Assembly (NCBI RefSeq): GCF_004364935.1
Contig: NZ_SOBT01000008.1
Location: 186,001 to 250,000, forward strand
Length of the DNA: 64,000 bases
Reading direction: 5' to 3'
Source: Panacagrimonas perspica
Lineage (GTDB): Bacteria > Pseudomonadota > Gammaproteobacteria > Nevskiales > Nevskiaceae
This document shows positions 1 through 64,000 of this stretch, in pieces. The notes under the pieces were generated by a model. It was not told the origin of the DNA, searched no databases, and saw only the letters and a list, made by a program, of their open reading frames with translations. How positions within the stretch are numbered: the stretch's first letter is position 1; each line of letters begins with the position of its first letter. Made by a program: the position numbers and the translations under genes.

Positions 1-1098
1 ATCCCGCTGACCCTGGTCGTCTACCTCGTGGGCTGGCCGGTGGACATCACGCCGGTGGCGTGGAATCCGCCGGTCGCGCCCTCGCTGAAGGAAGGCTTCT
101 ACGCGAAGGACGATGCGCTTCGCGGCGTGCAGCGCATCGTCGACGGCGGCCTCGCCGGCCCCGAGGCCATCGCCTTCGACGCGCAGGGCCGGCTGTACAC
201 GGGCCTGTCGGACGGGCGGGTGGTGTCGGTCTCGGCCGACGGCTCCGACTGCCGCGTGCTCGGCAACACCGGCGGCCGGCCGGCCGGGCTGCAGGTGCAG
301 GCCGATGGCAGCCTGGTGATCGCCGATGCGATGAAGGGCCTGCTGCATCTGCGGACCGACGGGACGTTCGATTCCTGGGTGACGGCCGTCGACGGCGTGC
401 CGCTCGGGCTGACCGACGATCTGGCCGTGGACGGGCGCGGGCGCGTGTTCTTCAGCGATGCCTCGTGGAAGTTCGGCCTGCCGGAGCACCGGCTCGATGC
501 CCTCGAGCATGGCGGCCGCGGGCGCCTGATGCTGCACGATCCGGCCAGCAAGGGCTCTGCAACGTTGCTGGCGGATCTGCAGTTCGCCAACGGCGTGGCG
601 CTCGGGCCCGACGAGCAGTTCGTGCTGGTCAACCAGACCACGGATTACCGCATCACGCGCTACTGGATGAAGGGCGAGCGTTCGGGGAAGGTCGAGACGT
701 TCGCCGAGAACCTGCCGGGGTTTCCGGACAACATCACGTTCAACGGCTCCGACCGTTTCTGGGTCGCGCTCTTTGGACCCCGAGATCCGCTCCTCGACAA
801 GCTCGGCCCCATCCCGTTCCTGCGCACGGTGATCGCGCGGTTGCCGATGTCGTGGCTGCCGGACGGCGGTCGCCAGGGCTTCGTGCTCGGGCTGGATCTG
901 GACGGCAAGGTCGTCGAGCAATACCGCTACGACGGGCCGGGTGCGTTCGGGCCGGTCACCAGCGTGCGCGAGCATGACGGCGTGCTGTATCTGGGCAGCC
1001 TCGACGACACGGCGATCGGACGGATCTCGCTGGCCGATCTGCGCAGCGGCGTCGTGAAGGATCCGCCGCCGCCGGTGAAGTCGACCTGCAAGCCGTAG
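1..1098 (+). CDS. SMP-30/strictosidine synthase-like beta-propeller protein (5' end outside window)
   Basis: The frame is open from base 1, so the true start lies upstream; 365 residues are visible. The first visible residues (IPLTLVVYLVGWPVDI) look like the end of an N-terminal membrane anchor. After it come propeller-type repeats such as GPEAIAFDAQGRLYTG, LAVDGRGRVFFSD and FANGVALGPDEQFVLVN. These are typical of the SMP-30/gluconolactonase/strictosidine-synthase superfamily, many of which are lactonases or esterases. The segment NITFNGSDRFWVALFGPRD matches the C-terminal half of strictosidine synthase-like proteins. The substrate cannot be predicted. The TAG stop lies inside the left arm of a hairpin repeat that also reaches the tatD stop, so the two genes converge on it. 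Confidence 0.8.
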   Translation: MPLTLVVYLVGWPVDITPVAWNPPVAPSLKEGFYAKDDALRGVQRIVDGGLAGPEAIAFDAQGRLYTGLSDGRVVSVSADGSDCRVLGNTGGRPAGLQVQADGSLVIADAMKGLLHLRTDGTFDSWVTAVDGVPLGLTDDLAVDGRGRVFFSDASWKFGLPEHRLDALEHGGRGRLMLHDPASKGSATLLADLQFANGVALGPDEQFVLVNQTTDYRITRYWMKGERSGKVETFAENLPGFPDNITFNGSDRFWVALFGPRDPLLDKLGPIPFLRTVIARLPMSWLPDGGRQGFVLGLDLDGKVVEQYRYDGPGAFGPVTSVREHDGVLYLGSLDDTAIGRISLADLRSGVVKDPPPPVKSTCKP

Positions 1099-1172
1099 CC
1101 CTTAACCCGGACGACGTCCGGGAGCTTTTCCGTCAACGGAGAGAGAACCCCCCGGACTTCGTCCGGGCTACG
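1095..1172. repeat. Intergenic hairpin repeat, copy 1 (divergent left arm)
   Basis: Inverted repeat of the window-wide GTAGCCCGG...CCGGGCTAC family. The right arm (1151-1171) is canonical. The left arm is interrupted (GTAGCCCTTAACCCGGACGACGTCCGGG), making this the most diverged full copy. It fills the space between two convergent genes and could act as a bidirectional terminator. Confidence 0.75.
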
Positions 1173-1173
1173 G

Positions 1174-1968
1174 TTACGGCTTGATCCCGAAGAAACACCG
1201 CGCGTTCGACGCCGTGTCGTGCGCCACGTCCGCCGCTTCGCGTCCGCAGGCACGAGCCACGGTCGCGACGACGTAGGGCAGGAACGCCGGCTCGTTGCGA
1301 CGCCCGTCGCGCGGGAGCAGGGCCTTAGGAATCGTGCGCGGCAGCAAATACGGCGCATCGGTCTCCAGCAGCAGCCGATCGCGCGGAATCAGCGGAACGA
1401 TCTCCAGCAGATGCCGGCCGCGTCGCTCGTCGCAGATCCATCCGGTGATGCCGATGTGGCAGTCGAGCGCGAGGTAATCCTCGGCGGCCGCGCGCGTGTC
1501 GGTGAAGCAGTGCACGCAGACCGCGCCGAGGCGATCGCGGTGTTCGCGCAGCATCGCCAGAAAATCCGCATGTGCGTCGCGCTGATGCAGGAACAGCGGC
1601 TTGCCCAGCTCCGCCGCGAGCGCGAGTTGCGCTTCGAAGGCCCTGCGCTGGGCATCGCGCGGAGCCAGATCGCGGAAGTAATCCAGACCGCATTCGCCCA
1701 GCGAGACGAGCGACGGATTCGTCGCGAGTTCGCGGAACAGCGCCTCGTGCGCGGCGTCCCATTCGGCAGCGTGATGCGGATGCAGGCCGGCGGTGGCGAA
1801 CACGCGGCCGCGATGCTGGTGCGCAATCTCGACGGCGCGGCGTGCGCTCTCGGCCGAACTGCCGGTGATCACGATCGCTTCGAGTCCTGCATCCCAGGCG
1901 CGCTGCAGCACGGCGTCACGATCGGCATCGAAACCGTCGTGGGCGAGATTGGCCCCAATGTCGATCAT
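1174..1968 (-). CDS. tatD: TatD family metal-dependent DNase
   Basis: 264-residue TIM-barrel hydrolase of the TatD family (Mg-dependent 3'-5' exonuclease/AP endonuclease, linked to DNA quality control). It has the N-terminal MIDIGANLAHDGF block, TAGLHPHHA, LGECGLDYFRD (metal-ligand Glu), FLHQRDA, CHIGITGWICDERRG and LLETDAPYLLPRTI. It resembles E. coli TatD itself more than YcfH or YjjV at the N-terminus. I start at the ATG at 1968 because it gives the family's canonical first residues; the longer frame upstream encodes only a Pro/Arg-rich run from a hairpin cassette. A near copy of the first 20 bases of the gene lies 107 bp upstream at 2055-2074. It may be read from the HTTM gene upstream. 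Confidence 0.93.
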   Translation of the reverse strand: MIDIGANLAHDGFDADRDAVLQRAWDAGLEAIVITGSSAESARRAVEIAHQHRGRVFATAGLHPHHAAEWDAAHEALFRELATNPSLVSLGECGLDYFRDLAPRDAQRRAFEAQLALAAELGKPLFLHQRDAHADFLAMLREHRDRLGAVCVHCFTDTRAAAEDYLALDCHIGITGWICDERRGRHLLEIVPLIPRDRLLLETDAPYLLPRTIPKALLPRDGRRNEPAFLPYVVATVARACGREAADVAHDTASNARCFFGIKP

Positions 1969-2074
1969 TGGGTCCAATCTCCGGGGGCGGGGCCCCAGCC
2001 CCGCCCGTTCGCCGGGCATCGATTGCCACCGGCAATCGATGAAATCCCCGGCTCACTGGCCCCGATGTCGATCA
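1948..2074. repeat. Hairpin cassette flanked by a 20-bp direct repeat at the tatD start
   Basis: Bases 1948-1967 and 2055-2074 are direct repeats (18 of 20 identical; ATTGGCCCCAATGTCGATCA versus ACTGGCCCCGATGTCGATCA). The downstream copy is the tatD start region read in reverse. Between them are two inverted repeats: GGGCGGGGCCCC/AGCCCCGCCC and ATCGATTGCC/GGCAATCGAT. The arrangement resembles insertion of a small palindromic element with duplication of its target. Confidence 0.6.
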
Positions 2075-2091
2075 CGTGCGGCGCAGCCCGA

Positions 2092-3813
2092 CTACGGTGA
2101 CGATTCTTCTGCGCGGCATTCGTGACGCAGCAGCACGCGTTGCTCGGCGATCTGCGCGCCGGCTTCGCGCACCATCAGCGTGACGCGCACGCGCGCCAGC
2201 GCTTCGGAATGCTGTTCGCACAGGAAGCGCGCGAACGCGAGGCGTTCGATCCGTGCCCCGGGTTGGGCCAGCGCGTTCTCGTACTGGCGGCCACGCTCGC
2301 CGGAAAACCAAGGCAACGTGCTCAGGCCGTAGTTCGGCGGCGGCAGGCTTTCGGACAGGGCATCGACTTCGGTGCCGTTGCTGCGCTCGCCCGGTACGGC
2401 GATCCAGCGCTGTGCCGCACCCGCGGCCGGCAGCAGGTCGATCCACGATCGATCGAGCGCCAGCGGCCTGAGCACGATGCGCGCGCCGCTGGCGAGTGCA
2501 GAGGGCAGTACACCGGCCGCACCGAACTGCACCACGACCAGCAACAGCAGCAACACACTGGCGAGGATGGCGATGCGCGACGAGGTCGCACCGCTCGCGT
2601 CGGTCGGCGAATGTCCTGCGCAGCGACCGGACTTCGCCATTCCGCGGAGGCGCAGCAGCAGGGAACCGAGCGAATTCGCGAACCCGCCGTTCAACAGCCC
2701 GCGCAGCGGGCGCAGCAGCGGAGAGCGGCGCAGCAACATCGCCACCGCGGCGCCGTCCAGGTACGCCTCCTCGTTGCGATCGATGACGATCAGCGATGCG
2801 CCGTTGGCCAGCAGGCGCGAGGCGCGCGGGCTGTCCTGCGCGTTGGCGACCTGCGTGTGCTGCAGGCACAGCAGCTCACGCGCCAGCAGCGCCATGCCCA
2901 GCGCACCCGGCGTGTCGCCATTCGGATGGACCCGCAGATCGGGCAGCGCAGGGTCGCCCGCCAGGCGATCCCACAAGGCGCCGTCGATCAGCAGCGCCCC
3001 AGCCAGCAAGCCCAGCAGCGCGAGCGCGACCGGCGCGACGCTGATCAATGCGAAAGCGCAGAGCAGCACGGCGAACACGAGTGCGGCGCGACGCGCATAC
3101 GGACGCGCCCACGGGACCAGTGCCAGTGGCAGGATCAGCCAGGCCGCGATCCGCAGTCCGATCTCGAGCGTCGGCAACAGGGAAGGCAACTTCACGAGCG
3201 CGCTTCCGGGCAGGTGCGCCGAGGGCGATGACAGCAGCCCGAGCAGGCCCTCGGGCGCATCGGAGGCCAGCGCCAGGCCGATCGGCAGCAGGCAGGCGAA
3301 CAGCAGCAGCGCGATGCCCGGCCACGACAGGTGCGACGGCCCGGGGCGCGCGGGGGCGAACGCGGCGTCGACGCTCCAGCGTGCGTTCCACGGCAGCATC
3401 AGGCCGAACGCGAGCAGGGCCAGCGCGAGGGCGTCGCTTGCATCGAACATCGCCGGATGGCGCGCGATCGCCGATACCAGCAGCAGGCCCAGCAGCGGCC
3501 CGGCGATACGGCTGCGCCAGCCGAGGGCCAGCGCGGTCGCCGCGAGCACCTGCAACAGCGACAGCACGATGGCGAAGAACAGGCCGCCGTTGGCCAGATG
3601 CAGCGACCAGCGGCCGGCCTCGATCGCGCCGATCGCCAGATCGCGCGGCAACAGGCCGTCGTCGGTGTAGAGCAGGCCTGCGTGCAGCAGCCGGCTCAGC
3701 GAATCGATCAGCAGGAAGAGGGCGAGGCCGGCGCGCAGCAGCGCAAGACTGCGCAGATCGACGGCGAGACGGGAGCACAGCGGGTGGGCCGGGCTCGGAG
3801 CAGGAAGGATCAT
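2092..3813 (-). CDS. HTTM-type multi-pass membrane protein with possible degenerate DUF393-like part
   Basis: 573 residues. The N-terminal ~290 residues hold many hydrophobic segments and an LRSLALLRAGLALFLLIDSLSRL opening with HAGLLYTDDGLLPR, which resembles HTTM (vitamin K carboxylase-like membrane) proteins that often carry a C-terminal DUF393 thiol-oxidoreductase-like domain. Residues ~305-400 (LRVHPNGDTPGALG to GGFANSLGSLLLRLRG) may be a worn DUF393-like region, but the usual DGDCxxC motif is not present. One more membrane segment (ILASVLLLLLVVVQFGAAGVL) precedes a polar tail. No enzymatic activity can be claimed. The start at 3813 gives MILPAPSPAHPL; upstream in-frame sequence is not protein-like. 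Confidence 0.72.
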   Translation of the reverse strand: MILPAPSPAHPLCSRLAVDLRSLALLRAGLALFLLIDSLSRLLHAGLLYTDDGLLPRDLAIGAIEAGRWSLHLANGGLFFAIVLSLLQVLAATALALGWRSRIAGPLLGLLLVSAIARHPAMFDASDALALALLAFGLMLPWNARWSVDAAFAPARPGPSHLSWPGIALLLFACLLPIGLALASDAPEGLLGLLSSPSAHLPGSALVKLPSLLPTLEIGLRIAAWLILPLALVPWARPYARRAALVFAVLLCAFALISVAPVALALLGLLAGALLIDGALWDRLAGDPALPDLRVHPNGDTPGALGMALLARELLCLQHTQVANAQDSPRASRLLANGASLIVIDRNEEAYLDGAAVAMLLRRSPLLRPLRGLLNGGFANSLGSLLLRLRGMAKSGRCAGHSPTDASGATSSRIAILASVLLLLLVVVQFGAAGVLPSALASGARIVLRPLALDRSWIDLLPAAGAAQRWIAVPGERSNGTEVDALSESLPPPNYGLSTLPWFSGERGRQYENALAQPGARIERLAFARFLCEQHSEALARVRVTLMVREAGAQIAEQRVLLRHECRAEESSP

Positions 3814-4098
3814 GGGGGGACGACAAAGCGAGCGGAGCAAGGCTCGCCGCTTCCGCCTCAAACGGCAAGGGGCAATCGTGCGAGCTGCCTGCTGCGGACG
3901 GGACAGGCGGCAACGGCTTCTCTCCGGGCGCAGCGCGCGCAAGGCGTCGGCCGATCGGCCGGCTCCATCCGGAGCAGGCCGCGGGCGAACGCGCTGCGAC
4001 GGCGGCAACGACCGGAAGATGTTCGGAATTCTCCGCGAGTCGCAGGACAGCCGGGTTAGACTCTCGCCGCCGAAAGACACACGGTTCCAAACGCCCCC

Positions 4099-4674
4099 AT
4101 GCACGCTCGCGCCATCGCTGCCGCCCTGCTGTGGATGACCGCGCCCCTGGGAGTCCACGCAGGCGATTCCGACACGCGCTACATCAGCGACGAGACCGCC
4201 GTGACGCTGCGCGAAGACAAGGGGATGAGCGCGCCGGTCGCTGCGCTGCTCAAATCCGGCGCCAAGGTGCAGTTGCTCGAGAACGACGCCGACAGCGGCT
4301 ACTCGCGCGTGAAAGTTGCGCCCGGTCGTGATGGCTGGGTGCTGACGCGCTACCTGTCGACCGAGCCCGCTGCGCGCGAGCGGCTGGCCGCCACGTTGTC
4401 GGAGTTGACGCAACAGCAGGCGATGGTGCGAAAGCTCGAATCCGAAAACCTGCGGCTGCGCGAGTCCGCGAAGAAGACCGGTGCTCCGGCGCCGGTCGTC
4501 GCCGCGGTCGAATCGCCGGTGATGGCGGGCCCCGGAAGCAGCACGCTGAGCCAGGGTTCCGACGCCGTGTTGATGGGGACCGGCGCGGGCCTGTTCATCG
4601 CCGGCCTGTTGACCGGCTTGCTGATCCCGATGATCCGGCGCACGCGGTCGCCGCGCTGGGGCACGCAGTCTTGA
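4099..4674 (+). CDS. SH3 and anchor domain envelope protein (TIGR04211/YgiM-like)
   Basis: 191 residues: a signal peptide (about residues 1-21, ending VHAG), a bacterial SH3 domain at ~25-95 (YISDETAVTLREDKG, VQLLENDADSGYSRVKV, GWVLTRYLS), a short coiled coil (~95-130, LSELTQQQAMVRKLESENLRL), and a C-terminal membrane segment (GTGAGLFIAGLLTGLLIPM) followed by RRTR. This is the architecture of the YgiM/TIGR04211 family: exported SH3 domain tethered by a C-terminal anchor. The exact role is unknown. Its TGA stop overlaps the TTG start of the next gene. Confidence 0.88.
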   Translation: MHARAIAAALLWMTAPLGVHAGDSDTRYISDETAVTLREDKGMSAPVAALLKSGAKVQLLENDADSGYSRVKVAPGRDGWVLTRYLSTEPAARERLAATLSELTQQQAMVRKLESENLRLRESAKKTGAPAPVVAAVESPVMAGPGSSTLSQGSDAVLMGTGAGLFIAGLLTGLLIPMIRRTRSPRWGTQS

Positions 4675-5330
4675 GTCCGCTTGCGGCATTGCCCAACGCG
4701 GGCGAGTCCGCGCTGGGTACGCTGGCCGGACCCGCAGGCGATCTCGAATGCTTCGTGGCGGTGCCGCGCGGCGAGATTCGCGGCATCGCGGTGGCGTGCC
4801 ATCCGCATCCGCTCTATGGCGGCGCGATGAGCAACAAGGTGGTCTACGCGCTGGCGTCCGCCGCGCTCGCGCAGGGACTGGTCGCGGCGCGATTCAATTT
4901 TCGTGGGGTCGGGCAGAGCACGGGCACCTACGACGCAGCGCGTGGCGAGACCGACGATTGCCTGGCCGTCGTCGATTGGCTGCGCGCGCAGCAGCCCGGC
5001 CTGCCGTTGCTGCTCGCGGGTTTCTCATTCGGCGCGTATGTGAGTCTCAAGGCGGCCGCGACGGCGCAACCGGCGGCGCTCGTCAGCATCGCGCCGCCGT
5101 TCGGCCGATATTTCGATGACGCCGAGCTGCCGCCGCACCCGGGTTGTCGCTGGCTCGCGGTCCACTCGCGCGACGACGACACCGTGTCTTACGACGAGAC
5201 CGCCGCGATCCTGCGCGACTACGACCCGGCGCCGACGCTCGTCACCGTGGATGGCGCGGGGCATTTCTTCCATGGCCGTCTGCAGGACATCAAGGAAGCC
5301 GTGGCACCGTTCCTGCAGGAGCTGTTCTGA
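4671..5330 (+). CDS. Alpha/beta hydrolase of the COG2945 type
   Basis: 219-residue serine hydrolase-like protein. It shows HPHPLYGGAMSNKVVY, FNFRGVGQSTG, the nucleophile elbow AGFSFGAY, and a late GHFFHG block carrying the likely catalytic His; HSRDDDTVSYD supplies the likely acid. This is the COG2945 family of predicted cytoplasmic alpha/beta hydrolases, whose substrate is unknown. The start is TTG at 4671, giving MSPLAALPNAG, and it overlaps the preceding TGA as TTGA. No ATG lies before the conserved HPHP block in this frame, so the TTG start is well supported. Confidence 0.9.
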   Translation: MSPLAALPNAGESALGTLAGPAGDLECFVAVPRGEIRGIAVACHPHPLYGGAMSNKVVYALASAALAQGLVAARFNFRGVGQSTGTYDAARGETDDCLAVVDWLRAQQPGLPLLLAGFSFGAYVSLKAAATAQPAALVSIAPPFGRYFDDAELPPHPGCRWLAVHSRDDDTVSYDETAAILRDYDPAPTLVTVDGAGHFFHGRLQDIKEAVAPFLQELF

Positions 5331-5420
5331 CGCGAGTGACATCGTCCCCCCGCATGTCCGCGCGGGGTGCATCGTGGCGCCTCATCCCTATACTGGCGGC
5401 AACCCGAACCCGGAGCCGAC

Positions 5421-6140
5421 ATGCGCCAACTTCCCGTTCTTGCCGTTGCCTCGCTGCTCCTGCTGTCGCCGACTGCCGAGGCGGTCGATTTCGACTTCGA
5501 GATCCAGCCGGGTGCGACGCAGCAGGACTTCAAGACGGTCGTCAAGGATGTCGCGGCAATCCTGAATTCCAAATCGCTGACTCCGGCGGAGCCTTACGGC
5601 GTAACCGGGTTTGGTCTGGGCGTCTATGCGTCGTACGTCGAGACCGATGATCCGCGCGCCTGGCAGCGACTCACCGGCGAGGACATCGACGAGATCGGCA
5701 TGGTGGGCCTGGTCGCCCAGAAGGGTCTGCCGTTCGGCATCGACGTGGGTGCGAGCTACGCCTGGGTGCCCGGCGCGGACGCCAGGTTGTTCGGTGCCGA
5801 GATCCGCTACGCGCTGCTCGACGGCGGCGTGGCCACCCCTGCCATCGGCCTGCGCGGCAGCTACTCGAAGCTCAGCGGCATCGACGACATCGACAACGAC
5901 TCGTACGGAATCGACATGTCGATCTCCAAGGGCATCGGCCCGTTGACGCCGTACGCCGGCGTCGGCCACGTGTGGAGCAAGTTCGAGGTCGATCCGCAGT
6001 TCGGGCTGGACGACGAGGATGTCGACGACACGCGGTTCTTCCTCGGCCTGCGCCTGTCCGCGCTGTTCGGCATCACGCCCGAGTACGAACGTATCGGCGA
6101 TCGCGACGTCTTCAACCTGCGTGTCGGATTCGCGTTCTGA
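5421..6140 (+). CDS. YfaZ-like outer membrane beta-barrel protein
   Basis: 239 residues with a clear signal peptide (MRQLPVLAVASLLLLSPTAEA) and then alternating amphipathic strands with many Gly/Tyr/Asp turns, ending in the outer-membrane signature VGFAF with C-terminal Phe. Segments such as FGLGVYASYVETD, VGASYAWVPGADARLFGAEIRYALLDGG and TPYAGVGHVWSKFEVD fit a small barrel of the YfaZ type. Function unknown. The ATG at 5421 is chosen because it gives the signal peptide directly; the upstream 18 in-frame codons do not. Confidence 0.8.
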   Translation: MRQLPVLAVASLLLLSPTAEAVDFDFEIQPGATQQDFKTVVKDVAAILNSKSLTPAEPYGVTGFGLGVYASYVETDDPRAWQRLTGEDIDEIGMVGLVAQKGLPFGIDVGASYAWVPGADARLFGAEIRYALLDGGVATPAIGLRGSYSKLSGIDDIDNDSYGIDMSISKGIGPLTPYAGVGHVWSKFEVDPQFGLDDEDVDDTRFFLGLRLSALFGITPEYERIGDRDVFNLRVGFAF

Positions 6141-6199
6141 GTCCGGCGTCGTAACGTCTCTTCAACGGAGTTGCCGGTTGCCGGCCCAGGACCTGATCG

Positions 6200-6640
6200 A
6201 TGTGGAAGCGCTGGCTGTCTCGACTTGATGCGACCGGGACGGAGGCGCATCCGCCGCGCGACGTAGCCGTCGCGGTGCTGTTGCTGGAGTGCGCGCGTGC
6301 CGATTTCGAGAATCAGCCCGCCGAGCTCGAGGCGGTCCGCCGGGCCTTGCGCGATCAGTTCGGGCTGACCGATCAAGCGCTGGACAAGCTGGTGGGCGAC
6401 GCCACCGTCTCGGCGCGGGAGGCGGTGTCGTTTCACGGTCCGGTCTCGCGGCTCAACGCCGAACTCTCGCCGGACGAAAAGAGCGAACTCATGGCGTGGC
6501 TCTGGCGCGTGGCCGTCGCGGACGGTCGCATCGATCCGCAGGAGGAAGGCCTGCTGCGAAAGCTCGCCGACCTGCTGTACATCCCGCACGCCGACTACCT
6601 TCGGGCCAAGCTCGCCGTGATCGACGGCGGGTCCGCTTGA
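6200..6640 (+). CDS. TerB-like (tellurite resistance TerB family) cytoplasmic protein
   Basis: 146 residues. VAVAVLLLECARADFE near the N-terminus and LMAWLWRVAVADGRIDPQEEGLLRKLADLLYI near the C-terminus are the two acidic repeats of the TerB fold (D-x-R-I-D-x-x-E type metal-binding loop). Proteins of this family are small helical and often sit beside signalling or envelope genes; a role in tellurite resistance should not be assumed from one copy. The TGA stop overlaps the TTG start of the following histidine kinase, so the two are probably translated together. Confidence 0.85.
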   Translation: MWKRWLSRLDATGTEAHPPRDVAVAVLLLECARADFENQPAELEAVRRALRDQFGLTDQALDKLVGDATVSAREAVSFHGPVSRLNAELSPDEKSELMAWLWRVAVADGRIDPQEEGLLRKLADLLYIPHADYLRAKLAVIDGGSA

Positions 6641-9600
6641 GCCAGGAAAAACCTGGCTGGTTCGAATCGCTGGCGGTCCGAGGCAAGCTCGGCGCCGTCT
6701 TCGGCGTGCAGCTCGCGGTGCTCAGTCTGGGTACGGCCGCGGTCCTCGCTGCGCTGACGCAGATGCGCGAGGCGCGCCGATGGACCGATCACACGCACAA
6801 CGTCATCGAACAGATCGAAGCGATGCGGGGCGAGGCGGTGGAGCAGCAAGCGGGCCTGCGCGGCTACATCATCACCAGCGACCGGCGCTTCCTCGAGCCC
6901 TATCGTTATGGGGTCGTCGAATTCGAGAACATCTCGCAGCGGCTGGGTGTCCTGGTTCGCGACAACCCGGCGCAGTACGAGCGCTATTCGCGCGTGCTCG
7001 CGCTGATGGGCGAATGGCAGACCGATGTCGCCGCGCGCGACATCGCCTACACGGAAAATCCGGCTACGCATCACCTCGCCGTCGAAGCCACGATCGGTGG
7101 CGGCGGACAGCGGCGCATCGACGCGATCAAGCGACTGTGCGAAGAGATGATCCGCGAGGAACGCCGTCTGCTGGTGTCGCGTTCCGGAACGATGGAGCGG
7201 GTCGAGAGCCTGTTGCTCAGCCTGATCGTGGGGCTGATGCTGGCCGGCTGGTTCACCGGCGCGTACGCCGTGGCCCTGGTCAATCGTGTCCTTGGCACTC
7301 CGCTGTCGCGGCTGGCGGACCTGGTTCCACGCCTGATCACCGGCGAATCGGTGGACGTTCCTTACCTCGAGCGGCGCGACGAGGTGGGGACGCTGGCCCG
7401 GGCATTCGAGCGTCTGCGCGATTCGAGCGCCGAGCAACGTCGCGCCGACTGGGTGCGCGAACAGGCCGCGCGGGTGCTGGGCGCATTGCAGCACTGCGAC
7501 AGCGACGCGACGTTCAGCGATACCTTGATCAATCGCCTGTGCGGCGTGCTCGAAGGCGGATACGGCCTGGCCTACCGATGGAACGAGCAGTCGGCGGTGC
7601 TCGAATGGTGCGCCGGCTTCGGTCTTCCCGACGCCTCGGTGACACGCCGTCGGTTCCGTCTGGGCGAGGGCATGATCGGCCAGTCCATGGTCGAGCGCCG
7701 CATCATCGAGATGATGCCGGTGCCGGCCGGATATCTGCAGATCGTCTCCGGGCTGGGCGCCGCGGCCCCGGCCAGCGTGCTGTTCGCACCGCTGACCGCG
7801 CGCGGTGAAACGGTCGGCGTCGTCGAGATCGGCATGCTCAAGCCGATGACGACGGCGCAGCGTGAACTGCTGGAGCAGGTGATCGTGACATCCGCGCTGG
7901 CCTGGCATTCGGTATCGCGCAGCGTGCGCACGAGCGAGCTGCTGGAAGAAAGTCGGGGGATGACCGACGAACTGCAATCGCAGCAGGAGTCGCTGCGCGC
8001 GCAGGGCGAGGAACTGCGCAGCGCCAACGAGGCGCTGCGAGGGCGCGGCGAACAGCTCGAGGAGCAGGGACGCCGGCTACGCGCGTCCGAAGAAGAACTG
8101 CGCGCCCAGGCAGAGGAGCTACTCATCACCAACTCGGCGCTCGAAGAGAAGACCGGCGCGCTGCGCATGCGCCAGGACGAACTCGAGGCCGCGCGTATCG
8201 ATCTCGAGCGCAAGGCCAGCGATCTGGAACAGGCCAGCCACTACAAGAGCGAGTTCCTCGCGAACATGTCGCATGAGCTGCGCACGCCGCTCAACTCGAT
8301 GCTGATCCTGTCGAAGATGCTGGCCGACAACAGTGACGGCAATCTCGACGCCGAGCAGGTCGAGTCCGCGCGGATCATGCACGACAGCGGCCGCAGCCTG
8401 CTGAGCCTGATCAACGACATTCTCGACCTGTCGAAGGTCGAGGCAGGCAAGATGGGCGTTGCGCTCGAAACGGTGAACGTGAGCACCAGCCTGAATGCAT
8501 TGCTGCAACGCTTCCGCCCGCTCGCCGGCGAGCGCGGCCTGAAATTCACGGTGCGCATCGAACCCGACGCGACGCGGGAACTGGAAACCGATGGCGCGCG
8601 CCTCGCGCAGATTCTCTCGAACCTGCTCTCCAATGCGTTCAAGTTCACGCACGAGGGCGAGATCGAACTGCTGGCCGAGAAGGCGCAGCTCGGCGCCGTT
8701 CCGGCCGTCGCACTGAGCGTTCGCGATACCGGCATCGGCATTCCCGCAGGCAAGCTGGATCGCGTGTTCCAGGCCTTCGAACAGGCCGACAGCAGCACCA
8801 GCCGGCGCTACGGCGGCACCGGGCTGGGACTGTCGATCGTCAGCGGCATGACGACCTTGCTCGGCGGTCAGGTCAAGGTGCGCAGCGAGGAAGGCAAGGG
8901 ATCGACGTTCACTATCGTGCTGCCCGAGCGCTCGCCGCAGAGTCAGACCGCGACGACGACGGCCGGCCCGCCGGGTGTCGACACCGGTGCTGCGCCCTCG
9001 CTGATCGCCGAGCCCGAACCCGGAGAACCGCCGACGGGTACGCCCGCGCTGCTGATCGTCGAGGACGACCGCGCGTTCGCCAAGGTCCTGGCGGACATCG
9101 CCACGCGCCGCGGCCTGGACGTGGTGACGGCCCACACCGGGCGCGACGCGCTGGCGCTTGCGCGCAAGCGAAAGCTGTTCGGCGTCCTGCTCGACATCGG
9201 TTTGCCGGACATCAGCGGATGGGAGGTGCTGGAGCGCCTGAAGGCCAATCCGTTCACCGCCGGGGTACCGGTGCATGTCGTGTCGGGTGGCGACGACTCC
9301 GACCGGGGAAAGGAGCTGGGCGCCGTGGGCTTCCTGCGCAAGCCGGTCGATCGTGAAGCGGTGGTACAGGCGCTGGAACGCGTCGGCGCCGGCAACGCGC
9401 CGCGCCGTCGTCGGCTGCTGCTGGTCGACCACGACCCGGCGTCGCGCGCGGATATCGTTGCGCTGCTATCGGCCGAGAATGCCAGCATCGTCGAAGCGGG
9501 CTCGGCGGCCGACGGCCTCGCACATCTGCAGGCCGAAAACTTCGACGGCCTGATCGTGGATCCCGATCTCGCCGACATGCCGAACTTCGAGTTCCTGGCG

Positions 9601-10191
9601 CAGGCCTCGGACAGGGCGACCCTGCCGCCGGTGGTGATCTATTCGCGGCGCGAGCTGACGCCGGACGAAAGCCTGCGCCTGCGCGAGTACACCGGCAGCA
9701 TCGTCATTCACGGCGCCCGCTCGCCGGAGCGCCTGATCGACGAGGTTCATCTGTTCCTGCACGCCATCGAGCGGCCGGGAAAGCCGCCTGCGGCGCCCGA
9801 GCCGCGGACGCCGGGCGCGGATCTCACGGGAAAAACCGTGCTCGTCGTGGACGACGACATGCGCAATGTCTTCGCGTTGTCCAAGACGCTGCGGATGCGC
9901 GGCCTGAACGTCGTGATGGCACAGGACGGGCACAAGGCGCTGGCGCAGCTCGAAGCCCGCAGCGATATCGACATCGTGCTGATGGACATCATGATGCCGG
10001 GCATGGACGGCTACGAGACGATCCGCCGCATCCGCAGTGCGGCCCAATGGCAGCGCCTGCCTATCATCGCGGTCACCGCCAAGGCGATGAAGGGTGATCG
10101 CGAGAAATGCATCGAGGCGGGCGCGAACGACTACTGCGCCAAGCCCATCGACATCGACCAGCTCGTGTCGCTGCTGCGGGTCTGGGCGTGA
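6637..10191 (+). CDS. Hybrid sensor histidine kinase: CHASE3-HAMP-GAF-HisKA-HATPase-REC-REC(degenerate)-REC
   Basis: 1184 residues. Order: TM1 (~14-40), periplasmic CHASE3 (~41-185, with [21 protein letters not shown]), TM2 (~190-215), HAMP (~215-270), GAF (~285-420), a Glu/Arg-rich coiled coil (~430-540), HisKA with phospho-acceptor His546 ([13 protein letters not shown]), HATPase ([29 protein letters not shown]), then three receiver modules. REC1 has the acidic pair at 809-811 and Asp853. REC2 keeps Asp975 but has VDHDP in the acidic pocket and no recognisable Lys, so it is probably inactive. REC3 is complete (VVDDD, Asp1117, Lys1169). The start is TTG at 6637, overlapping the TerB stop; the next in-frame Met would delete TM1. 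Probable partner of the CheR, CheB and GGDEF genes downstream. Confidence 0.93.
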
Positions 10192-10254
10192 CGAATGCGG
10201 AATTCGGCACCATCGACACTCGGGAGCGCTGTTTTCTCGCGGCGTTATTCGGCT

Positions 10255-10337
10255 GCCACGGATTTCACGGATGAGCACGGACAGAGGACAAGAAACGCAT
10301 TCAGCTGTTATCCGTGTTTTTCCGTGAAATCCGCGGC
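10255..10337. repeat. Inverted repeat CCACGGATTTCACGGAT...ATCCGTG...TTTCCGTGAAATCCGCGG
   Basis: Two arms of about 28 bases (10255-10283 and 10310-10337) are imperfect inverted complements around CACGGATTTCACGGATGAGCACGGA. It is clearly lower in GC than its surroundings and lies between the histidine kinase and cheR. Repeats of this ACGGATTTCACGGAT type occur between genes in many unrelated bacteria. It could attenuate readthrough from the kinase into cheR. Confidence 0.8.
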
Positions 10338-10382
10338 GAAAGAAAAAAGTCGGAATCGCCTGCGGTCCGCGGTGCAAGCCTG

Positions 10383-11225
10383 ATGCACACCTCCGACCGT
10401 CACGACATCGAGATCGATCTGTTCCGGCGCGCATTGATGCTGCGGCATGGCTACGACTTCACCGGCTACGCCCCGGCCTCGTTCAAGCGCCGTGTGCTGG
10501 CGCTGCAGGCCGCGGTCCAGGCGCCGACGGTCAGTCGTCTCACCGAACGCCTGCTGCATGAAGACGGTTTCGTGCGCACCGTCATTGGCCGGCTGTCGGT
10601 TCCCGTGTCGGAGATGTTCCGCGATCCATCGGTGTTCCGCGCGCTGCGCGAGGACGTGATGCCGGTGCTGGCGACCTGGCCGCAGATCAACATCTGGCAG
10701 GCCGGCTGTGCGCACGGCGAAGAGGTCTACTCGCTCGCCATCGTGCTGCGCGAGTGCGGCCTGTACGAGCGCGCGCACATCTTCGCGACCGACTTCAGCG
10801 AAGAGGCATTGGCGCGCGCCGAAGAAGGGATCTATCCGCTGCACGAGGCGCGCGCGTACTCCGACAACTATCTGCGCGCCGGCGGCACGGGCTCGCTGTC
10901 GGACTGGTACGTCGCGCGCTACAACCGGATCAAGCTCGACGAGTCACTGCGCAAGCGCGTCACGTTCGCGCGACACAATCTGGTCAGCGACGGCGTGTTC
11001 GGCGAGATGCAGCTCATCGTCTGCCGAAACGTGCTGATCTATTTCGGCGATGACCTGCAGGAGCGCGCGCTGGGCCTGTTCCGGGACAGCCTCGTCCACG
11101 GCGGCTTCCTGTGCCTGGGCAATCGCGAATCACTGGCGTACTCGGCGATGGCGGACGATTTCGAGCGGCTGAGCGAAGAAACCGCGATCTACCGGCGGGG
11201 GATCCGTGCGCGCCGGACGATATGA
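10383..11225 (+). CDS. cheR: CheR-type chemoreceptor methyltransferase
   Basis: 280 residues. The N-terminal helical part holds DLFRRALMLRHGYDFTGYAPASFKRRV. The SAM-binding motif reads QAGCAHGEEVYSLAIVL (usual form GCSTGEEPYS), followed by ATDFSEEALARAEEGIY and the CRNVLIYF motif. CheR proteins transfer methyl groups from S-adenosylmethionine to glutamates of methyl-accepting receptors, but no such receptor gene is in this window. The ATG at 10383 is preferred over an earlier in-frame ATG at 10314 that would translate the inverted repeat. It overlaps cheB by 20 bases. Confidence 0.92.
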   Translation: MHTSDRHDIEIDLFRRALMLRHGYDFTGYAPASFKRRVLALQAAVQAPTVSRLTERLLHEDGFVRTVIGRLSVPVSEMFRDPSVFRALREDVMPVLATWPQINIWQAGCAHGEEVYSLAIVLRECGLYERAHIFATDFSEEALARAEEGIYPLHEARAYSDNYLRAGGTGSLSDWYVARYNRIKLDESLRKRVTFARHNLVSDGVFGEMQLIVCRNVLIYFGDDLQERALGLFRDSLVHGGFLCLGNRESLAYSAMADDFERLSEETAIYRRGIRARRTI

Positions 11226-11778
11226 CGCCATCGTCATGGCGGCCTCCAGCGGCGGCATCGATGCGTTGCGGATCGTGCTGGGCGCGCTGGATGCGCGCCT
11301 GCGCGCTCCCGTCCTGATCGTGCAGCATACGGCGTCCGAAAACGGCCACGCACTGTGCGAATTGTTTGCGGCGGCCAGCGTCATTCCGGTGATCGAGGCC
11401 GAGCCGCGTCAGCCCATCGTCGGCGGCTGCGCGTATCTCGCGCCGCCGGGTTATCACCTGCTGGTCGAGGCCGGTCCGCGCGCTGCATTGAGCGTGGACG
11501 ACAAGGTGTGCCATGTGCGACCTTCGGCCGACGTCCTGTTCGAGTCGGCCGCAGACGTGTGGCGCAGCGCACTGATCGGCGTGGTGCTGACCGGGGCCAA
11601 CGACGACGGCGCCGCCGGCATGCTGGCCATCCGCAGCAGGAAAGGCCTCGGGATCGTTCAGCTCCCGGACGAGGCCGAAATGCGAGAGATGCCCGAAGCC
11701 GCGTTGCGGCTGGCCGGGGCGGATCATGTGCTGAGGCTCGCCGCCATCGGCCCGCTGCTCAACCAACTGTGCGGCTAG
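11206..11778 (+). CDS. cheB: CheB-type methylesterase, catalytic domain only
   Basis: 190 residues, about half of E. coli CheB because the N-terminal receiver domain is absent. The catalytic triad is visible: Ser14 in AASSGG, His41 in IVQHTASE, and the Asp of TGANDDGAAGM. It also has GCAYLAPPGYHLLVE and EAEMREMPEAAL typical of the family. Such enzymes hydrolyse (or deamidate) receptor glutamate methyl esters. The start is GTG at 11206, inside the end of cheR, giving MRAGRYDAIVMAAS. Without its own receiver its activity must be controlled otherwise, possibly by the hybrid kinase's receivers. Confidence 0.9.
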   Translation: MRAGRYDAIVMAASSGGIDALRIVLGALDARLRAPVLIVQHTASENGHALCELFAAASVIPVIEAEPRQPIVGGCAYLAPPGYHLLVEAGPRAALSVDDKVCHVRPSADVLFESAADVWRSALIGVVLTGANDDGAAGMLAIRSRKGLGIVQLPDEAEMREMPEAALRLAGADHVLRLAAIGPLLNQLCG

Positions 11779-11800
11779 GCCGCTCAACGTTTCCTACGTC

Positions 11801-12904
11801 ATGTCGAATACCGAAGCCCCTCCTGCAGCAAGCGCCCCCGACCTGGCCGATCTGCCGAAAATTCTGGTCGTCGACGACACCGCGGCCAACCTCGTGGCGA
11901 TGCGTCGCCTGCTGCGCAACTCCGGTGCCCAACTGGTGGAGGCCAAGTCCGGCAACGATGCGCTGGCCGCCTGCCTCGATCACGAGTTCGCGCTGATCCT
12001 GCTGGACGTGCAGATGCCGGACATCGACGGTTTCGAAGTCGCGGCGTTGCTGTCGGAAGAAACGCGTACGCGCGAGACGCCCATCATCTTCGTGACGGCC
12101 GCGTACGGCGACGACCTGAATCGTCTCAAGGGCTACAAGCACGGCGCGGTCGACTACATCGCCAAGCCGGTGAACGACGTGGTGCTGCTGTCGAAGGTGC
12201 GCGTGTTTCTCGACCTCTACAACGGCAAGCGCATGATGCGCGACCTGCTCGACGTGCTCGGGCAGCGCAACGCCGAACTCGAACGCGAAGTCGCGGAGCG
12301 CAAGCGCCTGGAAGAACTCGCGCGGCATCAGGCGGGGCACGATGCGCTGACGGGACTGCCGAATCGGCTGCTGTTCATGGACCGCTTGTCGCAAGCGGTC
12401 TCTCGTTCGGACCGCCGCCAGGATCGCTTCGCGCTGCTGTACCTGGATCTGGATGGCTTCAAGCCCATCAACGATCGCTACGGACATTTCGCGGGCGATC
12501 TGACGCTCAGGCAGATCGCGCAGCGTCTCCAGCAGGGCGTGCGGCGTTCCGACACCTGCGCCCGCATCGGGGGCGACGAGTTCGCGATCATCATGGATGG
12601 CGCGCCGGACGGCGAGGCGCAGCGCATCGGCGAAAAGCTCTGCGAGATTCTCCGCCAGCCGTTCAAGCTGGAGCTCGCGGAAGCCGGGAACCCGGAAGTG
12701 CAAGTCGGCGCGAGCATCGGCATCGCGCTGTTTCCCGACTACGCCAGCGAGCCTGCTTCCCGCCAGAATCACGACGAGCGCCTCGAGGAATTGATCCGGG
12801 TCGCCGACGAGGCGATGTACGCGGCAAAGCGTGCGGGCAAGAACCGGGTGGTGGTGGCGGCGCGTCCCGGGACGACGGAAGGCCAGGTCCAGGGTTCGCC
12901 GTAG
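11801..12904 (+). CDS. Response regulator diguanylate cyclase (REC-GGDEF)
   Basis: 367 residues. The receiver domain spans ~20-140 (ILVVDDTAAN, phospho-acceptor Asp in LILLDVQMPDIDG, Lys in YIAKPVND). A coiled coil (~145-182, RNAELEREVAERKRLEELARHQ) links it to a GGDEF domain with an intact GGDEF signature at residues 257-261. An RxxD inhibitory site (RRSD) lies exactly five residues before it. It should therefore make cyclic di-GMP from GTP and be feedback-inhibited by the product. It is the last gene of the kinase-cheR-cheB run and the likely output of that pathway. Confidence 0.95.
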   Translation: MSNTEAPPAASAPDLADLPKILVVDDTAANLVAMRRLLRNSGAQLVEAKSGNDALAACLDHEFALILLDVQMPDIDGFEVAALLSEETRTRETPIIFVTAAYGDDLNRLKGYKHGAVDYIAKPVNDVVLLSKVRVFLDLYNGKRMMRDLLDVLGQRNAELEREVAERKRLEELARHQAGHDALTGLPNRLLFMDRLSQAVSRSDRRQDRFALLYLDLDGFKPINDRYGHFAGDLTLRQIAQRLQQGVRRSDTCARIGGDEFAIIMDGAPDGEAQRIGEKLCEILRQPFKLELAEAGNPEVQVGASIGIALFPDYASEPASRQNHDERLEELIRVADEAMYAAKRAGKNRVVVAARPGTTEGQVQGSP

Positions 12905-12965
12905 CGCGGGCGAAGCCGGGATCCCGCTTCGACCGGACGCGAAAAGCGCCGGGCCACGGTGGGGA

Positions 12966-13592
12966 CTAGGTGTCGTCCTCGAGCATGTACAGCGCCACCT
13001 CGGCGAACAGATTCGGCCACGCCGTGATGCGCTTGCCCTGACGCAGCGCGCGGTCGAGCAGGCTGCGGCGCACGCAGGTCCAGCGGCGCGCGGTACAGAG
13101 CGCTTCGAAATCCTGGACCGTGCACAGGTGAATGTTGGGCGTGTCGTACCACTGATCGGGTAGCGACTTGGTCAGCGGCATGTGCCCCATCAGCAACTGC
13201 GTGCGCACGCGCCAGTGGCCGAAATTGGGGAACGTCACGATGGCACGACGGCCCACGCGCAGGATCTCGGTCAGCGCCAGGTCCGGTCGCACCAGGGCCT
13301 GCAAGGTCTGCGTCAGGACCACGTAATCGAACGAATCCGTCGCGAAGTCCTTGAGCCCGTCGTCGACGTCGGCCTGGATCGCGTTGACGCCGCGCGCCAC
13401 GCAGGCACTGAGCTTGTCCGGGTCGATCTCCAGGCCGTAGCCGCGAACCTGACGCGTGCGGGCCAGGTGGTCGAGCAGAGTGCCGTCGCCGCATCCGAGG
13501 TCGAGGATGCGGCTGCCGGGTTCGATCCACTCGCTGATGACCGCGAGGTCGGGTCGCAGCGAGCCGTCGACGAGCGGAGAGGGCGGCGTCAT
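12966..13592 (-). CDS. metW: Methionine biosynthesis protein MetW
   Basis: 208 residues. MetW is a SAM-methyltransferase-fold protein encoded next to metX in many proteobacteria and required for or stimulating its acyltransferase activity. Visible motifs are the SAM-fold glycine loop [53 protein letters not shown] and [21 protein letters not shown], all typical of the family. Its ATG overlaps the metX TGA by four bases (ATGA), so the two proteins are probably made in fixed ratio. Confidence 0.96.
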
Positions 13593-14755
13593 GCGCTGAC
13601 CTGCTCGTCGGCGACGCGGGCGAGGTAACGGCCCAGCACGTCGTGGTAGGCCGGAATCGGCATCAGGAAGTCGTCGTGGCCCAGCTGCGATTCGATCAGC
13701 GCGTAGCTGACGTCGCGATCGGCCTCGACCAGGCTCTTCACGATCTCGCGCGAACGCGCCGGCGAGAAGCGCCAGTCGCTGGAGAACGCGATCACCAGGA
13801 ATCGCGCACGCGCCTGGCGCAACGCCGTGACCAGCGAGTCGCCGTAGTCGCGCGACGGATCGAAGTAGTCCAGCGCCTTGGTCATGATCAGGTACGTGTT
13901 CGCATCGAAACGATCGACGAACGCCGAACCCTGGTGGCGCAGATAGCTCTCGACCTCGAACTCGACGTCGAAGTTGAACGAGGGCGCCGCGAGCTTGAGT
14001 TCAGAGCCGAAGCGGCGGCGCATCGCGGCGTCGGACAGATACGTGATGTGGCCGAGCATGCGTGCGAGCTTCAGGCCGCGCGAAGGCACGACGTTGTGCT
14101 CGTAGAAGCGGCCGCCGTGGAATTCGGGATCGGACAGGATCGCCTGGCGCGCGATCTCGTTGAACGCGATGTTCTGCGCGGACAGCTTGGGCGCCGCGGC
14201 GATGACGCAGGCGTGGCGGATGCGATCGGGCAGATCGATGGCCCACTGCATCACCTGCATGCCGCCCAGCGAGCCGCCGATCGCGGCCGCCCACACGCGG
14301 ATGCCGAGCGCGTCGGCGAGCATGGCCTGCGAGCGCACCCAGTCGCGCACCGTCAGCAGCGGGAAGTCCGGTCCCCAGAGGCGCCCGGTTTCCGGGTTGA
14401 ACGTGTTGGGGCCAGTGGAGCCGCGACAGCCGCCGAGGTTGTTCAGGCTGACGACGAAGAAGCGGCGCGTGTCGATCGGCTTGCCCGGGCCGATGCAGTT
14501 GTCCCACCAGCCCGGCTTGCGGTCGTCGGCGGAATTCACGCCGGCGGCGTGGTGATCGCCCGACAGCGCGTGACAGACCAGGATCGCGTTCGAAGCGTCG
14601 GCGTTCAGACGGCCATAGGTTTCGACGACCAGATCGAAGCGCGGCAACGTGCGCCCGCAGTCGAGCTTGAGCGGCTGCTCGATGGCGATGCGGCGCGCCT
14701 CGACCACGCCGACGGAGTCGGCCGGCAGGACACCCGGCGGCGACGAGTCACTCAT
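13589..14755 (-). CDS. metX: Homoserine O-acyltransferase MetX
   Basis: 388 residues, alpha/beta-hydrolase fold. The enzyme acylates L-homoserine, the first committed step of methionine synthesis. Seen: [24 protein letters not shown], the nucleophile elbow [12 protein letters not shown] (Ser162), FSSDWRFSP and the catalytic His in LGHDDF. MetX proteins with an adjacent metW may use succinyl-CoA rather than acetyl-CoA; I cannot decide this from sequence reading. The start at 14755 shares one base with the yggT stop (TGATG). Fourth-to-last step of a proC-yggT-metX-metW run. Confidence 0.95.
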
Positions 14756-15327
14756 CAGCCGAGAATTCCGGCGCGGAAGAAGATCGGCAGCGGCACCAGC
14801 ATCACGACCACCTGCATCAGGATGATGGCGAGCAGCGGCGACAGGTCGAGACCTGCAATGGACGGAACCAGCCGACGGATCGGGCGCAGGATCGGCTCGT
14901 TCATGCTCCACAGGATGTTCGAGGCCGGATTGTTCACGCCCGGTCCGAACCACGACAGGATCGCCTGGAACGTCAGCGCCACGGTGTAGAGGTTGGCGGC
15001 CAGCACCACGATCTTGAGCACCGCGAACAGCGGCACCGCGAACGTCGATACACCGATGCCGAACATCCACGCCACGATGTAGATGTAGATCACCGCGAGC
15101 ACGAGCAGGTAGGCGGTTGCGGCGGTATCGAGCCGGCGCCAGCGGGGGATCGCCTTCTGGAACGGCCCGAGCACCGGCTGCGTGATCTTCCACACGAGCT
15201 GCGAGACCGGGTTGTAGAAGTCGGCGCGCACCCAGCCGAGCACGATGCGCAGGATCACCGCGCACAGGTACAGGTTGAGCAGGGTCGAAACCAGGTAGTT
15301 CAGTGCGTTGCTGGCGTTGGCGCCCAT
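14755..15327 (-). CDS. YggT family inner-membrane protein
   Basis: 190 residues with two copies of the YggT unit, each a hydrophobic helix followed by the loop W-x(4)-NP-x(3)-[29 protein letters not shown] and [26 protein letters not shown]. At least four membrane segments are visible. The function is not settled; in several bacteria homologues affect osmotic or division phenotypes. It lies 46 bases downstream of proC and overlaps metX, a common gammaproteobacterial order. Confidence 0.93.
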
Positions 15328-15373
15328 CTGGTCGAGTGCGGGTTGGTGCGGCGTTGGATTCGGATCGGGCGGA

Positions 15374-16192
15374 CTACTGGGCGCTGCCGAGTTGGTCGCC
15401 CAGTTCCTTCGAGCGGCGCGCAGCCGCCGCGAGGGCTTCCCGGAACATGGGGCGCAGGCCGGCGCTTTCCAGATGCTCGAGCGCGGCCTGCGTGGTGCCG
15501 CCCTTCGAGGTCACCTGGACGCGCAGCTCGGCCACATCGGTGGTGCCGGCCTCGATCATGCGCGCTGCGCCGATGCAGGTGCGCGCGGCGAGCTGGGCGG
15601 CCGTCGCCGGCGCCAGGCCCAGGGCGACGCCGGCTTCGCGCATCGCCTCGACCAGCAGGAAGAAATACGCGGGACCGGACCCCGACACGGCGGTCACCGC
15701 ATCGAGCTCCGCCTCGTGATTCAGCCAGACGGTCTGGCCGGCGGCGCGCAGGACGGTCTCGGCGCGCTGGCGCGCTGACTCGGGCGTGCCGGGCTCGGCA
15801 TACAGGCCGCTGATGCCGCAGCCGTACAGCGCCGGCGTGTTCGGCATGCTGCGCACGTAGTGCAGCGTGGGTCCGAGCGCGGCGCGCAGGAAATCCAGGC
15901 GAATGCCCGCCGCGATGGACACCACGCAGGCGCCCGCATCGGGCTTCAGCCCGCGCAGGGCTTCGCCCATCTGCTGCGGCTTGACCGCGAGCACCAGGGT
16001 GCCGGCTCCGGTCACGATCTCGGCCGCCGAGGGCGCCACGCGCACGCCGAGGCGGTCGCGCAGGGCCTGCGCGCGCGTCGCGTCGGGCTCGGCCACGTGC
16101 AGCGAACCGGGTGCGTGGCCGGCGGCGATCAGGCCGCCGATCAGGCTCGTGGCCATATTGCCGCCACCGATGAAGGCAATGACGTCGGACAT
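15374..16192 (-). CDS. proC: Pyrroline-5-carboxylate reductase
   Basis: 272 residues. Reduces 1-pyrroline-5-carboxylate to proline with NAD(P)H, the last step of proline synthesis. The N-terminal dinucleotide fold reads IAFIGGGNMATSLIGGL; VLAVKPQQM, RSMPNTPAL and the C-terminal signature VTAVSGSGPAYFFLLVEAM and TSKGGTTQAAL are all present. The start at 16192 gives MSDVIAF; longer in-frame sequence upstream reads into the ilvA region. Divergent from ilvA across 88 bases. Confidence 0.96.
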   Translation of the reverse strand: MSDVIAFIGGGNMATSLIGGLIAAGHAPGSLHVAEPDATRAQALRDRLGVRVAPSAAEIVTGAGTLVLAVKPQQMGEALRGLKPDAGACVVSIAAGIRLDFLRAALGPTLHYVRSMPNTPALYGCGISGLYAEPGTPESARQRAETVLRAAGQTVWLNHEAELDAVTAVSGSGPAYFFLLVEAMREAGVALGLAPATAAQLAARTCIGAARMIEAGTTDVAELRVQVTSKGGTTQAALEHLESAGLRPMFREALAAAARRSKELGDQLGSAQ

Positions 16193-16234
16193 GGACGTGC
16201 AGGGTTCCAGGACAGGGCCGAGTGGGAGGGCCGC

Positions 16235-16241
16235 TATCATA
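16235..16241. promoter_or_regulatory. Candidate overlapping -10 boxes between proC and ilvA
   Basis: TATCAT (16235-16240, plus strand) and, on the other strand, TATGAT (complement of 16236-16241) overlap almost completely and lie 40-50 bases from each start codon. The -35 regions are weak on both strands, so this is a proposal from position and base composition only. Confidence 0.3.
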
Positions 16242-16280
16242 CGGCCCCCGCAAGTCCCTGAAACCGGCTCGAAGTCCCTC

Positions 16281-17873
<1,593 letters not shown>

Positions 17874-17878
17874 GCCCC

Positions 17879-17946
17879 GTAGCCCGGACGAAGTCCGGGA
17901 TGCCACTTGATCGAACCGGAAAATCCCCGGGCTTCGCCCGGGCTAC
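17879..17946. repeat. Intergenic hairpin repeat, copy 2
   Basis: GTAGCCCGGACGAAGTCCGGG (left) pairs with a right arm CCCGGGCTTCGCCCGGGCTAC. It sits between the convergent ilvA and EVE genes, where it could fold on either transcript. Same family as the copies at 30481, 38887 and 41756. Confidence 0.85.
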
Positions 17947-17951
17947 GGGAC

Positions 17952-18419
17952 TCAGGCCTTCTCGCCTGCCAGCTTCAGAATGGCCTTCCAGTGCGGCGCC
18001 GACACCGGCGTCACCGACAGCCGCGTGCCGCGCTCGAGAATGCGCAGGCCCGTGAACTTCGCTTCGTGCTTGCGCAGCTCGTCGAGCAGCACCGGGCGCT
18101 CGAACTTGGACTTGAACTTCACGTCCACGAGCAGCCAGCGCGGTTCCTCGCGCTTGGAGCGCGCATCGTAGTGCTCGTGCTTGGGTTCGAACTGGGTGGG
18201 ATCGGGGTAGGCGCGCGAGACGATCTCCATCAGGCCGACGACACCCGGCTGAGGGCAGCTCGAGTGGTAGAAGAAGGCGAGATCTCCGGGCTGCATGTCG
18301 TCGCGGAACATGTTGCGCACCTGGTAGTTGCGCACGCCGTCCCACGGCGCCGTCTTCTTCGACGCGAGGTCGTCGATCGAGAAACAGTCGGGTTCTGACT
18401 TCATCAACCAGTAGGCCAT
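17952..18419 (-). CDS. EVE domain protein
   Basis: 155 residues, all one EVE (PUA-like) domain: MAYWLMKSEPDCFSIDDL, PWDGVRNYQVRNMFRDDM, GDLAFFYHSSC, GVVGLMEIVSRAYPDPTQF and RWLLVDVKF. EVE proteins of the thymocyte nuclear protein 1 type bind modified bases in nucleic acids; their bacterial roles are mostly unknown. The start at 18419 gives the family's usual first residues. Lies 54 bases downstream of fau on the same strand. Confidence 0.95.
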   Translation of the reverse strand: MAYWLMKSEPDCFSIDDLASKKTAPWDGVRNYQVRNMFRDDMQPGDLAFFYHSSCPQPGVVGLMEIVSRAYPDPTQFEPKHEHYDARSKREEPRWLLVDVKFKSKFERPVLLDELRKHEAKFTGLRILERGTRLSVTPVSAPHWKAILKLAGEKA

Positions 18420-18474
18420 GGCGGCTCCTGCGGCGGGATTCGTGTGCGTGACGACGATTATCGCCGCCAGATGA

Positions 18475-19071
18475 TTATCGCCGCGAAAAGTAGCGCAATC
18501 CGCGTTCCGTGCAGACCGCATCCAGCGGCTGATCCCAGGGTTCGCGCGGGAGCGCATCCACTTCCTGCAAGGCGTAGGCGAAGCCCACGCAGAACGGCCG
18601 CGGACGCTGTCGTGCGAGCCAGCGATCGTAGTAGCCGGCGCCGCTGCCCAGGCGCGTGCCGGAGCCGTCGAAGCCACGCAGCGGCAGCACCAGGACATCG
18701 ATGCGCGATCGCGCGACGCGGCGACGTCGCGCGGGCTCCCGGATGCCATGACGGCGTCGCCGCAGCGGCGCGTGCGGATCGAGCGGGATCATGCGCATCG
18801 CCGTATCCGGTCCCGGTGCGATGGCAGGAACCAGGACGCACTTGCCTGCGCGATGCAGCGCGCGAATCAGCACGTTGGTGTCGAGTTCGGAGCCTGCGGC
18901 GAGATACACCGCGACGTGGCGCGCGCGCCGAAGCGAGGGCAGCCGCATCAGGTTTCGCGCCGCACGGATTGCGTGCTGATGCGCGGCTGCCGATGTGATC
19001 GTCGCGCGTGCGGCGCGGAGTTCGCGCCGCCGTTGCGCTTTTTCCAGCGCAACGGATACCGCTGAATTCAA
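18475..19071 (-). CDS. fau: 5-formyltetrahydrofolate cyclo-ligase
   Basis: 198 residues if started at TTG 19071. The enzyme makes 5,10-methenyltetrahydrofolate from 5-formyltetrahydrofolate with ATP. Seen: an Arg/Lys-rich N-terminus (EKAQRRRELRAARATI), VAVYLAAGSELDTNVL, PLRGFDGSGTRLGSGAGYYDRWLA (the GxGxGYYD signature) and VGFAYALQEVDALP. The start is uncertain: the only canonical initiator near the expected N-terminus is this TTG, two bases after the predicted 3' end of 6S RNA. In gammaproteobacteria fau follows 6S RNA and is often co-transcribed with it. Confidence 0.88.
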   Translation of the reverse strand: MNSAVSVALEKAQRRRELRAARATITSAAAHQHAIRAARNLMRLPSLRRARHVAVYLAAGSELDTNVLIRALHRAGKCVLVPAIAPGPDTAMRMIPLDPHAPLRRRRHGIREPARRRRVARSRIDVLVLPLRGFDGSGTRLGSGAGYYDRWLARQRPRPFCVGFAYALQEVDALPREPWDQPLDAVCTERGLRYFSRR

Positions 19072-19072
19072 G

Positions 19073-19257
19073 GTGCCCCCCGCGGCGCCGTCAGCTTGCC
19101 CGGGTCCTTGAGACAAAGGTCTCAAGTGGGTGCCGCGCCAGATCATCGGGCTTCCCGCCGACATCGCGGGCCTGCACGCCAGAAACGGGTAAGGCTCCCT
19201 GGTGGTGAAAATAGGCTCAAGGGGCTTGGAGCACGCTTGGGCGCTACGAGAGGCACG
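19073..19257 (-). ncRNA. ssrS: 6S RNA (SsrS)
   Basis: About 185 nt between zapA and fau, the standard gammaproteobacterial position (E. coli 6S is 184 nt). Read on the minus strand, the 5' end GTGCCTCTCG pairs with the 3' end CGGGGGGCAC as a closing stem. Central segments GAGCCTATTTTCACCACC and CACTTGAGACCTTTGTCTCAAGG match the shape and much of the wording of the 6S consensus. A -10 box lies directly upstream. 6S RNA mimics an open promoter and sequesters sigma-70 RNA polymerase in stationary phase. Ends are predicted to within a few bases. Confidence 0.92.
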
Positions 19258-19263
19258 ACCCAA

Positions 19264-19291
19264 GAATAGCACCTGATCGCGGAATCCCAAG
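19264..19291 (-). promoter_or_regulatory. Promoter of 6S RNA
   Basis: On the minus strand, TATTCT (complement of 19264-19269) lies six bases before the predicted 6S 5' end. TTGGGA (complement of 19286-19291) lies 16 bases farther upstream. Spacing and position fit a sigma-70 promoter; processing from a zapA transcript could also contribute. Confidence 0.6.
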
Positions 19292-19325
19292 GGGGTCCGT
19301 CGGCTCGCGATGCGCGTTGGTCGCG

Positions 19326-19652
19326 TTACTCGAGTGCGAGCGTGGAATCGATATCCAGACGCAGTTGCTTGACGCGCTCGACCGACGCGTTGCTCGGCGG
19401 ACTCACCTTGTCCGATCCGCGCGCTTCGAGCAGTTCGCGCGTGAGATTCAACGCCGCCATCACGGCGATGCGTTCGGCGCCCAGCGCCTTTCCGCGTTTG
19501 CGGATGGCCATCATGCGGTCGTTGAGGAAGTCCGCGGACGCGACCAGCGCCTCGTGCTCTTCCTGCGCGCAGACGACGGTGTATTCGCGGCCCATGATGC
19601 GGACCGTGACGCTCATGCTTTCTGCTTCAGCCGCAGACGCTTTGGGGCTCAT
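19326..19652 (-). CDS. zapA: Cell division protein ZapA
   Basis: 108 residues. ZapA binds FtsZ and stabilises the Z ring. Visible: VTVRIMGREYTVVCAQEEHEALVASADFLNDRM, which is the ZapA globular head, followed by AERIAVMAALNLTRELLEARG and a C-terminal helix. The ATG at 19652 overlaps the stop of the upstream coiled-coil gene by four bases (ATGA), which favours it over the internal Met13. Followed by 6S RNA and fau. Confidence 0.94.
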   Translation of the reverse strand: MSPKASAAEAESMSVTVRIMGREYTVVCAQEEHEALVASADFLNDRMMAIRKRGKALGAERIAVMAALNLTRELLEARGSDKVSPPSNASVERVKQLRLDIDSTLALE

Positions 19653-19855
19653 ACGTTCTCCTCCGAACCCTGCTCGGTTTCGAGCTTGCGGACGCGATCC
19701 ACGACGCCTTCGATGCGTCGGCGCAGTTCGGCGTTGAGGGCGGTGAGGCGATCACGCTCCTGGATGGCGCGCTTGGTTTCCAGCTTCGCCTGCCGGTAGG
19801 CAGCGACGAGCCGTTGCACGCGTTGTTCGAGCTGTTCGAGTTCCGCTTCGAGCAC
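19649..19855 (-). CDS. Small coiled-coil protein, TIGR02449/ZapB-like
   Basis: 68 residues, almost entirely one coiled coil (LEAELEQLEQRVQRLVAAYRQAKLETKRAIQ, then RDRLTALNAELRRRIEGVVDRVRKLE). A short protein of this kind directly before zapA is characteristic of non-enteric gammaproteobacteria (TIGR02449) and is considered ZapB-like. The function is inferred from position and fold only. Translationally coupled to zapA by a four-base overlap. Confidence 0.88.
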   Translation of the reverse strand: MLEAELEQLEQRVQRLVAAYRQAKLETKRAIQERDRLTALNAELRRRIEGVVDRVRKLETEQGSEENV

Positions 19856-19884
19856 GTGAGCCGCCGGGGTTCGGGTCCACGGCG

Positions 19885-19890
19885 AGTATA
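19885..19890 (-). promoter_or_regulatory. Candidate -10 box for the zapB-like/zapA operon
   Basis: TATACT on the minus strand (complement of 19885-19890), 30 bases before the start codon. No good -35 hexamer is evident at the right distance. Confidence 0.35.
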
Positions 19891-19916
19891 GCCCCGCGAA
19901 AGCGGGAGCGACGATG

Positions 19917-19945
19917 CTCTCCCGCCTGCGAGGCAGGCGGGAGAG
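19917..19945 (-). terminator. Strong 13-bp hairpin after the Deg protease gene
   Basis: CTCTCCCGCCTGC and GCAGGCGGGAGAG form a perfect 13-bp stem with a 3-base loop, 32 bases past the protease stop. There is no T tract, so it may act as a weak terminator or mRNA-stabilising hairpin. Confidence 0.5.
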
Positions 19946-19976
19946 GTGCGTCGATTATCGAAGAATCTTCGCCGCT

Positions 19977-21389
19977 TCAGCGGACGATGATGAACAGCGC
20001 GCCGTTGCCGCGCTGGACGTGCATCAGCAACTGGCCATCCTTGACGCCGGCGAGCTTGTTGAACTTCGCCATGTCTTCGACGCGCTCGCGATTGACCGCG
20101 ATGATGATGTCGCCGTCGCGCAGGCCGGCACGGGCCGCCGGCGAACCGGGTGCCACCTTCTGCACCAGGATGCCCTTGGTCTGCGCGCTCTTGGCCGTGG
20201 CTTCATCCAGCGGCGCGAACATGGCGCCGGCCAGCGACGGATGCAGACCCTCGGCGGCGGCCGCTTCTTCGCTGTCCTTGCCCACGACGACGGTGACGTT
20301 GCGCGTCTTGCCCTCGCGCAGCACCTTGAGTTCGACCTTCTCGCCCACGCGCATCAGGCCGACCGTGTTGCGCAACTGCGCCATGTTCTGCACTTCGCGA
20401 CCGTTGGCCTCGAGCACGATGTCCTCGGGCTTCAGGCCGGCCTTGGCGGCAGGGGAATCCGGCATGACCTGCGCCACGACGGCGCCGCGCGCCGACGGCA
20501 GGCCGAAGGCCTTGGCCAGATCCGGCGTGACGTCCTGACCCACGACGCCGATGCGGCCGCGCTGCACCGAGCCGTGCTCGATGAGCTGGTTCATGACGCC
20601 GCGGGCCTGGTTGATCGGGATCGCGAAGCCGATGCCGATGTTGCCGCCCGAGCGCGACAGGATGTTCGACGGGATGCCGACGAGTTGGCCGTTGAGATTC
20701 ACCAGCGCGCCGCCCGAGTTGCCCGGGTTGATCGAGGCGTCGGTCTGGATGAAGTCCTCGTAGCCGCCTTCGCTGATGCCGGTGGAGCGGCCGGTGGCGC
20801 TGATGATTCCGGAAGTGACCGTCTGGCGCAGGCCGAACGGCGAACCGATGGCGACGACGAAGTCACCGACCTGGGCCTTGTCCGAATCCGCGAGCGGGAT
20901 GGCGGTGAGCTTGTCGGCCTTGATCTGCAGGATCGCGACGTCGGTCTGCGGGTCCTTGCCGATCAGCTTGGCCTCGTACTCGCGGTCGTCCGACAGGCGC
21001 ACCTTGATCGATTCGGCCGTCTCGACGACGTGATTGTTGGTGATGACGTAGCCCTTGGCGGCGTCGACGATCACGCCCGAACCGGTGGACTGCTCTTCGC
21101 GCTCTTCGGGTTCCTGCTGCTGCGGGGCTCCGGGCCCTTCGAAGAAGCGGCGGAAGAACGGGTCCTGCATCAGCGGGTTCTGCATCGGCGCCTTGGACGT
21201 CACGGCGATGTTGACGACGCCCGGCATGACGGTCTTGAGCATCGGCGCCAGCGACGGCACGCCTTGCTGCATCGGAACGCTGATGTCGGCCTGGCTCGGC
21301 ACCGGCGCAGTCGACATCAGGGCGAAGGAGAACACGCCAACGGACACGGCCACGGGAGCCGCAATCTTCAGAAGTAGGGAGCGGGACAT
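19977..21389 (-). CDS. degQ: Periplasmic serine protease/chaperone of the DegP/DegQ family
   Basis: 470 residues. Signal or anchor sequence at ~1-30, trypsin-like domain ~45-255 with catalytic His120 (ITNNHVV), Asp150 (TDVAIL) and Ser225 (NPGNSGGAL), then PDZ1 (~265-360, RGRIGVVGQDVTPDLAKAFGL) and PDZ2 (~375-465, VAPGSPAARAGLRDGDIIIAVN). The loop before the protease core contains a Gln/Glu-rich stretch. It degrades or refolds misfolded envelope proteins. DegQ, DegP and MucD cannot be separated from the sequence alone. It stands alone, divided from zapB by a hairpin. Confidence 0.94.
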   Translation of the reverse strand: MSRSLLLKIAAPVAVSVGVFSFALMSTAPVPSQADISVPMQQGVPSLAPMLKTVMPGVVNIAVTSKAPMQNPLMQDPFFRRFFEGPGAPQQQEPEEREEQSTGSGVIVDAAKGYVITNNHVVETAESIKVRLSDDREYEAKLIGKDPQTDVAILQIKADKLTAIPLADSDKAQVGDFVVAIGSPFGLRQTVTSGIISATGRSTGISEGGYEDFIQTDASINPGNSGGALVNLNGQLVGIPSNILSRSGGNIGIGFAIPINQARGVMNQLIEHGSVQRGRIGVVGQDVTPDLAKAFGLPSARGAVVAQVMPDSPAAKAGLKPEDIVLEANGREVQNMAQLRNTVGLMRVGEKVELKVLREGKTRNVTVVVGKDSEEAAAAEGLHPSLAGAMFAPLDEATAKSAQTKGILVQKVAPGSPAARAGLRDGDIIIAVNRERVEDMAKFNKLAGVKDGQLLMHVQRGNGALFIIVR

Positions 21390-21483
21390 CGGTTCCTCGA
21401 TATGGATGCACTGCCTGGAGGCAGCGCCGGCTAGGACCGCGCGGGTCGCACAGAGTTTCGCGCGGTCCAGGGTTGTACGTGCG

Positions 21484-22122
21484 CTACAGCAGGCGGATGC
21501 GCGGGTTCAGGCTGAAGCGGCCGGTGATGCTGGCGCTGCCCAGCACATGGCCCTGGATGGCTTTTTGAACATCGGCCGCCGTGAACGAGCCTTCCACGGC
21601 GCAGCGCTCCACGTCGAGGGCATGCAATTCGAAGCGGTAGTGATGCACGACGCTGTCGTTCCACGGCGGGCAGGGGCCGTCGTAGCCCAGGTAATCGCCG
21701 CCCATGTCGGCGTCGCCCTTGAACCAGCCGGTGTAGTCGTTGATGCCCTGGCGCGAGCCTTCGGGCCCTGCCGGCGCACGCTTGCCGCGGGCGGTCACGC
21801 CGCGCGAGAAGGCGCCTTCCTCGATCTCGGTGACGTCCGCGCCGATGTCCACCATCGCCCAGTGCGTGAACGTCGTGCGCGGCAGCTTGAGCGGGACCTC
21901 GCGGTCTTCCTTGTTGACGTCGTCCGGCTTGGTCGGCACGTCCGGGTCGATGCACAGCAGCACGAAGCTCTTCGTTCCAGTGGGCGTGCCGGTCCAGCTC
22001 AGCTCCGGATTGAGGTTGTCCGAAAGACGGACATGCCCTCTGGGCGCCTTGACCGCAAACGCGCAGCGACCTGGAATCACGCCGCCGTTTTCGAACGATT
22101 TGCTGCTGAGCTTCATCGCCAT
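21484..22122 (-). CDS. YbhB/YbcL family Raf kinase inhibitor-like (PEBP) protein
   Basis: 212 residues, longer than the ~160-180 of E. coli YbhB/YbcL. PEBP blocks are visible: NLNPELSWTGTPTGTKSFVLLCIDPDVP (DPDxP ligand site), TFTHWAMVDI and YDGPCPPWNDSVVHHYRFELHALD. An insert between them (~90-140, DDVNKEDREVPLKLP and EGAFSRGVTARGKRAP) explains the extra length. No signal peptide, so probably cytoplasmic. Bacterial PEBP function is unknown. The start at 22122 gives MAMKLSSKSF. Confidence 0.93.
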   Translation of the reverse strand: MAMKLSSKSFENGGVIPGRCAFAVKAPRGHVRLSDNLNPELSWTGTPTGTKSFVLLCIDPDVPTKPDDVNKEDREVPLKLPRTTFTHWAMVDIGADVTEIEEGAFSRGVTARGKRAPAGPEGSRQGINDYTGWFKGDADMGGDYLGYDGPCPPWNDSVVHHYRFELHALDVERCAVEGSFTAADVQKAIQGHVLGSASITGRFSLNPRIRLL

Positions 22123-22295
22123 GGTCCCGTTCTGGTTGTTTTGTGGCGGCAATCCCGGCCGCCGTGCCGCAGGTCGATCGTCTCGATGACCGGGCGGCGC
22201 GCGAGGGCTAAGGGTAACAACCCGCACCCGCGGGCGTCAGCCTGTCGAAAGCTACAGAGCGATCCGGCTCCCAAAAGAGTCTGCAAATCGCGCGA

Positions 22296-23324
22296 TCAGG
22301 GCACGTCGGGCGCGAAGGCCTTGCGTCCAAATGCCGAGGCGATGCGGGCAAGTCCCAGGCCCAGGCGCTCGGACCACGGCTTGCGGGCCTGGTAGCGCAC
22401 TTCGAAGACGTCGGCGTCCTCGACCCGCTGCAGGAGGTAGTCGTCGCTGCTGCGGATCTCGTCGATCAGCTTGAGCTCCGCCGCGCGGGTGCCGAACCAG
22501 TGCTCGCCGGTGGCCACGCGTGCCAGGTCCAGCACCGGTCGGTGCTCGGCGACGAAGCTCTTGAACAGCGCGTGCGTCTCGTCCAGCTCCTCGCGGAACT
22601 TGGCACGCGCCGCGTCGGTGTTCTCGCCGAACAGGGTCAGCGTCCGCTTGAATTCACCGGCCGTGTGCAGCTCCAGGTCGATGGCGTTCTTGCGCAGCAG
22701 CCGGTTGAAGTTGGGGATCTGGGCGACGACGCCGATCGAGCCGATCACCGCGAACGGCGCCGCCAGGATGCGATCGGCTACGCAGGCCATCAGGTAACCG
22801 CCGCTGGCTGCGACCTTGTCCACGACGACCGTCAGCCGCAGGCCGCGAGCGCGCACGCGCGTGAGCTGCGACGCGGCCAGGCCGTAGGCGTGAACCAGGC
22901 CGCCGGCGCTCTCCAGCCGCACGAGCACCTCGTCCTCCTTTCGCGCCACCTGCAGAACCGTGCTGACTTCCTCGCGCAGGCTCGCCACGGCGTGTGCTTG
23001 CAGGTCGCCCTCGAAATCCAGCACGAACACGCGCGGCCGGGACACGGCGCCCTTCTTGGCCTGGGCCTTCTTCTTCGTCTTTTCTTCCGACTTGCGCGTC
23101 TTCGCCAGTTTCTTGCGCTCGCCCGGATCCAGCATTTCATCGCGCAGGGTGTCGGCCATGTCGCGCAGGCGCTCGTTGACGTTGCGCACCTCCAGGCCCT
23201 TGCCGCCGTGCGCACGTGCGCCGCGCGCCAGCGCAAACAGATTGGCGGCCACCAGCAGGATCGCGATCACCAGGGTGACCGACTTGGCCAGGAACAGTCC
23301 GTAGTCGGACACGAACTCGATCAC
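22296..23324 (-). CDS. sohB: SohB-type inner-membrane serine protease
   Basis: 342 residues. One N-terminal membrane helix (~10-34), a Lys/Glu-rich linker (~65-92) and a ClpP/crotonase-fold S49 protease domain. The catalytic dyad is Ser174 (DKVAASGGYLMA) and Lys226 (AGEFKRTLTLFGENT). RVFVLDFEGDLQAHAVASLREEV is the SohB-specific start of the domain. SohB is a multicopy suppressor of degP loss in E. coli, and here a Deg protease lies two genes away on the same strand. Confidence 0.94.
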   Translation of the reverse strand: MIEFVSDYGLFLAKSVTLVIAILLVAANLFALARGARAHGGKGLEVRNVNERLRDMADTLRDEMLDPGERKKLAKTRKSEEKTKKKAQAKKGAVSRPRVFVLDFEGDLQAHAVASLREEVSTVLQVARKEDEVLVRLESAGGLVHAYGLAASQLTRVRARGLRLTVVVDKVAASGGYLMACVADRILAAPFAVIGSIGVVAQIPNFNRLLRKNAIDLELHTAGEFKRTLTLFGENTDAARAKFREELDETHALFKSFVAEHRPVLDLARVATGEHWFGTRAAELKLIDEIRSSDDYLLQRVEDADVFEVRYQARKPWSERLGLGLARIASAFGRKAFAPDVP

Positions 23325-23394
23325 GCGAAGACTCCAGAAAAGGGCGGGGTGAGGCGCGACATGCGGGCGACGGCTCGCGACGGCGGCCGTCTGA

Positions 23395-23425
23395 TTGTCG
23401 CGTGGGGTAATGCGACGCCTATAAT
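23395..23425 (+). promoter_or_regulatory. Sigma-70 promoter upstream of the first OmpA gene
   Basis: A perfect TATAAT (23420-23425) with TTGTCG (23395-23400) 19 bases upstream. The leader to the ATG at 23490 is unusually AT-rich for this window, as expected for a strongly expressed porin-like gene. Confidence 0.55.
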
Positions 23426-23489
23426 AACCTCGCTGATTTGCTTGCCGAATTTGCGTTTTTGATTGTCAAACCAGCAGGGGAGTGGGCGC

Positions 23490-24590
23490 ATGAAGAAAGT
23501 GACGGCAGCGGGGCTGACCGCATGGGCGATGCTGGCAGGCGCACCCGCGCACGCCGACGACGCCTACAGCGAGATGCGCCCCTACGTCTCCGGCCTCTTC
23601 AGCTATGTCGCCCAGCAAGACGAGCGCGGCGATCTGGTGGGCATTCCCGATCGCGCCTTCACCGAAGGCAAGGGCCTGCAACTGAGTTTCGGCAAGGCGA
23701 TCAATCGCTGGCTGGGCTTCGAAGTCGCCGCGTTCGGCCACAACTACTCGCGCGACACCGGCAATTCGAGCATGCGCGACTACGGCGGCAAGATCGACGG
23801 CCTGTTTTTCTACAGCCGCGATCCGAATTTCTCGCCGTACTTCGGCGTCGGCGTCGGCGGCATCCGGACCGACATCAAGAACGGCGGCAACTCGTCCGAT
23901 GATCCGTTCGCGGACGTCGGCCTGGGCTTCATGAAGCTCTTCGAGATCGGAGGGCATGAGCTTGGCGTGCGCGGCGACGTCCGGTATCGCCGCATCTTCT
24001 TCGGCGAAGACGCGCTGGGCGGGTCGGCGCAGGACGACGTCGGCGAAGCGGTGATCAAGGTGGGCATCGTCGTGCCGCTGGGCGCCAGGCCGGGCCGCGC
24101 TGCGCCGACGCCCGCGGACTGCCCCGACAGCGACGGTGACGGCGTATGCGATGCCGCCGACCTTTGCCCTGAAACCCCGGCCGGCACCACGGTGGACGAC
24201 AAGGGCTGTCCGGTCGAGAAGTCCGCAAAGGGCGATCCGAACCAGAAGTTCGAAGACGTGCACTTCGCCTTCGACAAGTCCGACCTGACCGACTACGCGA
24301 TGGCGCTGCTCGACAACGCGGCCAAGGTCATCAACGGTCTCGCGAAGAATTATCCGCAGCTCAAGATCGACGTCGGCGGGCATACCGACTGGGAAGGCAC
24401 GGACGGCTACAACCAGGCGCTGTCCGAGCGGCGTGCCAACGTCGTGAAGCAGTATCTGCAGCGCAAGGGTGTCGATGCCGCCCGCGTGAACACACAGGCC
24501 TACGGCGAGGCACGGCCCAAGGCGACGAACGAAACCGATGAAGGCCGGGCGTTGAATCGTCGCGCGGAAGTCCGCGCCCGCGAGAAGTAG
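23490..24590 (+). CDS. OmpA family outer-membrane protein with TSP3 linker
   Basis: 366 residues. Signal peptide ~1-22 (ending AHA), an N-terminal 8-strand-like barrel (~25-205: PYVSGLFSYVAQ, LQLSFGKAINRWLGFEVAAFG, PYFGVGVGGIRTD), a thrombospondin type-3 calcium-binding repeat (~208-242: DSDGDGVCDAADLCPETPAG), then a peptidoglycan-binding OmpA domain (~250-366: VHFAFDKSDLTDYA, VGGHTDWEGTDGYNQALSERRANVV, GEARPKATNETDEGRALNRRAEV). It links the outer membrane to peptidoglycan. It is followed by a hairpin and a second TSP3/OmpA-like gene. Confidence 0.93.
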   Translation: MKKVTAAGLTAWAMLAGAPAHADDAYSEMRPYVSGLFSYVAQQDERGDLVGIPDRAFTEGKGLQLSFGKAINRWLGFEVAAFGHNYSRDTGNSSMRDYGGKIDGLFFYSRDPNFSPYFGVGVGGIRTDIKNGGNSSDDPFADVGLGFMKLFEIGGHELGVRGDVRYRRIFFGEDALGGSAQDDVGEAVIKVGIVVPLGARPGRAAPTPADCPDSDGDGVCDAADLCPETPAGTTVDDKGCPVEKSAKGDPNQKFEDVHFAFDKSDLTDYAMALLDNAAKVINGLAKNYPQLKIDVGGHTDWEGTDGYNQALSERRANVVKQYLQRKGVDAARVNTQAYGEARPKATNETDEGRALNRRAEVRAREK

Positions 24591-24595
24591 ACCGT

Positions 24596-24628
24596 CGACG
24601 GCGGGCTGTCATGGAAGCCCCGCCGTCG
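24596..24628 (+). terminator. Hairpin between the two TSP3/OmpA genes
   Basis: CGACGGCGGG and CCCGCCGTCG form a 10-bp stem with a 13-base loop just after the first OmpA stop, followed by a T-rich run (CTTCTTTGTTTCTG) interrupted by other bases. It probably gives partial termination before the next gene. Confidence 0.5.
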
Positions 24629-24700
24629 CGGCGGCGCTTCTTTGTTTCTGCCGATTTGCCCAGACTCGAATCCCGAACCCTTTCACCGGATCACGCCTGC

Positions 24701-26032
24701 ATGAGCACCCGATCAATGATCGTCGTCGGAGGTCTGCTCGCAGGCCTGATGGCGGGCATCGCCCAGGCCGCGGCCAGGCCGGTGCCCGACACCGATGGGG
24801 ACGGCATTGCGGATGCGACCGACGACTGCCCGCAGTCGCCCGCCGGCGCGAGAGTGGATGCCAAGGGCTGTGCGCTCGACGAGGACGTCGATGGCGTTGC
24901 CGACGGCCTGGATCTCTGCCCGACATCGGCGTTCGGCGCCGTCGTGAACGCCGAGGGTTGCGCTGCGGGACAAAAGCCGCAGGCGGGCCTGGCCGCTCGA
25001 GCGTCGGCCGGCGCAACGAAGCCGGGGGCGGCTGCGACGCCCTCACGTCCTGCAGGGCCGCTTCCGGTTCTCGCGCGCCCTCCTGCGCCGGTGTTGCCCA
25101 AAGCGCCGGTCGGTGCGCCGTCGGACGCTGCGGCGGAGCCCTCGGAGATCGTCATTCTTTCGGAGCCCGAGCGGACGTTCTATTTCCATGAGGGGGACGC
25201 CGAGCTGTCGTGGGCGGCCCGGCGCTCCATCAAGCAGAGCGCGCAGGAACTGTTGCCGGAACTCGAGAAGAACGCGTCGATGAATCTCGTGCTCTCGGGC
25301 CACGGCGACACCAAGTCCGACGGCACGATGGCGCCGCGCCTGGCCACGTCCAGAGCACGAGCCGTGCGGGATTTCCTCGTCGCCAGCGGCGTGCCGCAGC
25401 AGCGAATCTCGATGCGTGTTCCGGGCGCGGGTGAGCCGCGTTACTTCGGCGCGAGTCTGGGCCGCAACTGCCGCGTCGAATTGCGCGTCGTGAACGGTCC
25501 TGCGCCGGTCACGCAGATACCGGTCTTCCAGATCCGCAAGGGGACATCAGGTGCGCCGCCGGTGACGCCTCCGACGGCCGTGCCGGTTCCAGTCCCGGCG
25601 CCGGTCGCGGTCGCCAAGCCGGCGCTCCCGCCGCCGCCCGCTCCCGTTGCGGCGCCGAAGCCCGCTGCACCGGTCGCAAAGCCGGCCCCGCCAGCGCCCG
25701 CAGCCGTGTCCGCGGAACGCAGCGTGTCCAGGACCTCGATCAACTTCGCGCCCTACAGCGCGGTGCTGGATGCCGACTCGGTCAACGTGCTCGAAGACTT
25801 CATCAAGAGTGGTGCTCGCGTGATGCGGTCGGATACCTCGGCGCGTGTCGTCGTCACCAGTGGGGTCGATGCGAGCGAGATCGGTCCTCCCGCAACACAA
25901 CTTGCGGAAAGTCGCGCGGCGACGGTTCGCGCGAAGCTCGTGGCGCTGGGCATTGCGCGCAATAGCGTGGATGTGTCGACGAAAACGCCGACGGCGGCGC
26001 GACGCGCCGACGTGAGCATCGTCGTGCGCTGA
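24701..26032 (+). CDS. Secreted TSP3-repeat protein with two OmpA-like domains
   Basis: 443 residues. Signal peptide ~1-25 (ending QAAA), two TSP3 repeats (~28-90: DTDGDGIADATDDCPQSPAG and DEDVDGVADGLDLCPTS), an Ala/Pro-rich linker, an OmpA-like domain (~150-265: FYFHEGDAELSWAARRSIKQSA, LSGHGDTKSDGTMAPRLATSRARAV), a second Pro/Ala/Lys/Val linker (~285-345), and another diverged OmpA-like unit (~350-443: INFAPYSAVLDADSVNVLEDF). It has no obvious barrel, so it is likely periplasmic. Probably contacts peptidoglycan. The role is unknown. Confidence 0.78.
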   Translation: MSTRSMIVVGGLLAGLMAGIAQAAARPVPDTDGDGIADATDDCPQSPAGARVDAKGCALDEDVDGVADGLDLCPTSAFGAVVNAEGCAAGQKPQAGLAARASAGATKPGAAATPSRPAGPLPVLARPPAPVLPKAPVGAPSDAAAEPSEIVILSEPERTFYFHEGDAELSWAARRSIKQSAQELLPELEKNASMNLVLSGHGDTKSDGTMAPRLATSRARAVRDFLVASGVPQQRISMRVPGAGEPRYFGASLGRNCRVELRVVNGPAPVTQIPVFQIRKGTSGAPPVTPPTAVPVPVPAPVAVAKPALPPPPAPVAAPKPAAPVAKPAPPAPAAVSAERSVSRTSINFAPYSAVLDADSVNVLEDFIKSGARVMRSDTSARVVVTSGVDASEIGPPATQLAESRAATVRAKLVALGIARNSVDVSTKTPTAARRADVSIVVR

Positions 26033-26076
26033 GGCGATGCTGTCGTTCTGCGGGAGCTAAGGGTTCAGGCGTAGCG

Positions 26077-27168
26077 TCAGCGCAGGCTGGGCGAATCCAG
26101 CGTCGGACCGATGGCCTCGACGCGCTGAAGACGGGCGGCGATTTCCGCCGCATCTTCGGCCGGCGTTTCGAGCCATCCCTGCAGGTGCTGCCGGCAGAGT
26201 TCGGCCAGTGCCGCGATATGCACCGGTTGCGCGTTGAGCGCCGGGATGTAGCGCAGCGTCTCGCCACCGGCAGCGGCGAAGTCGGCCGCATAACGGATCG
26301 CGACCTCTTCCAGCGTCTCCAGGCAGTCCGCCGAAAAGCCGGGGCAGACGACGTCGAGCCGCCGAACGCCGCGCGCCGTCGCCAGCTGCGGGATCACGAT
26401 GTCGCTGTACGGCATCAGCCAGGGTTGCCGGCCCAGACGCGATTGAAAGCTCACCGACCAGGCACCGGTTTCGAGTCCGAGCCGCGCGGCCAGCAGGCGT
26501 GCGGTTTTCTGGCACTGGCAGAAATACGGATCGCCGGCCTCCACGTACGCCCGCGGGATGGAGTGGAACGAGATCAGCAGATGCTCGCCGCGGCCATGTG
26601 CCTGCCACCAGGACTCGATGCTCGTCGCGAGCGCTTCGATATGCGCGGCATCGTCGTGATAGCTGCCGATCGTGCGGAGTTCCGGCATCCAGCGACGCTG
26701 GCGGAGCGCCGCGAACAGGGCATCGAACGCAGCCGCCGTCGTGGTGCCCGAATACTGCGGATACATCGGCAGCACGAGCATTCTGCGAACGCCTGCGCTT
26801 TCGAGTTCGGCCAACGCATTCTCGATCGACGGCTCGCCATAGCTCATCGCAAGACCCACGACGACGTCGGCGCCGAACGTGGACGCCAGCGCCTGCTGCT
26901 GGTCGCGCGAGATCGCCAGCAGCGGCGAGCCACGGGCCGTCCACACTTTCTCGTAGGCGTGAACCAGGCGTCGCGGGCGGAACGGCAGGATGAACAGGTA
27001 CAGGACGGCGAGCCACAAGGCGCGCGGGAATTCCACCACGCGACGGTCCGACAGGAACTGGCGCAGGTAGCGGCGGATCGCACCGGCAGTCGGCGCGTCG
27101 GGTGTTCCGAGGTTGATCAGCAGCAGGCCGGTGCGGGCCGGCGTTCGATGCGGTGTTTCCATGTTCAT
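26077..27168 (-). CDS. hemH: Ferrochelatase
   Basis: 363 residues. Inserts Fe2+ into protoporphyrin IX in the last step of haem synthesis. Visible: LLINLGTPDAP, LPMYPQYSGTTTAAAFDAL, the catalytic His202 in LLISFHSIPRAY, GDPYFCQCQKTARLLA, FQSRLGRQPWLMPYSD and the conserved acidic CPGFSADCLETLEEV (Glu284). Its ATG overlaps the stop of the alanine/sodium symporter gene upstream by four bases, an unusual pairing. Confidence 0.96.
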   Translation of the reverse strand: MNMETPHRTPARTGLLLINLGTPDAPTAGAIRRYLRQFLSDRRVVEFPRALWLAVLYLFILPFRPRRLVHAYEKVWTARGSPLLAISRDQQQALASTFGADVVVGLAMSYGEPSIENALAELESAGVRRMLVLPMYPQYSGTTTAAAFDALFAALRQRRWMPELRTIGSYHDDAAHIEALATSIESWWQAHGRGEHLLISFHSIPRAYVEAGDPYFCQCQKTARLLAARLGLETGAWSVSFQSRLGRQPWLMPYSDIVIPQLATARGVRRLDVVCPGFSADCLETLEEVAIRYAADFAAAGGETLRYIPALNAQPVHIAALAELCRQHLQGWLETPAEDAAEIAARLQRVEAIGPTLDSPSLR

Positions 27169-28847
27169 CGGGCAATCGTCTTGCGAGGCGGCAGTGCGAT
27201 CTCTCCGCGTTTGAGGCGGCGGAAGTAGTCGTGCCAGGCGCCCATCGCGCGCGTGCCCAGCAACAACATCACGGGAAGATTCACCGCCAGCATGAAGCCG
27301 AGCGCAACCGTCGACAGCGTGTCCACTTCACGGGACGTGCGGATGAAGCCCAGGCAGGTGAGCGCCACGAGCGCACACCACAGCAGCCGGTAGACGAGCA
27401 CGCCGCGGTCCTTCACGCCGAAGTAGCGCATGCCCTGCTCACCGTAATACCCGTAGGTGATGATCGTCGACAGCGCGAACAGCCAGACGGCCGTCGTCAC
27501 CATCCACTTGCCCAGACCCGCGTGCGCGGTGTCGAAGGCCTTGGCCGCCAGCGTCGAGCCGCGGTAGTCGGCGAACAGGCCGGGTTCGACCAGCACCGGC
27601 GTCGACACGCCGACGTGCCGCTGCCAGCGCAGGCCGATGCCGTTTTCGAGCACCGCCACTTCGCCATGGAGACGTGCGCGCTCCCCGTCGATCTCGAGCA
27701 TCACGAACACCGGGTCGCCGGGTCGAAAGGTTTCGGAGGACTGCGTCGGCAGTTCGCTCACCGCCGGCTCCCACTCGCCTGGCTGGATCTGCGTCATCGC
27801 GGGCGGCACGTTCCAGGTGCCCACCGGACCGCGGTTCCACACACCCGAAGACAGGATCACCAGCGCGGTGATCGTGCACACCACCAGCGTGTCGATGAAG
27901 GGCTCGAGACCCGCGACCACGCCTTCGGTGACCGGCTCGGGCGTCTTCACGGCGGCGTGCGCGATCGGCGCCGTGCCCAGGCCGGATTCGGACGAGAACA
28001 GTGCACGTTTCATTCCGAAGATGAAGGCCATGCCCAGGCTCGCGCCGCTGAAGGCGCCGACCGCCTCGGCAGGCGCGAATGCGCTGCGAAAGATCAGGCG
28101 AAAGATGTCGGGCAGGGTCTGCGCATTGACGCTGAGCACGTAGACACCCGCGATCACGTAGATCAGGCACATCAGCGGCACGAGCTTGTCCGCCGTCTGG
28201 CCCAGGCGCTTGACGCCTCCGAGCACGACCAGCGCGACCAGCAGCGCCAGCACGACACCGCTGATCCACTGGGGGACGCCGAAGTAGGCCTGCGTCGTGT
28301 CGGCCACGCTCCAGGCCTGGAACATGTTGCCGCCAGTGACGGCGAACGTGAGCATCGCCACGCAGAAGAAGGCGCCCGCGACCTTGCCCAGCGCACCCCA
28401 CAGCGGCCCCATCGCGGCGAGGCCACGACGGCATACGTACATCGTGCCGCCGTGCGGATCGTCTGGGTTGCTCATGTCGCGATAGAGCATCGCGAGCGTG
28501 ACTTCAGTGCTCTTGAGGGCCATGCCGACGATGCCGACGACCCACATCCAGAACACGGCGCCGGGCCCGCCGAACTCCACCGCGATGGCGACGCCGGCAA
28601 TGTTGCCCAGCCCCACCGTTCCCGAGAGGGCAGTCGACAAGGCCTGGAAATGCGAGAGCGCGCCCTGACCGCCGCGCGTGTCGATGCCGCGCCCCGCGAC
28701 CAGCGCGACGCCGTGCGTCAGCGAGCGGTACTGCGAAAACCCGCTCCAGAGCGTGAACAGCACGCCCGCGCCCAGCAGCGTGGCGAGCACCGGAACGGAC
28801 AACATGACCGCATTGAGCTGTTCGAGCAGCGCGAAGAAGGAACTCAT
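27165..28847 (-). CDS. Alanine/glycine:cation symporter (AGCS family) with large hydrophilic insert
   Basis: 560 residues versus ~450-490 for many family members. Membrane segments and signature blocks are present: GGQGALSHFQALSTALSGTVGLGNIAGVA (AGCS signature), GPGAVFWMW, RALFSSESGLGTAPIAHAAVKT and LFALSTIITYGYYGEQG. Residues ~339-430 are a soluble insert between membrane segments (NVPPAMTQIQPGEWEP, PTQSSETFRPGDPVFVMLEI, RLHGEVAVLENGIGLRWQRH). It should import alanine or glycine with Na+. The start at 28847 gives MSSFFALLEQL. Its stop overlaps the hemH start. Confidence 0.92.
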   Translation of the reverse strand: MSSFFALLEQLNAVMLSVPVLATLLGAGVLFTLWSGFSQYRSLTHGVALVAGRGIDTRGGQGALSHFQALSTALSGTVGLGNIAGVAIAVEFGGPGAVFWMWVVGIVGMALKSTEVTLAMLYRDMSNPDDPHGGTMYVCRRGLAAMGPLWGALGKVAGAFFCVAMLTFAVTGGNMFQAWSVADTTQAYFGVPQWISGVVLALLVALVVLGGVKRLGQTADKLVPLMCLIYVIAGVYVLSVNAQTLPDIFRLIFRSAFAPAEAVGAFSGASLGMAFIFGMKRALFSSESGLGTAPIAHAAVKTPEPVTEGVVAGLEPFIDTLVVCTITALVILSSGVWNRGPVGTWNVPPAMTQIQPGEWEPAVSELPTQSSETFRPGDPVFVMLEIDGERARLHGEVAVLENGIGLRWQRHVGVSTPVLVEPGLFADYRGSTLAAKAFDTAHAGLGKWMVTTAVWLFALSTIITYGYYGEQGMRYFGVKDRGVLVYRLLWCALVALTCLGFIRTSREVDTLSTVALGFMLAVNLPVMLLLGTRAMGAWHDYFRRLKRGEIALPPRKTIAR

Positions 28848-28872
28848 CAGCCGGTAAGGTGCCCGTGCACGA

Positions 28873-30282
28873 TCAAGCTGAAGCCGTTGCCAGGGTGCTG
28901 TGGCGATGCGAGTAGCCGAAGTACACCAGCATGCCAACGCTGAACCACACCGAGAACGCGATCCAGGTCATCAGCGGCAGGCTGATCATCAGCCACGCGC
29001 AGAAGAGCATGCCCAGGATCGGCAGCACCGGCGAGAACGGCACGCGGAACGGCCGCACCAGATCCGGACGCGTGCGGCGCATGATCATCACGCTCGCGCA
29101 GACCAGGAAGAACGCGCCGAGCGTGCCCAGGTTCACCAGCTCCGCGACCTTGCCGATCGGGAAGAAGCCGGCAACTAGCGCGATCAGCACGCCGCTGCAC
29201 AGGATCAGGCGCACCGGCGTCTGCGTGCGCGGATTCACCGCCGCCATCGATGCCGGCAGCAGACCGTCGCGCGACATCGCCAGCACGACGCGGGTCAGGC
29301 CGTAGTAGAGGACCAGCATCACGGTGGTGATACCGAAGATCGCGCCGGTGGCGACGGCGCCCTTGGCCCAGCTCACGCCCAGACCGCTCATGGCTTCGGC
29401 GACGGGCGCCTTGATATCGATCTGCTGATACGGCACGACGCCGGTGAGAATTCCGGACACGACGATGTACAGCACCGTGCAGATACCCAGCGATGCGAGG
29501 ATGCCGATGGGGAGGTCACGCTGCGGCCGCACGCATTCCTCGCCCGCGGTGGAGACGGCGTCGAATCCGATGTAGGCGAAGAAGATCAGCGCGGCAGCGG
29601 TGGTCACGCCCATGACGCCGTAGTGGCCGTGTCCGTCGGCGTCGATGACGCGCTCCGGAATGAACGGATGCCAGTTGTCGACGTTGACGTGCTGGCCGGC
29701 GATGAAGATGAAGGCCAGGATCGTCGCGAGCTTCACGAACACCATGACACCGTTGAATCGGGCCGATTCCTTGACGCCCCAGGACAGCAGACCCGCCAGC
29801 GCCAGCACGATCAGCATCGCCGGCACGTTGGCGATGCCGCCTTCGGCCGGCGCCGAGATGTACTGCGCGGGCAGATGCACGCCGAAGAAGGCATCGAGGA
29901 TGCTCGACAGATAGCCCGACCATCCGATCGAGACGGTGGCCGTGGCCACCGCGTATTCGAGGATCAGCAGCCAGCCGATGATCCAGGCCACGAACTCGCC
30001 GATTCCGGCGTAGGCGTAGCCATAGGCGCTGCCGCAGCCGCCGACCGCGCTGGCCAGCTCCGCGTAGCACAGCGCCGCGAACCCGCAGGCGGTGCCGGAG
30101 AGGATGAAAGACAGCACGATGGCAGGCCCGGCGTGCTGCGCCGCGGCCACGCCGCTGAGAACGAAGATGCCGGTGCCGATGATGCAACCGATCCCGAGCA
30201 GCGTCAGGTCGAACGCGGTCAGGCAGCGCTTGAGGCCGGTGTTCGCATCGACTGCGACCGGCTTGGTTCGCATCAGGCTCAT
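28873..30282 (-). CDS. APC-superfamily amino acid permease
   Basis: 469 residues with about 12 membrane segments. Begins MSLMRTKPVAVDANTGLKRCLTAFDLTLLGIGCIIGTGIFVLSGVAA, the hallmark of cationic/YfnA-like amino acid transporters. Further consensus: AGPAIVLSFILSG, LCYAELASAVGGCGSAYGYAY, FFAYIGFDAVSTAGEECVRPQRDLPIGI and YGLTRVVLAMSRDGLLP. Substrate unclear (lysine/arginine, proline or a mixture). The Met at 30282 is chosen over a longer frame (30303) because it precedes the family N-terminus. Lies 25 bases upstream of the symporter on the same strand. Confidence 0.92.
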   Translation of the reverse strand: MSLMRTKPVAVDANTGLKRCLTAFDLTLLGIGCIIGTGIFVLSGVAAAQHAGPAIVLSFILSGTACGFAALCYAELASAVGGCGSAYGYAYAGIGEFVAWIIGWLLILEYAVATATVSIGWSGYLSSILDAFFGVHLPAQYISAPAEGGIANVPAMLIVLALAGLLSWGVKESARFNGVMVFVKLATILAFIFIAGQHVNVDNWHPFIPERVIDADGHGHYGVMGVTTAAALIFFAYIGFDAVSTAGEECVRPQRDLPIGILASLGICTVLYIVVSGILTGVVPYQQIDIKAPVAEAMSGLGVSWAKGAVATGAIFGITTVMLVLYYGLTRVVLAMSRDGLLPASMAAVNPRTQTPVRLILCSGVLIALVAGFFPIGKVAELVNLGTLGAFFLVCASVMIMRRTRPDLVRPFRVPFSPVLPILGMLFCAWLMISLPLMTWIAFSVWFSVGMLVYFGYSHRHSTLATASA

Positions 30283-30480
30283 GCAGGCTCCGTGGGCTGT
30301 CATTGTCCCTGTGGTGCTTCGCGTCGCGGTGGGAGCGGCCCGCGCCGCACCGGACCTGATCCGGGATCAGGCTCGATGCGATAAGTATGCCGTCTGGCGA
30401 CGCGGAGGTCGCGACTTGCGGATCGGGTCCGAGCAGACGGGGGCGCTCGTGCAGCGCCAGCCTCCGGTGAGGCGCAAGGC

Positions 30481-30547
30481 GTAGCCCGGACGAAGTCCGG
30501 GATTCCGCTCGCCCATCGAGCGAAACCCCGGACTTCGTCCGGGCTAC
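30481..30547. repeat. Intergenic hairpin repeat, copy 3
   Basis: A near-perfect copy: GTAGCCCGGACGAAGTCCGGG and CCCGGACTTCGTCCGGGCTAC are exact reverse complements around a ~25-base spacer. It lies in the 272-base gap between the permease start and the thiolase stop. Confidence 0.9.
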
Positions 30548-30554
30548 GGGAGCG

Positions 30555-31832
30555 TTAGCGCTCGACGATCGCCGTGATGCCCAGGCCACCCGCGGCGCAG
30601 ATCGAGATCAGCCCGCGCCCACCGCGGTTCTCGTCGATGATCTTCGCGAGCGTGGCCAGGATGCGGCCGCCGGTGGCCGCGAACGGATGGCCCAGTGCCA
30701 CCGAGCCGCCGCGGATGTTCATGCGCGATCGATCGATCGTGCCCAGCACGCCCGAAAGGCCGAGCTGTTCCTTGCAGAATTTCGGATCGTTCCAGGCCTT
30801 GAGCGTGCACAGCACCTGCGCCGCGAAAGCCTCGTGGATCTCGTAGAAATCGAAGTCCTGCAGCTTGATGCCGGCGCGCGCCAGCATGCGCGGCACGGCG
30901 TAGGCAGGCGCCATCAGCAGGCCTTCCTTGCCGGTGGCGAAGTCCACGGCCGCCGTCTCGGCGTGCGTCAGGTAGGCCTGCGGCTGCAGCCCGCGTGCCG
31001 CGGCCCACTCCTCGCTGGCGAGCAGCACCGCCGAGGCGCCATCGGTCAGCGGCGTGGAATTGCCGGCGGTGAGCGTGCCGTTGGCACGGTCGTAGGCGGG
31101 CTTGAGCGACGACAGTTTTTCCAGGCTGGTGTCGCCGCGCAGGTTGTTGTCACGCTCCAGGCCGCGGAACGGAACGATCAGATCGCTGTAGAAGCCCGAC
31201 TCGTAGGCGGCGGCGGCCTTCATGTGCGATTCGAACGCGAGCTGGTCCTGCTCTTCGCGCGCGATGTTCCAGGTCTTGGCCATCAGCTCCGTGTGCTGGC
31301 CCATGCTCATCTTCGTGCGCGGCTCGGTCACCGCCGGAATCGACGGGGCCAGCATGCTCGGGCGGAACTTGGCCAGGGCCTTCAGGCGCTGGCCGCCGGT
31401 CTTCGCGCGGTTGGCTTCCAGCAGGATCTTGCGCAGCTTCTCGTTGACGCCGATGGGGGCATCCGAGGTCGTATCGACGCCGCCCGAGATGCCGACTTCG
31501 ATCTGGCCCAGCGCGATCTTGTTGCCGATGTTGACCGCCGCCTGCAGGCCGGTGCCACAGGCCATCTGCACGTCGTAGGCGGGCGTCTCGGCCGACAGGC
31601 CGGAAGACAGCACGGATTCACGGCAGAGGTTGAAGTCACGCGAATGCTTGAGCACCGCGCCGGCCGCCACTTCGCCGAGGCGCTCGCCGTGGAGCTGGAA
31701 CTTGTCGACCACGCCGCGCAGCGAGGCGGTCAGCATGTCCTTGTTCGAGGCTTCCGCATACGCGCCATTGGAGCGGGCGAACGGAATGCGGGCACCGCCG
31801 AGGATGGCGACGCGCTGGATGGTCTGCTTCAT
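30555..31832 (-). CDS. Acetyl-CoA C-acyltransferase (FadI-like thiolase)
   Basis: 425 residues. Catalyses thiolytic cleavage of 3-ketoacyl-CoA or condensation of acetyl-CoA. Catalytic Cys92 in QMACGTGLQAAVN, His in EIHEAFAAQVL, GGSVALGHPFAATGGR and the second Cys in LISICAAGGLG are all present. The length and ILGGARIPFARSNGAY start are of the FadI type. The paired hydratase/dehydrogenase subunit (FadJ) is not here. The next gene upstream in the same orientation is an SDR likely acting on short-chain hydroxyacyl-CoA. Start at 31832 (MKQTIQRVAIL). Confidence 0.93.
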   Translation of the reverse strand: MKQTIQRVAILGGARIPFARSNGAYAEASNKDMLTASLRGVVDKFQLHGERLGEVAAGAVLKHSRDFNLCRESVLSSGLSAETPAYDVQMACGTGLQAAVNIGNKIALGQIEVGISGGVDTTSDAPIGVNEKLRKILLEANRAKTGGQRLKALAKFRPSMLAPSIPAVTEPRTKMSMGQHTELMAKTWNIAREEQDQLAFESHMKAAAAYESGFYSDLIVPFRGLERDNNLRGDTSLEKLSSLKPAYDRANGTLTAGNSTPLTDGASAVLLASEEWAAARGLQPQAYLTHAETAAVDFATGKEGLLMAPAYAVPRMLARAGIKLQDFDFYEIHEAFAAQVLCTLKAWNDPKFCKEQLGLSGVLGTIDRSRMNIRGGSVALGHPFAATGGRILATLAKIIDENRGGRGLISICAAGGLGITAIVER

Positions 31833-31948
31833 GGGATCAGCTCCGCGCTGGAAGGAAAGATGATGCGCGGATTCTAGGCGTGCCTCCGTGAAGCTCATGC
31901 GGCCGCAGCGCCACGGGGCGGGGCGCGGAGGCTTCCGTCATCCCGGCC

Positions 31949-32015
31949 GTAGCCCGGGTGAAACCCGGGGTTCCTCTCGGCGGGATGACGGAACCCCGGG
32001 TTTCACCCGGGCTAT
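31949..32015. repeat. Intergenic hairpin repeat, copy 4 (GAAACCC variant)
   Basis: GTAGCCCGGGTGAAACCCGGGG pairs with CCCCGGGTTTCACCCGGGCTAT. Variant core TGAAACCC instead of CGAAGTCC; the same variant recurs at 47389 and 53119. Lies between the SDR stop and the thiolase start. Confidence 0.88.
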
Positions 32016-32028
32016 GGTTTACGACGGG

Positions 32029-32799
32029 TTACTTCGGCGCCATGCGCAGCGCGCCGTCGAGACGGATCGTCTCGCCGTTGAGCATCGTGTTCTCGAGGAT
32101 CGACTGCACCAGGTGCGCGAACTCGTGCGGACGGCCCAGGCGCGACGGGAACGGCACGCTCTTGCCCAGCGAATCCTGGATCTCCTTGGGCAGGGTCGCC
32201 ATCAGCGGCGTCTCGAACAGGCCCGGTGCGATGGTGACGATGCGCACGCCGATGCGGGCGAATTCACGCGCGATGGGCAAGGTCATGCCGATCAGGCCGG
32301 CCTTGGAGGCCGAGTACGCGGCCTGGCCGATCTGGCCGTCGTAGGCGGCGATCGAGGCGGTGTTGACCAGCACGCCACGCTCGCCTTCCTCGTTGGGCTG
32401 CTGCGCGTTCATCACTTCGGCGGCGAAGCGGATGACGTTGAAGCTGCCGATCAGGTTGACGTTGACGACCTTGGTGAACACTTCCAGCGCCTGCGCCGTG
32501 CCGTCCTTGTTCAGGACCTTGGCGGGCGCACCGATGCCGGCGCAGTTGATCGCGCCGTGCAGGCCGCCGAACGCGCTCTTGGCGAGCTGCACCGCGGCGC
32601 GGGCATCGTCTTCGTTGACGACGTTGCACTTGATGTAGCGGGTCTGCTCGCCGAGTTCGGCGACCAGGGCATGGCCGCCCACCTCGTTGAGATCGGCGAC
32701 GACGACGCGTCCGCCGAGCTTGACGAGGTTGCGTACGGTGGCAGCGCCCAGGCCTGACGCGCCGCCGGTGACGACAAAACTGTTGTTCTCAATCTTCAT
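32029..32799 (-). CDS. Short-chain dehydrogenase, 17beta-HSD10/3-hydroxyacyl-CoA dehydrogenase-like
   Basis: 256 residues, classical SDR: cofactor loop [40 protein letters not shown] and catalytic YSASK. The acidic residue after beta-2 (VVVADLNE) predicts NAD+. The closest recognisable type is HSD10/3-hydroxy-2-methylbutyryl-CoA dehydrogenase ([46 protein letters not shown]). Together with the adjacent thiolase it may handle short or branched acyl-CoAs, for example isoleucine breakdown; this is inference. Confidence 0.92.
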
Positions 32800-32814
32800 G
32801 TGACCCTTCGTTCT

Positions 32815-33318
32815 TTATTTGACGGTGATGGTGATCTTGTCGGACGCCAGCGTCGGATTGAACGCCTGGTGTTTCCAGTCGCCGAGGACGAGCTGCAGCG
32901 TGTGCTTGCCCGGCTTGAGCTTGAGCGTGGTCTCGGTCTGACCCTTGCCGAAATGGACGACCTGCTCGCTGGTGGGCAGCGGCAGCGCGAAATCGACCGT
33001 GGGATCGTCGATCAACAGGTGGTGGTGGCCGGTGGCCTCGATCTGTGTGCCGGCGGGTGCGATGCCCATGCCGGACAGGCCGAACACGACCGTGACCGGG
33101 CTGGTCACCGTGGCGTCGTTGGCGGGCGAAATGATGTACACCTTGGCGCCGGCCGGAGCGGCACTGGGCAGGTTGAATTTCTCGGCCATCTTGTTGCTGG
33201 CCTGCGCCTTGGCTGCTTCCTTGATTCCGGCGAAGGCATCGTCCTTGGCCAACGCCAGAACGGGCAGGCCGGCTACGGCGAGCGACAACGTCAGCGAAGA
33301 AATCAGCGGAAAGCGCAT
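32815..33318 (-). CDS. Secreted DUF4399 protein
   Basis: 167 residues: signal peptide ~1-24 (ending VLALA), then an Ala/Lys-rich helix and the DUF4399 domain (~65-167: KVYIISPANDATVTSPVTVVFGLSGMGIAPAG, TGHHHLLID, LKLKPGKHTLQLVLGDWKHQAF). The paired His of GHHHLLID is conserved in the family. Function unknown; likely periplasmic. Only 15 bases upstream of the SDR start, so probably co-transcribed with it. Confidence 0.9.
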   Translation of the reverse strand: MRFPLISSLTLSLAVAGLPVLALAKDDAFAGIKEAAKAQASNKMAEKFNLPSAAPAGAKVYIISPANDATVTSPVTVVFGLSGMGIAPAGTQIEATGHHHLLIDDPTVDFALPLPTSEQVVHFGKGQTETTLKLKPGKHTLQLVLGDWKHQAFNPTLASDKITITVK

Positions 33319-33441
33319 GGTCCGGCTCCGAAACGAAAGGGATCAGGGGGCAACGAAGGTGAGGCCGCGATGATAACGGGCGACGCGAAGTGGGACAGGC
33401 ATTGGCTACACTTCGTTCCGATTGATCCGCGTGACGATGGC

Positions 33442-33963
33442 ATGACCCAGAAGAAGCCCACACCGACCAAAGTAGGGGATGCGGAGCCGGCGCCCGACGC
33501 CGTTGCCCCCAAGCGCAACGCTGTCGCCCGCAAACCCAAGGTCGTCGCTCCAAAGGCGGAGGCGGTCGCTCCGAAGGCGAAGGTCGTCGCCACCAAGCCC
33601 AAGGCGGTCGCGCCAAAGCCCGAGGCCGTCGCTCCGAAGACGGAGCCGGTGGCCCCGAAGCCAAAAGTCGCTGCCAAGCCGAAGGCCATTGCCTCGAAGC
33701 CGGATCCCGTTGCGCCGAAGGCCGAGGCTCCGGTCGCGAAGCACGAGCCGGTCGCGCCGAAGCCTGAGGCCGTCGCCCCGAAGCCCGAGCCCACCCCGCC
33801 GAAGCCGCCCGAGCCCAAACGTTCGGCGATGAAGCTGCCGGAAGGTCTCGTTCCGAGAGCTGCCGCCGGCCCGCGACAGGGTCCGGGCTGGGATCGCAAT
33901 GCTTCAGGCAGGCCGCAGCGGGACGCGGCGCGAAGGGCGGGGAAGTCGCGGAAAGTCCATTAA
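33442..33963 (+). CDS. Low-complexity Ala/Pro/Lys-rich protein with tandem VAPKxEA repeats
   Basis: 173 residues. Residues ~20-125 are built of a repeating 6-7-residue unit (VAPK-A/P-E/K-A, for example AVAPKPEAVAPKTEPVAPKP) and the tail is Arg/Lys/Gly-rich (ending AGKSRKVH). The composition resembles histone H1-like/AlgP-type DNA-associated or linker proteins, but there is no homologous domain to name. The ATG at 33442 follows a GTGACGATGGC stretch without a clear ribosome-binding site. The opposite strand has a long Gly/Phe/Ala frame caused by the same repeat; I regard it as a shadow. Divergent from the DUF4399 gene. Confidence 0.6.
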   Translation: MTQKKPTPTKVGDAEPAPDAVAPKRNAVARKPKVVAPKAEAVAPKAKVVATKPKAVAPKPEAVAPKTEPVAPKPKVAAKPKAIASKPDPVAPKAEAPVAKHEPVAPKPEAVAPKPEPTPPKPPEPKRSAMKLPEGLVPRAAAGPRQGPGWDRNASGRPQRDAARRAGKSRKVH

Positions 33964-33982
33964 AGGACGATCTGCGTGGGTC

Positions 33983-34049
33983 CTGTCGGGGCTGGCGCCC
34001 CTCCTACAGGATCGAAATGCTCATGCAGGAGGGGCGTCAGCCCCGACAG
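33983..34049. repeat. Inverted repeat CTGTCGGGGCTGGCGCCCCTCCT/AGGAGGGGCGTCAGCCCCGACAG
   Basis: Arms of 23 bases (33983-34005 and 34027-34049) with one mismatch, separated by 21 bases. Lies between two convergent genes and could terminate in both directions. Unlike the GTAGCCCGG family, it resembles the CCTACAGG/GTCGGGGCT class of repeats seen in pseudomonads and xanthomonads. Confidence 0.85.
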
Positions 34050-34053
34050 CCCG

Positions 34054-34719
34054 TCACCGCGCCGCCTTCAACTCCTGCACGCCCTTCGGTCCGCCCAGGA
34101 TCAGCAGGTCGGCCGGCCGGTGCGCGAACAGTCCCACCGTCACGACGCCGGCGATCATCGAGATCTGCTGCTCCAGCTCTAGCGGCTTTTCGATGCGCAG
34201 GCCATGGATGTCCAGGATCGGGTTGCCGTTGTCGGTCGTGAAGCCGGCGCGCAATTCGGGCTGGCCGCCGAGCTTGACGATCTCGCGCGCCACGTAGCTG
34301 CGCGCCATCGGCAGCACCTCGACCGGCAGCGGGAACTTGCCGAGCGCGGGCACCAGCTTCGATTCGTCGGCGATGCACACGAACATGCGCGAGGCCGCCG
34401 CGATGATCTTCTCGCGCGTCAGCGCGCCGCCGCCGCCCTTGATGAGCTGCAGGTGACGGTTGGTCTCGTCGGCGCCATCCACGTACAGCGACAGCGAACC
34501 GGCTTCGTTGAGATCCACCACCGGGATGCCGAGCGCCTTGAGCCGGGCCGTCGATGCTTCGGAACTGGAGACCGCGGCCGGAATGTCCGACTTGTGCGGC
34601 GCGAGCAGATCGATGAAGTGGTTCACCGTCGAGCCGGTGCCGATGCCGATCGGCTCGCCGGGGCGCAGATATTTGAGAGCGGCACGCGCGGCTTCGCGCT
34701 TGCCTTCGTCCTGGGTCAT
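34054..34719 (-). CDS. rpiA: Ribose-5-phosphate isomerase A
   Basis: 221 residues. Interconverts ribose 5-phosphate and ribulose 5-phosphate in the pentose phosphate pathway. Seen: [63 protein letters not shown] and [12 protein letters not shown], all standard RpiA signatures. Its ATG overlaps the yggS stop by four bases, so it is translated from the yggS message. Confidence 0.97.
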
Positions 34720-35405
34720 GTGGGAATCCGTTGTCCAAAAATGGCAGTGCCGACGCGCACCAGCGTCGAGCCTTCGGCGATCGCGATCTCCAGATCGTCG
34801 GTCATGCCGGCGGAAATGGTATCCAGCGGCAGGCCGGACGCGCGAATGTTTTCGAACAGCACGCGCAATTCGTGGAACGGCGCGCGCGCGTCGCGGGCAT
34901 CTTTGATCGGAGCGGGGATTCCCATCAGGCCACGCAGCCGCAGCCGTGGCAGTTTCGCCACGGCGGCGCACAGCGCCTGCGCCTGCGCCGGGTCACAGCC
35001 CGACTTGCTGGCTTCGCAGGAGATGTTCACCTGCACGCATACCTGCAGCGGCGCTGCGGCGGGATCCCGTGCATCGGAGAGGCGCTGCGCCACCTTGAGC
35101 CGATCCACGCCATGCACCCAATCGAAGTGGGCGGCGATGTCCCGCGTCTTGTTCGACTGGACCGGACCGATGAAATGCCATTCGAGCGCCAGGTCGGCCA
35201 GCGCAGCCCGCTTGTCCAGCGCCTCCTGCACGTAGCTCTCGCCGAAAGCAGACTGGCCCGCCTCGGCCGCCGCCCGGATCGAATCGGCCCCGAAGGTCTT
35301 CGAAACGGCGAGCAGTCGGGCTGCGTCGACAGGGCGCCCCGAGGCCGTGCAGGCGCGCTCGATCCGGGTGCGCACGAGCGTCAGGCTTTCCTTGAGGTTC
35401 TGCAT
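34716..35405 (-). CDS. YggS family PLP homeostasis protein
   Basis: 229 residues. Binds pyridoxal phosphate through Lys36 (LLAVSKTF), with the family blocks [52 protein letters not shown] and [28 protein letters not shown]. Keeps free PLP levels and amino-acid pools in balance. Diverges from pilT across 81 bases, as in many gammaproteobacteria; proC and yggT, its usual companions, are 19 kb away here. Confidence 0.95.
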
Positions 35406-35486
35406 CTAAGTCTGTTGCTTTTCTGCCGGTTTTGCCGCTAGTGTCGGTCGCCTTGGGGGGCACGCGTAAACGCTTTACGGGGACTC

Positions 35487-36521
35487 ATGGATATCGCGCA
35501 GCTGTTGACGTTCGGCGTCAAAAACGGGGCTTCGGACCTTCACCTGTCGGCGGGGGTCGAACCCATGATCCGTGTCGACGGCGAGATGAAACGCATCAAC
35601 CTGCCACCGCTTGATCACAAGCAGGTGCACGGCATGGTGTACGACATCATGAACGACAAGCAGCGCAAGGCCTACGACGAGTTCTTCGAAACGGACTTCT
35701 CGTTCGAGATCCCGGGCCTGGCGCGTTTTCGTGTCAACGCGTTCACCCAGGCACGTGGCTCGGGCGCGGTGTTCCGCACCATTCCGACCAAGATCGTCTC
35801 GCTGGAAGATCTGAACTGCCCGCCGATCTTCAAGGAGCTCGCCGACCTTCCGCGTGGACTGGTGCTGGTCACCGGTCCGACGGGTTCGGGCAAGTCGACC
35901 ACGCTGGCGGCGATGGTCAACCACAAGAACGAGTCCGAGCACGGTCACATCCTGACCATCGAGGACCCGATCGAATTCGTGCACCAGTCCAAGCGCTGCA
36001 TGATCAACCAGCGCGAAGTGCATCGCGACACGCTGGGCTTCAACGAAGCGCTGCGCTCGGCGCTGCGTGAGGATCCGGACACCATTCTGGTCGGCGAAAT
36101 GCGCGACCTGGAAACCATCCGCCTGGCGCTGACCGCCGCGGAAACGGGCCACCTCGTGCTCGCCACGCTGCATACGAGTTCGGCGGCCAAGACCATCGAC
36201 CGCGTCGTCGACGTCTTCCCCGCGGCCGAGAAGGACATGATCCGCGCGATGCTGTCGGAAGGCCTCAAGGCCGTGATCTCGCAGACGCTGCTCAAGAAGC
36301 GCGGCGGCGGTCGCGTGGCCGCGCACGAGATCATGATCGGCACGCCGGCCATCCGTAACCTGATCCGCGAGAACAAGGTCGCGCAGATGTACTCGTCGAT
36401 CCAGACGGGCCAGAAGGAAGGCATGCAGACGCTCGAGCAGTGCCTGAAGGATCTGGTGAAGAAGGGCCTGGTGGATGCGGGCGATGCCCGTCGCAAGGCC
36501 AACAAGGCACTGGAGCTCTGA
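35487..36521 (+). CDS. pilT: Type IV pilus retraction ATPase PilT
   Basis: 344 residues. Hexameric ATPase that depolymerises the pilus for twitching and DNA uptake. N-terminal PAS-like region (MDIAQLLTFGVKNGASDLHLSAG), Walker A at ~130-137 (GPTGSGKS, Lys136), Asp box, Walker B (LVGEMRDLET) and His box (LATLHTSSAAKTIDR). It has the C-terminal PAIRNLIRENK block, the AIRNLIRE motif characteristic of true PilT. First of three tandem PilT-type genes, four bases before pilU. Confidence 0.97.
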   Translation: MDIAQLLTFGVKNGASDLHLSAGVEPMIRVDGEMKRINLPPLDHKQVHGMVYDIMNDKQRKAYDEFFETDFSFEIPGLARFRVNAFTQARGSGAVFRTIPTKIVSLEDLNCPPIFKELADLPRGLVLVTGPTGSGKSTTLAAMVNHKNESEHGHILTIEDPIEFVHQSKRCMINQREVHRDTLGFNEALRSALREDPDTILVGEMRDLETIRLALTAAETGHLVLATLHTSSAAKTIDRVVDVFPAAEKDMIRAMLSEGLKAVISQTLLKKRGGGRVAAHEIMIGTPAIRNLIRENKVAQMYSSIQTGQKEGMQTLEQCLKDLVKKGLVDAGDARRKANKALEL

Positions 36522-36524
36522 GCC

Positions 36525-37694
36525 ATGGAGCGCGACCAGGCCATTCGACTCGTCCAGCAGCTGCTCACTCTGCTCAAGGCCAAGAACGGCTCCGACCTGT
36601 TCATCACGGCGGGTTTCCCGCCGGCGATCAAGGTCGATGGCCAGGTCACGCCGGTGATGGACAAGCCGGTGTCGTCGGAGAACGCCGCACTGATCGTGCG
36701 CAGCCTGATGGCGGATCGGCAGATCAAGGAATTCGAATCGACCAACGAGTGCCAGTTCGCGATCAGCCCGCCGGGCATCGGGCGTTTCCGCGTCTCGGCT
36801 TTCGTGCAGCAGGGAAGCGTCGGCGCCGTGATGCGTGTCATCACCACCACCATCCCGACGTTCGAACAGCTCGGCCTGCCCGAGCAGCTCAAGAACATCG
36901 CGATGGCCAAGCGCGGCCTGGTCATCATGGTCGGCGCCACGGGTTCGGGTAAGTCGACGTCGCTGGCGGCGATGCTCGGCTACCGCAACGTGAACTCCAA
37001 GGGCCACATCATCACGATCGAGGATCCGATCGAATACGTGCACGCCCACGCCGGCTGCATGGTCACGCAGCGTGAAATCGGCATCGATACGCACAGCTGG
37101 GACAACGCGCTGAAGAACACGCTGCGCCAGGCGCCGGACGTCATCCAGATCGGCGAAGTGCGTACGCGCGAGACGATGGAATACGCGGTGCACTTCGCGG
37201 AAACCGGTCATCTCGTGCTGACCACGCTGCACGCGAACAGCGCCAACTCGGCGCTCGATCGCATCATCAACTTCTTCCCCGAGGAGAAGCGCGAGCAGTT
37301 GCTGATGGATCTGGGCCTGAACCTGCGCGCGATCATCTCGCAGCGCCTGGTGCGCCGTGAAACCGGAGGCCGCGCCGCGGCGATGGAGATCCTGCTCAAT
37401 ACGCCGCTGGTGGCTGACATGATCTTCAAGGGCGAGGTCGCCGAGCTCAAGGAGGTCATGGGCCGCTCCAACGAGCAGGGCATGATCACCTTCGATCAGT
37501 TCCTGTTCGACATGTTCGAGCACAAGGTCATCAACTACGAGGAAGCGATCCGCAACGCCGATTCGCAGAACGAGGTGCGCCTGCGCATCAAGCTCGAATC
37601 CAAGCGTGCCGCGCAGAACCTGCTCGAGGACGAAGTGGTGAAGAAGATGACGATGCAGAAGGACGAGGACGCAGGCCAGATCCTTCGCCGGTAA
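36525..37694 (+). CDS. pilU: PilT-type ATPase PilU
   Basis: 389 residues. MERDQAIRLVQQLLTLLKAKNGSDLFITAGFPPAIKVDG is a typical PilU start. Walker A GATGSGKS, Walker B QIGEVRTRET and His box LTTLHANSANSALDR are intact, but the PilT AIRNLIRE motif is replaced by TPLVADMIFKGEV. The extended charged C-terminus (KLESKRAAQNLLEDEVVKKMTMQKDED) is a PilU feature. PilU works with PilT to power retraction under load. A hairpin and 122 bases separate it from the third gene. Confidence 0.95.
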   Translation: MERDQAIRLVQQLLTLLKAKNGSDLFITAGFPPAIKVDGQVTPVMDKPVSSENAALIVRSLMADRQIKEFESTNECQFAISPPGIGRFRVSAFVQQGSVGAVMRVITTTIPTFEQLGLPEQLKNIAMAKRGLVIMVGATGSGKSTSLAAMLGYRNVNSKGHIITIEDPIEYVHAHAGCMVTQREIGIDTHSWDNALKNTLRQAPDVIQIGEVRTRETMEYAVHFAETGHLVLTTLHANSANSALDRIINFFPEEKREQLLMDLGLNLRAIISQRLVRRETGGRAAAMEILLNTPLVADMIFKGEVAELKEVMGRSNEQGMITFDQFLFDMFEHKVINYEEAIRNADSQNEVRLRIKLESKRAAQNLLEDEVVKKMTMQKDEDAGQILRR

Positions 37695-37716
37695 GCCTGG
37701 GGCTGCCGCCCTGGGC

Positions 37717-37737
37717 GGAGCGAAGGGTCTTCGCTCC
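37717..37737 (+). terminator. 9-bp hairpin after pilU
   Basis: GGAGCGAAG and CTTCGCTCC pair around a 3-base loop, 23 bases after the pilU stop. There is no T run, so termination is likely partial at most. Confidence 0.35.
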
Positions 37738-37816
37738 GGCAGGCGTCACGTCGGAAAGAAGCTCCAAACACAAAGCCGTCGCCGCATCGCGGCCGCTGCG
37801 CCAGGGAAAGTTCGCG

Positions 37817-38878
37817 ATGCTCAAGATTCTTCCGTACCTCAAGCTCTGCGTCGAGAAGAACGCTTCCGACATCTACTTCACGTCGAATGCGCCCGCGATG
37901 CTGCGCATCGAAGGCGAGATGCTCGCGATCGGCAAGACGCTGATGACCGGCGAGTTCATCAAGGAACTTGCCTACTCGATTCTCACCCCCGAGCAGCAGG
38001 AGCATCTGGTCCAGAAGAACGAGATCGATCTGGCCTCGCAAGCCGGCGGCCTGGGGCGATTCCGCGTCAACGTCTTCACGCAGCGCGGCCAGCTGGCCAT
38101 GGTGATGCGCTACGTGAAGTCGGACGTGCCCACGCTCGATTCGCTGGGTGTGCCGGAGATCCTCAAGGATCTGATCATGCAGAAGCGGGGCCTGATCCTC
38201 GTGGTCGGCGCCACCGGCAGCGGCAAGAGCACGACGCTCGCGGCGATGATCAATCATCGCAACGAGAATTCCTCGGGCCACATCCTGACGATCGAGGACC
38301 CGATCGAGTACGTGCATCCGAACCGCCGCTCGATCATCAATCAGCGCGAGGTCGGGCAGGACACGGAAAGCTACGATCGCGCGCTGATCTCGTCGCTGCG
38401 CGAAGCACCGGACGTGATCCTGATCGGCGAGGTGCGTCGACGCGACACGATGGACGCCTGCATCCAGCTCGCCAACACTGGCCATCTGGGCCTGACCACG
38501 CTGCACGCGAACAACGCGTATCAAGCCCTGCAGCGCGTCATCAACCTGTACTCCGCGGACGGGCGCCAGCAGCTCTACATGGATCTGTCGCTGACCCTGC
38601 GCGCGATCGTCAGCCAGCGCCTCGTGCGCCGGAAGGATGGCCGCCGCTGCGCCGCGGTCGAAGTGATGCTGAACACGCCCTACATCCAGGAACTGATCCT
38701 TTCCGAGCGCATCGACGAGATCAAGGCGACGATGGAGTCGTCCTCGGAGAAGGGCATGCAGACGTTCGACCAGGCGCTCTACAACCTCTACAAGCGCGGG
38801 ATCATCGATCTCGAAGAGGCGCTGCACAACGCCGATTCGCGGACCAACCTCGAAGCGAAGATCAACTTCGGCGTTTGA
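37817..38878 (+). CDS. Third PilT/PilU-like pilus ATPase
   Basis: 353 residues. MLKILPYLKLCVEKNASDIYFTSNAPAMLRIEG at the N-terminus, then intact Walker A (GATGSGKST), Walker B (LIGEVRRRDT) and His box (LTTLHANNAYQALQR). Neither the PilT AIRNLIRE motif nor the PilU C-terminal extension is present; the equivalent block reads TPYIQELILSERI. It is therefore a separate paralogue (PilU-like by motif), perhaps for a second pilus system or an accessory to PilT/PilU. The ATG at 37817 follows AGGGAAAGTTCGCG. Confidence 0.9.
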   Translation: MLKILPYLKLCVEKNASDIYFTSNAPAMLRIEGEMLAIGKTLMTGEFIKELAYSILTPEQQEHLVQKNEIDLASQAGGLGRFRVNVFTQRGQLAMVMRYVKSDVPTLDSLGVPEILKDLIMQKRGLILVVGATGSGKSTTLAAMINHRNENSSGHILTIEDPIEYVHPNRRSIINQREVGQDTESYDRALISSLREAPDVILIGEVRRRDTMDACIQLANTGHLGLTTLHANNAYQALQRVINLYSADGRQQLYMDLSLTLRAIVSQRLVRRKDGRRCAAVEVMLNTPYIQELILSERIDEIKATMESSSEKGMQTFDQALYNLYKRGIIDLEEALHNADSRTNLEAKINFGV

Positions 38879-38886
38879 GGTTTTCT

Positions 38887-38948
38887 GTAGCCCGGACGAA
38901 GTCCGGGGCCCCGTGAAGTTGAGGATTCCCGGACTTCGTCCGGGCTAC
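38887..38948. repeat. Intergenic hairpin repeat, copy 5
   Basis: GTAGCCCGGACGAAGTCCGGG with exact right arm CCCGGACTTCGTCCGGGCTAC and an ~18-base spacer, nine bases past the stop of the third PilT-like gene and before the convergent unknown gene. Confidence 0.9.
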
Positions 38949-38956
38949 GGGGGCGC

Positions 38957-39697
38957 TCAGCGTCGGATCAGGCGCCGCCACAGCAGGAACAGGCCCACGA
39001 TCCCGGCGCCGACCCACAGCTTGATGGCATTGGACTGCGAGGTCTGGCCCGGCACGACTTCGGCCGCGTTCTCGCCGTAAATAAGCCAGGCCTTCACGAA
39101 CAGCGGATCGAGCTTGTGCGGCGTGCCCAGCGTGATGTCCACGCGCACGCCCTCGTCGGCGGGCAGGCGGTAGCTGAAGGCGTCGCGACCGATCGCGAGC
39201 GCCGCCGCCGAGTCCTTGAGCTTGATGAGCAGTCGCGACATCAGGTCCGCGTGATACATCAGCACGCTCTTGTTGGCCGGGATGGCGCACTTCAGCGGCT
39301 GACCCATGCACTCGATGCCGATGCGCACGCTGCCGTCCGAGCCCGTGAGCGCCTTGACCGAGGCCGCGTAGTCGACCACGAGCGTGACGGGACCTTTGCT
39401 GCCATCGACGACGAAGCTGCCGACCACGACGCTGTCGCCCAGCTTCACCTGGTGATCGGGTTCGATGAGACCCTTGAAGTCGTCGGACAGGCCGTCGGTG
39501 ACCACCCACCAGTTCGCGGCGATGATCTGGATGGGTTTCGCCGGATCGGCGCTCAGCAGCGGGGCGTTGATCACCGCCTCGAGCTCTTCGCGCGTGGCGC
39601 CGAGCGCGGTGGCGGCGCTCAGGCACGCGAGAACGGCGAATGCCCACCGTCCCGACGTGCGCGCAGACAGAAGACCGCGCGCCGCGCGATTCGCCAT
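38957..39697 (-). CDS. Secreted/membrane-anchored protein of unknown function, coupled to dxs
   Basis: 246 residues. I do not recognise the family. A basic start followed by a hydrophobic segment (AFAVLACLSAATALGA) looks like a signal peptide (~1-35). A globular part follows (PIQIIAANWWVVTDGLSDDFKGL, VKLGDSVVVGSFVVDG, RIGIECMGQPLKCAIP, HADLMSRLLIKLKDSA), and a C-terminal membrane helix (AIKLWVGAGIVGLFLLWRRLIRR) anchors it, so it is probably periplasmic-facing in the inner membrane. One pair of Cys (ECMGQPLKC) may form a disulphide. Its ATG shares one base with the dxs stop (TGATG), so it depends on dxs translation. Confidence 0.7.
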   Translation of the reverse strand: MANRAARGLLSARTSGRWAFAVLACLSAATALGATREELEAVINAPLLSADPAKPIQIIAANWWVVTDGLSDDFKGLIEPDHQVKLGDSVVVGSFVVDGSKGPVTLVVDYAASVKALTGSDGSVRIGIECMGQPLKCAIPANKSVLMYHADLMSRLLIKLKDSAAALAIGRDAFSYRLPADEGVRVDITLGTPHKLDPLFVKAWLIYGENAAEVVPGQTSQSNAIKLWVGAGIVGLFLLWRRLIRR

Positions 39698-41574
39698 CAG
39701 CCGTGGCGCGCGATGCGCTCGTCGAGGTCGCGTGCGCGCAGGCGCTTCTGCACGTTGCGCAGCACGCCGGCGGTGTCGAGTCCGATCTGCGCCAGCAATT
39801 CCTCGCGCGAACCGTGCTCGACGAAATGATCGGGCAGGCCCAGGTTGAGCGCCGGAACCGTGTGGTGCTGCGCCACCAGCACTTCGTTGACACCGCTGCC
39901 GGCGCCGCCGGACTTCACGTTGTCCTCCAGCGTGACGATCAGGTCGTTCTCGTTGGCCAGCTCCAGGATCAGTTCGTGATCCAGCGGCTTGACGAAGCGC
40001 ATGTCGGCGACGACGGCGTCGAGGATCTCGGCGGCTTCGAGCGCGGTCTGCACCATGCTGCCGAACGCCAGGAACGCGACGCGCGGGCGGCGACGGCCAT
40101 GCGCTTCGCGAACAATGCGGCCCTTGCCGATCGTCAGCGGCTTGGCATCGGCTTCGAGCGCGGTGCCGTTGCCGCTGCCGCGCGGGTAACGGATGGCCGA
40201 AGGCTGGTTGAGAACAAGGCCGGTGGCGAACATGCGACGGCATTCGTTCTCGTCGCTGGGCGCCATCACCACCATGTTCGGGACGCAGCGCAGGTACGAC
40301 AGGTCGAACGCGCCGTGGTGCGTGGCACCGTCGGCACCGACCAGGCCGCCGCGATCGAGTGCGAACACGACGGGCAGGTTCTGCAGCGCCACGTCGTGGA
40401 TGAGCTGGTCGTAGGCGCGCTGCAGGAACGTGGAATAGATCGCGCAGACCGGACGCAGGCCTTCGCAGGCCAGGCCCGCGCTGAGCGTCACCGCATGCTG
40501 CTCGGCGATGCCGACGTCGTGGTAGCGATCAGGAAAGCGCTTGGCGAATTCCACCAGCCCCGAGCCCTCGCGCATCGCCGGCGTGATGCCGACGACACGG
40601 GGATCCTTCGCGGCGGCGTCGCACAGCCAGTCGCCGAAGATCTGCGTGTAGCTGGGACGGCCGCCCTGCTTGGCCGGCGGGAACTCGCCGGTGACCGGGT
40701 CGAACTGCGTGACGCCGTGATACTTGATGGGGTCGATCTCGGCGGGCTCGAAGCCCTTGCCCTTGACCGTCAGCACGTGCAGCAGGTGAGGGCCGGGCAG
40801 GTCGCGCAGCTTTTCCATCGCGCGGGTCAGCGCGCCAAGATCGTGGCCGTCGACCGGGCCGTGATAGCCGAACCCCAGCGTGCGGAACAGCGCGGCCGGA
40901 TCGTCGAGGTGGGCTTCGTTGACTTCGTCGTCCTGCGGCAGCCGCGTCAGGTGCGGCGCCACCAGGCCCAGCCGCTGTGCCAGCCTTGCGGTGCGATCCC
41001 GCAGCGCGCCGACGTTCTCGCTGATCGACATGTCGTTGTCGTTGTAGACCACCAGCATGTCCAGCTTCTGGTGGCCGGCGTGGTTCAGGGCCTCGTAGGC
41101 CATGCCGGCGGTCATGCCGCCGTCGCCGATCACGGCGACGACGCGGCGCTTTTCCTTCTTGATGCGCGCGCCGGCGGCCATGCCGGCCGCGGCGGAGATC
41201 GAAGTGCTCGAGTGGCCGACGCCGAAAGTGTCGTACTCGCTCTCGTCGCGCCAGCAGAACGGATGCAGGCCGCCGAACTTGCGGATGGTCTCGAGCTGGG
41301 CGCGGCGGCCGGTGAGCATCTTGTGCGGATAGGCCTGGTGGCCGACGTCCCAGACCAGGCGATCGTGCGGGGTATCGAAGCAGCGGTGCAGGGCCAGGCT
41401 CAGCTCGACCGTGCCCAGGTTGGCGGCGAAATGCCCCCCGACGCGACCCAGGGTTTCGATCAGGAACCGCCGCATTTCCACGGCCAGATGCGGTAATTCC
41501 TCGGCGGGCAGCCGACGCAGGTCGGCGGGCTGCTGAATGCGGCCGAGGATGGAGTACCCAGGGATTTCGGTCAT
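39697..41574 (-). CDS. dxs: 1-deoxy-D-xylulose-5-phosphate synthase
   Basis: 625 residues (E. coli 620). First enzyme of the MEP isoprenoid pathway: condenses pyruvate and glyceraldehyde 3-phosphate using thiamine diphosphate. Visible: [51 protein letters not shown] (ThDP motif), [13 protein letters not shown], the [15 protein letters not shown] block carrying the catalytic Glu, and [15 protein letters not shown]. The start at 41574 gives [13 protein letters not shown]. Normally next to ispA; here a dehydrogenase gene intervenes. Confidence 0.97.
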
Positions 41575-41967
41575 GCGGGCAGTGTCGTCCAGCGATGCAC
41601 GGGTCGTGTGCGGTCGGTGCGTCATTATCGTGCAATTGCTGCAGTGCAGGACGAGTCTGTTCTCCGGCGTGGGTCTCCGGCATTGGCACGAAGGCCGGAC
41701 GCGGGCCGGCGACAAGCCATGGCCAGCGTTGCGGGAGGGAGTCGATGGCAGCGTCGTAGCCCGGACGCAGTCCGGGATTTCGGCCCGCGGATCGAGCGAG
41801 GATCCCGGACTGCGTCCGGGCTACGCGACGACGAGATGAGCGCGGCGCCCCACGCAAGGGTGGGGGCGTTCCGGATTGACTGTGCGAGGCTGCGTCGGCA
41901 GTTTTGTCGGACCAGAAAACCAGGGCGCGGCCATTCGGCCCGGGCTCATAACAAGGTAGGAGACAAC
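41575..41967. other. 393-base intergenic region between dxs and the PQQ dehydrogenase
   Basis: The longest gene-free stretch in the window. It separates two divergent genes. Contents seen: a candidate -10 for dxs (GATAAT on the minus strand, complement of 41624-41629), a hairpin repeat at 41756-41824, and a strong ribosome-binding site (AGGTAGGAGACAAC) just before the dehydrogenase ATG. Nothing else recognised. Confidence 0.6.
41756..41824. repeat. Intergenic hairpin repeat, copy 6
   Basis: GTAGCCCGGACGCAGTCCGGG with right arm CCCGGACTGCGTCCGGGCTAC. The core change GAAG to GCAG is matched by a compensating change (CTTC to CTGC) in the other arm, so pairing is preserved. Confidence 0.9.
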
Positions 41968-44106
41968 ATGAGATTGAGCGCGCGCGGCCTTGCCGTTGGC
42001 GTAACCCTGTCCCTCGCTATCGCGCTACCCCTCGGGTTCAACGCCGCCAGGGCCGCGACCACGACGGTGGACGCCGCGGCGTTGAGCGACCAGGCGCAGG
42101 GCAAGAACTGGCTGGCTTACGGCCGCAATTTCTACGAGCAGCGCTACAGCCCGCTGACGCAGATCAACACCGAGTCGGTCAAGCGCCTGGGCCTTGAGTG
42201 GAACATGCCACTGCCCAAGGACCGCTCGCTGCTGGGCACGCCGCTGGTGGTGGACGGGGTGCTCTACTTCTCCGGCAGCTGGAGCGTGACCCGCGCCATC
42301 GAGGCCAAGACCGGCAAGCTGCTGTGGGAATTCGACCCGAAGTCGATCGAGCACGCGGGTGACCGCCTGCGCGTGATGTGGGATTCCAACCGCGGCCTCG
42401 CGTATTGGAAAGGCACGATCGTCATCTGCACGATCGACGGCCGCCTGATTGCGCTCGACGCCAAGACCGGCAAGCAGCGCTGGAGCACGCAGACCACCGA
42501 CAAGAGCAAGCCGCTCTACATCTCCGGTCACCCGAAGGTGTTCCGCGGCCTGGTGCTGATCGGTAACGGCGGCACCGAGTTCGGCGCCTCGCGCGGCTAC
42601 GTCAGCGCCTACCACATCACCACCGGCAAGCTGGCCTGGCGCTGGTTCGTGGTTCCGGGCAATCCGAAGGACGGTTTCGAGGATCCGTCGCAGGAGATGG
42701 CGGCCAAGACCTGGACCGGCGAGTGGTGGAAGTTCGGTGGCGGCGGCAACGTCTGGAACGGCCTCACCTACGATCCCGAGTTCAACCAGATCCTGCTCGG
42801 CACCGGCAACGGTTCGCCGTGGAACCGCAAGGTGCGCAGCCCGGGTGGTGGCGACAATCTGTTCCTGTGCTCGATCGTCGCCCTCGACGCCGACACCGGC
42901 AAGTACAAGTGGCACTACCAGACCAACCCCGGCGAGACCTGGGACTACAACTCCAGCATGGACATCGTGCTGGCGGACCTGGATCTGAACGGCAACGGCA
43001 AGAAGACCAAGGCGCTCATGCACGCGCCGAAGAACGGTTTCTTCTACGTGGTGGATCGCTCCAACGGCAAGCTGCTCAAGGCCGAGAAGATCGCCAAGGT
43101 GACCTGGGCCACCGGCATCGACATGAAGACCGGCCGTCCCATCGAGGTCGAGGGCGCACGCTACGAAGATGGCGAGGAAGTCGTGTGGCCGGGTCCGCTG
43201 GGCGCGCACAACTGGCACGCGATGTCGTACAGCCCAAAGACCGGCCTGGTCTACATCCCGAAGTCGGAACAGCCGGCCCAGTTCAACGACACCAAGATCA
43301 AGATGGTGGACTGGCGCTCGCCGTACTTCGCCACCGACACCGCGGTCGGCATGGGCCTGGAGAACGACGTGCCGCCCGGCGTGTCGACCAGCAGCCTGAT
43401 CGCCTGGGACCCGATCAAGCAGGTGAAGGTCTGGGAGCAGCCGACGAAAGAGTTCTGGAATCCCGGAACGATGGTCACCGCGGGCGACGTGGTGTTCCAG
43501 GGCGGCATCGACGGCAGCTTTTCTGCCTACCACGCGGTCAGCGGCGAAAAGCTGTGGAGCGTAAACCTCGGCTCGGGCATCAGCGCCCCACCGATCACCT
43601 ATGAAGTGGACGGCAAGCAGTACGTCTCGCTGTTGGTGGGCTTCGGTGGCGCCGGCGTGTCGTTCGTCGGTGGCGAAGCGCTGCGGCAATTCGGGTGGGC
43701 GTACGGCGCGCAGACGCGCCAGCTCTACACCTTTGCGCTCGATGGCAAGACGCCGTTGCCCAAGGTCGGCGATCCGTTCATCCCGAAGCCGATCGTGCCG
43801 ACCGACTTCAAGGTCGATCCCGCCCTCGTCGCCAAGGGTGAGCCGCTCTACGTGTCCCACTGCACGATGTGCCACGGCGCCGGCGCCGCGTCGGGTGGAT
43901 ACGCGCCCGACCTGCGCGCCTCGCCGATGGTGGTGTCCCTGCCGGCGTTCAAGGCCGTGGTCCAGAACGGCGCCAAGGTCCAGCCCTTTGGCATGCCGCA
44001 GTTCAAGGAGATCAGCGACTCCGATCTCGAAGCGCTGCAGCACTTCGTGCGCTCGCGTGCGGAGATCGCGGTCAAGAACAGCGAGAGCGCGGCGAAGAAG
44101 GAATAA
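41968..44106 (+). CDS. PQQ-dependent quinohemoprotein alcohol dehydrogenase
   Basis: 712 residues, periplasmic (signal peptide ~1-28). An eight-bladed PQQ propeller (~40-590; repeats such as IEAKTGKLLWEFDP, LDAKTGKQRW, LDADTGKYKWHY) with the catalytic Asp326 in NPGETWDYNS. The residue two after it is Asn328, not the Asp of lanthanide enzymes, so Ca2+ is expected. At the place of the usual adjacent Cys-Cys, Met137-Trp138 stand instead. The C-terminal cytochrome c domain has CTMCH (Cys632, Cys635, His636) and axial Met676 (FGMPQF). It oxidises an alcohol or aldehyde, passing electrons through the haem. No PQQ synthesis genes are nearby. Interrupts the dxs-ispA neighbourhood. Confidence 0.93.
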   Translation: MRLSARGLAVGVTLSLAIALPLGFNAARAATTTVDAAALSDQAQGKNWLAYGRNFYEQRYSPLTQINTESVKRLGLEWNMPLPKDRSLLGTPLVVDGVLYFSGSWSVTRAIEAKTGKLLWEFDPKSIEHAGDRLRVMWDSNRGLAYWKGTIVICTIDGRLIALDAKTGKQRWSTQTTDKSKPLYISGHPKVFRGLVLIGNGGTEFGASRGYVSAYHITTGKLAWRWFVVPGNPKDGFEDPSQEMAAKTWTGEWWKFGGGGNVWNGLTYDPEFNQILLGTGNGSPWNRKVRSPGGGDNLFLCSIVALDADTGKYKWHYQTNPGETWDYNSSMDIVLADLDLNGNGKKTKALMHAPKNGFFYVVDRSNGKLLKAEKIAKVTWATGIDMKTGRPIEVEGARYEDGEEVVWPGPLGAHNWHAMSYSPKTGLVYIPKSEQPAQFNDTKIKMVDWRSPYFATDTAVGMGLENDVPPGVSTSSLIAWDPIKQVKVWEQPTKEFWNPGTMVTAGDVVFQGGIDGSFSAYHAVSGEKLWSVNLGSGISAPPITYEVDGKQYVSLLVGFGGAGVSFVGGEALRQFGWAYGAQTRQLYTFALDGKTPLPKVGDPFIPKPIVPTDFKVDPALVAKGEPLYVSHCTMCHGAGAASGGYAPDLRASPMVVSLPAFKAVVQNGAKVQPFGMPQFKEISDSDLEALQHFVRSRAEIAVKNSESAAKKE

Positions 44107-44135
44107 CGGCTCCGCGCCAGGCGGCACGCAGCAAC

Positions 44136-44160
44136 CGAAGGGAGCCTAGTGCTCCCTTCG
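44136..44160 (+). terminator. Terminator of the PQQ dehydrogenase gene
   Basis: CGAAGGGAGC and GCTCCCTTCG form a perfect 10-bp stem with a 5-base loop, followed by TTCTAT. The right arm and loop lie inside the last codons of ispA on the opposite strand. Confidence 0.7.
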
Positions 44161-45036
44161 TTCTATGTGGGCGGCGATCCAGCGAAGCGGTTCGGCGGCA
44201 TCGCCGAGCCCGCTCAGCGCCAGGCGCGCATCGCAGAACAGTTCCGCTGCGCGCTCCTTGGCCGCGCGCAGGCCCATGACGGCCGGGTACGTCGACTTGT
44301 GGCTCGCCTCGTCCTTGCCCGCGGTCTTGCCCAGGGTTGCCGTGTCGCCTTCGATATCGAGCACGTCGTCCTGGATCTGGAACGCAAGGCCGATGCACTT
44401 GCCGTAGCGATCCAGCGCCTCGCAGCGGGCCGCATCGAGATCCGGCTGCGCGTGGCAGGCCAGCCGCAGGCAGGCCAGGATGATCGCGCCGGTCTTGTGG
44501 ATGTGCAGGGCCTCGAGTTCGGCCAGCGACAGCTGCTTGCCCTCGGATTCGAGATCGATGGCCTGTCCGCCGACCATGCCGCGCGAGCCGGCGGCTTCCG
44601 ACAGCGTTTCGATCATCTTCACGCGCTGTGCGGGATCGAGCGCCTCTTCGCGGGCGATCACCCGGAACGCCAGCGACTGCAGGGCATCGCCGACCAGGAT
44701 CGCGGTGGCCTCGTCGAACTTGCGGTGCACCGTGGGCTGACCGCGGCGCAGGTCGTCGTCGTCCATCGACGGCAGGTCGTCGTGCACCAGCGAGTACGCA
44801 TGGATCATTTCGATCGCGCAGGCGGCGGCATCCACCTGGCGAGCGTCGAGGGCGAGCGTCTCGGCGGCCGCGTAGACGATCAGCGGGCGCAGGCGCTTTC
44901 CGCCGGCGGTGGCGTAGTGCATCGCCTCGTGCAGCCGCGCGGGGTATTGCGTGGCAGGCGGCAGGCGCTGCGTGAGCGCCTCGGAGAAGCGCGAGCGGAC
45001 GTGCTCGACCCTCGACCCGAACGTCGGTCCGGTCAT
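44146..45036 (-). CDS. ispA: Polyprenyl (farnesyl/geranyl) diphosphate synthase IspA
   Basis: 296 residues. Condenses IPP with DMAPP/GPP to farnesyl diphosphate. First Asp-rich motif SLVHDDLPSMDDDDLRRG (Asp86, Asp87 and Asp92), second FQIQDDVLDIEGD, plus GGKRLRPLIVYA, GQAIDLESEG and HIHKTGAII, all family signatures. ATG overlaps the xseB stop by four bases. The C-terminus is encoded by the terminator hairpin of the convergent gene. Confidence 0.96.
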   Translation of the reverse strand: MTGPTFGSRVEHVRSRFSEALTQRLPPATQYPARLHEAMHYATAGGKRLRPLIVYAAAETLALDARQVDAAACAIEMIHAYSLVHDDLPSMDDDDLRRGQPTVHRKFDEATAILVGDALQSLAFRVIAREEALDPAQRVKMIETLSEAAGSRGMVGGQAIDLESEGKQLSLAELEALHIHKTGAIILACLRLACHAQPDLDAARCEALDRYGKCIGLAFQIQDDVLDIEGDTATLGKTAGKDEASHKSTYPAVMGLRAAKERAAELFCDARLALSGLGDAAEPLRWIAAHIERREH

Positions 45037-45317
45037 GCCCGGTCGCTGTCGGTGTCGTCGCCGAGCAGGGTTTTGACCTTCAGCTCGGCTGTATCCAGCG
45101 ACTTGCGGCAGGAGCGCGCCAGGTGCGTTCCGCGCTCGAACAGCTTCAGCGAATCTTCCAGGCGCAGGTCGCCTTTTTCCATCTGCGACACGATCGTTTC
45201 CAGTTCCTGCATCTCCTGCTCGAAGCGCGCGACGGCGTCGTCGGCGGCGGCAGGGACGGTCGCGTCCGGCACCTCGAGCGGCAGGGTCGGTGCGGCGGGT
45301 TCGGAGCGCTTGGGCAT
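45033..45317 (-). CDS. xseB: Exonuclease VII small subunit
   Basis: 94 residues. XseB pairs with XseA (not in this window) to degrade single-stranded DNA. The signature FEQEMQELETIVSQMEKGDLRLEDSLKLFERGTHLARSCRKSLDTAELKV is intact. An Ala/Pro-rich extension of ~27 residues precedes the core. Classical xseB-ispA order, ATGA-coupled. Confidence 0.96.
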   Translation of the reverse strand: MPKRSEPAAPTLPLEVPDATVPAAADDAVARFEQEMQELETIVSQMEKGDLRLEDSLKLFERGTHLARSCRKSLDTAELKVKTLLGDDTDSDRA

Positions 45318-45474
45318 GATTCGAGGACGGCGAAGCGGGGCGGCAGTTTAACTCCGGCATCCGGTTGCGGGGTCCGGAACCATGGGCTACGGTTCGCGCC
45401 GCTCCAACACCAGATTCTCCCTTTCCCGCTTCGCGGGCGAGGGATATCCGCATCGCTTCACGATAGACAGGTTC

Positions 45475-47370
45475 ATGGCCGACTCCAAGAATTACGGCGC
45501 AGACGCCATCGAAGTCCTCGAAGGACTCGACCCGGTACGCAAGCGTCCGGGCATGTACACCGATACGACGCGGCCGAACCACCTTGCGCAGGAAGTGATC
45601 GACAACGCGGTCGACGAGGCGCTGGCCGGCCACGCGTCGAAGATCGACGTCGTGGTGTTCGCCGACGGCTCGCTGCAGGTCGCCGACGATGGTCGCGGCA
45701 TGCCGGTGGACATCAATCCGAAATTCGGCGTCAGCGGCGTCGAGCTGATCCTGACCAAGCTGCATTCGGGCGCGAAGTTCTCCAACAAGATGTACACGTT
45801 CTCCGGCGGCCTGCATGGCGTCGGTGTGAGCGTGGTGAACGCGCTGTCATCCAAGCTCGAGGTACGCGTGTGCCGCGGGGCCGCCGAGCACGCGATGGAA
45901 TTCCGTGACGGCAACAAATACACGGCACTCAAGCCGATCGGCACGGTGCCGAAGTCGCGCACCGGCACCACGGTGCGCTTCTGGCCCGATCCGAAGTATT
46001 TCGACTCGCCCAAGTTCGCGCTGCCGCGCCTCAAGCAGGTGCTGCGCGCCAAGGCCGTGCTGTGCCCGAACCTGCGCGTGAGCCTCGATGACCAGATCAA
46101 CAACGAGCAGATCGTCTGGCAGTTCGAGAACGGGCTGACGGACTACCTCAAGGATTCGCTGCGCGGCGTCGACGTGCTGCCTGCCGAGCCCTTCGTCGGC
46201 CACTTCAAGGGCGAGCGCGAGGAATCGGACTGGGCGCTGTTCTGGATCAACGGCGATGGGCCGAGCGAGCCGATCGCCGAGTCCTACGTGAACCTGATTC
46301 CGACGACGCAGGGCGGCACGCACGTCAACGGCCTGCGCACCGGCCTGACCGAGGCGATCCGCGAGTTCTGCGAGTTCCGCAACCTGCTGCCGCGCGGCAT
46401 GAAGCTGACCCCTGAAGACGTCTGGCAGGGATGCGCCTATGTGCTCAGCGTGAAGATGCAGGACCCGCAGTTCGCCGGTCAGACCAAGGAGCGGCTGTCG
46501 TCACGAGAGACCGCGGCTTTCGTCGGCGGCGTCGTGCACGACTCGTTCGGCCTGTGGCTGAACCAGCATCCGGACCAGGGTGAGCTGGTCGCGCAGCTGG
46601 TGATCGCGAACGCCAACGCGCGCATGAAGCTGGCCAAGCAGGTCGTGCGCAAGAAGATCACCAGCGGTCCCGCGCTGCCGGGCAAGCTCGCCGACTGCGT
46701 GCTGACGGACCTGGCGCTGACCGAGCTGTTCCTGGTGGAAGGTGACTCGGCTGGCGGTTCGGCCAAGCAGGCCCGCGACCGCGACACGCAGGCGATCATG
46801 CCGCTGCGCGGCAAGATCCTGAACACCTGGGAAGTGGATTCCAACGAAGCGCTCGGCTCGCAGGAAATCCACGACATCAGCGTGGCGATCGGCGTGGATC
46901 CGGGATCCAGCGATCTGACGCAGCTGCGCTACGGCAAGGTCTGCGTGCTCGCCGATGCGGACTCCGACGGCCTGCACATCGCAACCCTGCTGTGCGCGCT
47001 GTTCCTCAAGCATTACCGTCCGCTGGTCGAAGCCGGACACGTCTACATCGCGATGCCGCCGCTGTTTCGCATCGACGCCGGCAAGCACGTCTACTACGCG
47101 CTCGACGAAGCCGAGCGGCAGGGCGTGTTCGATCGGCTCGCCGCCGAGGGCAACCGCGCCAAGATCCAGGTCACGCGCTTCAAGGGCCTGGGCGAGATGA
47201 ATCCGATCCAGCTGCGCGAAACCACGATGGCGCGCGATACGCGTCGCCTGGTGCAGCTGACGCTCGACGAGAGTCCGGCGGATGTGGTCATGGACATGCT
47301 GCTGGCGAAGAAGCGCGCTTCGGATCGCAAGGAATGGCTCGAGCGCGAGGGCGACAAGGCGGAGGTGTAG
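45475..47370 (+). CDS. parE: DNA topoisomerase IV subunit B
   Basis: 631 residues. ATPase subunit of topoisomerase IV, which decatenates replicated chromosomes with ParC. Begins [30 protein letters not shown]. The GHKL ATPase has [22 protein letters not shown] and [17 protein letters not shown]; the Toprim region has [31 protein letters not shown] and [13 protein letters not shown]. ParE rather than GyrB is supported by length and the absence of the GyrB C-terminal insert. Divergent from xseB across 157 bases. Confidence 0.96.
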
Positions 47371-47388
47371 AACGCCATCGCCGCAACC

Positions 47389-47455
47389 GTAGCCCGGATG
47401 AAACCCGGGGCTGCGTTCCGCATCCGAGGGGAACCCCGGGTTTCACCCGGGCTAC
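47389..47455. repeat. Intergenic hairpin repeat, copy 7 (GAAACCC variant)
   Basis: GTAGCCCGGATGAAACCCGGGG and CCCCGGGTTTCACCCGGGCTAC. It lies between the same-direction parE and recQ genes, so it is in a transcript rather than between convergent ends. Confidence 0.88.
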
Positions 47456-47540
47456 GATCGCGGCAGCACCGCATCTGCGTACCCGGTCCCACCCGCAACC
47501 GTTTGCTAGTCTGCCCGGGTCTCCCCGGCGTTCGCTTTCC

Positions 47541-49835
47541 ATGTCGTCATCCTCGTCGCCAACGGCTGTGGCAGAAGTACCGCCTGCGCCTTCCGGCTCG
47601 CTCGCCGCCGCGCTGAAACGCTGGTTCGGTTTCGACGCCTTCCGCCCAGGCCAGGAAGCGGTCGTCCGCGATGCGATGGCCGGCCGCGACGTGCTGGCGA
47701 TCATGCCCACCGGCGGCGGCAAGTCGCTGTGCTTCCAGTTGCCGGCGCTGCTGCGGCCGGGGCTGATGATCGTGGTGTCCCCGCTGATCGCGCTGATGCA
47801 GGACCAGGTCCGGCAGCTGCGCGTGATGGGCATTCCGGCGGGCTTCCTGAATTCGAGCCTGAGCGCGCGGGAATCCGCCGAGGTGCTGTCGGCCGCCGCT
47901 GCCGGCACGTACCGGCTCTTGTATCTGGCGCCCGAGCGTCTGCTGATGCCGGACTTCCTGAACGGGCCGCTCGCGCGTCTCGCGGAATCGCCGGGCCTGT
48001 CGGCGTTCACGATCGACGAGGCGCACTGCGTGTCCGAGTGGGGCCACGATTTTCGGCCCGAGTACCGCCAGCTCGGCAGCCTGCGCGACCGATTCCCCGA
48101 TGTGCCGGTGTTCGCGTTCACCGCCACTGCGACCGAGCGCGTGCGCGCCGACATCGTCGCGCAGCTGCGCCTGCGCAAGACGGGCCTGCACATCGCGAGC
48201 TTCAATCGCCCGAACCTGTTCTACGCGGTGCGGCCCAAGGCCAAGCAGGCCTGGCCCGAACTGCTGGCGCAGGCGCGCAAGGGCGGAGCGGGCATCGTGT
48301 ACTGCCTGTCGCGCAAGCGCGTCGACGAGCTCGCGTTCCAGCTCGCCGAGCAGGGCATCCGCGCGTTGCCGTACCACGCCGGGCTCGATGCCGAGACGCG
48401 CCGCGTGAACCAGGAGCGCTTCATCCGCGACGACGCGCAGGTCATGTGCGCGACCGTCGCTTTCGGCATGGGCATCAACAAGCCCGACGTGCGCTGGGTG
48501 ATCCACTACGACCTGCCGCGCACGATCGAAGGCTATTACCAGGAGGCGGGGCGTGCCGGACGCGATGGCGAACCGGCTGCCTGCACGCTGTATTTCGGAC
48601 CCGGTGACATTCGCACCGCCGAGTTCCTGATCGCGCAGAAAGTGGACCCGAACACGCAGCAACCGCTCGAAGCCGAACAGCGCATCGCGCGGCAGCAGCT
48701 GCGCCAGATCATCGACTACGCCGAATCCACCGCCTGCCGGCGCACGATCCAGCTGCGTTACTTCGGCGAGGAATTCGCCGGCGACTGCGGCGCCTGTGAC
48801 AACTGCACGCAGCCACGCGACACGCAGGACTGGACGCTGGAGGCGCAGCAGCTGCTGTCCTGCGTGGCGCGACTCGCGCAGCGCGGCCAGCGTTTCGGCG
48901 CGGCGACGACGATCGAGATCCTGCGCGGCGTCGAGAACCAGAAGCTGATCGATCGCGGCCATCAGAGCCTGAGCACCTACGGCATCGGCAAGCATCGTTC
49001 GCAGGACGAATGGCGGCACCTGGTGCGTGCGCTGCTGCACCAGGGCCTGCTGGCCGAGTCCAACGACGGCTATCCGGTGCTGAGCCTGATCGAGGCCAGT
49101 CGCGCCGTGCTCAAGGGTGAACGGCGCGTGCAGGTTGCAGCGCCGCCGCCGCGCGTGCGCGTCGCGCGCGGCAAGAAGGGCGCGGCCAAGCGCCAGGAGA
49201 CCGAGGCCGTCGAGGCGCAGCCGCAATCCGAAGCGCTGTTCATGCGGCTGCGCAGCCTGCGCAAGGAGATCGCCGATGCGCAGAGCCTGCCGCCCTACGT
49301 CGTCTTCAGCGACGCCAGCCTGCGCGAGATGTCCACGCGCCAGCCCTGCGAAGCGGAAACCTTCGCCGAGGTGTCGGGCGTCGGCAGCCGCAAGCTGGCG
49401 CAGTACGGACCGGCGTTCGTCGCCAGCATCCGCGCATTCCGTGCGGAACTGAACCTGCCGGTGGCCGGTTCGGCTTCGGCAGGTTTCGAGCCCGAGCGCA
49501 GCGAAGCGGTGGGTGCAGGCGCCGATGCCGTCGACACCGAGACGGTGCGCAAGACGCGCGCGATGTTCGACAGCGGCATGAGCCCGGAACGGATCGCCGC
49601 CGAGCGCGGTCTGTCGAGCAACACCGTCGCGGCGCACCTGGAAGCCCTGCTGGCCGCGGGCACACCGCTGAACCTGAGCGCCGTGCTGTCCGCGGATCGA
49701 TTGCAGACGATGGTCCAGGCGCTGCAACTGCACGGCGATACGCGGCTCAAGCAGGCCTGGGATGCGCTGGGAGGCGAGTACGCCTACGACGAGCTGCGAC
49801 TGGCACGCGGATGGCTGAGGGGGCACACCACTTGA
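47541..49835 (+). CDS. recQ: ATP-dependent DNA helicase RecQ
   Basis: 764 residues, longer than E. coli RecQ (609). Superfamily 2 helicase: Walker [21 protein letters not shown] box [23 protein letters not shown], motif [18 protein letters not shown] Cys4 zinc site (STACRR ... GDCGACDNC), RQC domain and HRDC domain (~565-650) follow. The extra ~110 C-terminal residues include a helix-turn-helix-like segment ([32 protein letters not shown]), the HTH_40-type tail found in some RecQ proteins. Resolves replication-fork and recombination intermediates. Start ATG 47541, with an Ala/Ser-rich leader. Confidence 0.95.
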
Positions 49836-49918
49836 TGCCCCGGCGAGTGGGGGGTTAGCTTCGGACGAAGCGACCCGGTCCACGAAGGTCGCACCACGCG
49901 AAGCTGGAGATACGAGAC

Positions 49919-50878
49919 ATGGAGAAGCAGATTCCGGGTGTCGGCGAACTTCTGAAGAATGCCCCCAAGAACTGGGGTCGCTGGGGCGCCGAAGACGAGG
50001 TCGGGTCGCTGAACTTCCTGACGTCGGCCGAAGTGTTGCGCGGCGTCGGCAGCGTCAAGCAGGGCAAGACCTTCACGTTGCAGGTGCAGATGGGCAATCC
50101 GAAGGGCGATCCGGTGTGGCCGGGCCGCGATCCGTCGAAGCGCATGAACGTGCTCGACGAGGGTCACTTCCTGTGCGGCAAGGGCCCTGCGTTTCCGGGC
50201 GGCCTGCACTATGCCGACGACGTGATGTTCATGTACCTGCAGGGCTCCACGCAGTACGACGCGCTCGGCCATGTCTGGTGCGACGGCAAGCTCTACAACG
50301 GTTACGACGCCATGAGCACGATCGGCGGCATGTCGAAAGTCAGCGTGCTGCCGCTGGCCGAGCGCGGCATCGTCGGTCGCGGTATGCTGATCGACATGGC
50401 GCGCCATCGCGGCAAGACCTCGCTGGATCCGGGCGAAACGTTCACGCACGAGGATCTGCTGGCCGCCGCCAAGAAGCAGGGCGTCACGATCGAGAAGCAC
50501 GACATCCTGGTGGTGCGTACCGGCTGGATCAGCGCGTTCTACGAGAAGGATCGCGTCGAGTTCTACAAGAACTTCGTCGAGCCGGGCCTGACGTACACAC
50601 CCGAGCTGGTGGACTGGTTCCACAAGATGGAAATTCCCAACCTGGTGACCGACACCATCGCCAACGAGGTGACGATCGATCCGGTCTCCGGCGCCGCGCT
50701 GCCGCTGCACATCGCGCTGATGAGCTATCTGGGCATCACGTTCACCGAGATCGCACAGCTCGACCTGCTCGCGGCGGACTGCGAGAAGGACGGCCAGTGG
50801 TCGTTCCTTTACGTTGCCGCGCCGCTGAAGGTCGTCAACGGATCCGGTGCGCCGGTGAACCCGGTGGTCATCAAGTAA
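49919..50878 (+). CDS. Cyclase family (kynurenine formamidase-like) metal-dependent hydrolase
   Basis: 319 residues. NWGRWGAEDEVGSLNFLTSAEV and LYNGYD type blocks belong to the cyclase/KynB-like family of metal hydrolases. The usual HxGTHxDxPxH motif is altered here (STQYDALGHVWCDG): Gln replaces the first His and an acidic Asp-Ala-x-x-His remains. DMARHRGKTSLDPGETFTHEDLL and VRTGWISAF are further family blocks. Larger than KynB (~210), like fungal/environmental members whose substrates are unknown. First of a three-gene cluster with the secreted protein and the acyl-CoA ligase. Confidence 0.88.
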   Translation: MEKQIPGVGELLKNAPKNWGRWGAEDEVGSLNFLTSAEVLRGVGSVKQGKTFTLQVQMGNPKGDPVWPGRDPSKRMNVLDEGHFLCGKGPAFPGGLHYADDVMFMYLQGSTQYDALGHVWCDGKLYNGYDAMSTIGGMSKVSVLPLAERGIVGRGMLIDMARHRGKTSLDPGETFTHEDLLAAAKKQGVTIEKHDILVVRTGWISAFYEKDRVEFYKNFVEPGLTYTPELVDWFHKMEIPNLVTDTIANEVTIDPVSGAALPLHIALMSYLGITFTEIAQLDLLAADCEKDGQWSFLYVAAPLKVVNGSGAPVNPVVIK

Positions 50879-50880
50879 CC

Positions 50881-51393
50881 ATGCGAAAGATCCTGGCAGC
50901 GGTGACGTTTCTCGCGGCGACGCTGTCCGGGTCTGCAAACGCGATGTCGGCTTCGGCCTCCGGCGTGTTCGTGGCCGTCGACGACGCCGGACAGCCCACG
51001 GAGAAAGTGCTGCGCGTATCGCACACGCCGGTGGGCTGGAAGTTCGAGGATCGCCAGCCCGACGGCTCCTGGCTCGACGTGAGTTGCCACGGGGGCTGCG
51101 AACACCGTGAGTCGGCTCCCGAGGACCTCGAGGAATTCTTCGGCGGTCCGCCGCCGAACGACATCAAGCCCGAATGCGTGCAGAACGAGCAGTACGCGTT
51201 CTGCCACTTCCTGAAGACCGCGCCGGGAGCCGAGCGCGAGGGCTTCGTGCTGGTGGTGCGCATCGCCGCCGACTGGTTGCCGGTGTCGATGATCCGCCTG
51301 CCGGGGCCGCCGCAGGATGGCGACGACGAGGATGACGACGACGGCGGCAAGGCGCCGACGCCCAAGCTCGAGTCGGCACGCTACACCCACTGA
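50881..51393 (+). CDS. Secreted hypothetical protein with acidic tail
   Basis: 170 residues. I do not recognise a family. Signal peptide ~1-21 (ending SANA), a compact domain with four Cys (SCHGGC and, further on, PECVQNEQYAFC, likely disulphides), and a very acidic Gly/Asp run near the C-terminus (PQDGDDEDDDDGG). Starts two bases after the cyclase stop and ends ten bases before the ligase start, so it is in an operon with both. Likely periplasmic. Confidence 0.8.
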   Translation: MRKILAAVTFLAATLSGSANAMSASASGVFVAVDDAGQPTEKVLRVSHTPVGWKFEDRQPDGSWLDVSCHGGCEHRESAPEDLEEFFGGPPPNDIKPECVQNEQYAFCHFLKTAPGAEREGFVLVVRIAADWLPVSMIRLPGPPQDGDDEDDDDGGKAPTPKLESARYTH

Positions 51394-51403
51394 AACCACG
51401 ACG

Positions 51404-53047
51404 ATGACGACGACGCGACCCTGGACTGCGCTGTATTCCCGCGGGCATGCCGCCGACATCACGATCGAACATCCGCACGCGCTGTCGTTGTTCCGCGCCG
51501 CCGTGGCGCGCGCGGCGGACAAGCCGGCGATCCATTATTTCGACGCCACGCTCAGCTATGCCGAGGTCGATGCGCTCAGCGATGCGCTGGCCTGCGCGCT
51601 GATCGAGGGCGGCGTTCGTCGCGGCGATCGCGTCGCGATGTACCTGCAGAACGTGCCGCAGTTCGTCATCGGCCTGGTCGCGAGCTGGAAGGCGGGCGCG
51701 ATCGCGGTCTCGATCAACCCGATGAACCGCGAGCGCGAGCTGGGGCTGCTGCTGGCGGACTCCCAGCCGGCAGCGATCCTGGCGCACGAGTCGGCGTACC
51801 GCGACGTGCTCGGCAAGGTGCTGCAGGAACATCCGGTCCCGACCGTCATCACGACCTCGGAACTGGAATTCCAGACCCGGGGCGATGCGCGCCTGTTCGC
51901 ATCGAGCGCGCACGACCGCCCGGTGACGACGATCGATTTCATGGAGTGCATCGACCGGCATCGCGGCGAGAAGCCGCCTGCCGTCGAGTACGACGGCAAC
52001 GACGTGGCGATGCTCGTCTACACCTCGGGCACCACCGGCCTGCCCAAGGGCGCGATGAACTCGCATCGCAGCGTTGCGTTCACCGCGCAGGTCTATCGCG
52101 ACTGGATGGGGCTGCCGGAAGGCGCCGGCGTGCTGGGCATCGCGCCGCTGTTCCACATCACCGGGCTGATCGGGCACATCGCGCTGTCACTGCTGATCGC
52201 GGGACCGCTGACGCTGGCCTATCGCTTCGAACCCGGCGTCGTGCTCGACGCCATCGCCGAGCATCGTCCGGTGTTCACGATCGGCGCCATCACCGCGCTG
52301 ATCGCGCTGATGAACCATCCTGCGGCCACGCCGCAGATCCTGGGCAGCCTGAAGACGATCTATTCGGGTGGCGCTCCGATCGCGCCGGCCGTCGTCGAAC
52401 AGTTCGAATCGAAGTTCGGCATCTACATCCGCAACGCCTACGGCCTGACGGAGACCACGTCGCCGAGCACCGTGACGCCCAAGGACCTGCGCGGTCCGGT
52501 GGACCCGGACTTCGGCGCGCTGTCGGTCGGCGTGCCGACGTTCAACACCGAGATCCGCATCGTCGATGTCGAGACCGCGCAGCCGGTGAAGTCCGGCGAG
52601 TCCGGCGAGATCGTGATCCGCGGTCCGCAGGTCGTCGGCGGTTACTGGAACAAGCCCAAGGAAACCGCCGAGGCGATCCGCGACGGCTGGCTGCACACCG
52701 GCGATATCGGCGTGCTCGATGCCGCGGGCTGGCTGTACCTGGTCGATCGCAAGAAGGACATGATCAACGCGTCCGGCTACAAGGTCTGGCCGCGCGAGGT
52801 CGAGGACGTGCTGTACACGCATCCGGCCGTGCGCGAGGCGGCGGTGGTGGGCATTCCGGACGAATACCGCGGCGAGAGTGTGAAGGCCGTGGTCAGCCTC
52901 AAGCCCGGCACGAGCGCGACGGCCGAGGAGATCACCGAGTTCTGCAAGGCGCGCATGGCCGCCTACAAGTACCCGCGCGTCGTCCAGTTCCTGCCCGAAC
53001 TGCCGAAGACGGTGACGGGGAAGATCCTGCGGCGGGAGTTGCGTTAG
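51404..53047 (+). CDS. AMP-dependent acyl-CoA synthetase/ligase
   Basis: 547 residues, adenylate-forming enzyme that activates a carboxylic acid to its CoA thioester. AMP-binding motif LVYTSGTTGLPKGAMNSH, NAYGLTETTSPSTVTP, GWLHTGDIGVLD and the catalytic C-terminal Lys in PKTVTGKILRREL. The VDRKKDMINASGYKVWPREVE hinge block is typical of medium/long-chain or aromatic acid ligases; substrate unknown. Clear small-cluster context with the cyclase and secreted protein, and a convergent TetR gene. Confidence 0.93.
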   Translation: MTTTRPWTALYSRGHAADITIEHPHALSLFRAAVARAADKPAIHYFDATLSYAEVDALSDALACALIEGGVRRGDRVAMYLQNVPQFVIGLVASWKAGAIAVSINPMNRERELGLLLADSQPAAILAHESAYRDVLGKVLQEHPVPTVITTSELEFQTRGDARLFASSAHDRPVTTIDFMECIDRHRGEKPPAVEYDGNDVAMLVYTSGTTGLPKGAMNSHRSVAFTAQVYRDWMGLPEGAGVLGIAPLFHITGLIGHIALSLLIAGPLTLAYRFEPGVVLDAIAEHRPVFTIGAITALIALMNHPAATPQILGSLKTIYSGGAPIAPAVVEQFESKFGIYIRNAYGLTETTSPSTVTPKDLRGPVDPDFGALSVGVPTFNTEIRIVDVETAQPVKSGESGEIVIRGPQVVGGYWNKPKETAEAIRDGWLHTGDIGVLDAAGWLYLVDRKKDMINASGYKVWPREVEDVLYTHPAVREAAVVGIPDEYRGESVKAVVSLKPGTSATAEEITEFCKARMAAYKYPRVVQFLPELPKTVTGKILRRELR

Positions 53048-53118
53048 GTCGTGCGCGTAGCGGCTGGCGAGTGGCGCAGCCAGGGTAAACGTCTGGGAAC
53101 GAAGGCTCGGGCAGTGTC

Positions 53119-53140
53119 GTAGCCCGGGTGAAACCCGGGA
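53119..53140. repeat. Half copy of the intergenic hairpin repeat (GAAACCC variant)
   Basis: GTAGCCCGGGTGAAACCCGGG without the second arm; it can still fold as a small hairpin (CCCGGG/CCCGGG). Lies between the convergent ligase and TetR genes. Confidence 0.75.
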
Positions 53141-53147
53141 CCGGCAC

Positions 53148-53783
53148 TCAGAACATCTTCGCCAGCTTCAACACCGCGTCATCCTTCGCATACGCGCGGA
53201 ACAAGGTCCGCGCCAGCACGCCCATCATCCGGTGCACCTCTTCCGGCGTCTTGTAGCGCAGCGGCAACACCACGGCTTCCATCAGCGAGATCATCGCGCG
53301 GGAAATGTCCTCGAGATCGCCGGCCAGATCGAAGCGGCCCTGCTCGACGCCGCGGCGCAGAACCGCCTCGATCACCGCCTGCGAGGCCGATTCGAATTCC
53401 GCCTGCGCGTGCAGCATGGCCTGCGTTTCCGGCGCGTCGGGAATCAGCCAGTAGCCCGCGACGCCCTGTTCCAAGGTCGGGTCGCGCAAGGCCTGCTCGA
53501 GACCCCGGAACATGTAGAGGATGCCGGCGACAGGATCCTCGGTCCGGGACATCGGGTCGAAGATGTACTGCCGGAACAGTCCGTGCAGCCGGCCCAGGCA
53601 GTGCAGATACAATTCCGCCTTGCCGCTGAAGTGCCAGTAGAGGGCACCCTTGCTGAGCTTCGCGGCCTGGGCGATGTCGCCGATGGAGACACCCTCGTAG
53701 CCGTGGCGACCGAACAGGTGAAAGGCTTGATCCTGGATGGCCTTGAGCGTATCGAACTGCTCGTGCGCGGGTTTGCGAGGCAT
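53148..53783 (-). CDS. TetR family transcriptional regulator
   Basis: 211 residues. N-terminal DNA-binding domain (~10-55: KAIQDQAFHLFGRHGYEGVSIGDIAQAAKLSKGALYWHFSGKAELY) with a complete helix-turn-helix, then an effector-binding helical domain (~65-205). Convergent with the acyl-CoA ligase and divergent from the sirtuin gene across 77 bases. It may regulate one of these, but I see no clear operator. Confidence 0.93.
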   Translation of the reverse strand: MPRKPAHEQFDTLKAIQDQAFHLFGRHGYEGVSIGDIAQAAKLSKGALYWHFSGKAELYLHCLGRLHGLFRQYIFDPMSRTEDPVAGILYMFRGLEQALRDPTLEQGVAGYWLIPDAPETQAMLHAQAEFESASQAVIEAVLRRGVEQGRFDLAGDLEDISRAMISLMEAVVLPLRYKTPEEVHRMMGVLARTLFRAYAKDDAVLKLAKMF

Positions 53784-53860
53784 GAGGCAAGACGGATGGA
53801 TAAGGTGAGGATTATGCGGTCCGTGCCGGTACGGCGCATCGACAGGGAGCTTCGGACAAG

Positions 53861-54628
53861 GTGAGCGTCGACGCGCTGATCCAGGAAGCGGGCGCGATGC
53901 TGCGACGGGCACGGCGGGTGCTGGTGATCACCGGCGCCGGCATCTCGGCCGACTCCGGCCTGCCGACGTATCGCGGCATCGGCGGCCTCTACGAATCGGA
54001 TCTCACCGACGACGCCATTCCCATCGAGGTGGCCCTTTCCGGACAGATGCTGCGTACGCGCCCCGATGTCACCTGGAAATACCTCGTGCAGGTGGAGTCA
54101 TCCTGTCGCGGTGCGCGGCCCAACGCCGGTCATCTGGCGCTGGCGCGCATGGCCAACGGATTCCGCAATTTCACGGTGCTGACGCAGAACATCGACGGTT
54201 TCCACCGCGACGCCGGGCAGGAGAAGCTGATCGAGATCCACGGCAACGTTCACGAGCTGTTCTGCACCGAGTGCAAGCGCCAGTGGTGGGTCAAGGACTA
54301 CGCGCACCTGCAGGTGCCCCCGCGCTGCGACGACTGTCACGGCGCGGTCCGCCCCCGCGTGGTGCTGTTCGGCGAAGCCTTGCCACCGCGGGCGCTCGAG
54401 CGCCTGGAGGCCGCGATGCGTGAAGGCGTGGACCTGGTGATGAGCATCGGCACCACCGCCGTCTTTCCGTACATCTCTGGCCCGGTGGTCCATGCTGCGC
54501 GCATGGGTGTTCCCACGATCGAGATCAACCCGGGCGAATCGGAAATCTCCCCGGTGGTGCGCGTGCGCATTCCCGAGCGTGCCGCCGTGGTGCTGCCGCG
54601 CCTGCAGGCGCTCGCCAGCCAGACATGA
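53861..54628 (+). CDS. Sir2-type NAD-dependent protein deacylase
   Basis: 255 residues. Removes acyl groups from lysines using NAD+. LVITGAGISADSGLPTYRG (NAD loop), TQNIDGFHRDAG, catalytic His in IEIHGNVHELFC, and a structural zinc site formed by Cys-x2-Cys (FCTECKRQ) and Cys-x2-Cys (PRCDDCHG). GEALPPRALERL and SIGTTAVFPYIS are typical of bacterial sirtuins. Start is GTG at 53861 (MSVDALIQEAG). ATG of the next gene overlaps its stop. Confidence 0.95.
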   Translation: MSVDALIQEAGAMLRRARRVLVITGAGISADSGLPTYRGIGGLYESDLTDDAIPIEVALSGQMLRTRPDVTWKYLVQVESSCRGARPNAGHLALARMANGFRNFTVLTQNIDGFHRDAGQEKLIEIHGNVHELFCTECKRQWWVKDYAHLQVPPRCDDCHGAVRPRVVLFGEALPPRALERLEAAMREGVDLVMSIGTTAVFPYISGPVVHAARMGVPTIEINPGESEISPVVRVRIPERAAVVLPRLQALASQT

Positions 54629-55254
54629 TCGCGAGCCTCGCACGATGGCAGCAGCCCTGGGCCGAGCTCGGCCTGGTGGCGCGCATGGAGCTGAACGCCG
54701 ATCTTCGCAAGCGCTACTCCGAGCCGCATCGCGCGTACCACACGCTGCACCACATCGCCGAGTGCCTGGAACTGCTCGCCCAGACGCAGACGCTGGCACA
54801 GAGCAGTGCGTCGATCGAACTGGCGATCTGGTTTCACGACGCCTTCTACGACCCGCGCAAGACCGACAACGAGCTGCGCAGCGCAGAATGGGCGCAACGC
54901 GAGCTCAAGCGTGCCGGCGCGTCGCCGGCCCTGCAGGACCGCATCGTGTCCTTGATCATGGTCACCTGCCACGACGGTGATCCGCAGACGGCCGACGAGG
55001 AGCTGATGTCGGATATCGACCTGTCGATTCTCGGCGCAGGCGCGAAGCGCTTCGACGAGTACGAGCAGCAGGTGCGCCAGGAGTATCGGCACGTGCCGAT
55101 GCAGCAGTTCCGCAGCGGGCGGCGCAAGATCCTGAGCCAGTTCCTGGAACGCGATCCGATCTACTTCACCGACTGGTTCCGTTCGCGGCGCGAGGCGCAG
55201 GCGCGGACCAACCTGCAGCGATCGTTGACGAGGCTGGCGGGAAAGTTCTGGTAG
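54625..55254 (+). CDS. HD-domain phosphohydrolase-like protein (COG4339)
   Basis: 209 residues. YSEPHRAYHTLHHIAECLELL, ELAIWFHDAFYDPRKTDNELRSAEWA and LIMVTCHDG form the metal-binding His/Asp pattern of the COG4339 predicted HD-type hydrolases. DIDLSILGAGAKRFDEYEQQVRQEYRHVP is the family's C-terminal signature. Substrate unknown. Starts within the sirtuin stop (ATGA) and is therefore co-translated with it. Confidence 0.93.
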   Translation: MIASLARWQQPWAELGLVARMELNADLRKRYSEPHRAYHTLHHIAECLELLAQTQTLAQSSASIELAIWFHDAFYDPRKTDNELRSAEWAQRELKRAGASPALQDRIVSLIMVTCHDGDPQTADEELMSDIDLSILGAGAKRFDEYEQQVRQEYRHVPMQQFRSGRRKILSQFLERDPIYFTDWFRSRREAQARTNLQRSLTRLAGKFW

Positions 55255-55265
55255 CCGGCGGGCGG

Positions 55266-55427
55266 GTGAGTCTCTCCGGAAAATTCACGACGACTCGCGT
55301 TTCGATGGCGTCCGCCGACGGCCACTTGTTTCGCATCGGCGTGCCCGAGGTCGCGACCGATGCATTCAGACTCGTCACCGACGGGCGACTCGACACGTCG
55401 CCGGCCTGGTCGCCGTTGCACCGATGA
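55266..55427 (+). CDS. Small open reading frame, possible remnant of a TolB-like propeller repeat
   Basis: GTG start, 53 residues (MSLSGKFTTTRVSMASADGH then LFRIGVPEVATDAFRLV then TDGRLDTSPAWSPLHR). The D-T-S-P-A-W-S-P run resembles the PD40/TolB-like propeller unit (xxDxSPAWSPDG). No ribosome-binding site is evident. It may be a gene fragment rather than a functional gene. It ends 19 bases before a strong terminator. Confidence 0.25.
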   Translation: MSLSGKFTTTRVSMASADGHLFRIGVPEVATDAFRLVTDGRLDTSPAWSPLHR

Positions 55428-55445
55428 GGGCGAGAAGCACCCATG

Positions 55446-55473
55446 AAAAAGGCCGGTCGCAACCGGCCTTTTT
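55446..55473. terminator. Bidirectional rho-independent terminator
   Basis: AAAAAGGCCGGT and ACCGGCCTTTTT make a 12-bp stem with a 4-base loop, A/T-tracts on each side. It ends the LysM gene (15 bases after its stop on the minus strand) and the plus-strand region upstream. Confidence 0.92.
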
Positions 55474-55488
55474 CCCCGGCGCGAAGCC

Positions 55489-56001
55489 TCAACCGGGGAT
55501 GCGCAGGACCTGCCCGGGGAAAATCTTGTCCGGGTGCTTGAGCATGGGCTTGTTGGCTTCGAAGATTTCCGGATAGCGGTTGGCGGTGCCCAGTGTTTCC
55601 TTGGCGATCTTCGACAGCGTGTCGCCGCTCTTGACCGTGTAGAACACCGACGTCGGCTTGACGTCTTCCTCGGGTGCCAGCGCCGCCGGCTTCTCTTCCG
55701 CGGGAGTGGGGGCTGCGGTCGTTGCAGCCGGTGGCGGCGGCGGGGCGCCGATGCGCAGATGTTCGTTGACCTTGCTGATGCCCTGCAGGTTGCCGACAGC
55801 AAGGATCAATTTCTCCTTGGTCGCCAGATCGGGAACGTAGCCGAAGATGTCCACCGATTCGCCGTCCTCGTTGAACGAGGCCAGGAAGCGTTCGACCGGC
55901 AGGCCCAGCGACTTGATATGCGCCGAGAGGTTTTCCTTCTGGATTTTCTCGCCACCGCCAAGTTTTTCGCCGATGGACTTCACGAAGCTGAACAGACCCA
56001 T
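55489..56001 (-). CDS. BON-LysM peptidoglycan-binding protein (YgaU-like)
   Basis: 170 residues: MGLFSFVKSIGEKL, BON domain (~25-85: LSAHIKSLGLPVERFLASFNED, VDIFGYVPDLATKEKLILAVGNLQGI), a Pro/Ala-rich linker, and a C-terminal LysM domain (~120-170: VFYTVKSGDTLSKIAKETLGTANRYPEIFEANKP). E. coli YgaU (Kbp) is a potassium-binding protein of this layout. No signal peptide, consistent with YgaU. The start at 56001 is chosen over 56007 by similarity to the YgaU N-terminus. Confidence 0.92.
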   Translation of the reverse strand: MGLFSFVKSIGEKLGGGEKIQKENLSAHIKSLGLPVERFLASFNEDGESVDIFGYVPDLATKEKLILAVGNLQGISKVNEHLRIGAPPPPPAATTAAPTPAEEKPAALAPEEDVKPTSVFYTVKSGDTLSKIAKETLGTANRYPEIFEANKPMLKHPDKIFPGQVLRIPG

Positions 56002-56246
56002 GCGCATACCCCTTGCGTCGAATGAATGGGAAGACTGCACGGGCGTTATGACAGGCGGCCATGCCGCAGACAAGAGCACCCGCGACACCGGGAAGCGGAA
56101 GTCCGCGGCGCCTGCAGGACCGCGCTGACGGGCGCCCGTATTCACGAGCCCTTTGCGGACCCGGTCCTGTGCCGTCGAGCTGCGATCGGGAGGGTCTCGA
56201 CGCTGCGAGCGCTAGCGCCGACCGGATGCGTCCGAATCGACGTCTT

Positions 56247-56732
56247 TCAGCCGGCCTTGGCGAGCACCGGCGCCGTCATGCGGTCCTCGCGGCGGCGTCC
56301 TTCCTTGCGATCCTGCGCGATGCCTGCGAGGTAGGGCGGCCGTCCGCGCAATTCGCGGAAGTGTTTCAGCGTGGCGACGGCGTTGGTGTCCCGGCCGCGG
56401 CTGTCCAGCAAGCCGAATGAGGCGTCGAGCAGTTCGGCGCGCGGTCCGTTCGCATCGGTCGTGAGCTTGACGAAGCCGGCGCGGGCCAGGCTGTCGAGCG
56501 CATTGCCGAGGTCGCGCTGACGCAGGCCGGTCAGCGACCAGACATGCATCATCTGTTTGACGCCCATGCCCTGACCGGTACGCAGCACGCCTGCGTCGCT
56601 GAGGGTGCGATGGACGGCGAGCCAGAGAGCCTTGGTGGTGACGATCATGGGGGTGTGGGGACCGAGCAGGAAGAAAAAGCGCGTCCCGCGAAGGGATTGC
56701 GCAGGTGTCTTCCAATCCTTGTGCCACGTCAT
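56247..56732 (-). CDS. Hypothetical cytoplasmic protein with winged-helix-like region
   Basis: 161 residues; family not recognised. LWLAVHRTLSDAGVLRTG, VWSLTGLRQRDLGNALDSLARAGFVKLTTDANGPRAELLDASF has the helix-helix-helix-wing pattern of winged-helix proteins, so DNA binding is possible. A Lys/Arg-rich tail follows. The base sequence is compatible with coding, but the ATG start is uncertain. Upstream neighbour, divergent, is the STAS gene. Confidence 0.6.
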   Translation of the reverse strand: MTWHKDWKTPAQSLRGTRFFFLLGPHTPMIVTTKALWLAVHRTLSDAGVLRTGQGMGVKQMMHVWSLTGLRQRDLGNALDSLARAGFVKLTTDANGPRAELLDASFGLLDSRGRDTNAVATLKHFRELRGRPPYLAGIAQDRKEGRRREDRMTAPVLAKAG

Positions 56733-56862
56733 GCCGGATCATCCCGGGCGTCGATCAGCGGTCCGCCACGGCAGACGAGCGGAGCGAGGAAACGCCGGGC
56801 AAAGGCGTCCCCACGAGCGTGCGCGACGGCTGCCGGAAATCCGTATGTTCGCGACCTCTTCG

Positions 56863-56891
56863 TTGCCGCATCGGGTGCCCGCTTCTAGAAT
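56863..56891 (+). promoter_or_regulatory. Promoter of the STAS gene
   Basis: TTGCCG (56863-56868), a 17-base spacer, TAGAAT (56886-56891). This predicts a transcript start near 56898, 29 bases before the STAS ATG. It is one of the best-spaced sigma-70 promoters I can see in the window. Confidence 0.6.
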
Positions 56892-56926
56892 CGACGCTCA
56901 TCCAGCGAGCCCGGCGGATCACGATC

Positions 56927-57301
56927 ATGGCGCTGAGTACCTCACGCTGCGCCGATGTCCTGCTTCTGCGTCCCAAGGGGCGCATCGATCACAACAATGC
57001 CGAAGAATTCGCCGATGCGGTCAAGCCGTACTTGGCGGACTGCAAGGCGGGTGGCGATTCGCTGATCTTCGATCTGTCGGAACTCGAATACATCTCGAGT
57101 GCCGGCCTGCGCGTGCTGATGCTGGTGTCGAAGAACGTCGGCCCGAATGGCGGCAAGGTCGCGTTGGCCCAGCCGCAGCGGGTGGTCGGAGAAATCCTGC
57201 AGATCAGCCGCTTCAAGTACGTGTTCCCCATTCACGACACGGTCGCGGCCGGAATCGCGGCGCTCTCGCCGGACGCCGCGGCGGCGTACGCGAGGACCTG
57301 A
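56927..57301 (+). CDS. STAS domain anti-sigma factor antagonist (RsbV-like)
   Basis: 124 residues, one STAS domain: VLLLRPKGRIDHNNAEEFADAV, DSLIFDLSELEYISSAGLRVLMLV. The phospho-acceptor position corresponds to Ser58 in ISSAGL (family consensus DSxGL). In partner switching, the unphosphorylated form releases a partner from an RsbW-type kinase, and a PP2C-type phosphatase regenerates it. Both kinase (61579) and phosphatase (58325) are encoded nearby, so this is their likely substrate. Two bases before the MBL gene. Confidence 0.93.
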   Translation: MALSTSRCADVLLLRPKGRIDHNNAEEFADAVKPYLADCKAGGDSLIFDLSELEYISSAGLRVLMLVSKNVGPNGGKVALAQPQRVVGEILQISRFKYVFPIHDTVAAGIAALSPDAAAAYART

Positions 57302-57303
57302 GC

Positions 57304-58278
57304 GTGCGGGTCCGCTTCTGGGGCACCCGGGGCTCGCTGCCGGTTGCGCTGACGGCGGCGGAGCTTCGGATGCGAATGGCGCGAGCCTTGGTTGCGGCGC
57401 GCGGCCGCAAGTTTTCCGGCCAGCGCGAGGCGGAAAGCTTTCTCGACGAACTTCCGCGCGGATGGGCGCACACCTGGGGCGGGCATTCGAGCTGCGTGCA
57501 GATCGAACTCGACGGGCCGCGCGATCAGGCGCGCGAGTTCGTGCTCTGCGATCTGGGCTCCGGCGTGCGCCGCTTCGGTCAGGAACTGCTGGCGACGCTG
57601 GGACGGGACATGCGCTGCACGTTTCATGTGTTCATGTCGCACCTGCACTGGGACCACATCATGGGGTTCCCCTTTTTCACGCCGGCTTACCTGCCGGGCA
57701 ACACGGTGCGCATCTACGGCGGTCACGCCAACCTGCGGGCCGCATTCGAACGCCAGCAGGACGCACCGTCTTTTCCGGTGCCGCTGTCGGCGCTCGGCGC
57801 GCGTCTGGAATTCGTGCAGCTGGAGCCGGATCGCCGCTACGACATCGCCGGGCTGAACGTGAAGGCAAAGCTGCAGCGGCACTCCGGCGGCTCCTACGGA
57901 TTCCGCTTCGAGCGCAATGGGCGCGCGGTGGTGTACTCGACGGATTCGGAGCACACGCTGGAGGCACGCGAGGAGATCGACGGCTTTGTCGATTTCTTCC
58001 GCGATGCGGATCTGGTGATCTTCGATGCGATGTATTCGCTGGCCGACGTGATGACGGTCAAGGCCGACTGGGGCCACTCGAGCAACGTCGTCGGCGTGGA
58101 GTTGTGCCAGCTCGCCGGTGCACGCCATCTTGCGCTGTACCACCACGAACCGATCTTCGGCGACGAGCGCATCGCCGAGATCGAGGCCGAGACGCGTCGC
58201 CTCGAAGAGATCACGCGCGCAGGGCGCTCTCCGCTCCAGGTCACGGCAGCCTGGGACGGCCTTGAAATCGAACTCTGA
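57304..58278 (+). CDS. MBL-fold metallo-hydrolase
   Basis: 324 residues. MRVRFWGTRGSLPV start, metal motif SHLHWDHIMGFPFF (His113, His115, Asp117, His118), STDSEHTLEAREEID, IFDAMYSLADV and DWGHSSN. The family contains phosphodiesterases and RNase Z-like enzymes; this subgroup is often found near sensor phosphatases and kinases. Substrate unknown. The start is GTG at 57304, two bases after the STAS stop, giving the family's FWGTRGS N-terminus. Confidence 0.9.
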   Translation: MRVRFWGTRGSLPVALTAAELRMRMARALVAARGRKFSGQREAESFLDELPRGWAHTWGGHSSCVQIELDGPRDQAREFVLCDLGSGVRRFGQELLATLGRDMRCTFHVFMSHLHWDHIMGFPFFTPAYLPGNTVRIYGGHANLRAAFERQQDAPSFPVPLSALGARLEFVQLEPDRRYDIAGLNVKAKLQRHSGGSYGFRFERNGRAVVYSTDSEHTLEAREEIDGFVDFFRDADLVIFDAMYSLADVMTVKADWGHSSNVVGVELCQLAGARHLALYHHEPIFGDERIAEIEAETRRLEEITRAGRSPLQVTAAWDGLEIEL

Positions 58279-58324
58279 GGCGCCTGCATCGCGGAGCCCC
58301 GCATCGTCCGGCAGTGGCCGCCGG

Positions 58325-60379
58325 ATGCGGATTCTCGGCGCGCTGCTCACCTGTCTGATGCTGCTGCTCCAGCATGCGGATACTGCGACGCGGCTGTCGC
58401 TTCGTTCCGAGGTGTTCGACGCCTATCAGCGCGAAGTGCCGCGCAGGCGCGGCGACGACCGCGTCATCGTGCTCGCCATCGACGATCTGAGCCTGCAGCG
58501 TCGCGGGCAGTGGCCGTGGCCGCGTTGCGATCTGGCAGACCTCGTCGACAAGCTGGCGGCGCAGCGGCCCGCGGCGATCGCCATCGACATGATCTTTGCC
58601 GAGGCGGATCGCCTGTCGCCGCGCATCCAGGCGCAGCGGCTCGAGGCGATGGGGTACGCGGCGGGAGCAAGCGCGGCCGCGAAGCTGCCGGACTGCGACC
58701 GGATCTTCGCCCAATCCGTGCGCAACGCAGGCGTGGTGCTGGGCGTGGGTGGCCTGTCCGGAGATCCGCGGCTGAAGGATCCGGTCGACTACCGCGCGCC
58801 GGTGGTCGAGATCGGCGGCGCTGCCGGGCCGTTCCTGCGGCCGTTCCCGTCGGTGTTGCGGAGTCTCGACAGCATCGATCGGGCAGCGGCCGGCCACGGC
58901 GTGCTCAACGCGGACGCCGAAGATGGCGTGGTGCGCAGCGTCCCGGCCCTGGCGGCCGTCGGCGGACACGTGATTCCCGGATTGGCGGTCGAGGTGCTGC
59001 GACAGACGTCCGACGATCCGGTGTTGCGGGCTCACGTGACCGGGCATGGCCTGTCCCAGGTCGAGGTCGCGGGCCGCGCGGTGCCGACATCGGGCGACGG
59101 CAGCTGGTGGATCCATTTTTCCGATCCGGAGCTGAGGCCGATCTTCCCGGTGATCGCATTCCTCGACGGCACGCTTCCCGCGGAGCTGATCACAGGGCGC
59201 ATCGTGCTGATCGGCGCCGCGGCCTCCGGGCTGCAGGATCGCGTCATCACGCCGCTCGGTCCGATGCCGGGCGTGTCGGTGCACGCCGAGGCGCTGGACA
59301 ACGTGTACGACGGCCGTCTGCTGTCCCGCCCTTACTGGAGCACATGGGTGGAGGCAGGACTGCTGGTCCTGCTGTGCCTGTTCTCGATCGTCGCGGTTAC
59401 TGCGCTGCGACCGCTGCACTCGGTGCTGATGTTCGGCGCCGTGCTGCTGCTCGATGCCGCGATCGGCCTTGGGGCATTCGTCTGGCGCGGCTGGCTGCTC
59501 GATGTCGGGACGCCGATGGCCGGGGCGGGCATCGTGTTCGCGATGATGCTGTCGGTCGCACTCGGACAGGCGCAGCAGCAGCGGCGAACGCTTCGCGTGG
59601 CGCTCGCGGTCTCGCGCGAGGAGCAGGCGCGCATGGACGGCGAGCTGGATGCCGCGCGACGCATCCAGAGAGGCATGCTGCCGGATCCGGCCGAGGTGCT
59701 GGCCGGCGAAAGGCGCGTGGATCTGGCCGCGCTGATGCACCCCGCGCGAACCGTCGGCGGTGATCTGTACGACTTCTTTCGGCTCGACGACGATCGCCTG
59801 TTCTTCCTGGTGGGCGACGTTTCGGGCAAGGGCCTGCCGGCGAGCCTGTTCATGGCCTTGAGCAAGGCGCTGATCAAGAACGCTGCACTCGATGCGGACG
59901 GAGATCCCGGTCGCGGGCTTTCGCAGGCGGCACGCGTGCTCGCGCTGGAGAATCCGGAATCGATGTTCGTCAGCGTGGTGGCGGGCGTGCTGAACATGAC
60001 CACCGGCGAACTCGTCTGGTGCAGCGCCGGGCACGAAGGCCCTTATCTCGTGAGCGCGGCCAAAGCGGTGGTCATGCAGCTCGTCACGGCCGGCGGTCCA
60101 CCGCTGTGCATGCTCGACGGCTTCGACTACCCGATCGAACGGATCAAGCTGAAATCCGGCGATGCGTTGTGCCTGATCACGGATGGCGTCACCGAGGCGA
60201 TGGACGCGCGCGATCGGCCGTATGGATCGGCGCGGCTCGTCGACGAGCTCGCGTCGGCCGAGTCCGGCATGGCCAGTCGCAGGATCGTGGAGCGGCTGCG
60301 CCGCGACGTGGAGAAATTTGCGTCGGGACGCGAACCTGCCGACGACCTGACGATCCTCGTCATTCGCTGGAAGCCCTGA
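58325..60379 (+). CDS. CHASE2-SpoIIE sensor serine phosphatase (RsbU-like)
   Basis: 684 residues. N-terminal hydrophobic segment (~1-20), extracytoplasmic CHASE2 domain (~25-330: DDRVIVLAIDDLSLQRRGQWPWPR, LITGRIVLIGAAASGLQDRVITPLGPMPGVSVHAEALDNV), three membrane helices (~335-425), a coiled coil (~430-465), and a PP2C-like SpoIIE phosphatase (~470-684) with metal-binding Asp in TVGGDLYDFF, GDVSGKGLPASLF, DGVTEAMD and DDLTILV. It should dephosphorylate a phosphoserine STAS protein in response to an envelope signal. The ATG at 58325 is chosen; an earlier in-frame TTG (58262) is possible. Confidence 0.92.
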   Translation: MRILGALLTCLMLLLQHADTATRLSLRSEVFDAYQREVPRRRGDDRVIVLAIDDLSLQRRGQWPWPRCDLADLVDKLAAQRPAAIAIDMIFAEADRLSPRIQAQRLEAMGYAAGASAAAKLPDCDRIFAQSVRNAGVVLGVGGLSGDPRLKDPVDYRAPVVEIGGAAGPFLRPFPSVLRSLDSIDRAAAGHGVLNADAEDGVVRSVPALAAVGGHVIPGLAVEVLRQTSDDPVLRAHVTGHGLSQVEVAGRAVPTSGDGSWWIHFSDPELRPIFPVIAFLDGTLPAELITGRIVLIGAAASGLQDRVITPLGPMPGVSVHAEALDNVYDGRLLSRPYWSTWVEAGLLVLLCLFSIVAVTALRPLHSVLMFGAVLLLDAAIGLGAFVWRGWLLDVGTPMAGAGIVFAMMLSVALGQAQQQRRTLRVALAVSREEQARMDGELDAARRIQRGMLPDPAEVLAGERRVDLAALMHPARTVGGDLYDFFRLDDDRLFFLVGDVSGKGLPASLFMALSKALIKNAALDADGDPGRGLSQAARVLALENPESMFVSVVAGVLNMTTGELVWCSAGHEGPYLVSAAKAVVMQLVTAGGPPLCMLDGFDYPIERIKLKSGDALCLITDGVTEAMDARDRPYGSARLVDELASAESGMASRRIVERLRRDVEKFASGREPADDLTILVIRWKP

Positions 60380-60400
60380 TCGCCGCCACGCGGCGCGATG

Positions 60401-60982
60401 TCAGCGCGCGTGCAGTTCGACGCGGCGATTGCGCGGCTCGTCGACGCCGTCAGGGGTGGGCACGATCGGGCTGCGCTCGCCCATGCCCGCAACGGAGATG
60501 TTGAACGCGCTGATCCCTGTTGCGATCAGGCGTGCACGCACGAGCATCGCGCGCGTCAGCGAAAGCTGGTCGTTGTGCCGCTCGCTGCCCTGCGTGTCGG
60601 AGTGGCCGACGAGCACGATCTCCACCGCCGACCGGGCCGCGAGCTCGTTGAAGATCGCCGTCGCCTCGGCCTCGGATTCGGCCGTGAGCAATGTCGAGTC
60701 GGCGCGAAAGTAGAGGTTGCGTGTGACCGGACGCGCCGGAAGGCCGGCCAGTTCGGCGTCGAATTCCTTGCGCACGTCCGCGGCCTCCAGGATGGCGCTG
60801 TCCAGGTGGCCGCGATCATCCGTATTCGCCGACGCATACGGCTCGCCGATGACGGTTTCCTGGCCGTCGCGCAGGATCGCGATCTTGCCGACACCGCCGT
60901 CGGAGTTCGGCAGCAGGATCACGCGATCGTGCGTGGCACAGCCTGCCAGCAGCACCACGAGCAGCGCCGCGCGCAGCTTCAC
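60401..60982 (-). CDS. OmpA family lipoprotein
   Basis: 193 residues. Lipoprotein signal with lipobox LLAGC (Cys15), a short N-terminal region with GGVGKIAILRDGQETVIGEPYAS, then an OmpA peptidoglycan-binding domain (~90-193: NLYFRADSTLLTAESEAEATAIF, EIVLVGHSDTQGSERHNDQLSLTRAMLV, DEPRNRRVELHAR). Lies in the outer membrane. Convergent with the phosphatase gene, 21 bases apart. With the FecR gene 22 bases upstream on the same strand it forms a two-gene unit that may sense or anchor envelope components for the CHASE2 system. Confidence 0.93.
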   Translation of the reverse strand: MKLRAALLVVLLAGCATHDRVILLPNSDGGVGKIAILRDGQETVIGEPYASANTDDRGHLDSAILEAADVRKEFDAELAGLPARPVTRNLYFRADSTLLTAESEAEATAIFNELAARSAVEIVLVGHSDTQGSERHNDQLSLTRAMLVRARLIATGISAFNISVAGMGERSPIVPTPDGVDEPRNRRVELHAR

Positions 60983-61004
60983 GGAACGCGATCCGCGAGC
61001 GGCT

Positions 61005-61457
61005 TCACCGGCCCGCCTCGACGACGAACTCGGTTCCGCGTACGCCGAGCAGCGACGTGGGCGTGCGTACCTTCATCGCGTCGATCTGCGACTTGGCGAT
61101 CTTGCCGGAGACCACCGCCATGCGGCCCTTGGACAGCGTGCTCTGGAACTCGCCGCCGTTCGATGTGCGGTCGAACCGGAAGCGATCGATGACGAAGCGG
61201 CTGCGGGCGCCCAGCGAGATCAGCGTGTTGTCCGCGAAGGTCAGGCCGGCCGAACCATCCGAGCCGGTGACGATCGTGTCCTCCTGCAGCAGGGCGGTGC
61301 CGACCGCGACCGGAAGTTCGCGGCCGCCGCGCTGGATGCGGACGTCGCCCTTGAGCGATTTGACGGTGGCGACACCGTCGATGACCGCAGCCGCCGGAAC
61401 AACGGATCCGGCCAGGCACAGGGCCAGCAGCAGACGGGCGAGGGAGGGCAGGGTCAT
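61005..61457 (-). CDS. Secreted FecR-domain protein
   Basis: 150 residues. Signal peptide ~1-24 (LCLAGSVVPAAA) and one FecR domain: VKSLKGDVRIQRGGRELPVAVGTALLQEDTIVTGSDGSAGLTFADNTLISLGARSRFVIDRF, then TPTSLLGVRGTEFVVEAGR, the C-terminal signature. It has no anti-sigma tail or TonB-box region. Such isolated FecR proteins are found beside CHASE2 sensor genes. Divergent from the RsbW-like gene across 121 bases. Confidence 0.9.
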   Translation of the reverse strand: MTLPSLARLLLALCLAGSVVPAAAVIDGVATVKSLKGDVRIQRGGRELPVAVGTALLQEDTIVTGSDGSAGLTFADNTLISLGARSRFVIDRFRFDRTSNGGEFQSTLSKGRMAVVSGKIAKSQIDAMKVRTPTSLLGVRGTEFVVEAGR

Positions 61458-61578
61458 GAGAGGCGTAGGCGCGTGGGCAGCGCCCGCATCATAATCCCGG
61501 CCCTGCGTAGCGGGCCGTTTGCCGTAAAGGAAATCGGGCCGTCGCGCGCCGCACCCGCCCCTCCCGCTTTCCCGGTGC

Positions 61579-61989
61579 ATGGCCGACTTTCCCGCCCGAC
61601 TCGATGAGCTGACCGCAGTGCTCGCCTTCGTCGAGCGCCGCAGCGGAGAACTGGGCACGTCACGCGACGTCGCACTGCGGGCTGCCCTGATCGCCGAAGA
61701 GCTTTTCGTGAACTGCCTGCGTCACGGCCTGGCGCCCGAACGAAGCCGGGTGCGGATCGAACTCCAGTGTGTCGACGGCGAGCTCGAACTCGGTTTCGAG
61801 GACGAGGGCCTTGCGTTCGACCCGTTCACGCGACCCCTGGCGGACGCACCTCATCTCAGGCCGCCGCACGAACGTCCGATCGGCGGGCTGGGGGTGGTGC
61901 TGGTCGACAGCTTCGCGCTGCGCCGTGATTACCGCCGTCTGGATGCGCGCAACTGCGTGCGCATCTGGCTCCCCGCCGGCACGGCCTGA
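61579..61989 (+). CDS. RsbW-like anti-sigma serine kinase (HATPase)
   Basis: 136 residues. GHKL ATPase fold: N-box EELFVNCLRHG, G1-type block FEDEGLAFDPF, G2-type IGGLGVVLVDSFA. Small HATPase proteins of this kind phosphorylate STAS proteins and bind sigma factors or other partners. It lies 4.3 kb from the STAS gene and 1.2 kb past the phosphatase. No sigma factor is in this window, so the output target is unknown. Confidence 0.92.
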   Translation: MADFPARLDELTAVLAFVERRSGELGTSRDVALRAALIAEELFVNCLRHGLAPERSRVRIELQCVDGELELGFEDEGLAFDPFTRPLADAPHLRPPHERPIGGLGVVLVDSFALRRDYRRLDARNCVRIWLPAGTA

Positions 61990-62173
61990 GCCGGAACGCG
62001 CTGCCGTCCAGGCGGCTGGCGGCACCCTTGATCGACTCGTCGGACCTGTTCCGCCGCTGACCCGACGGGGACGGCACCCGACTTGCAGCTTGCGCTCCAG
62101 TAGACGCGCGACGACGGCCTTCCGGCACCAAGGGGTCGCCGCGCGGCGCAACGCGAAGAGGGTGGGGACCGAC

Positions 62174-62518
62174 ATGATCAACTGGGTTATCGCAGGGGCA
62201 CTGATGGCCGTATTGCTGGCCGAACTCGTGGACGCCTGGGCGTTGCGCCAGCTCACGCTTCAGTGCCTGGGCATGCGTCCGCGCTCGCAGGCCGAGCTGC
62301 GGCAGATCCGCTGGTACGCCGAGGGCTTCGACCATTCCATCGCGGTCACGTCGTGGCTGTTCGGCGGCAGCCTGTTGCTCGCCGCGGTGGCGGGTGCGTG
62401 CAGCGCTCACCCCCTGGTCATCGGCGCCTGTCTGTTGCTGGCGCTGGGGGCGGCCGGCGAGCGCGGTTTCAGTGCTCACCTGCGCCGACGCGTGCGCAGC
62501 GTGCGGCCGGTGCGCTGA
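62174..62518 (+). CDS. Small membrane protein of unknown function
   Basis: 114 residues; no family recognised. Three hydrophobic segments (MINWVIAGALMAVLLAELV; SIAVTSWLFGGSLLLAAVAGAC; LVIGACLLLALGAAG), basic C-terminus (HLRRRVRSVRPVR). The ATG at 62174 is preceded by a GAGGGTGGGGACC ribosome-binding-like run. Follows the RsbW gene by 184 bases that contain nothing recognisable. Confidence 0.7.
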   Translation: MINWVIAGALMAVLLAELVDAWALRQLTLQCLGMRPRSQAELRQIRWYAEGFDHSIAVTSWLFGGSLLLAAVAGACSAHPLVIGACLLLALGAAGERGFSAHLRRRVRSVRPVR

Positions 62519-62569
62519 ACCAGTCTTCGCGCCGCACCGCGTCCATCGTCGCGCTCGGGCCTCTGTTGC

Positions 62570-63595
62570 CTACGACGCGTTGATCGCACCGCTTTGGCGG
62601 TGCCGGGCATAGGCCGCCACGAGATGGGCGCACAGATGCGCCTCGGCCCAGCAGACCGGCTCGCCGAACCGGCCGGCCGAGATGAAGCCGACGTGTCCTC
62701 CGCGCGGTGACAGTTCCAGCGTCACGCTGGACGACAGCCGCGAGGCATCGGGCACCACGGACGGCACCATGAAAGGGTCGTCCAGCGCGTGCAGCACCAG
62801 CGTCGGCCGCTGGATTCGCGGCAGGTACTGGCCGCAGGCCGCGCGCGCGTAATAGTCCTCGGCGTCGCGATAGCCGTTCAGAGGCGCCGTGAAGGCGTCG
62901 TCGAATTCGAAGAAGTCGCGAGCGGCGAGGGCCTTCCCGAGATCGGCGGGCGCCGTCACCGGCTGTCGCGCGTGCTTGCGGCGCACCATGTCCTTGAGCG
63001 AATCGAGCAGGCGCTTCTGGTAGTGGCGGGCAAAACCGATACGCAGATGCTCGGCGCACTCGTGCAGGCTGAACGGAACGCTGACCGCGCAGGCGACATC
63101 CGTCGGTGCGCCCGCGCCTTCCTCGCCCAGCGCCTTGAGCGTGACGTTGCCGCCCAGCGACCAGCCGATCGTGGCGATGAAGGCGCCGGGCTCGCGCTCG
63201 CGCAGCACACGCCACAGATGACGCAGATCGGCGGTGTCGCCCTGGTTGTAGGCGCGCGGCAGACGGTTGGGTTCTTCGCTGGCCCCACGCAGCAGCAGGA
63301 CGCACACGCGCCAGCCCGCAGTGACGAGGCGCAGGGCGCTGCCGCGCAGGTACTTCGATTCGAAGTTGCCGCCCAGGCCGTGGACGAGCACGGCGATCGG
63401 CGCTTGCGCGTGCTCCTCGCCGGTCCATCCGAGATCGACGAAATCGCCGTCCGGCGTCTCCAGCCGCTCGACACGAAGGCGCAGGGCCGGCGTCGGCCGC
63501 AGCAGGGCCGGCGCGATGGTCTGCGCATGCGCGCCGCGCAGCAGCGGATGCGGCCGGAAGGCGGAAGCGAGAATGCGGCCGGAGGTCGTGGACAT
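62570..63595 (-). CDS. YheT-type alpha/beta hydrolase
   Basis: 341 residues (E. coli YheT 340). FRPHPLLRGAHAQTIAPALLRP, LVHGLGGNFESKYLRG, nucleophile elbow ATIGWSLGGNVTLKALGEEG, LDDPFMVPS and SPRGGHVGFI (His). YheT proteins are predicted esterases of unknown substrate. The start at 63595 is favoured over 63664 by similarity in length. Confidence 0.93.
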   Translation of the reverse strand: MSTTSGRILASAFRPHPLLRGAHAQTIAPALLRPTPALRLRVERLETPDGDFVDLGWTGEEHAQAPIAVLVHGLGGNFESKYLRGSALRLVTAGWRVCVLLLRGASEEPNRLPRAYNQGDTADLRHLWRVLREREPGAFIATIGWSLGGNVTLKALGEEGAGAPTDVACAVSVPFSLHECAEHLRIGFARHYQKRLLDSLKDMVRRKHARQPVTAPADLGKALAARDFFEFDDAFTAPLNGYRDAEDYYARAACGQYLPRIQRPTLVLHALDDPFMVPSVVPDASRLSSSVTLELSPRGGHVGFISAGRFGEPVCWAEAHLCAHLVAAYARHRQSGAINAS

Positions 63596-63667
63596 GCGCA
63601 AGCCAGGCTTCGTGTCGGGCATCGAGACCGGCGAACTCGCCCGGAAACCGGGCAGGCCCGCCACCCC

Positions 63668-64000
63668 TCAGCGCGGCGTCGGAGCCTCCTGCGTGGAGGA
63701 GTCGCCGGCGGGCTGCTGCGCCTCGGCTCCCGGTTCCGCCGACGCCTTGTCGGCGTCGTGGATCCACACCGAGGTCTGCGGAAACCGGACCGCGGGATCC
63801 GCCGCGGCGATGCGGCGCAGCAGTTCGAAGCGGATGTCGCTGGCCACGGTGCCGCGCGCGTGGATGTTGCGCACCGACGCGCCCATCTCGAAGCGCAGGC
63901 TGCTCTCGGTGATGTCCTTGAGCACCACCGAAGGACCGCCGATGTCGCCGCGCTCGCCGGTCTTGAACACCTGCGGATGCGCGTTGGCGACCTCCAGCAT
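63668..64000 (-). CDS. C-terminus of an MscS-type mechanosensitive channel (5' end outside window)
   Basis: The last 110 residues. VANAHPQVFKTGERGDIGGPSVVLKDITESSLRFEMGASVRN and DIRFELLRRIAAADPAVRFPQTSVWIHD are the cytoplasmic vestibule of the MscS/MscK-like family. The membrane part lies beyond the window. A Gly/Ser/Ala-rich tail follows. Convergent orientation is not visible; the YheT gene lies downstream on the same strand with 72 bases between. Confidence 0.85.
   Translation of the reverse strand: MLEVANAHPQVFKTGERGDIGGPSVVLKDITESSLRFEMGASVRNIHARGTVASDIRFELLRRIAAADPAVRFPQTSVWIHDADKASAEPGAEAQQPAGDSSTQEAPTPR

Follow-up and report, generated by a model that had tools for sequence, protein, structure and literature searches.

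The locus lies near the beginning of a 64,000-nucleotide stretch of Panacagrimonas perspica DNA (the window, whose positions are used throughout), where a minus-strand gene at 1174-1968 is identified as tatD by Pfam TatD_DNase (E=6.1e-67); the NCBIfam TatD models also match it, but under their curated cut-offs. An earlier note had reported a near-perfect 20-bp direct repeat at the start of this gene, and the sequence and a repeat finder bear this out: 1948-1967 and 2055-2074 agree at 18 of 20 positions (17 of 18 in the repeat finder's core, 1950-1967 and 2057-2074), lie 107 bp apart and enclose 87 bp of hairpin DNA. The same note described the insert as two strong inverted repeats; its hairpin nature is retained here, but with three hairpins instead of two. 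These are HP0 (1945-1960 with 1966-1981, 15 of 16 paired), whose left arm lies inside tatD and whose loop is entered by the tatD-start copy of the repeat, HP1 (1985-1993 with 1998-2006) and HP2 (2011-2027 with 2031-2052). Measured against dinucleotide shuffles, the fold of 1945-2057 as plus-strand DNA has z = -8.66 and that of 1935-2095 as minus-strand RNA has z = -4.96. The possible older GTG start that had been suggested at 2075 is present at 2075-2073 and opens a frame of 36 codons. The features of the locus, with the evidence for each, are as follows.

1174-1968, minus strand: tatD, TatD-family DNase, functional start ATG 1968-1966 (Pfam, NCBIfam)
1948-1967: direct repeat, functional copy, which is the tatD start (sequence, repeat finder, flank controls)
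2055-2074: direct repeat, remnant of the native tatD start; reads as a tatD start, GTG ATC GAC ATC GGG GCC, and resembles the starts of element-free relatives
1945-1960: HP0 left arm, in tatD, -5 to +11 around the junction (repeat finder, arm scoring, fold)
1966-1981: HP0 right arm, which matches the tatD start in reverse complement at 15/16 (repeat finder, arm scoring, fold)
1985-2006: HP1, core GGGGC-CCCA-GCCCC (fold, covariation, locus comparison)
2011-2052: HP2, with an asymmetric GAAAY bulge and many compensatory changes (fold, covariation)
2054-2057, plus strand: CACT element end; the second gene-start copy begins here, and the T can be assigned to either (alignment, flanks)
1965-2075, minus strand: 36-codon open frame from the old GTG through the element, its TGA (1967-1965) overlapping the tatD ATG (frame reading)
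1978-2057, plus strand: matched by R1, the covariance model of the family, at 98.4 bits; the seed of R1 includes this copy (covariance model)

Between 1900 and 2200 neither an intrinsic terminator nor a sigma-70 promoter was found, and Rfam 15 gave no match at curated score in window 1-6000, the sole match being 4465-4525 at E=0.87. The direct repeat scores 31, a value reached or exceeded by 3 of 1924 control pairs of left and right flanks from different target genes; in an earlier control of 429 flank pairs, which included some pairs from the same target, the 95% point was 23 and the 99% point 44.

At the other end of tatD, between this gene and the one ending at 1098, window 1095-1175 holds two inverted GTAG-type palindromes (GTAGCCC...CCGGAC..GTCCGG), and a similar palindrome lies 3' of another gene of the same genome (L262). 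By its sequence this looks like an ordinary REP pair with no relation to the tatD insert.

A family of hairpin elements in Nevskiaceae

The earlier note had called for a search for the same cassette elsewhere, and the cassette turns up again both within this genome and in numerous relatives. BLAST with 141 bases found a second copy in the own genome (G000) just 3' of lysS, again placed between two gene-end copies, here identical at 27 of 27 positions. A search of 61 genomes returned further copies mixed with many short chance matches. We aligned 22 copies (alignment A1, on which our pair counts and our statements on tags and hairpins are based). Of its 28 base pairs, 18 have changed on both sides, a number reached in none of 500 shuffles; covariation is 0.450 as opposed to 0.130 in the shuffles (0/500 as high) and at most 0.090 with slid partners, while the observed number of further pair types is reached by 2 of 500 shuffles. 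The structure of the element is kept through compensatory changes. Each unit consists of an arm, HP1, HP2 and a CACT or CAGT end, together about 75-90 bp.

The covariance model R1 matched at least 35 of 80 genomes, the own included, at E up to 0.001: at least 34 of the 49 genomes of the own family as against at least 1 of the 31 others, with at least three matches in the window's own genome. These counts are lower bounds, 58 first-look candidates having been scored in each genome. A strict HP2 pattern is present in 13 stretches from named genomes, assigned to Panacagrimonas, Solimonas, Nevskia and 'Nevskiaceae bacterium'; Panacagrimonas and Solimonas belong to Nevskiaceae in the NCBI taxonomy, and we take the own family to be Nevskiaceae on the strength of these named records. 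A phage origin was considered and set aside: a loose HP2 pattern occurs in 22 viral contigs, yet R1 gives no match at E up to 0.1 in any of these. Our literature search, limited to openly licensed papers, found no description of this hairpin family.

The lower-scoring R1 matches include a related subfamily with a CACC end (L138, L139, L140, L142, L149), which carries GCCATCCATGGC-like palindromes in or upstream of HP1; the flanking repeat of L149 (score 35) resembles a transcription terminator. At the tatD locus of G021 (L031, 2339-2450) an extra nested palindrome in HP1 lengthens the insert, and the leader frame still ends at tatD +1.

Two kinds of insertion site

Copies of the first kind lie between two copies of a gene end, at the start of tatD and at the ends of lysS, rpoD, leuC and the 4a-hydroxytetrahydrobiopterin dehydratase gene (lysS and tatD of other genomes were named by sequence likeness). 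The layout is constant: the gene body stands on the HP1 side and the gene-end copy adjoining it is functional, while the far copy, the remnant, starts right after the CACT end. The repeats measure 18 bp at tatD, 27 bp at lysS of G000 and about 35 bp at the pterin dehydratase, and are longer at leuC. Flank scores are 46-59 at rpoD (L124), leuC (L126, L129) and the pterin dehydratase (L079), with a control maximum of 33 (n=1924). At rpoD of G071 (L127) the gene ends are alike at the protein level (LRSFLDE) but not at the DNA level, and the score of 13 lies inside the control range; judged from the sequence, this divergence is greater than would be expected of a young duplication. By eye, the codons of the functional rpoD and leuC ends (L127, L126, L129) look unusual beside those of the remnant, as if recoded or imported. 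Units are also found head to tail, three at tatD in G063 and two in G066, and at lysS three complete and one partial in G063 and two in G070.

The second kind, with many copies, has no repeat. Here the CACT/CAGT end abuts the gene end and supplies or overlaps its TGA, which is in frame in 14 of the 15 copies examined in G001 and G002 (a count that omits inner tandem units, L070, L131, L150 and L151). The sole out-of-frame copy is L074, where the host gene stops 4 nt earlier. The adjoining genes include TypA, PurH, EF-P and a SlyD-like isomerase, and both kinds occur at rpoD (L124 and L127 with, L134 without a repeat). The sequence ACTGA is present in 3 of the 10 ortholog rows that could be read out of 15, so that in many cases the element itself may have provided the stop.

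Empty and occupied sites

Comparison of the tatD upstream regions of relatives, which had been proposed as a check, reveals empty sites: 26 of the 32 tatD loci examined lack the element. The six occupied loci belong to four genera (G000, G001, G002, G021, G063, G066). The 32 loci comprise 30 of the 59 genomes with a tatD search match, plus L122 and L128; R1 was run on all of them, and a pattern view covered 29 of the 30 genomes (all except G028). In the window's genus each of the three genomes has a copy at tatD, and two of these copies are decayed: that of G001, which is in the opposite orientation, and that of G002, which the model matches at E=0.028.

At the end of lysS, which was read in the 28 of 80 genomes with a pattern match there, six genomes have the element (G000, G001, G018, G028, G063, G070) and 20 are empty. 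In G018 the lysS body and the element are on separate contigs, and the contig of G028 holds the last lysS codons only. G033 has a 66-bp remnant that terminates in the element's CACT end. The lysS end of G024 (L182) holds a different hairpin insert between two gene-end copies; from its sequence, the site seems to have been used there by another hairpin element. Within 200 nt downstream of the 20 empty lysS ends, neither CGGAAA nor the arm is present. We also looked for a larger version of the element at lysS: in the 28 genomes no gene-end pair stands wider apart than the small inserts, and two extra matches in G020 are located in other sequence.

An inverted arm that matches the host gene

Just before HP1 lies an arm that is reverse-complementary to the host gene sequence spanning the junction. 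At 9 of 15 scorable loci (tatD, lysS, leuC) it occurs in nearly constant register and scores above the maximum of 8 for cross-locus pairings (n=186, 10 void); shuffles reach at most 10 (n=3200, 200 void), a value which the three lysS scores of 10 equal but do not exceed. The void controls are due to the contig end in G018, whose lysS lies outside the 15 scored loci and whose arm was seen by eye. The scores are 13.5, 11, 11.5 and 14 at tatD, 10, 10 and 10 at lysS, and 11 and 11 at leuC. At the other six loci the arm is absent or weak: tatD of G002 (4), rpoD (4 and 6.5), L079 (4) and lysS of G063 (7.5) and G028 (8). In the four strong tatD arms the paired part consists of the own host's tatD codons, with one mismatch in G000. 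The outer end of the arm pairs at -5 at these four loci and at lysS of G000, G001, G070 and G028, at -6 at lysS of G063 and at -3 in leuC.

At lysS the arm pairs with a leucine codon that is CTT in 8 of 8 insert-bearing genes vs 2 of 20 empty ones (one-sided Fisher 1.4e-5, the relatedness of the genomes not being corrected for), and CTT is rare in lysS bodies, 20 of 732 leucine codons counted. The eight are G000, G001, G018, G024, G028, G033, G063 and G070, the insert of G024 being of the other hairpin kind. Either such hosts get invaded, or the element rewrites the sequence, or pairing maintains it. A long import of lysS by homologous recombination was rejected: in six alignable carriers the stretch 20-60 bp before the junction is matched best by a genome of the carrier's own genus in three cases (G070, G063, G000) and by a non-carrier from another genus in three (G001, G033, G018).

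The two conserved hairpins differ in how they are distributed. In 19 copies hand-picked from 80, HP1 copies from the same locus in different genera have a similarity of 0.796 (n=18 pairs), as against 0.598 (n=46) for copies from different loci of a single genus, a difference which none of 2000 label permutations matched; HP2 shows the opposite tendency (same locus 0.681, same genus 0.763; 1752 of 2000 permutations). Thus, HP1 follows the target, and HP2 the genome. Taken as a sequence pattern, the locus dependence of HP1 would fit both homing lineages and old vertical descent.

How the element may insert and persist

We propose, with a probability of about 70%, that the insert is a non-autonomous mobile hairpin element of about 75-90 bp, almost solely confined to Nevskiaceae, which inserts at conserved gene ends and duplicates them. 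The distribution of copies suggests that the element has moved. At tatD, lysS, rpoD, leuC and the pterin dehydratase the second gene-end copy leaves the gene intact. The earlier note had proposed a small mobile element with target duplication, and the empty sites and the additional copies support this reading. Plain duplication is insufficient, since an inverted copy of the target also spans the junction at tatD, lysS and leuC. The element would act as folded single-stranded DNA, its CACT end becoming joined to a fixed point of the target; repair synthesis would then copy the gene end, snap back and copy the target from about -5, which would generate HP0. Unequal exchange between the direct repeats would produce the arrays of two to three complete units. 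A single mechanism may fail to account for both kinds of site, because many copies directly follow a stop codon without any repeat.

At tatD the frame of the old start is open through the element and ends at +1 of the next start in five of six cases: G000, G001, G002 (with TTG), G021 and G066 (at the start of the next unit). In the sixth, G063, it stops 5 nt before the next start. Ribosomes from the old tatD start would translate across the hairpins and terminate at the next start or shortly ahead of it, so that translation stays coupled; this would explain why the insert is tolerated, and we infer that tolerated insertions are those which preserve translational coupling.

The hairpins could instead be old, vertically inherited regulatory structures: ancestral insertions kept for a role at gene ends and mostly lost by repeat slippage, with arm pairing under selection. 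The likeness of HP1 copies by locus across genera speaks for this, as do the unusual features common to the lysS copies of G000 and G001 and the presence of a tatD copy, twice decayed, throughout the window's genus. However, the tatD and lysS ends examined in other genera are mostly empty, yet single genomes hold arrays of up to three units. Orientation relative to transcription is opposite at lysS and tatD, which makes a common RNA function hard to see, and direct repeats of such size so close together are expected to be lost quickly. We regard vertical descent as possible but rather improbable.

A similarly doubtful candidate is an element of the REP/IS200-IS605 type, whose tag a Y1 (HUH) transposase would recognise by the hairpin, the stop-codon copies (ACTGA/AGTGA, no target duplication) being its normal insertions. 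The element does abut the gene end with an in-frame TGA at 14 of the 15 G001 and G002 copies counted above, and base pairing of the tag to the HP2 foot shows a compensatory change (columns 33-82: CG 13, GC 9). On the other hand, the 3 of 10 ortholog rows with ACTGA indicate that the tag may belong to the element, and the gene-end repeats are left unexplained. Y1 transposases are missing from 3 of 15 element-bearing genomes (G003, G023, G066), and R1, run on 30 of 37 Y1 places, found none flanked on both sides, so that a Y1 enzyme was rejected as partner. A reverse transcriptase was likewise rejected: RVT_1 is present in 3 of 13 element-bearing genomes and absent from G000. The Y1 and RVT_1 searches linked no transposase, reverse transcriptase or parent element to the hairpin element. 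In G008 about 1.1 kb separates one copy (L238) from a Y1 gene, and slightly less than 1 kb further along follows another Y1 gene; a weak R1 match at L236 (E=0.057) is closer to a Y1 gene than that of L238.

Site-specific integration by a recombinase acting in trans, in which the element brings its own version of the gene end to replace that of the host, as integrative elements do, appears unlikely. It would account for functional and remnant ends that differ mainly synonymously at rpoD (L127) and leuC (L126, L129), for the residues that differ between the two tatD starts of G063 and for the repeated use of the same position. The element has no integrase gene, however, the spacer of the inverted arm varies from 5 to more than 30 nt, unlike recombinase core sites, and elsewhere the repeats do not differ from the host copy (27/27 at lysS of G000).

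Quite improbable, in our view, is that the arm serves as a guide, each lineage of the element pairing through its arm with its own gene end across the insertion point, homing there in new species and converting the few paired bases. This draws on the CTT codon (8/8 vs 2/20), though at least three lysS bodies look native to about 20 bp from the junction; if it were true, some 90 bp of DNA that encode no protein would make up a homing element directed by a guide. Chance or an assembly artefact, for which one could cite the GC-rich sequence and the 3 of 1924 control pairs that reach the window's repeat score, is scarcely credible given that other genera show this structure at the same gene, where the arms contain host sequence.

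If a mobile hairpin element is the right reading, a small element copes with landing in conserved genes by means of a second gene-end copy, and the positions it uses recur in several genera. With its near-fixed register, the host-matched arm offers a direct test of how target sequence is written into, or read by, a tiny element. For annotation there is a warning: a number of tatD starts and lysS stops occur in duplicate in this family, so that start-site calls and repeat-based typing can err.

Comparison with known systems

Some integrative elements use gene ends as attachment sites, restore the gene end and leave two gene-end copies. The hairpin element resembles them in using the same sites in different genera, in the restored gene end and in the two copies; it differs in being about 90 bp long, without integrase or cargo, and at tatD each unit measures 77-149 bp from start to start, which is too short for an integrase gene. 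Bacterial MITEs are short and non-autonomous and are flanked by direct repeats of target DNA, usually of a few bases. The hairpin element shares these traits, but its repeats are far longer (18 bp at tatD, 27 bp at lysS of G000, about 35 bp at the pterin dehydratase). MITEs have terminal inverted repeats that match a parent insertion sequence; the alignment of the 22 copies of A1 shows no terminal inverted repeats. For a retroelement inserted by target-primed reverse transcription one would look for a resident reverse transcriptase, and RVT_1 is present in 3 of 13 carriers.

The MIRUs of mycobacteria are short repeats at gene boundaries, variable in tandem number, whose frame links one start to the next and whose target is a DTGA site with a 4-bp duplication. 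The overlap of a stop with the next start is a common trait, found at the tatD copies only (five of six at +1, the sixth 5 nt before). Instead of the 4-bp DTGA duplication, tatD has an 18-bp repeat, and the hairpin element comes with a pair of gene ends, each some 18 bp or longer, as well as an inverted arm and conserved base pairing.

For known kinds of element we drew on passages of PMC3733652, PMC12306157 and PMC6006769. In the passages concerned, REPs are small dispersed, non-autonomous palindromes, as is the present element, and those with GTAG or CGTC tags measure 20-40 bp, carry a 4-base tag and form mainly head-to-head dimers (PMC3733652). The tatD-type element consists of two hairpins of about 75 bp in all, forms head-to-tail arrays and has a target-matched arm and gene-end copies at some loci. 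In A1 (22 copies) the two hairpins are conserved and neither a GTAG nor a CGTC tag is conserved at the hairpin foot; as to a REPtron, the 30 of 37 Y1 (RAYT) places scanned showed no flanking on both sides. The nearest kinds are REPs in nature and MIRUs in gene-boundary behaviour, and from each of them the hairpin element differs in at least one defining feature.

Follow-up and report, generated by a model that had tools for sequence, protein, structure and literature searches.

Closest described systems

The RsbU-RsbV-RsbW and SpoIIE-SpoIIAA-SpoIIAB systems each combine a PP2C phosphatase, a STAS protein with a phospho-serine position, and a HATPase_c_2 kinase with N and G boxes. Partner switches of this kind with no known sigma factor are on record from a few proteobacteria, mostly with inputs and clients still to be defined. 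In Rhodobacter capsulatus, the portion of the RbaV-RbaW-RbaY report consulted here presents a proteobacterial partner switch for which a cognate sigma factor was not found (PMC3999984). In Pseudomonas, SiaABCD joins a PP2C phosphatase, a kinase, and a STAS-like protein (SiaC, phosphorylated on T68) to a sigma-free enzyme output, a diguanylate cyclase (PMC7647112, PMC8457831). CHASE2 receptors encoded beside FecR-domain envelope proteins are found in the Burkholderia BiofilmReg operon (PMC5192318) and in a Campylobacterota cluster composed of a CHASE2-adenylate cyclase, a phosphodiesterase that acts on cAMP, a FecR protein, and a TPR protein (PMC9239204).

Organization of the six-gene block

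The window (the whole stretch of DNA analyzed, 64,000 nucleotides from Panacagrimonas perspica) carries a block of six ORFs at positions 56863-61989. An ORF reading of the window gives the following arrangement:

56863..56891, plus strand: promoter-like site TTGCCG-17-TAGAAT for the STAS-MBL-phosphatase run (9/12 matches)
56927..57301, plus strand: STAS-domain antagonist, 124 aa (PF01740, 1.9e-17; TIGR00377 over cut-off)
57304..58278, plus strand: MBL-fold hydrolase of the RNase Z / class-II phosphodiesterase group, 324 aa (PF12706, 4.8e-17)
58262..60379, plus strand: receptor phosphatase ordered CHASE2, TM helices, signaling helix, SpoIIE/PP2C (CHASE2, 9.5e-48; SpoIIE PF07228, 2.2e-45)
60401..60982, minus strand: OmpA-family lipoprotein, 193 aa, lipobox LAGC (PF00691, 1.5e-16)
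61005..61457, minus strand: secreted FecR-domain protein, 150 aa, first gene of the FecR-OmpA pair (PF04773, 2.8e-13)
61458..61578, no strand: divergent intergenic region between fecR (minus) and the kinase gene (plus), a head-to-head arrangement kept in many genomes
61579..61989, plus strand: RsbW/SpoIIAB-type HATPase_c_2 kinase, 136 aa (PF13581, 1.3e-15)

All six proteins exceed Pfam gathering cut-offs (STAS, Lactamase_B_2, CHASE2 with SpoIIE, OmpA, FecR, and HATPase_c_2), and their catalytic residues are intact. A sequence-only reading had placed the STAS, MBL, and CHASE2-phosphatase genes in one plus-strand run with a promoter, and an OmpA lipoprotein and a secreted FecR protein on the opposite strand with an RsbW-like kinase further downstream; the genes lie as it had claimed, and a promoter-like site was located. 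This site is the only one in a 9-kb region, with a chance expectation of 0.5, and a genome of the same genus (G811) has its TTG and TAGAAT in the STAS upstream region, the remainder of which has diverged from that of the window. The MBL gene starts with GTG at 57304, 2 nt past the stop of STAS. The start of the phosphatase gene could be either TTG 58262, which overlaps the MBL gene, or ATG 58325. Inside the divergent intergenic region, CATCATAAT, which G811 likewise has upstream of fecR, is a possible −10 element for fecR on the minus strand.

Text searches of a literature library returned no description of this block, which looks less like a wholly new kind of system than like a variant of known ones. 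It has the three core parts of the RsbU/V/W and SpoIIE/AA/AB systems but no SigB/F/G-type sigma factor; its phosphatase carries a CHASE2 receptor, and a FecR-OmpA pair and an MBL enzyme are added. The consulted portion of the RbaVWY report mentions no CHASE2, FecR, OmpA, or MBL partner (PMC3999984). In place of the cyclase of SiaABCD, the block has a separable MBL hydrolase; none of its six genes encodes a GGDEF protein, and its phosphatase scores 41.5 bits against the SiaA equivalog NF038263, for which the cut-off is 700. The Burkholderia and Campylobacterota CHASE2-FecR clusters have histidine kinase or cyclase outputs and LysM-FecR or TPR proteins as partners, whereas the block has a SpoIIE/PP2C output and a stand-alone FecR with an OmpA lipoprotein; no STAS/RsbW set has been described for those clusters (PMC5192318, PMC9239204).

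Predicted switch proteins and the question of a sigma factor

In an alignment of 28 homologues, S57 of the STAS protein is invariant and S58, the predicted phosphorylation site at the position of SpoIIAA S58, nearly so; the closest solved relatives are anti-sigma-factor antagonists. The metal-binding aspartates of the phosphatase (D501, D519, D641, and D694/D695) are invariant across 24 sequences. Its AF2 model (pLDDT 89) has a continuous helix, residues 416-471, that runs into the PP2C domain, and its closest PDB folds are the Rv1364c RsbU domain, RssB, and SiaA. The kinase, which is closest to RsbW (6m36) and SpoIIAB among solved structures, diverges more than any other member of the set (mean column identity 35%); its N and G boxes are intact, with E41/N45, D75, G102, and G105 invariant. 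The proposal that all core parts of a phosphatase/kinase/antagonist switch are present is thus borne out by family matches over cut-off and by conservation of the catalytic and phospho-site residues. In the genome of the window as a whole, such parts are few: the only full-length SpoIIE match is that of the block and two further matches are partial, the only HATPase_c_2 match in a short frame is likewise that of the block and all others fall in long frames, and the two STAS matches besides that of the block are both in longer frames.

The sequence-only reading had also noted the lack of a sigma factor. This is true of the block, and no sigma gene lies recurrently near it in other loci; genome-wide, no match exceeded the SigB/F/G cut-off (TIGR02980), in a search with ECF sigma factors outside its scope. 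Because a sigma factor of the SigB/F/G group is missing, the block is classed as working like an RsbU/V/W switch and not as a sigma-B pathway. It is rather unlikely that the kinase instead serves a conventional sigma switch in trans, as the anti-sigma factor of a resident RpoS-, RpoH-, or ECF-type sigma encoded elsewhere. The structural kinship of the kinase and STAS protein with RsbW/SpoIIAB and anti-sigma antagonists would fit such an arrangement, as would four sub-threshold sigma-70-type matches in the genome and, as cited in a review, the control of sigma-S by a partner switch in Shewanella (PMC8256260). The absence of a sigma gene in or recurrently near the block, or above the SigB/F/G cut-off, argues against it, as does the precedent of RbaVWY, where no cognate sigma turned up when one was sought and RbaV itself was considered the output (PMC3999984). 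The idea that a client gene sits unnoticed next to the block was rejected, as the neighborhoods of block loci contain no recurrent extra gene fit for that role.

Co-conservation of two separable units

A survey seeded with the MBL found 16 further loci with all six genes inside a few kb, in at least two proteobacterial classes. Co-occurrence of the six genes in other genomes was one of the checks on which the sequence-only reading had staked the block, and these loci bear it out; because they hold all six genes together, the block is more than a chance grouping. Gene order is identical in 14 of the 17 loci. Across the six proteins, pairwise distances track one another (r 0.73-0.92), in part a reflection of shared species history. 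Scanning genome contigs with a single protein led to one locus; hits in plasmid searches were confined to CHASE2 proteins, phosphatases standing alone, and distant MBLs.

The block behaves as two units, one consisting of STAS, usually MBL, and the phosphatase, the other of FecR, with or without OmpA, head-to-head with the kinase. The FecR/kinase unit has changed orientation or place in eight genomes: L051 and L055 have OmpA-FecR-kinase inverted, G731, G1065, and G1142 have it relocated, and in G1119, G1033, and G931 FecR-kinase is relocated without OmpA. That the units can separate, and that the MBL comes and goes, would be expected had they merely been inherited or transferred together with no common function. 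However, a single kind of switch needs phosphatase, STAS, and kinase alike, the genome of the window offers no obvious alternative partners, both units persist in several genomes where they are split, and order is so widely kept, all of which makes mere co-localization very improbable.

Envelope proteins and a likely CHASE2 input

Both envelope proteins have an N-terminal hydrophobic segment; a signal and lipobox can be read in the OmpA lipoprotein, and FecR was aligned as a block-specific family. Outside the block, FecR lies within 3 kb of 7 of 18 CHASE2 loci (0.12 expected) and of none of 16 SpoIIE-only loci (Fisher p = 0.008). FecR and OmpA are also neighbors of CHASE2 genes whose output is a cyclase (L068) or a histidine kinase (L072, L161). 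Since FecR adjoins CHASE2 genes with other outputs, the earlier suggestion that the envelope proteins supply the CHASE2 input is likely. Gene neighborhoods, including the published CHASE2-FecR clusters (PMC5192318, PMC9239204), support it well but do not prove it. The link of FecR to the kinase gene is just as strong, and that to the phosphatase could therefore be indirect. A role for FecR as an anti-sigma factor was rejected on architecture: the 150-aa secreted protein matched only the FecR domain, and the neighbors of fecR are the OmpA lipoprotein and kinase genes, with no fecI or fecA adjoining, so that it differs from a FecI-FecR-FecA system.

The MBL-fold hydrolase

Invariant residues of the MBL are HxHxDH, H193, D214, H258, and H280/H281, and its AF2 model (pLDDT 86) is closest to RNase Z, YhfI, PhnP, Apyc1, and PDE1. 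It shares fold and di-metal motif with YhfI, Rv1339, Apyc1, RNase Z, and PhnP, from which it differs by a helical insertion of ~45 residues after the N-terminal RFWGTRGS motif. Its two scores against the equivalog models for RNase Z and cyclic-nucleotide phosphodiesterases (39 bits with a cut-off of 400, 47 bits with one of 293) fall far short. The enzyme is probably a phosphodiesterase.

The MBL had been put forward as a possible new component of the system. Its tight coupling to STAS stands: the two genes overlap or lie ≤30 nt apart in 24 of 28 loci, and they stay together even without the phosphatase in L119. An integral role does not, and the MBL as an obligatory component was rejected, given that G811 has the other five genes intact without it and that seven species of one genus keep the MBL alone, under strong purifying selection, with the linked genes gone. 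These stand-alone enzymes are not unrelated paralogues, as they group in a single clade within the block MBLs (100/98); those of G372, G373, and G375 adjoin the same flanking genes as the block.

The same facts bear on whether the MBL is the direct output of the switch, with dephosphorylated STAS binding and controlling it as SiaC does SiaD, so that envelope signals would set a cyclic-nucleotide or RNA-derived pool. The coupling to STAS favors this, as do a fold closest to nucleotide phosphodiesterases, the preference of YhfI for cAMP/cGMP (PMC9117128), and the established activation of an enzyme by a STAS-like protein in SiaC-SiaD (PMC8457831). It is nonetheless unlikely, in view of the switch without MBL in G811 and the seven species with MBL and no linked switch genes. 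Were STAS to turn the MBL on or off, a partner switch would be coupled to the breakdown of a second messenger, built with the very sensor module that in other loci drives a CHASE2 cyclase.

Proposed mechanism and implications

The preferred reading is an envelope-sensing partner switch whose client is encoded elsewhere, with a probability of about 0.7. The secreted FecR and the OmpA lipoprotein, which is probably peptidoglycan-associated, would convey the state of the envelope to the periplasmic CHASE2 domain, and the resulting change would pass through the TM helices and the continuous signaling helix to the PP2C domain. This domain is predicted to dephosphorylate STAS at S58, after which STAS would bind the RsbW-like kinase and an unlinked client of the kinase would be freed or altered; alternatively, free STAS may itself be the output. 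Re-phosphorylation of STAS by the kinase would reset the switch. Counting against this reading are the divergence of the kinase and the lack, near the block, of a recurrent extra gene fit to be the client. The MBL, presumably co-expressed with STAS, would probably act as a phosphodiesterase in the same response, and the switch would not require it.

On this reading the block represents a compact, recurrently conserved partner switch with a likely envelope input attached, and the FecR-OmpA-CHASE2 sensor module appears joined to three outputs: a cyclase, a histidine kinase, and a PP2C switch. Natural deletions, namely the G811 switch without MBL and the seven species with MBL and no linked switch, allow the role of each part to be tested directly.

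Organization and conservation of the block

Both the anatomy of the six-gene block and its conservation are directly observed. The genes lie where the sequence-only reading had placed them, and each product exceeds the Pfam gathering cut-off of its family.

Genes of the block (window coordinates, strand, product)
56927-57301, plus, STAS protein
57304-58278, plus, MBL protein
58262 or 58325 (alternative starts) to 60379, plus, CHASE2-SpoIIE phosphatase
60982-60401, minus, OmpA lipoprotein
61457-61005, minus, FecR-domain protein
61579-61989, plus, HATPase_c_2 kinase

The promoter-like site of the STAS run is the sole one within a 9-kb region, and its TTG and TAGAAT are also found in G811, a genome of the same genus. 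Downstream of the kinase gene, 62162-62518 encodes a predicted membrane protein of 118 aa without a Pfam match; G811 carries a relative at the equivalent position.

Co-conservation, for which a genome survey had been proposed, was borne out by 16 further loci with all six genes, in at least two classes (L001, a Betaproteobacteria MAG; L051, L052, L054, L055, L061, L087-L092, L109, L110, L117, and L118; L055 is counted although a contig end cuts its STAS gene). Gene order is constant save for an inverted OmpA-FecR-kinase unit (L051, L055), a kinase gene moved beside STAS (L118), and extra genes inserted in the block (L087, L090), and pairwise distances of the six proteins are correlated (r 0.73-0.92, 16 loci). 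At L117 (6984-7944, genome G930), a tandem pair of STAS genes precedes MBL. Distribution within the window's order is patchy: a close MBL (at least 56% identity) occurs in 7 of 85 genomes, all seven with the block. L092 comes from the window's family; its MBL clusters in the tree with MBLs of another class, which suggests horizontal transfer. The survey was seeded mainly with MBL, G811 being reached via FecR, so five-gene forms without MBL are under-counted; stretches cited by genome (G numbers) were gene-called by a simple script, and small genes may therefore be missed. The open-access texts searched contained no description of the block.

The block is made of two units, STAS-MBL-phosphatase and OmpA-FecR-kinase. 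These lie ~390 kb apart on one contig in G731; the second is apart from the phosphatase in G1065 and G1142, as is a FecR-kinase pair in G1119, G1033, and G931. FecR and kinase genes remain head-to-head, barring L118, L121 (kinase absent from the stretch), G929 and G1031 (no kinase near FecR-OmpA), and L119 (5342-7195, G1153), where genes for STAS, MBL, and an RsbW-like kinase adjoin one another in a stretch lacking a CHASE2-phosphatase gene. At L115 (3339-7653, G1142), the CHASE2-phosphatase coding region is seemingly in two pieces, ~2.3 kb apart.

Integrity of the proteins and role of MBL

Judged by kept catalytic and phospho-site residues, the block proteins look functional. In alignments, 27 of 28 STAS homologues have a serine at the position of SpoIIAA S58. 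The kinase retains the glutamate and asparagine of its N box as well as its G-box residues, the phosphatase its PP2C aspartates, and MBL its di-metal ligands. The phosphatase model (pLDDT 89) comprises CHASE2, TM helices, and a single unbroken helix (416-471) running into the PP2C domain, whose closest folds are the Rv1364c RsbU domain, RssB, and SiaA; the best 50 PDB matches listed for this model included no CHASE2 structure.

The MBL gene overlaps the STAS gene or starts within 30 nt after it in 24 of 28 loci. MBL is dispensable to the block: G811 has the other five genes (56-74% identity) and the window's downstream flanks, with a 7-nt STAS-phosphatase gap, and no MBL match genome-wide at E 1e-30. 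Conversely, seven species of genus g275 retain MBL next to flanks that border the entire block in G372, G373, and G375. These stand-alone MBLs form a single clade inside the block MBLs (support 100/98) with dN/dS of 0.03-0.09, and a genome-wide search there for FecR, the one partner covered, gave weak matches of non-block type. This pattern is most simply explained by loss of the linked genes, with MBL retained by selection. A gene for a 132-134-aa protein follows MBL in this genus (L051 7693-8091, L055 1137-1535, L050, L053, L058, and L060) and in four species has stayed with the stand-alone MBL; in L051 this protein matches no Pfam family. The predicted MBL structure is closest in the PDB to RNase Z, YhfI, which prefers cAMP/cGMP (PMC9117128), PhnP, and Apyc1; a phosphodiesterase is likely.

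Proposed input and signaling route

Of 18 non-block CHASE2 loci, 7 have a FecR gene within 3 kb (0.12 expected), as against none of 16 SpoIIE-only loci (Fisher p = 0.008), in a non-random sample chosen by similarity to the window phosphatase; it is thus the CHASE2 domain, rather than that of the phosphatase, that FecR follows. Directly next to FecR and OmpA genes, L161 encodes a CHASE2-histidine kinase and L072 a CHASE2-histidine kinase-receiver protein; in L068 such genes lie ~2 kb or less from a CHASE2-guanylate cyclase gene. CHASE2-FecR precedents exist in a Burkholderia operon (PMC5192318) and a Campylobacterota cyclase cluster (PMC9239204). Together, these associations support, short of proof, an envelope input to CHASE2. 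At L016 (1-2635, G365), a CHASE2-guanylate cyclase gene is immediately followed by an MBL gene resembling a phosphodiesterase, a pair that recalls the Campylobacterota cyclase/phosphodiesterase/FecR cluster.

The block is probably the sole complete partner switch of the 5.4-Mb window genome. Profile searches there gave one full-length and two partial SpoIIE matches, one short-frame HATPase_c_2 match with the rest in frames of ~400-900 residues, and three STAS matches, two in longer frames, the other matches being classed by frame length alone. No SigB/F/G-type sigma factor matched in this genome at the profile cut-off; Rhodobacter RbaVWY shows that a partner switch can lack an identifiable sigma (PMC3999984). 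From the RsbU/V/W family we infer the direction and chemistry of signaling: FecR/OmpA would act on CHASE2, which would signal through the PP2C domain to STAS, and STAS in turn through the kinase to a client encoded elsewhere, unlinked to the block.
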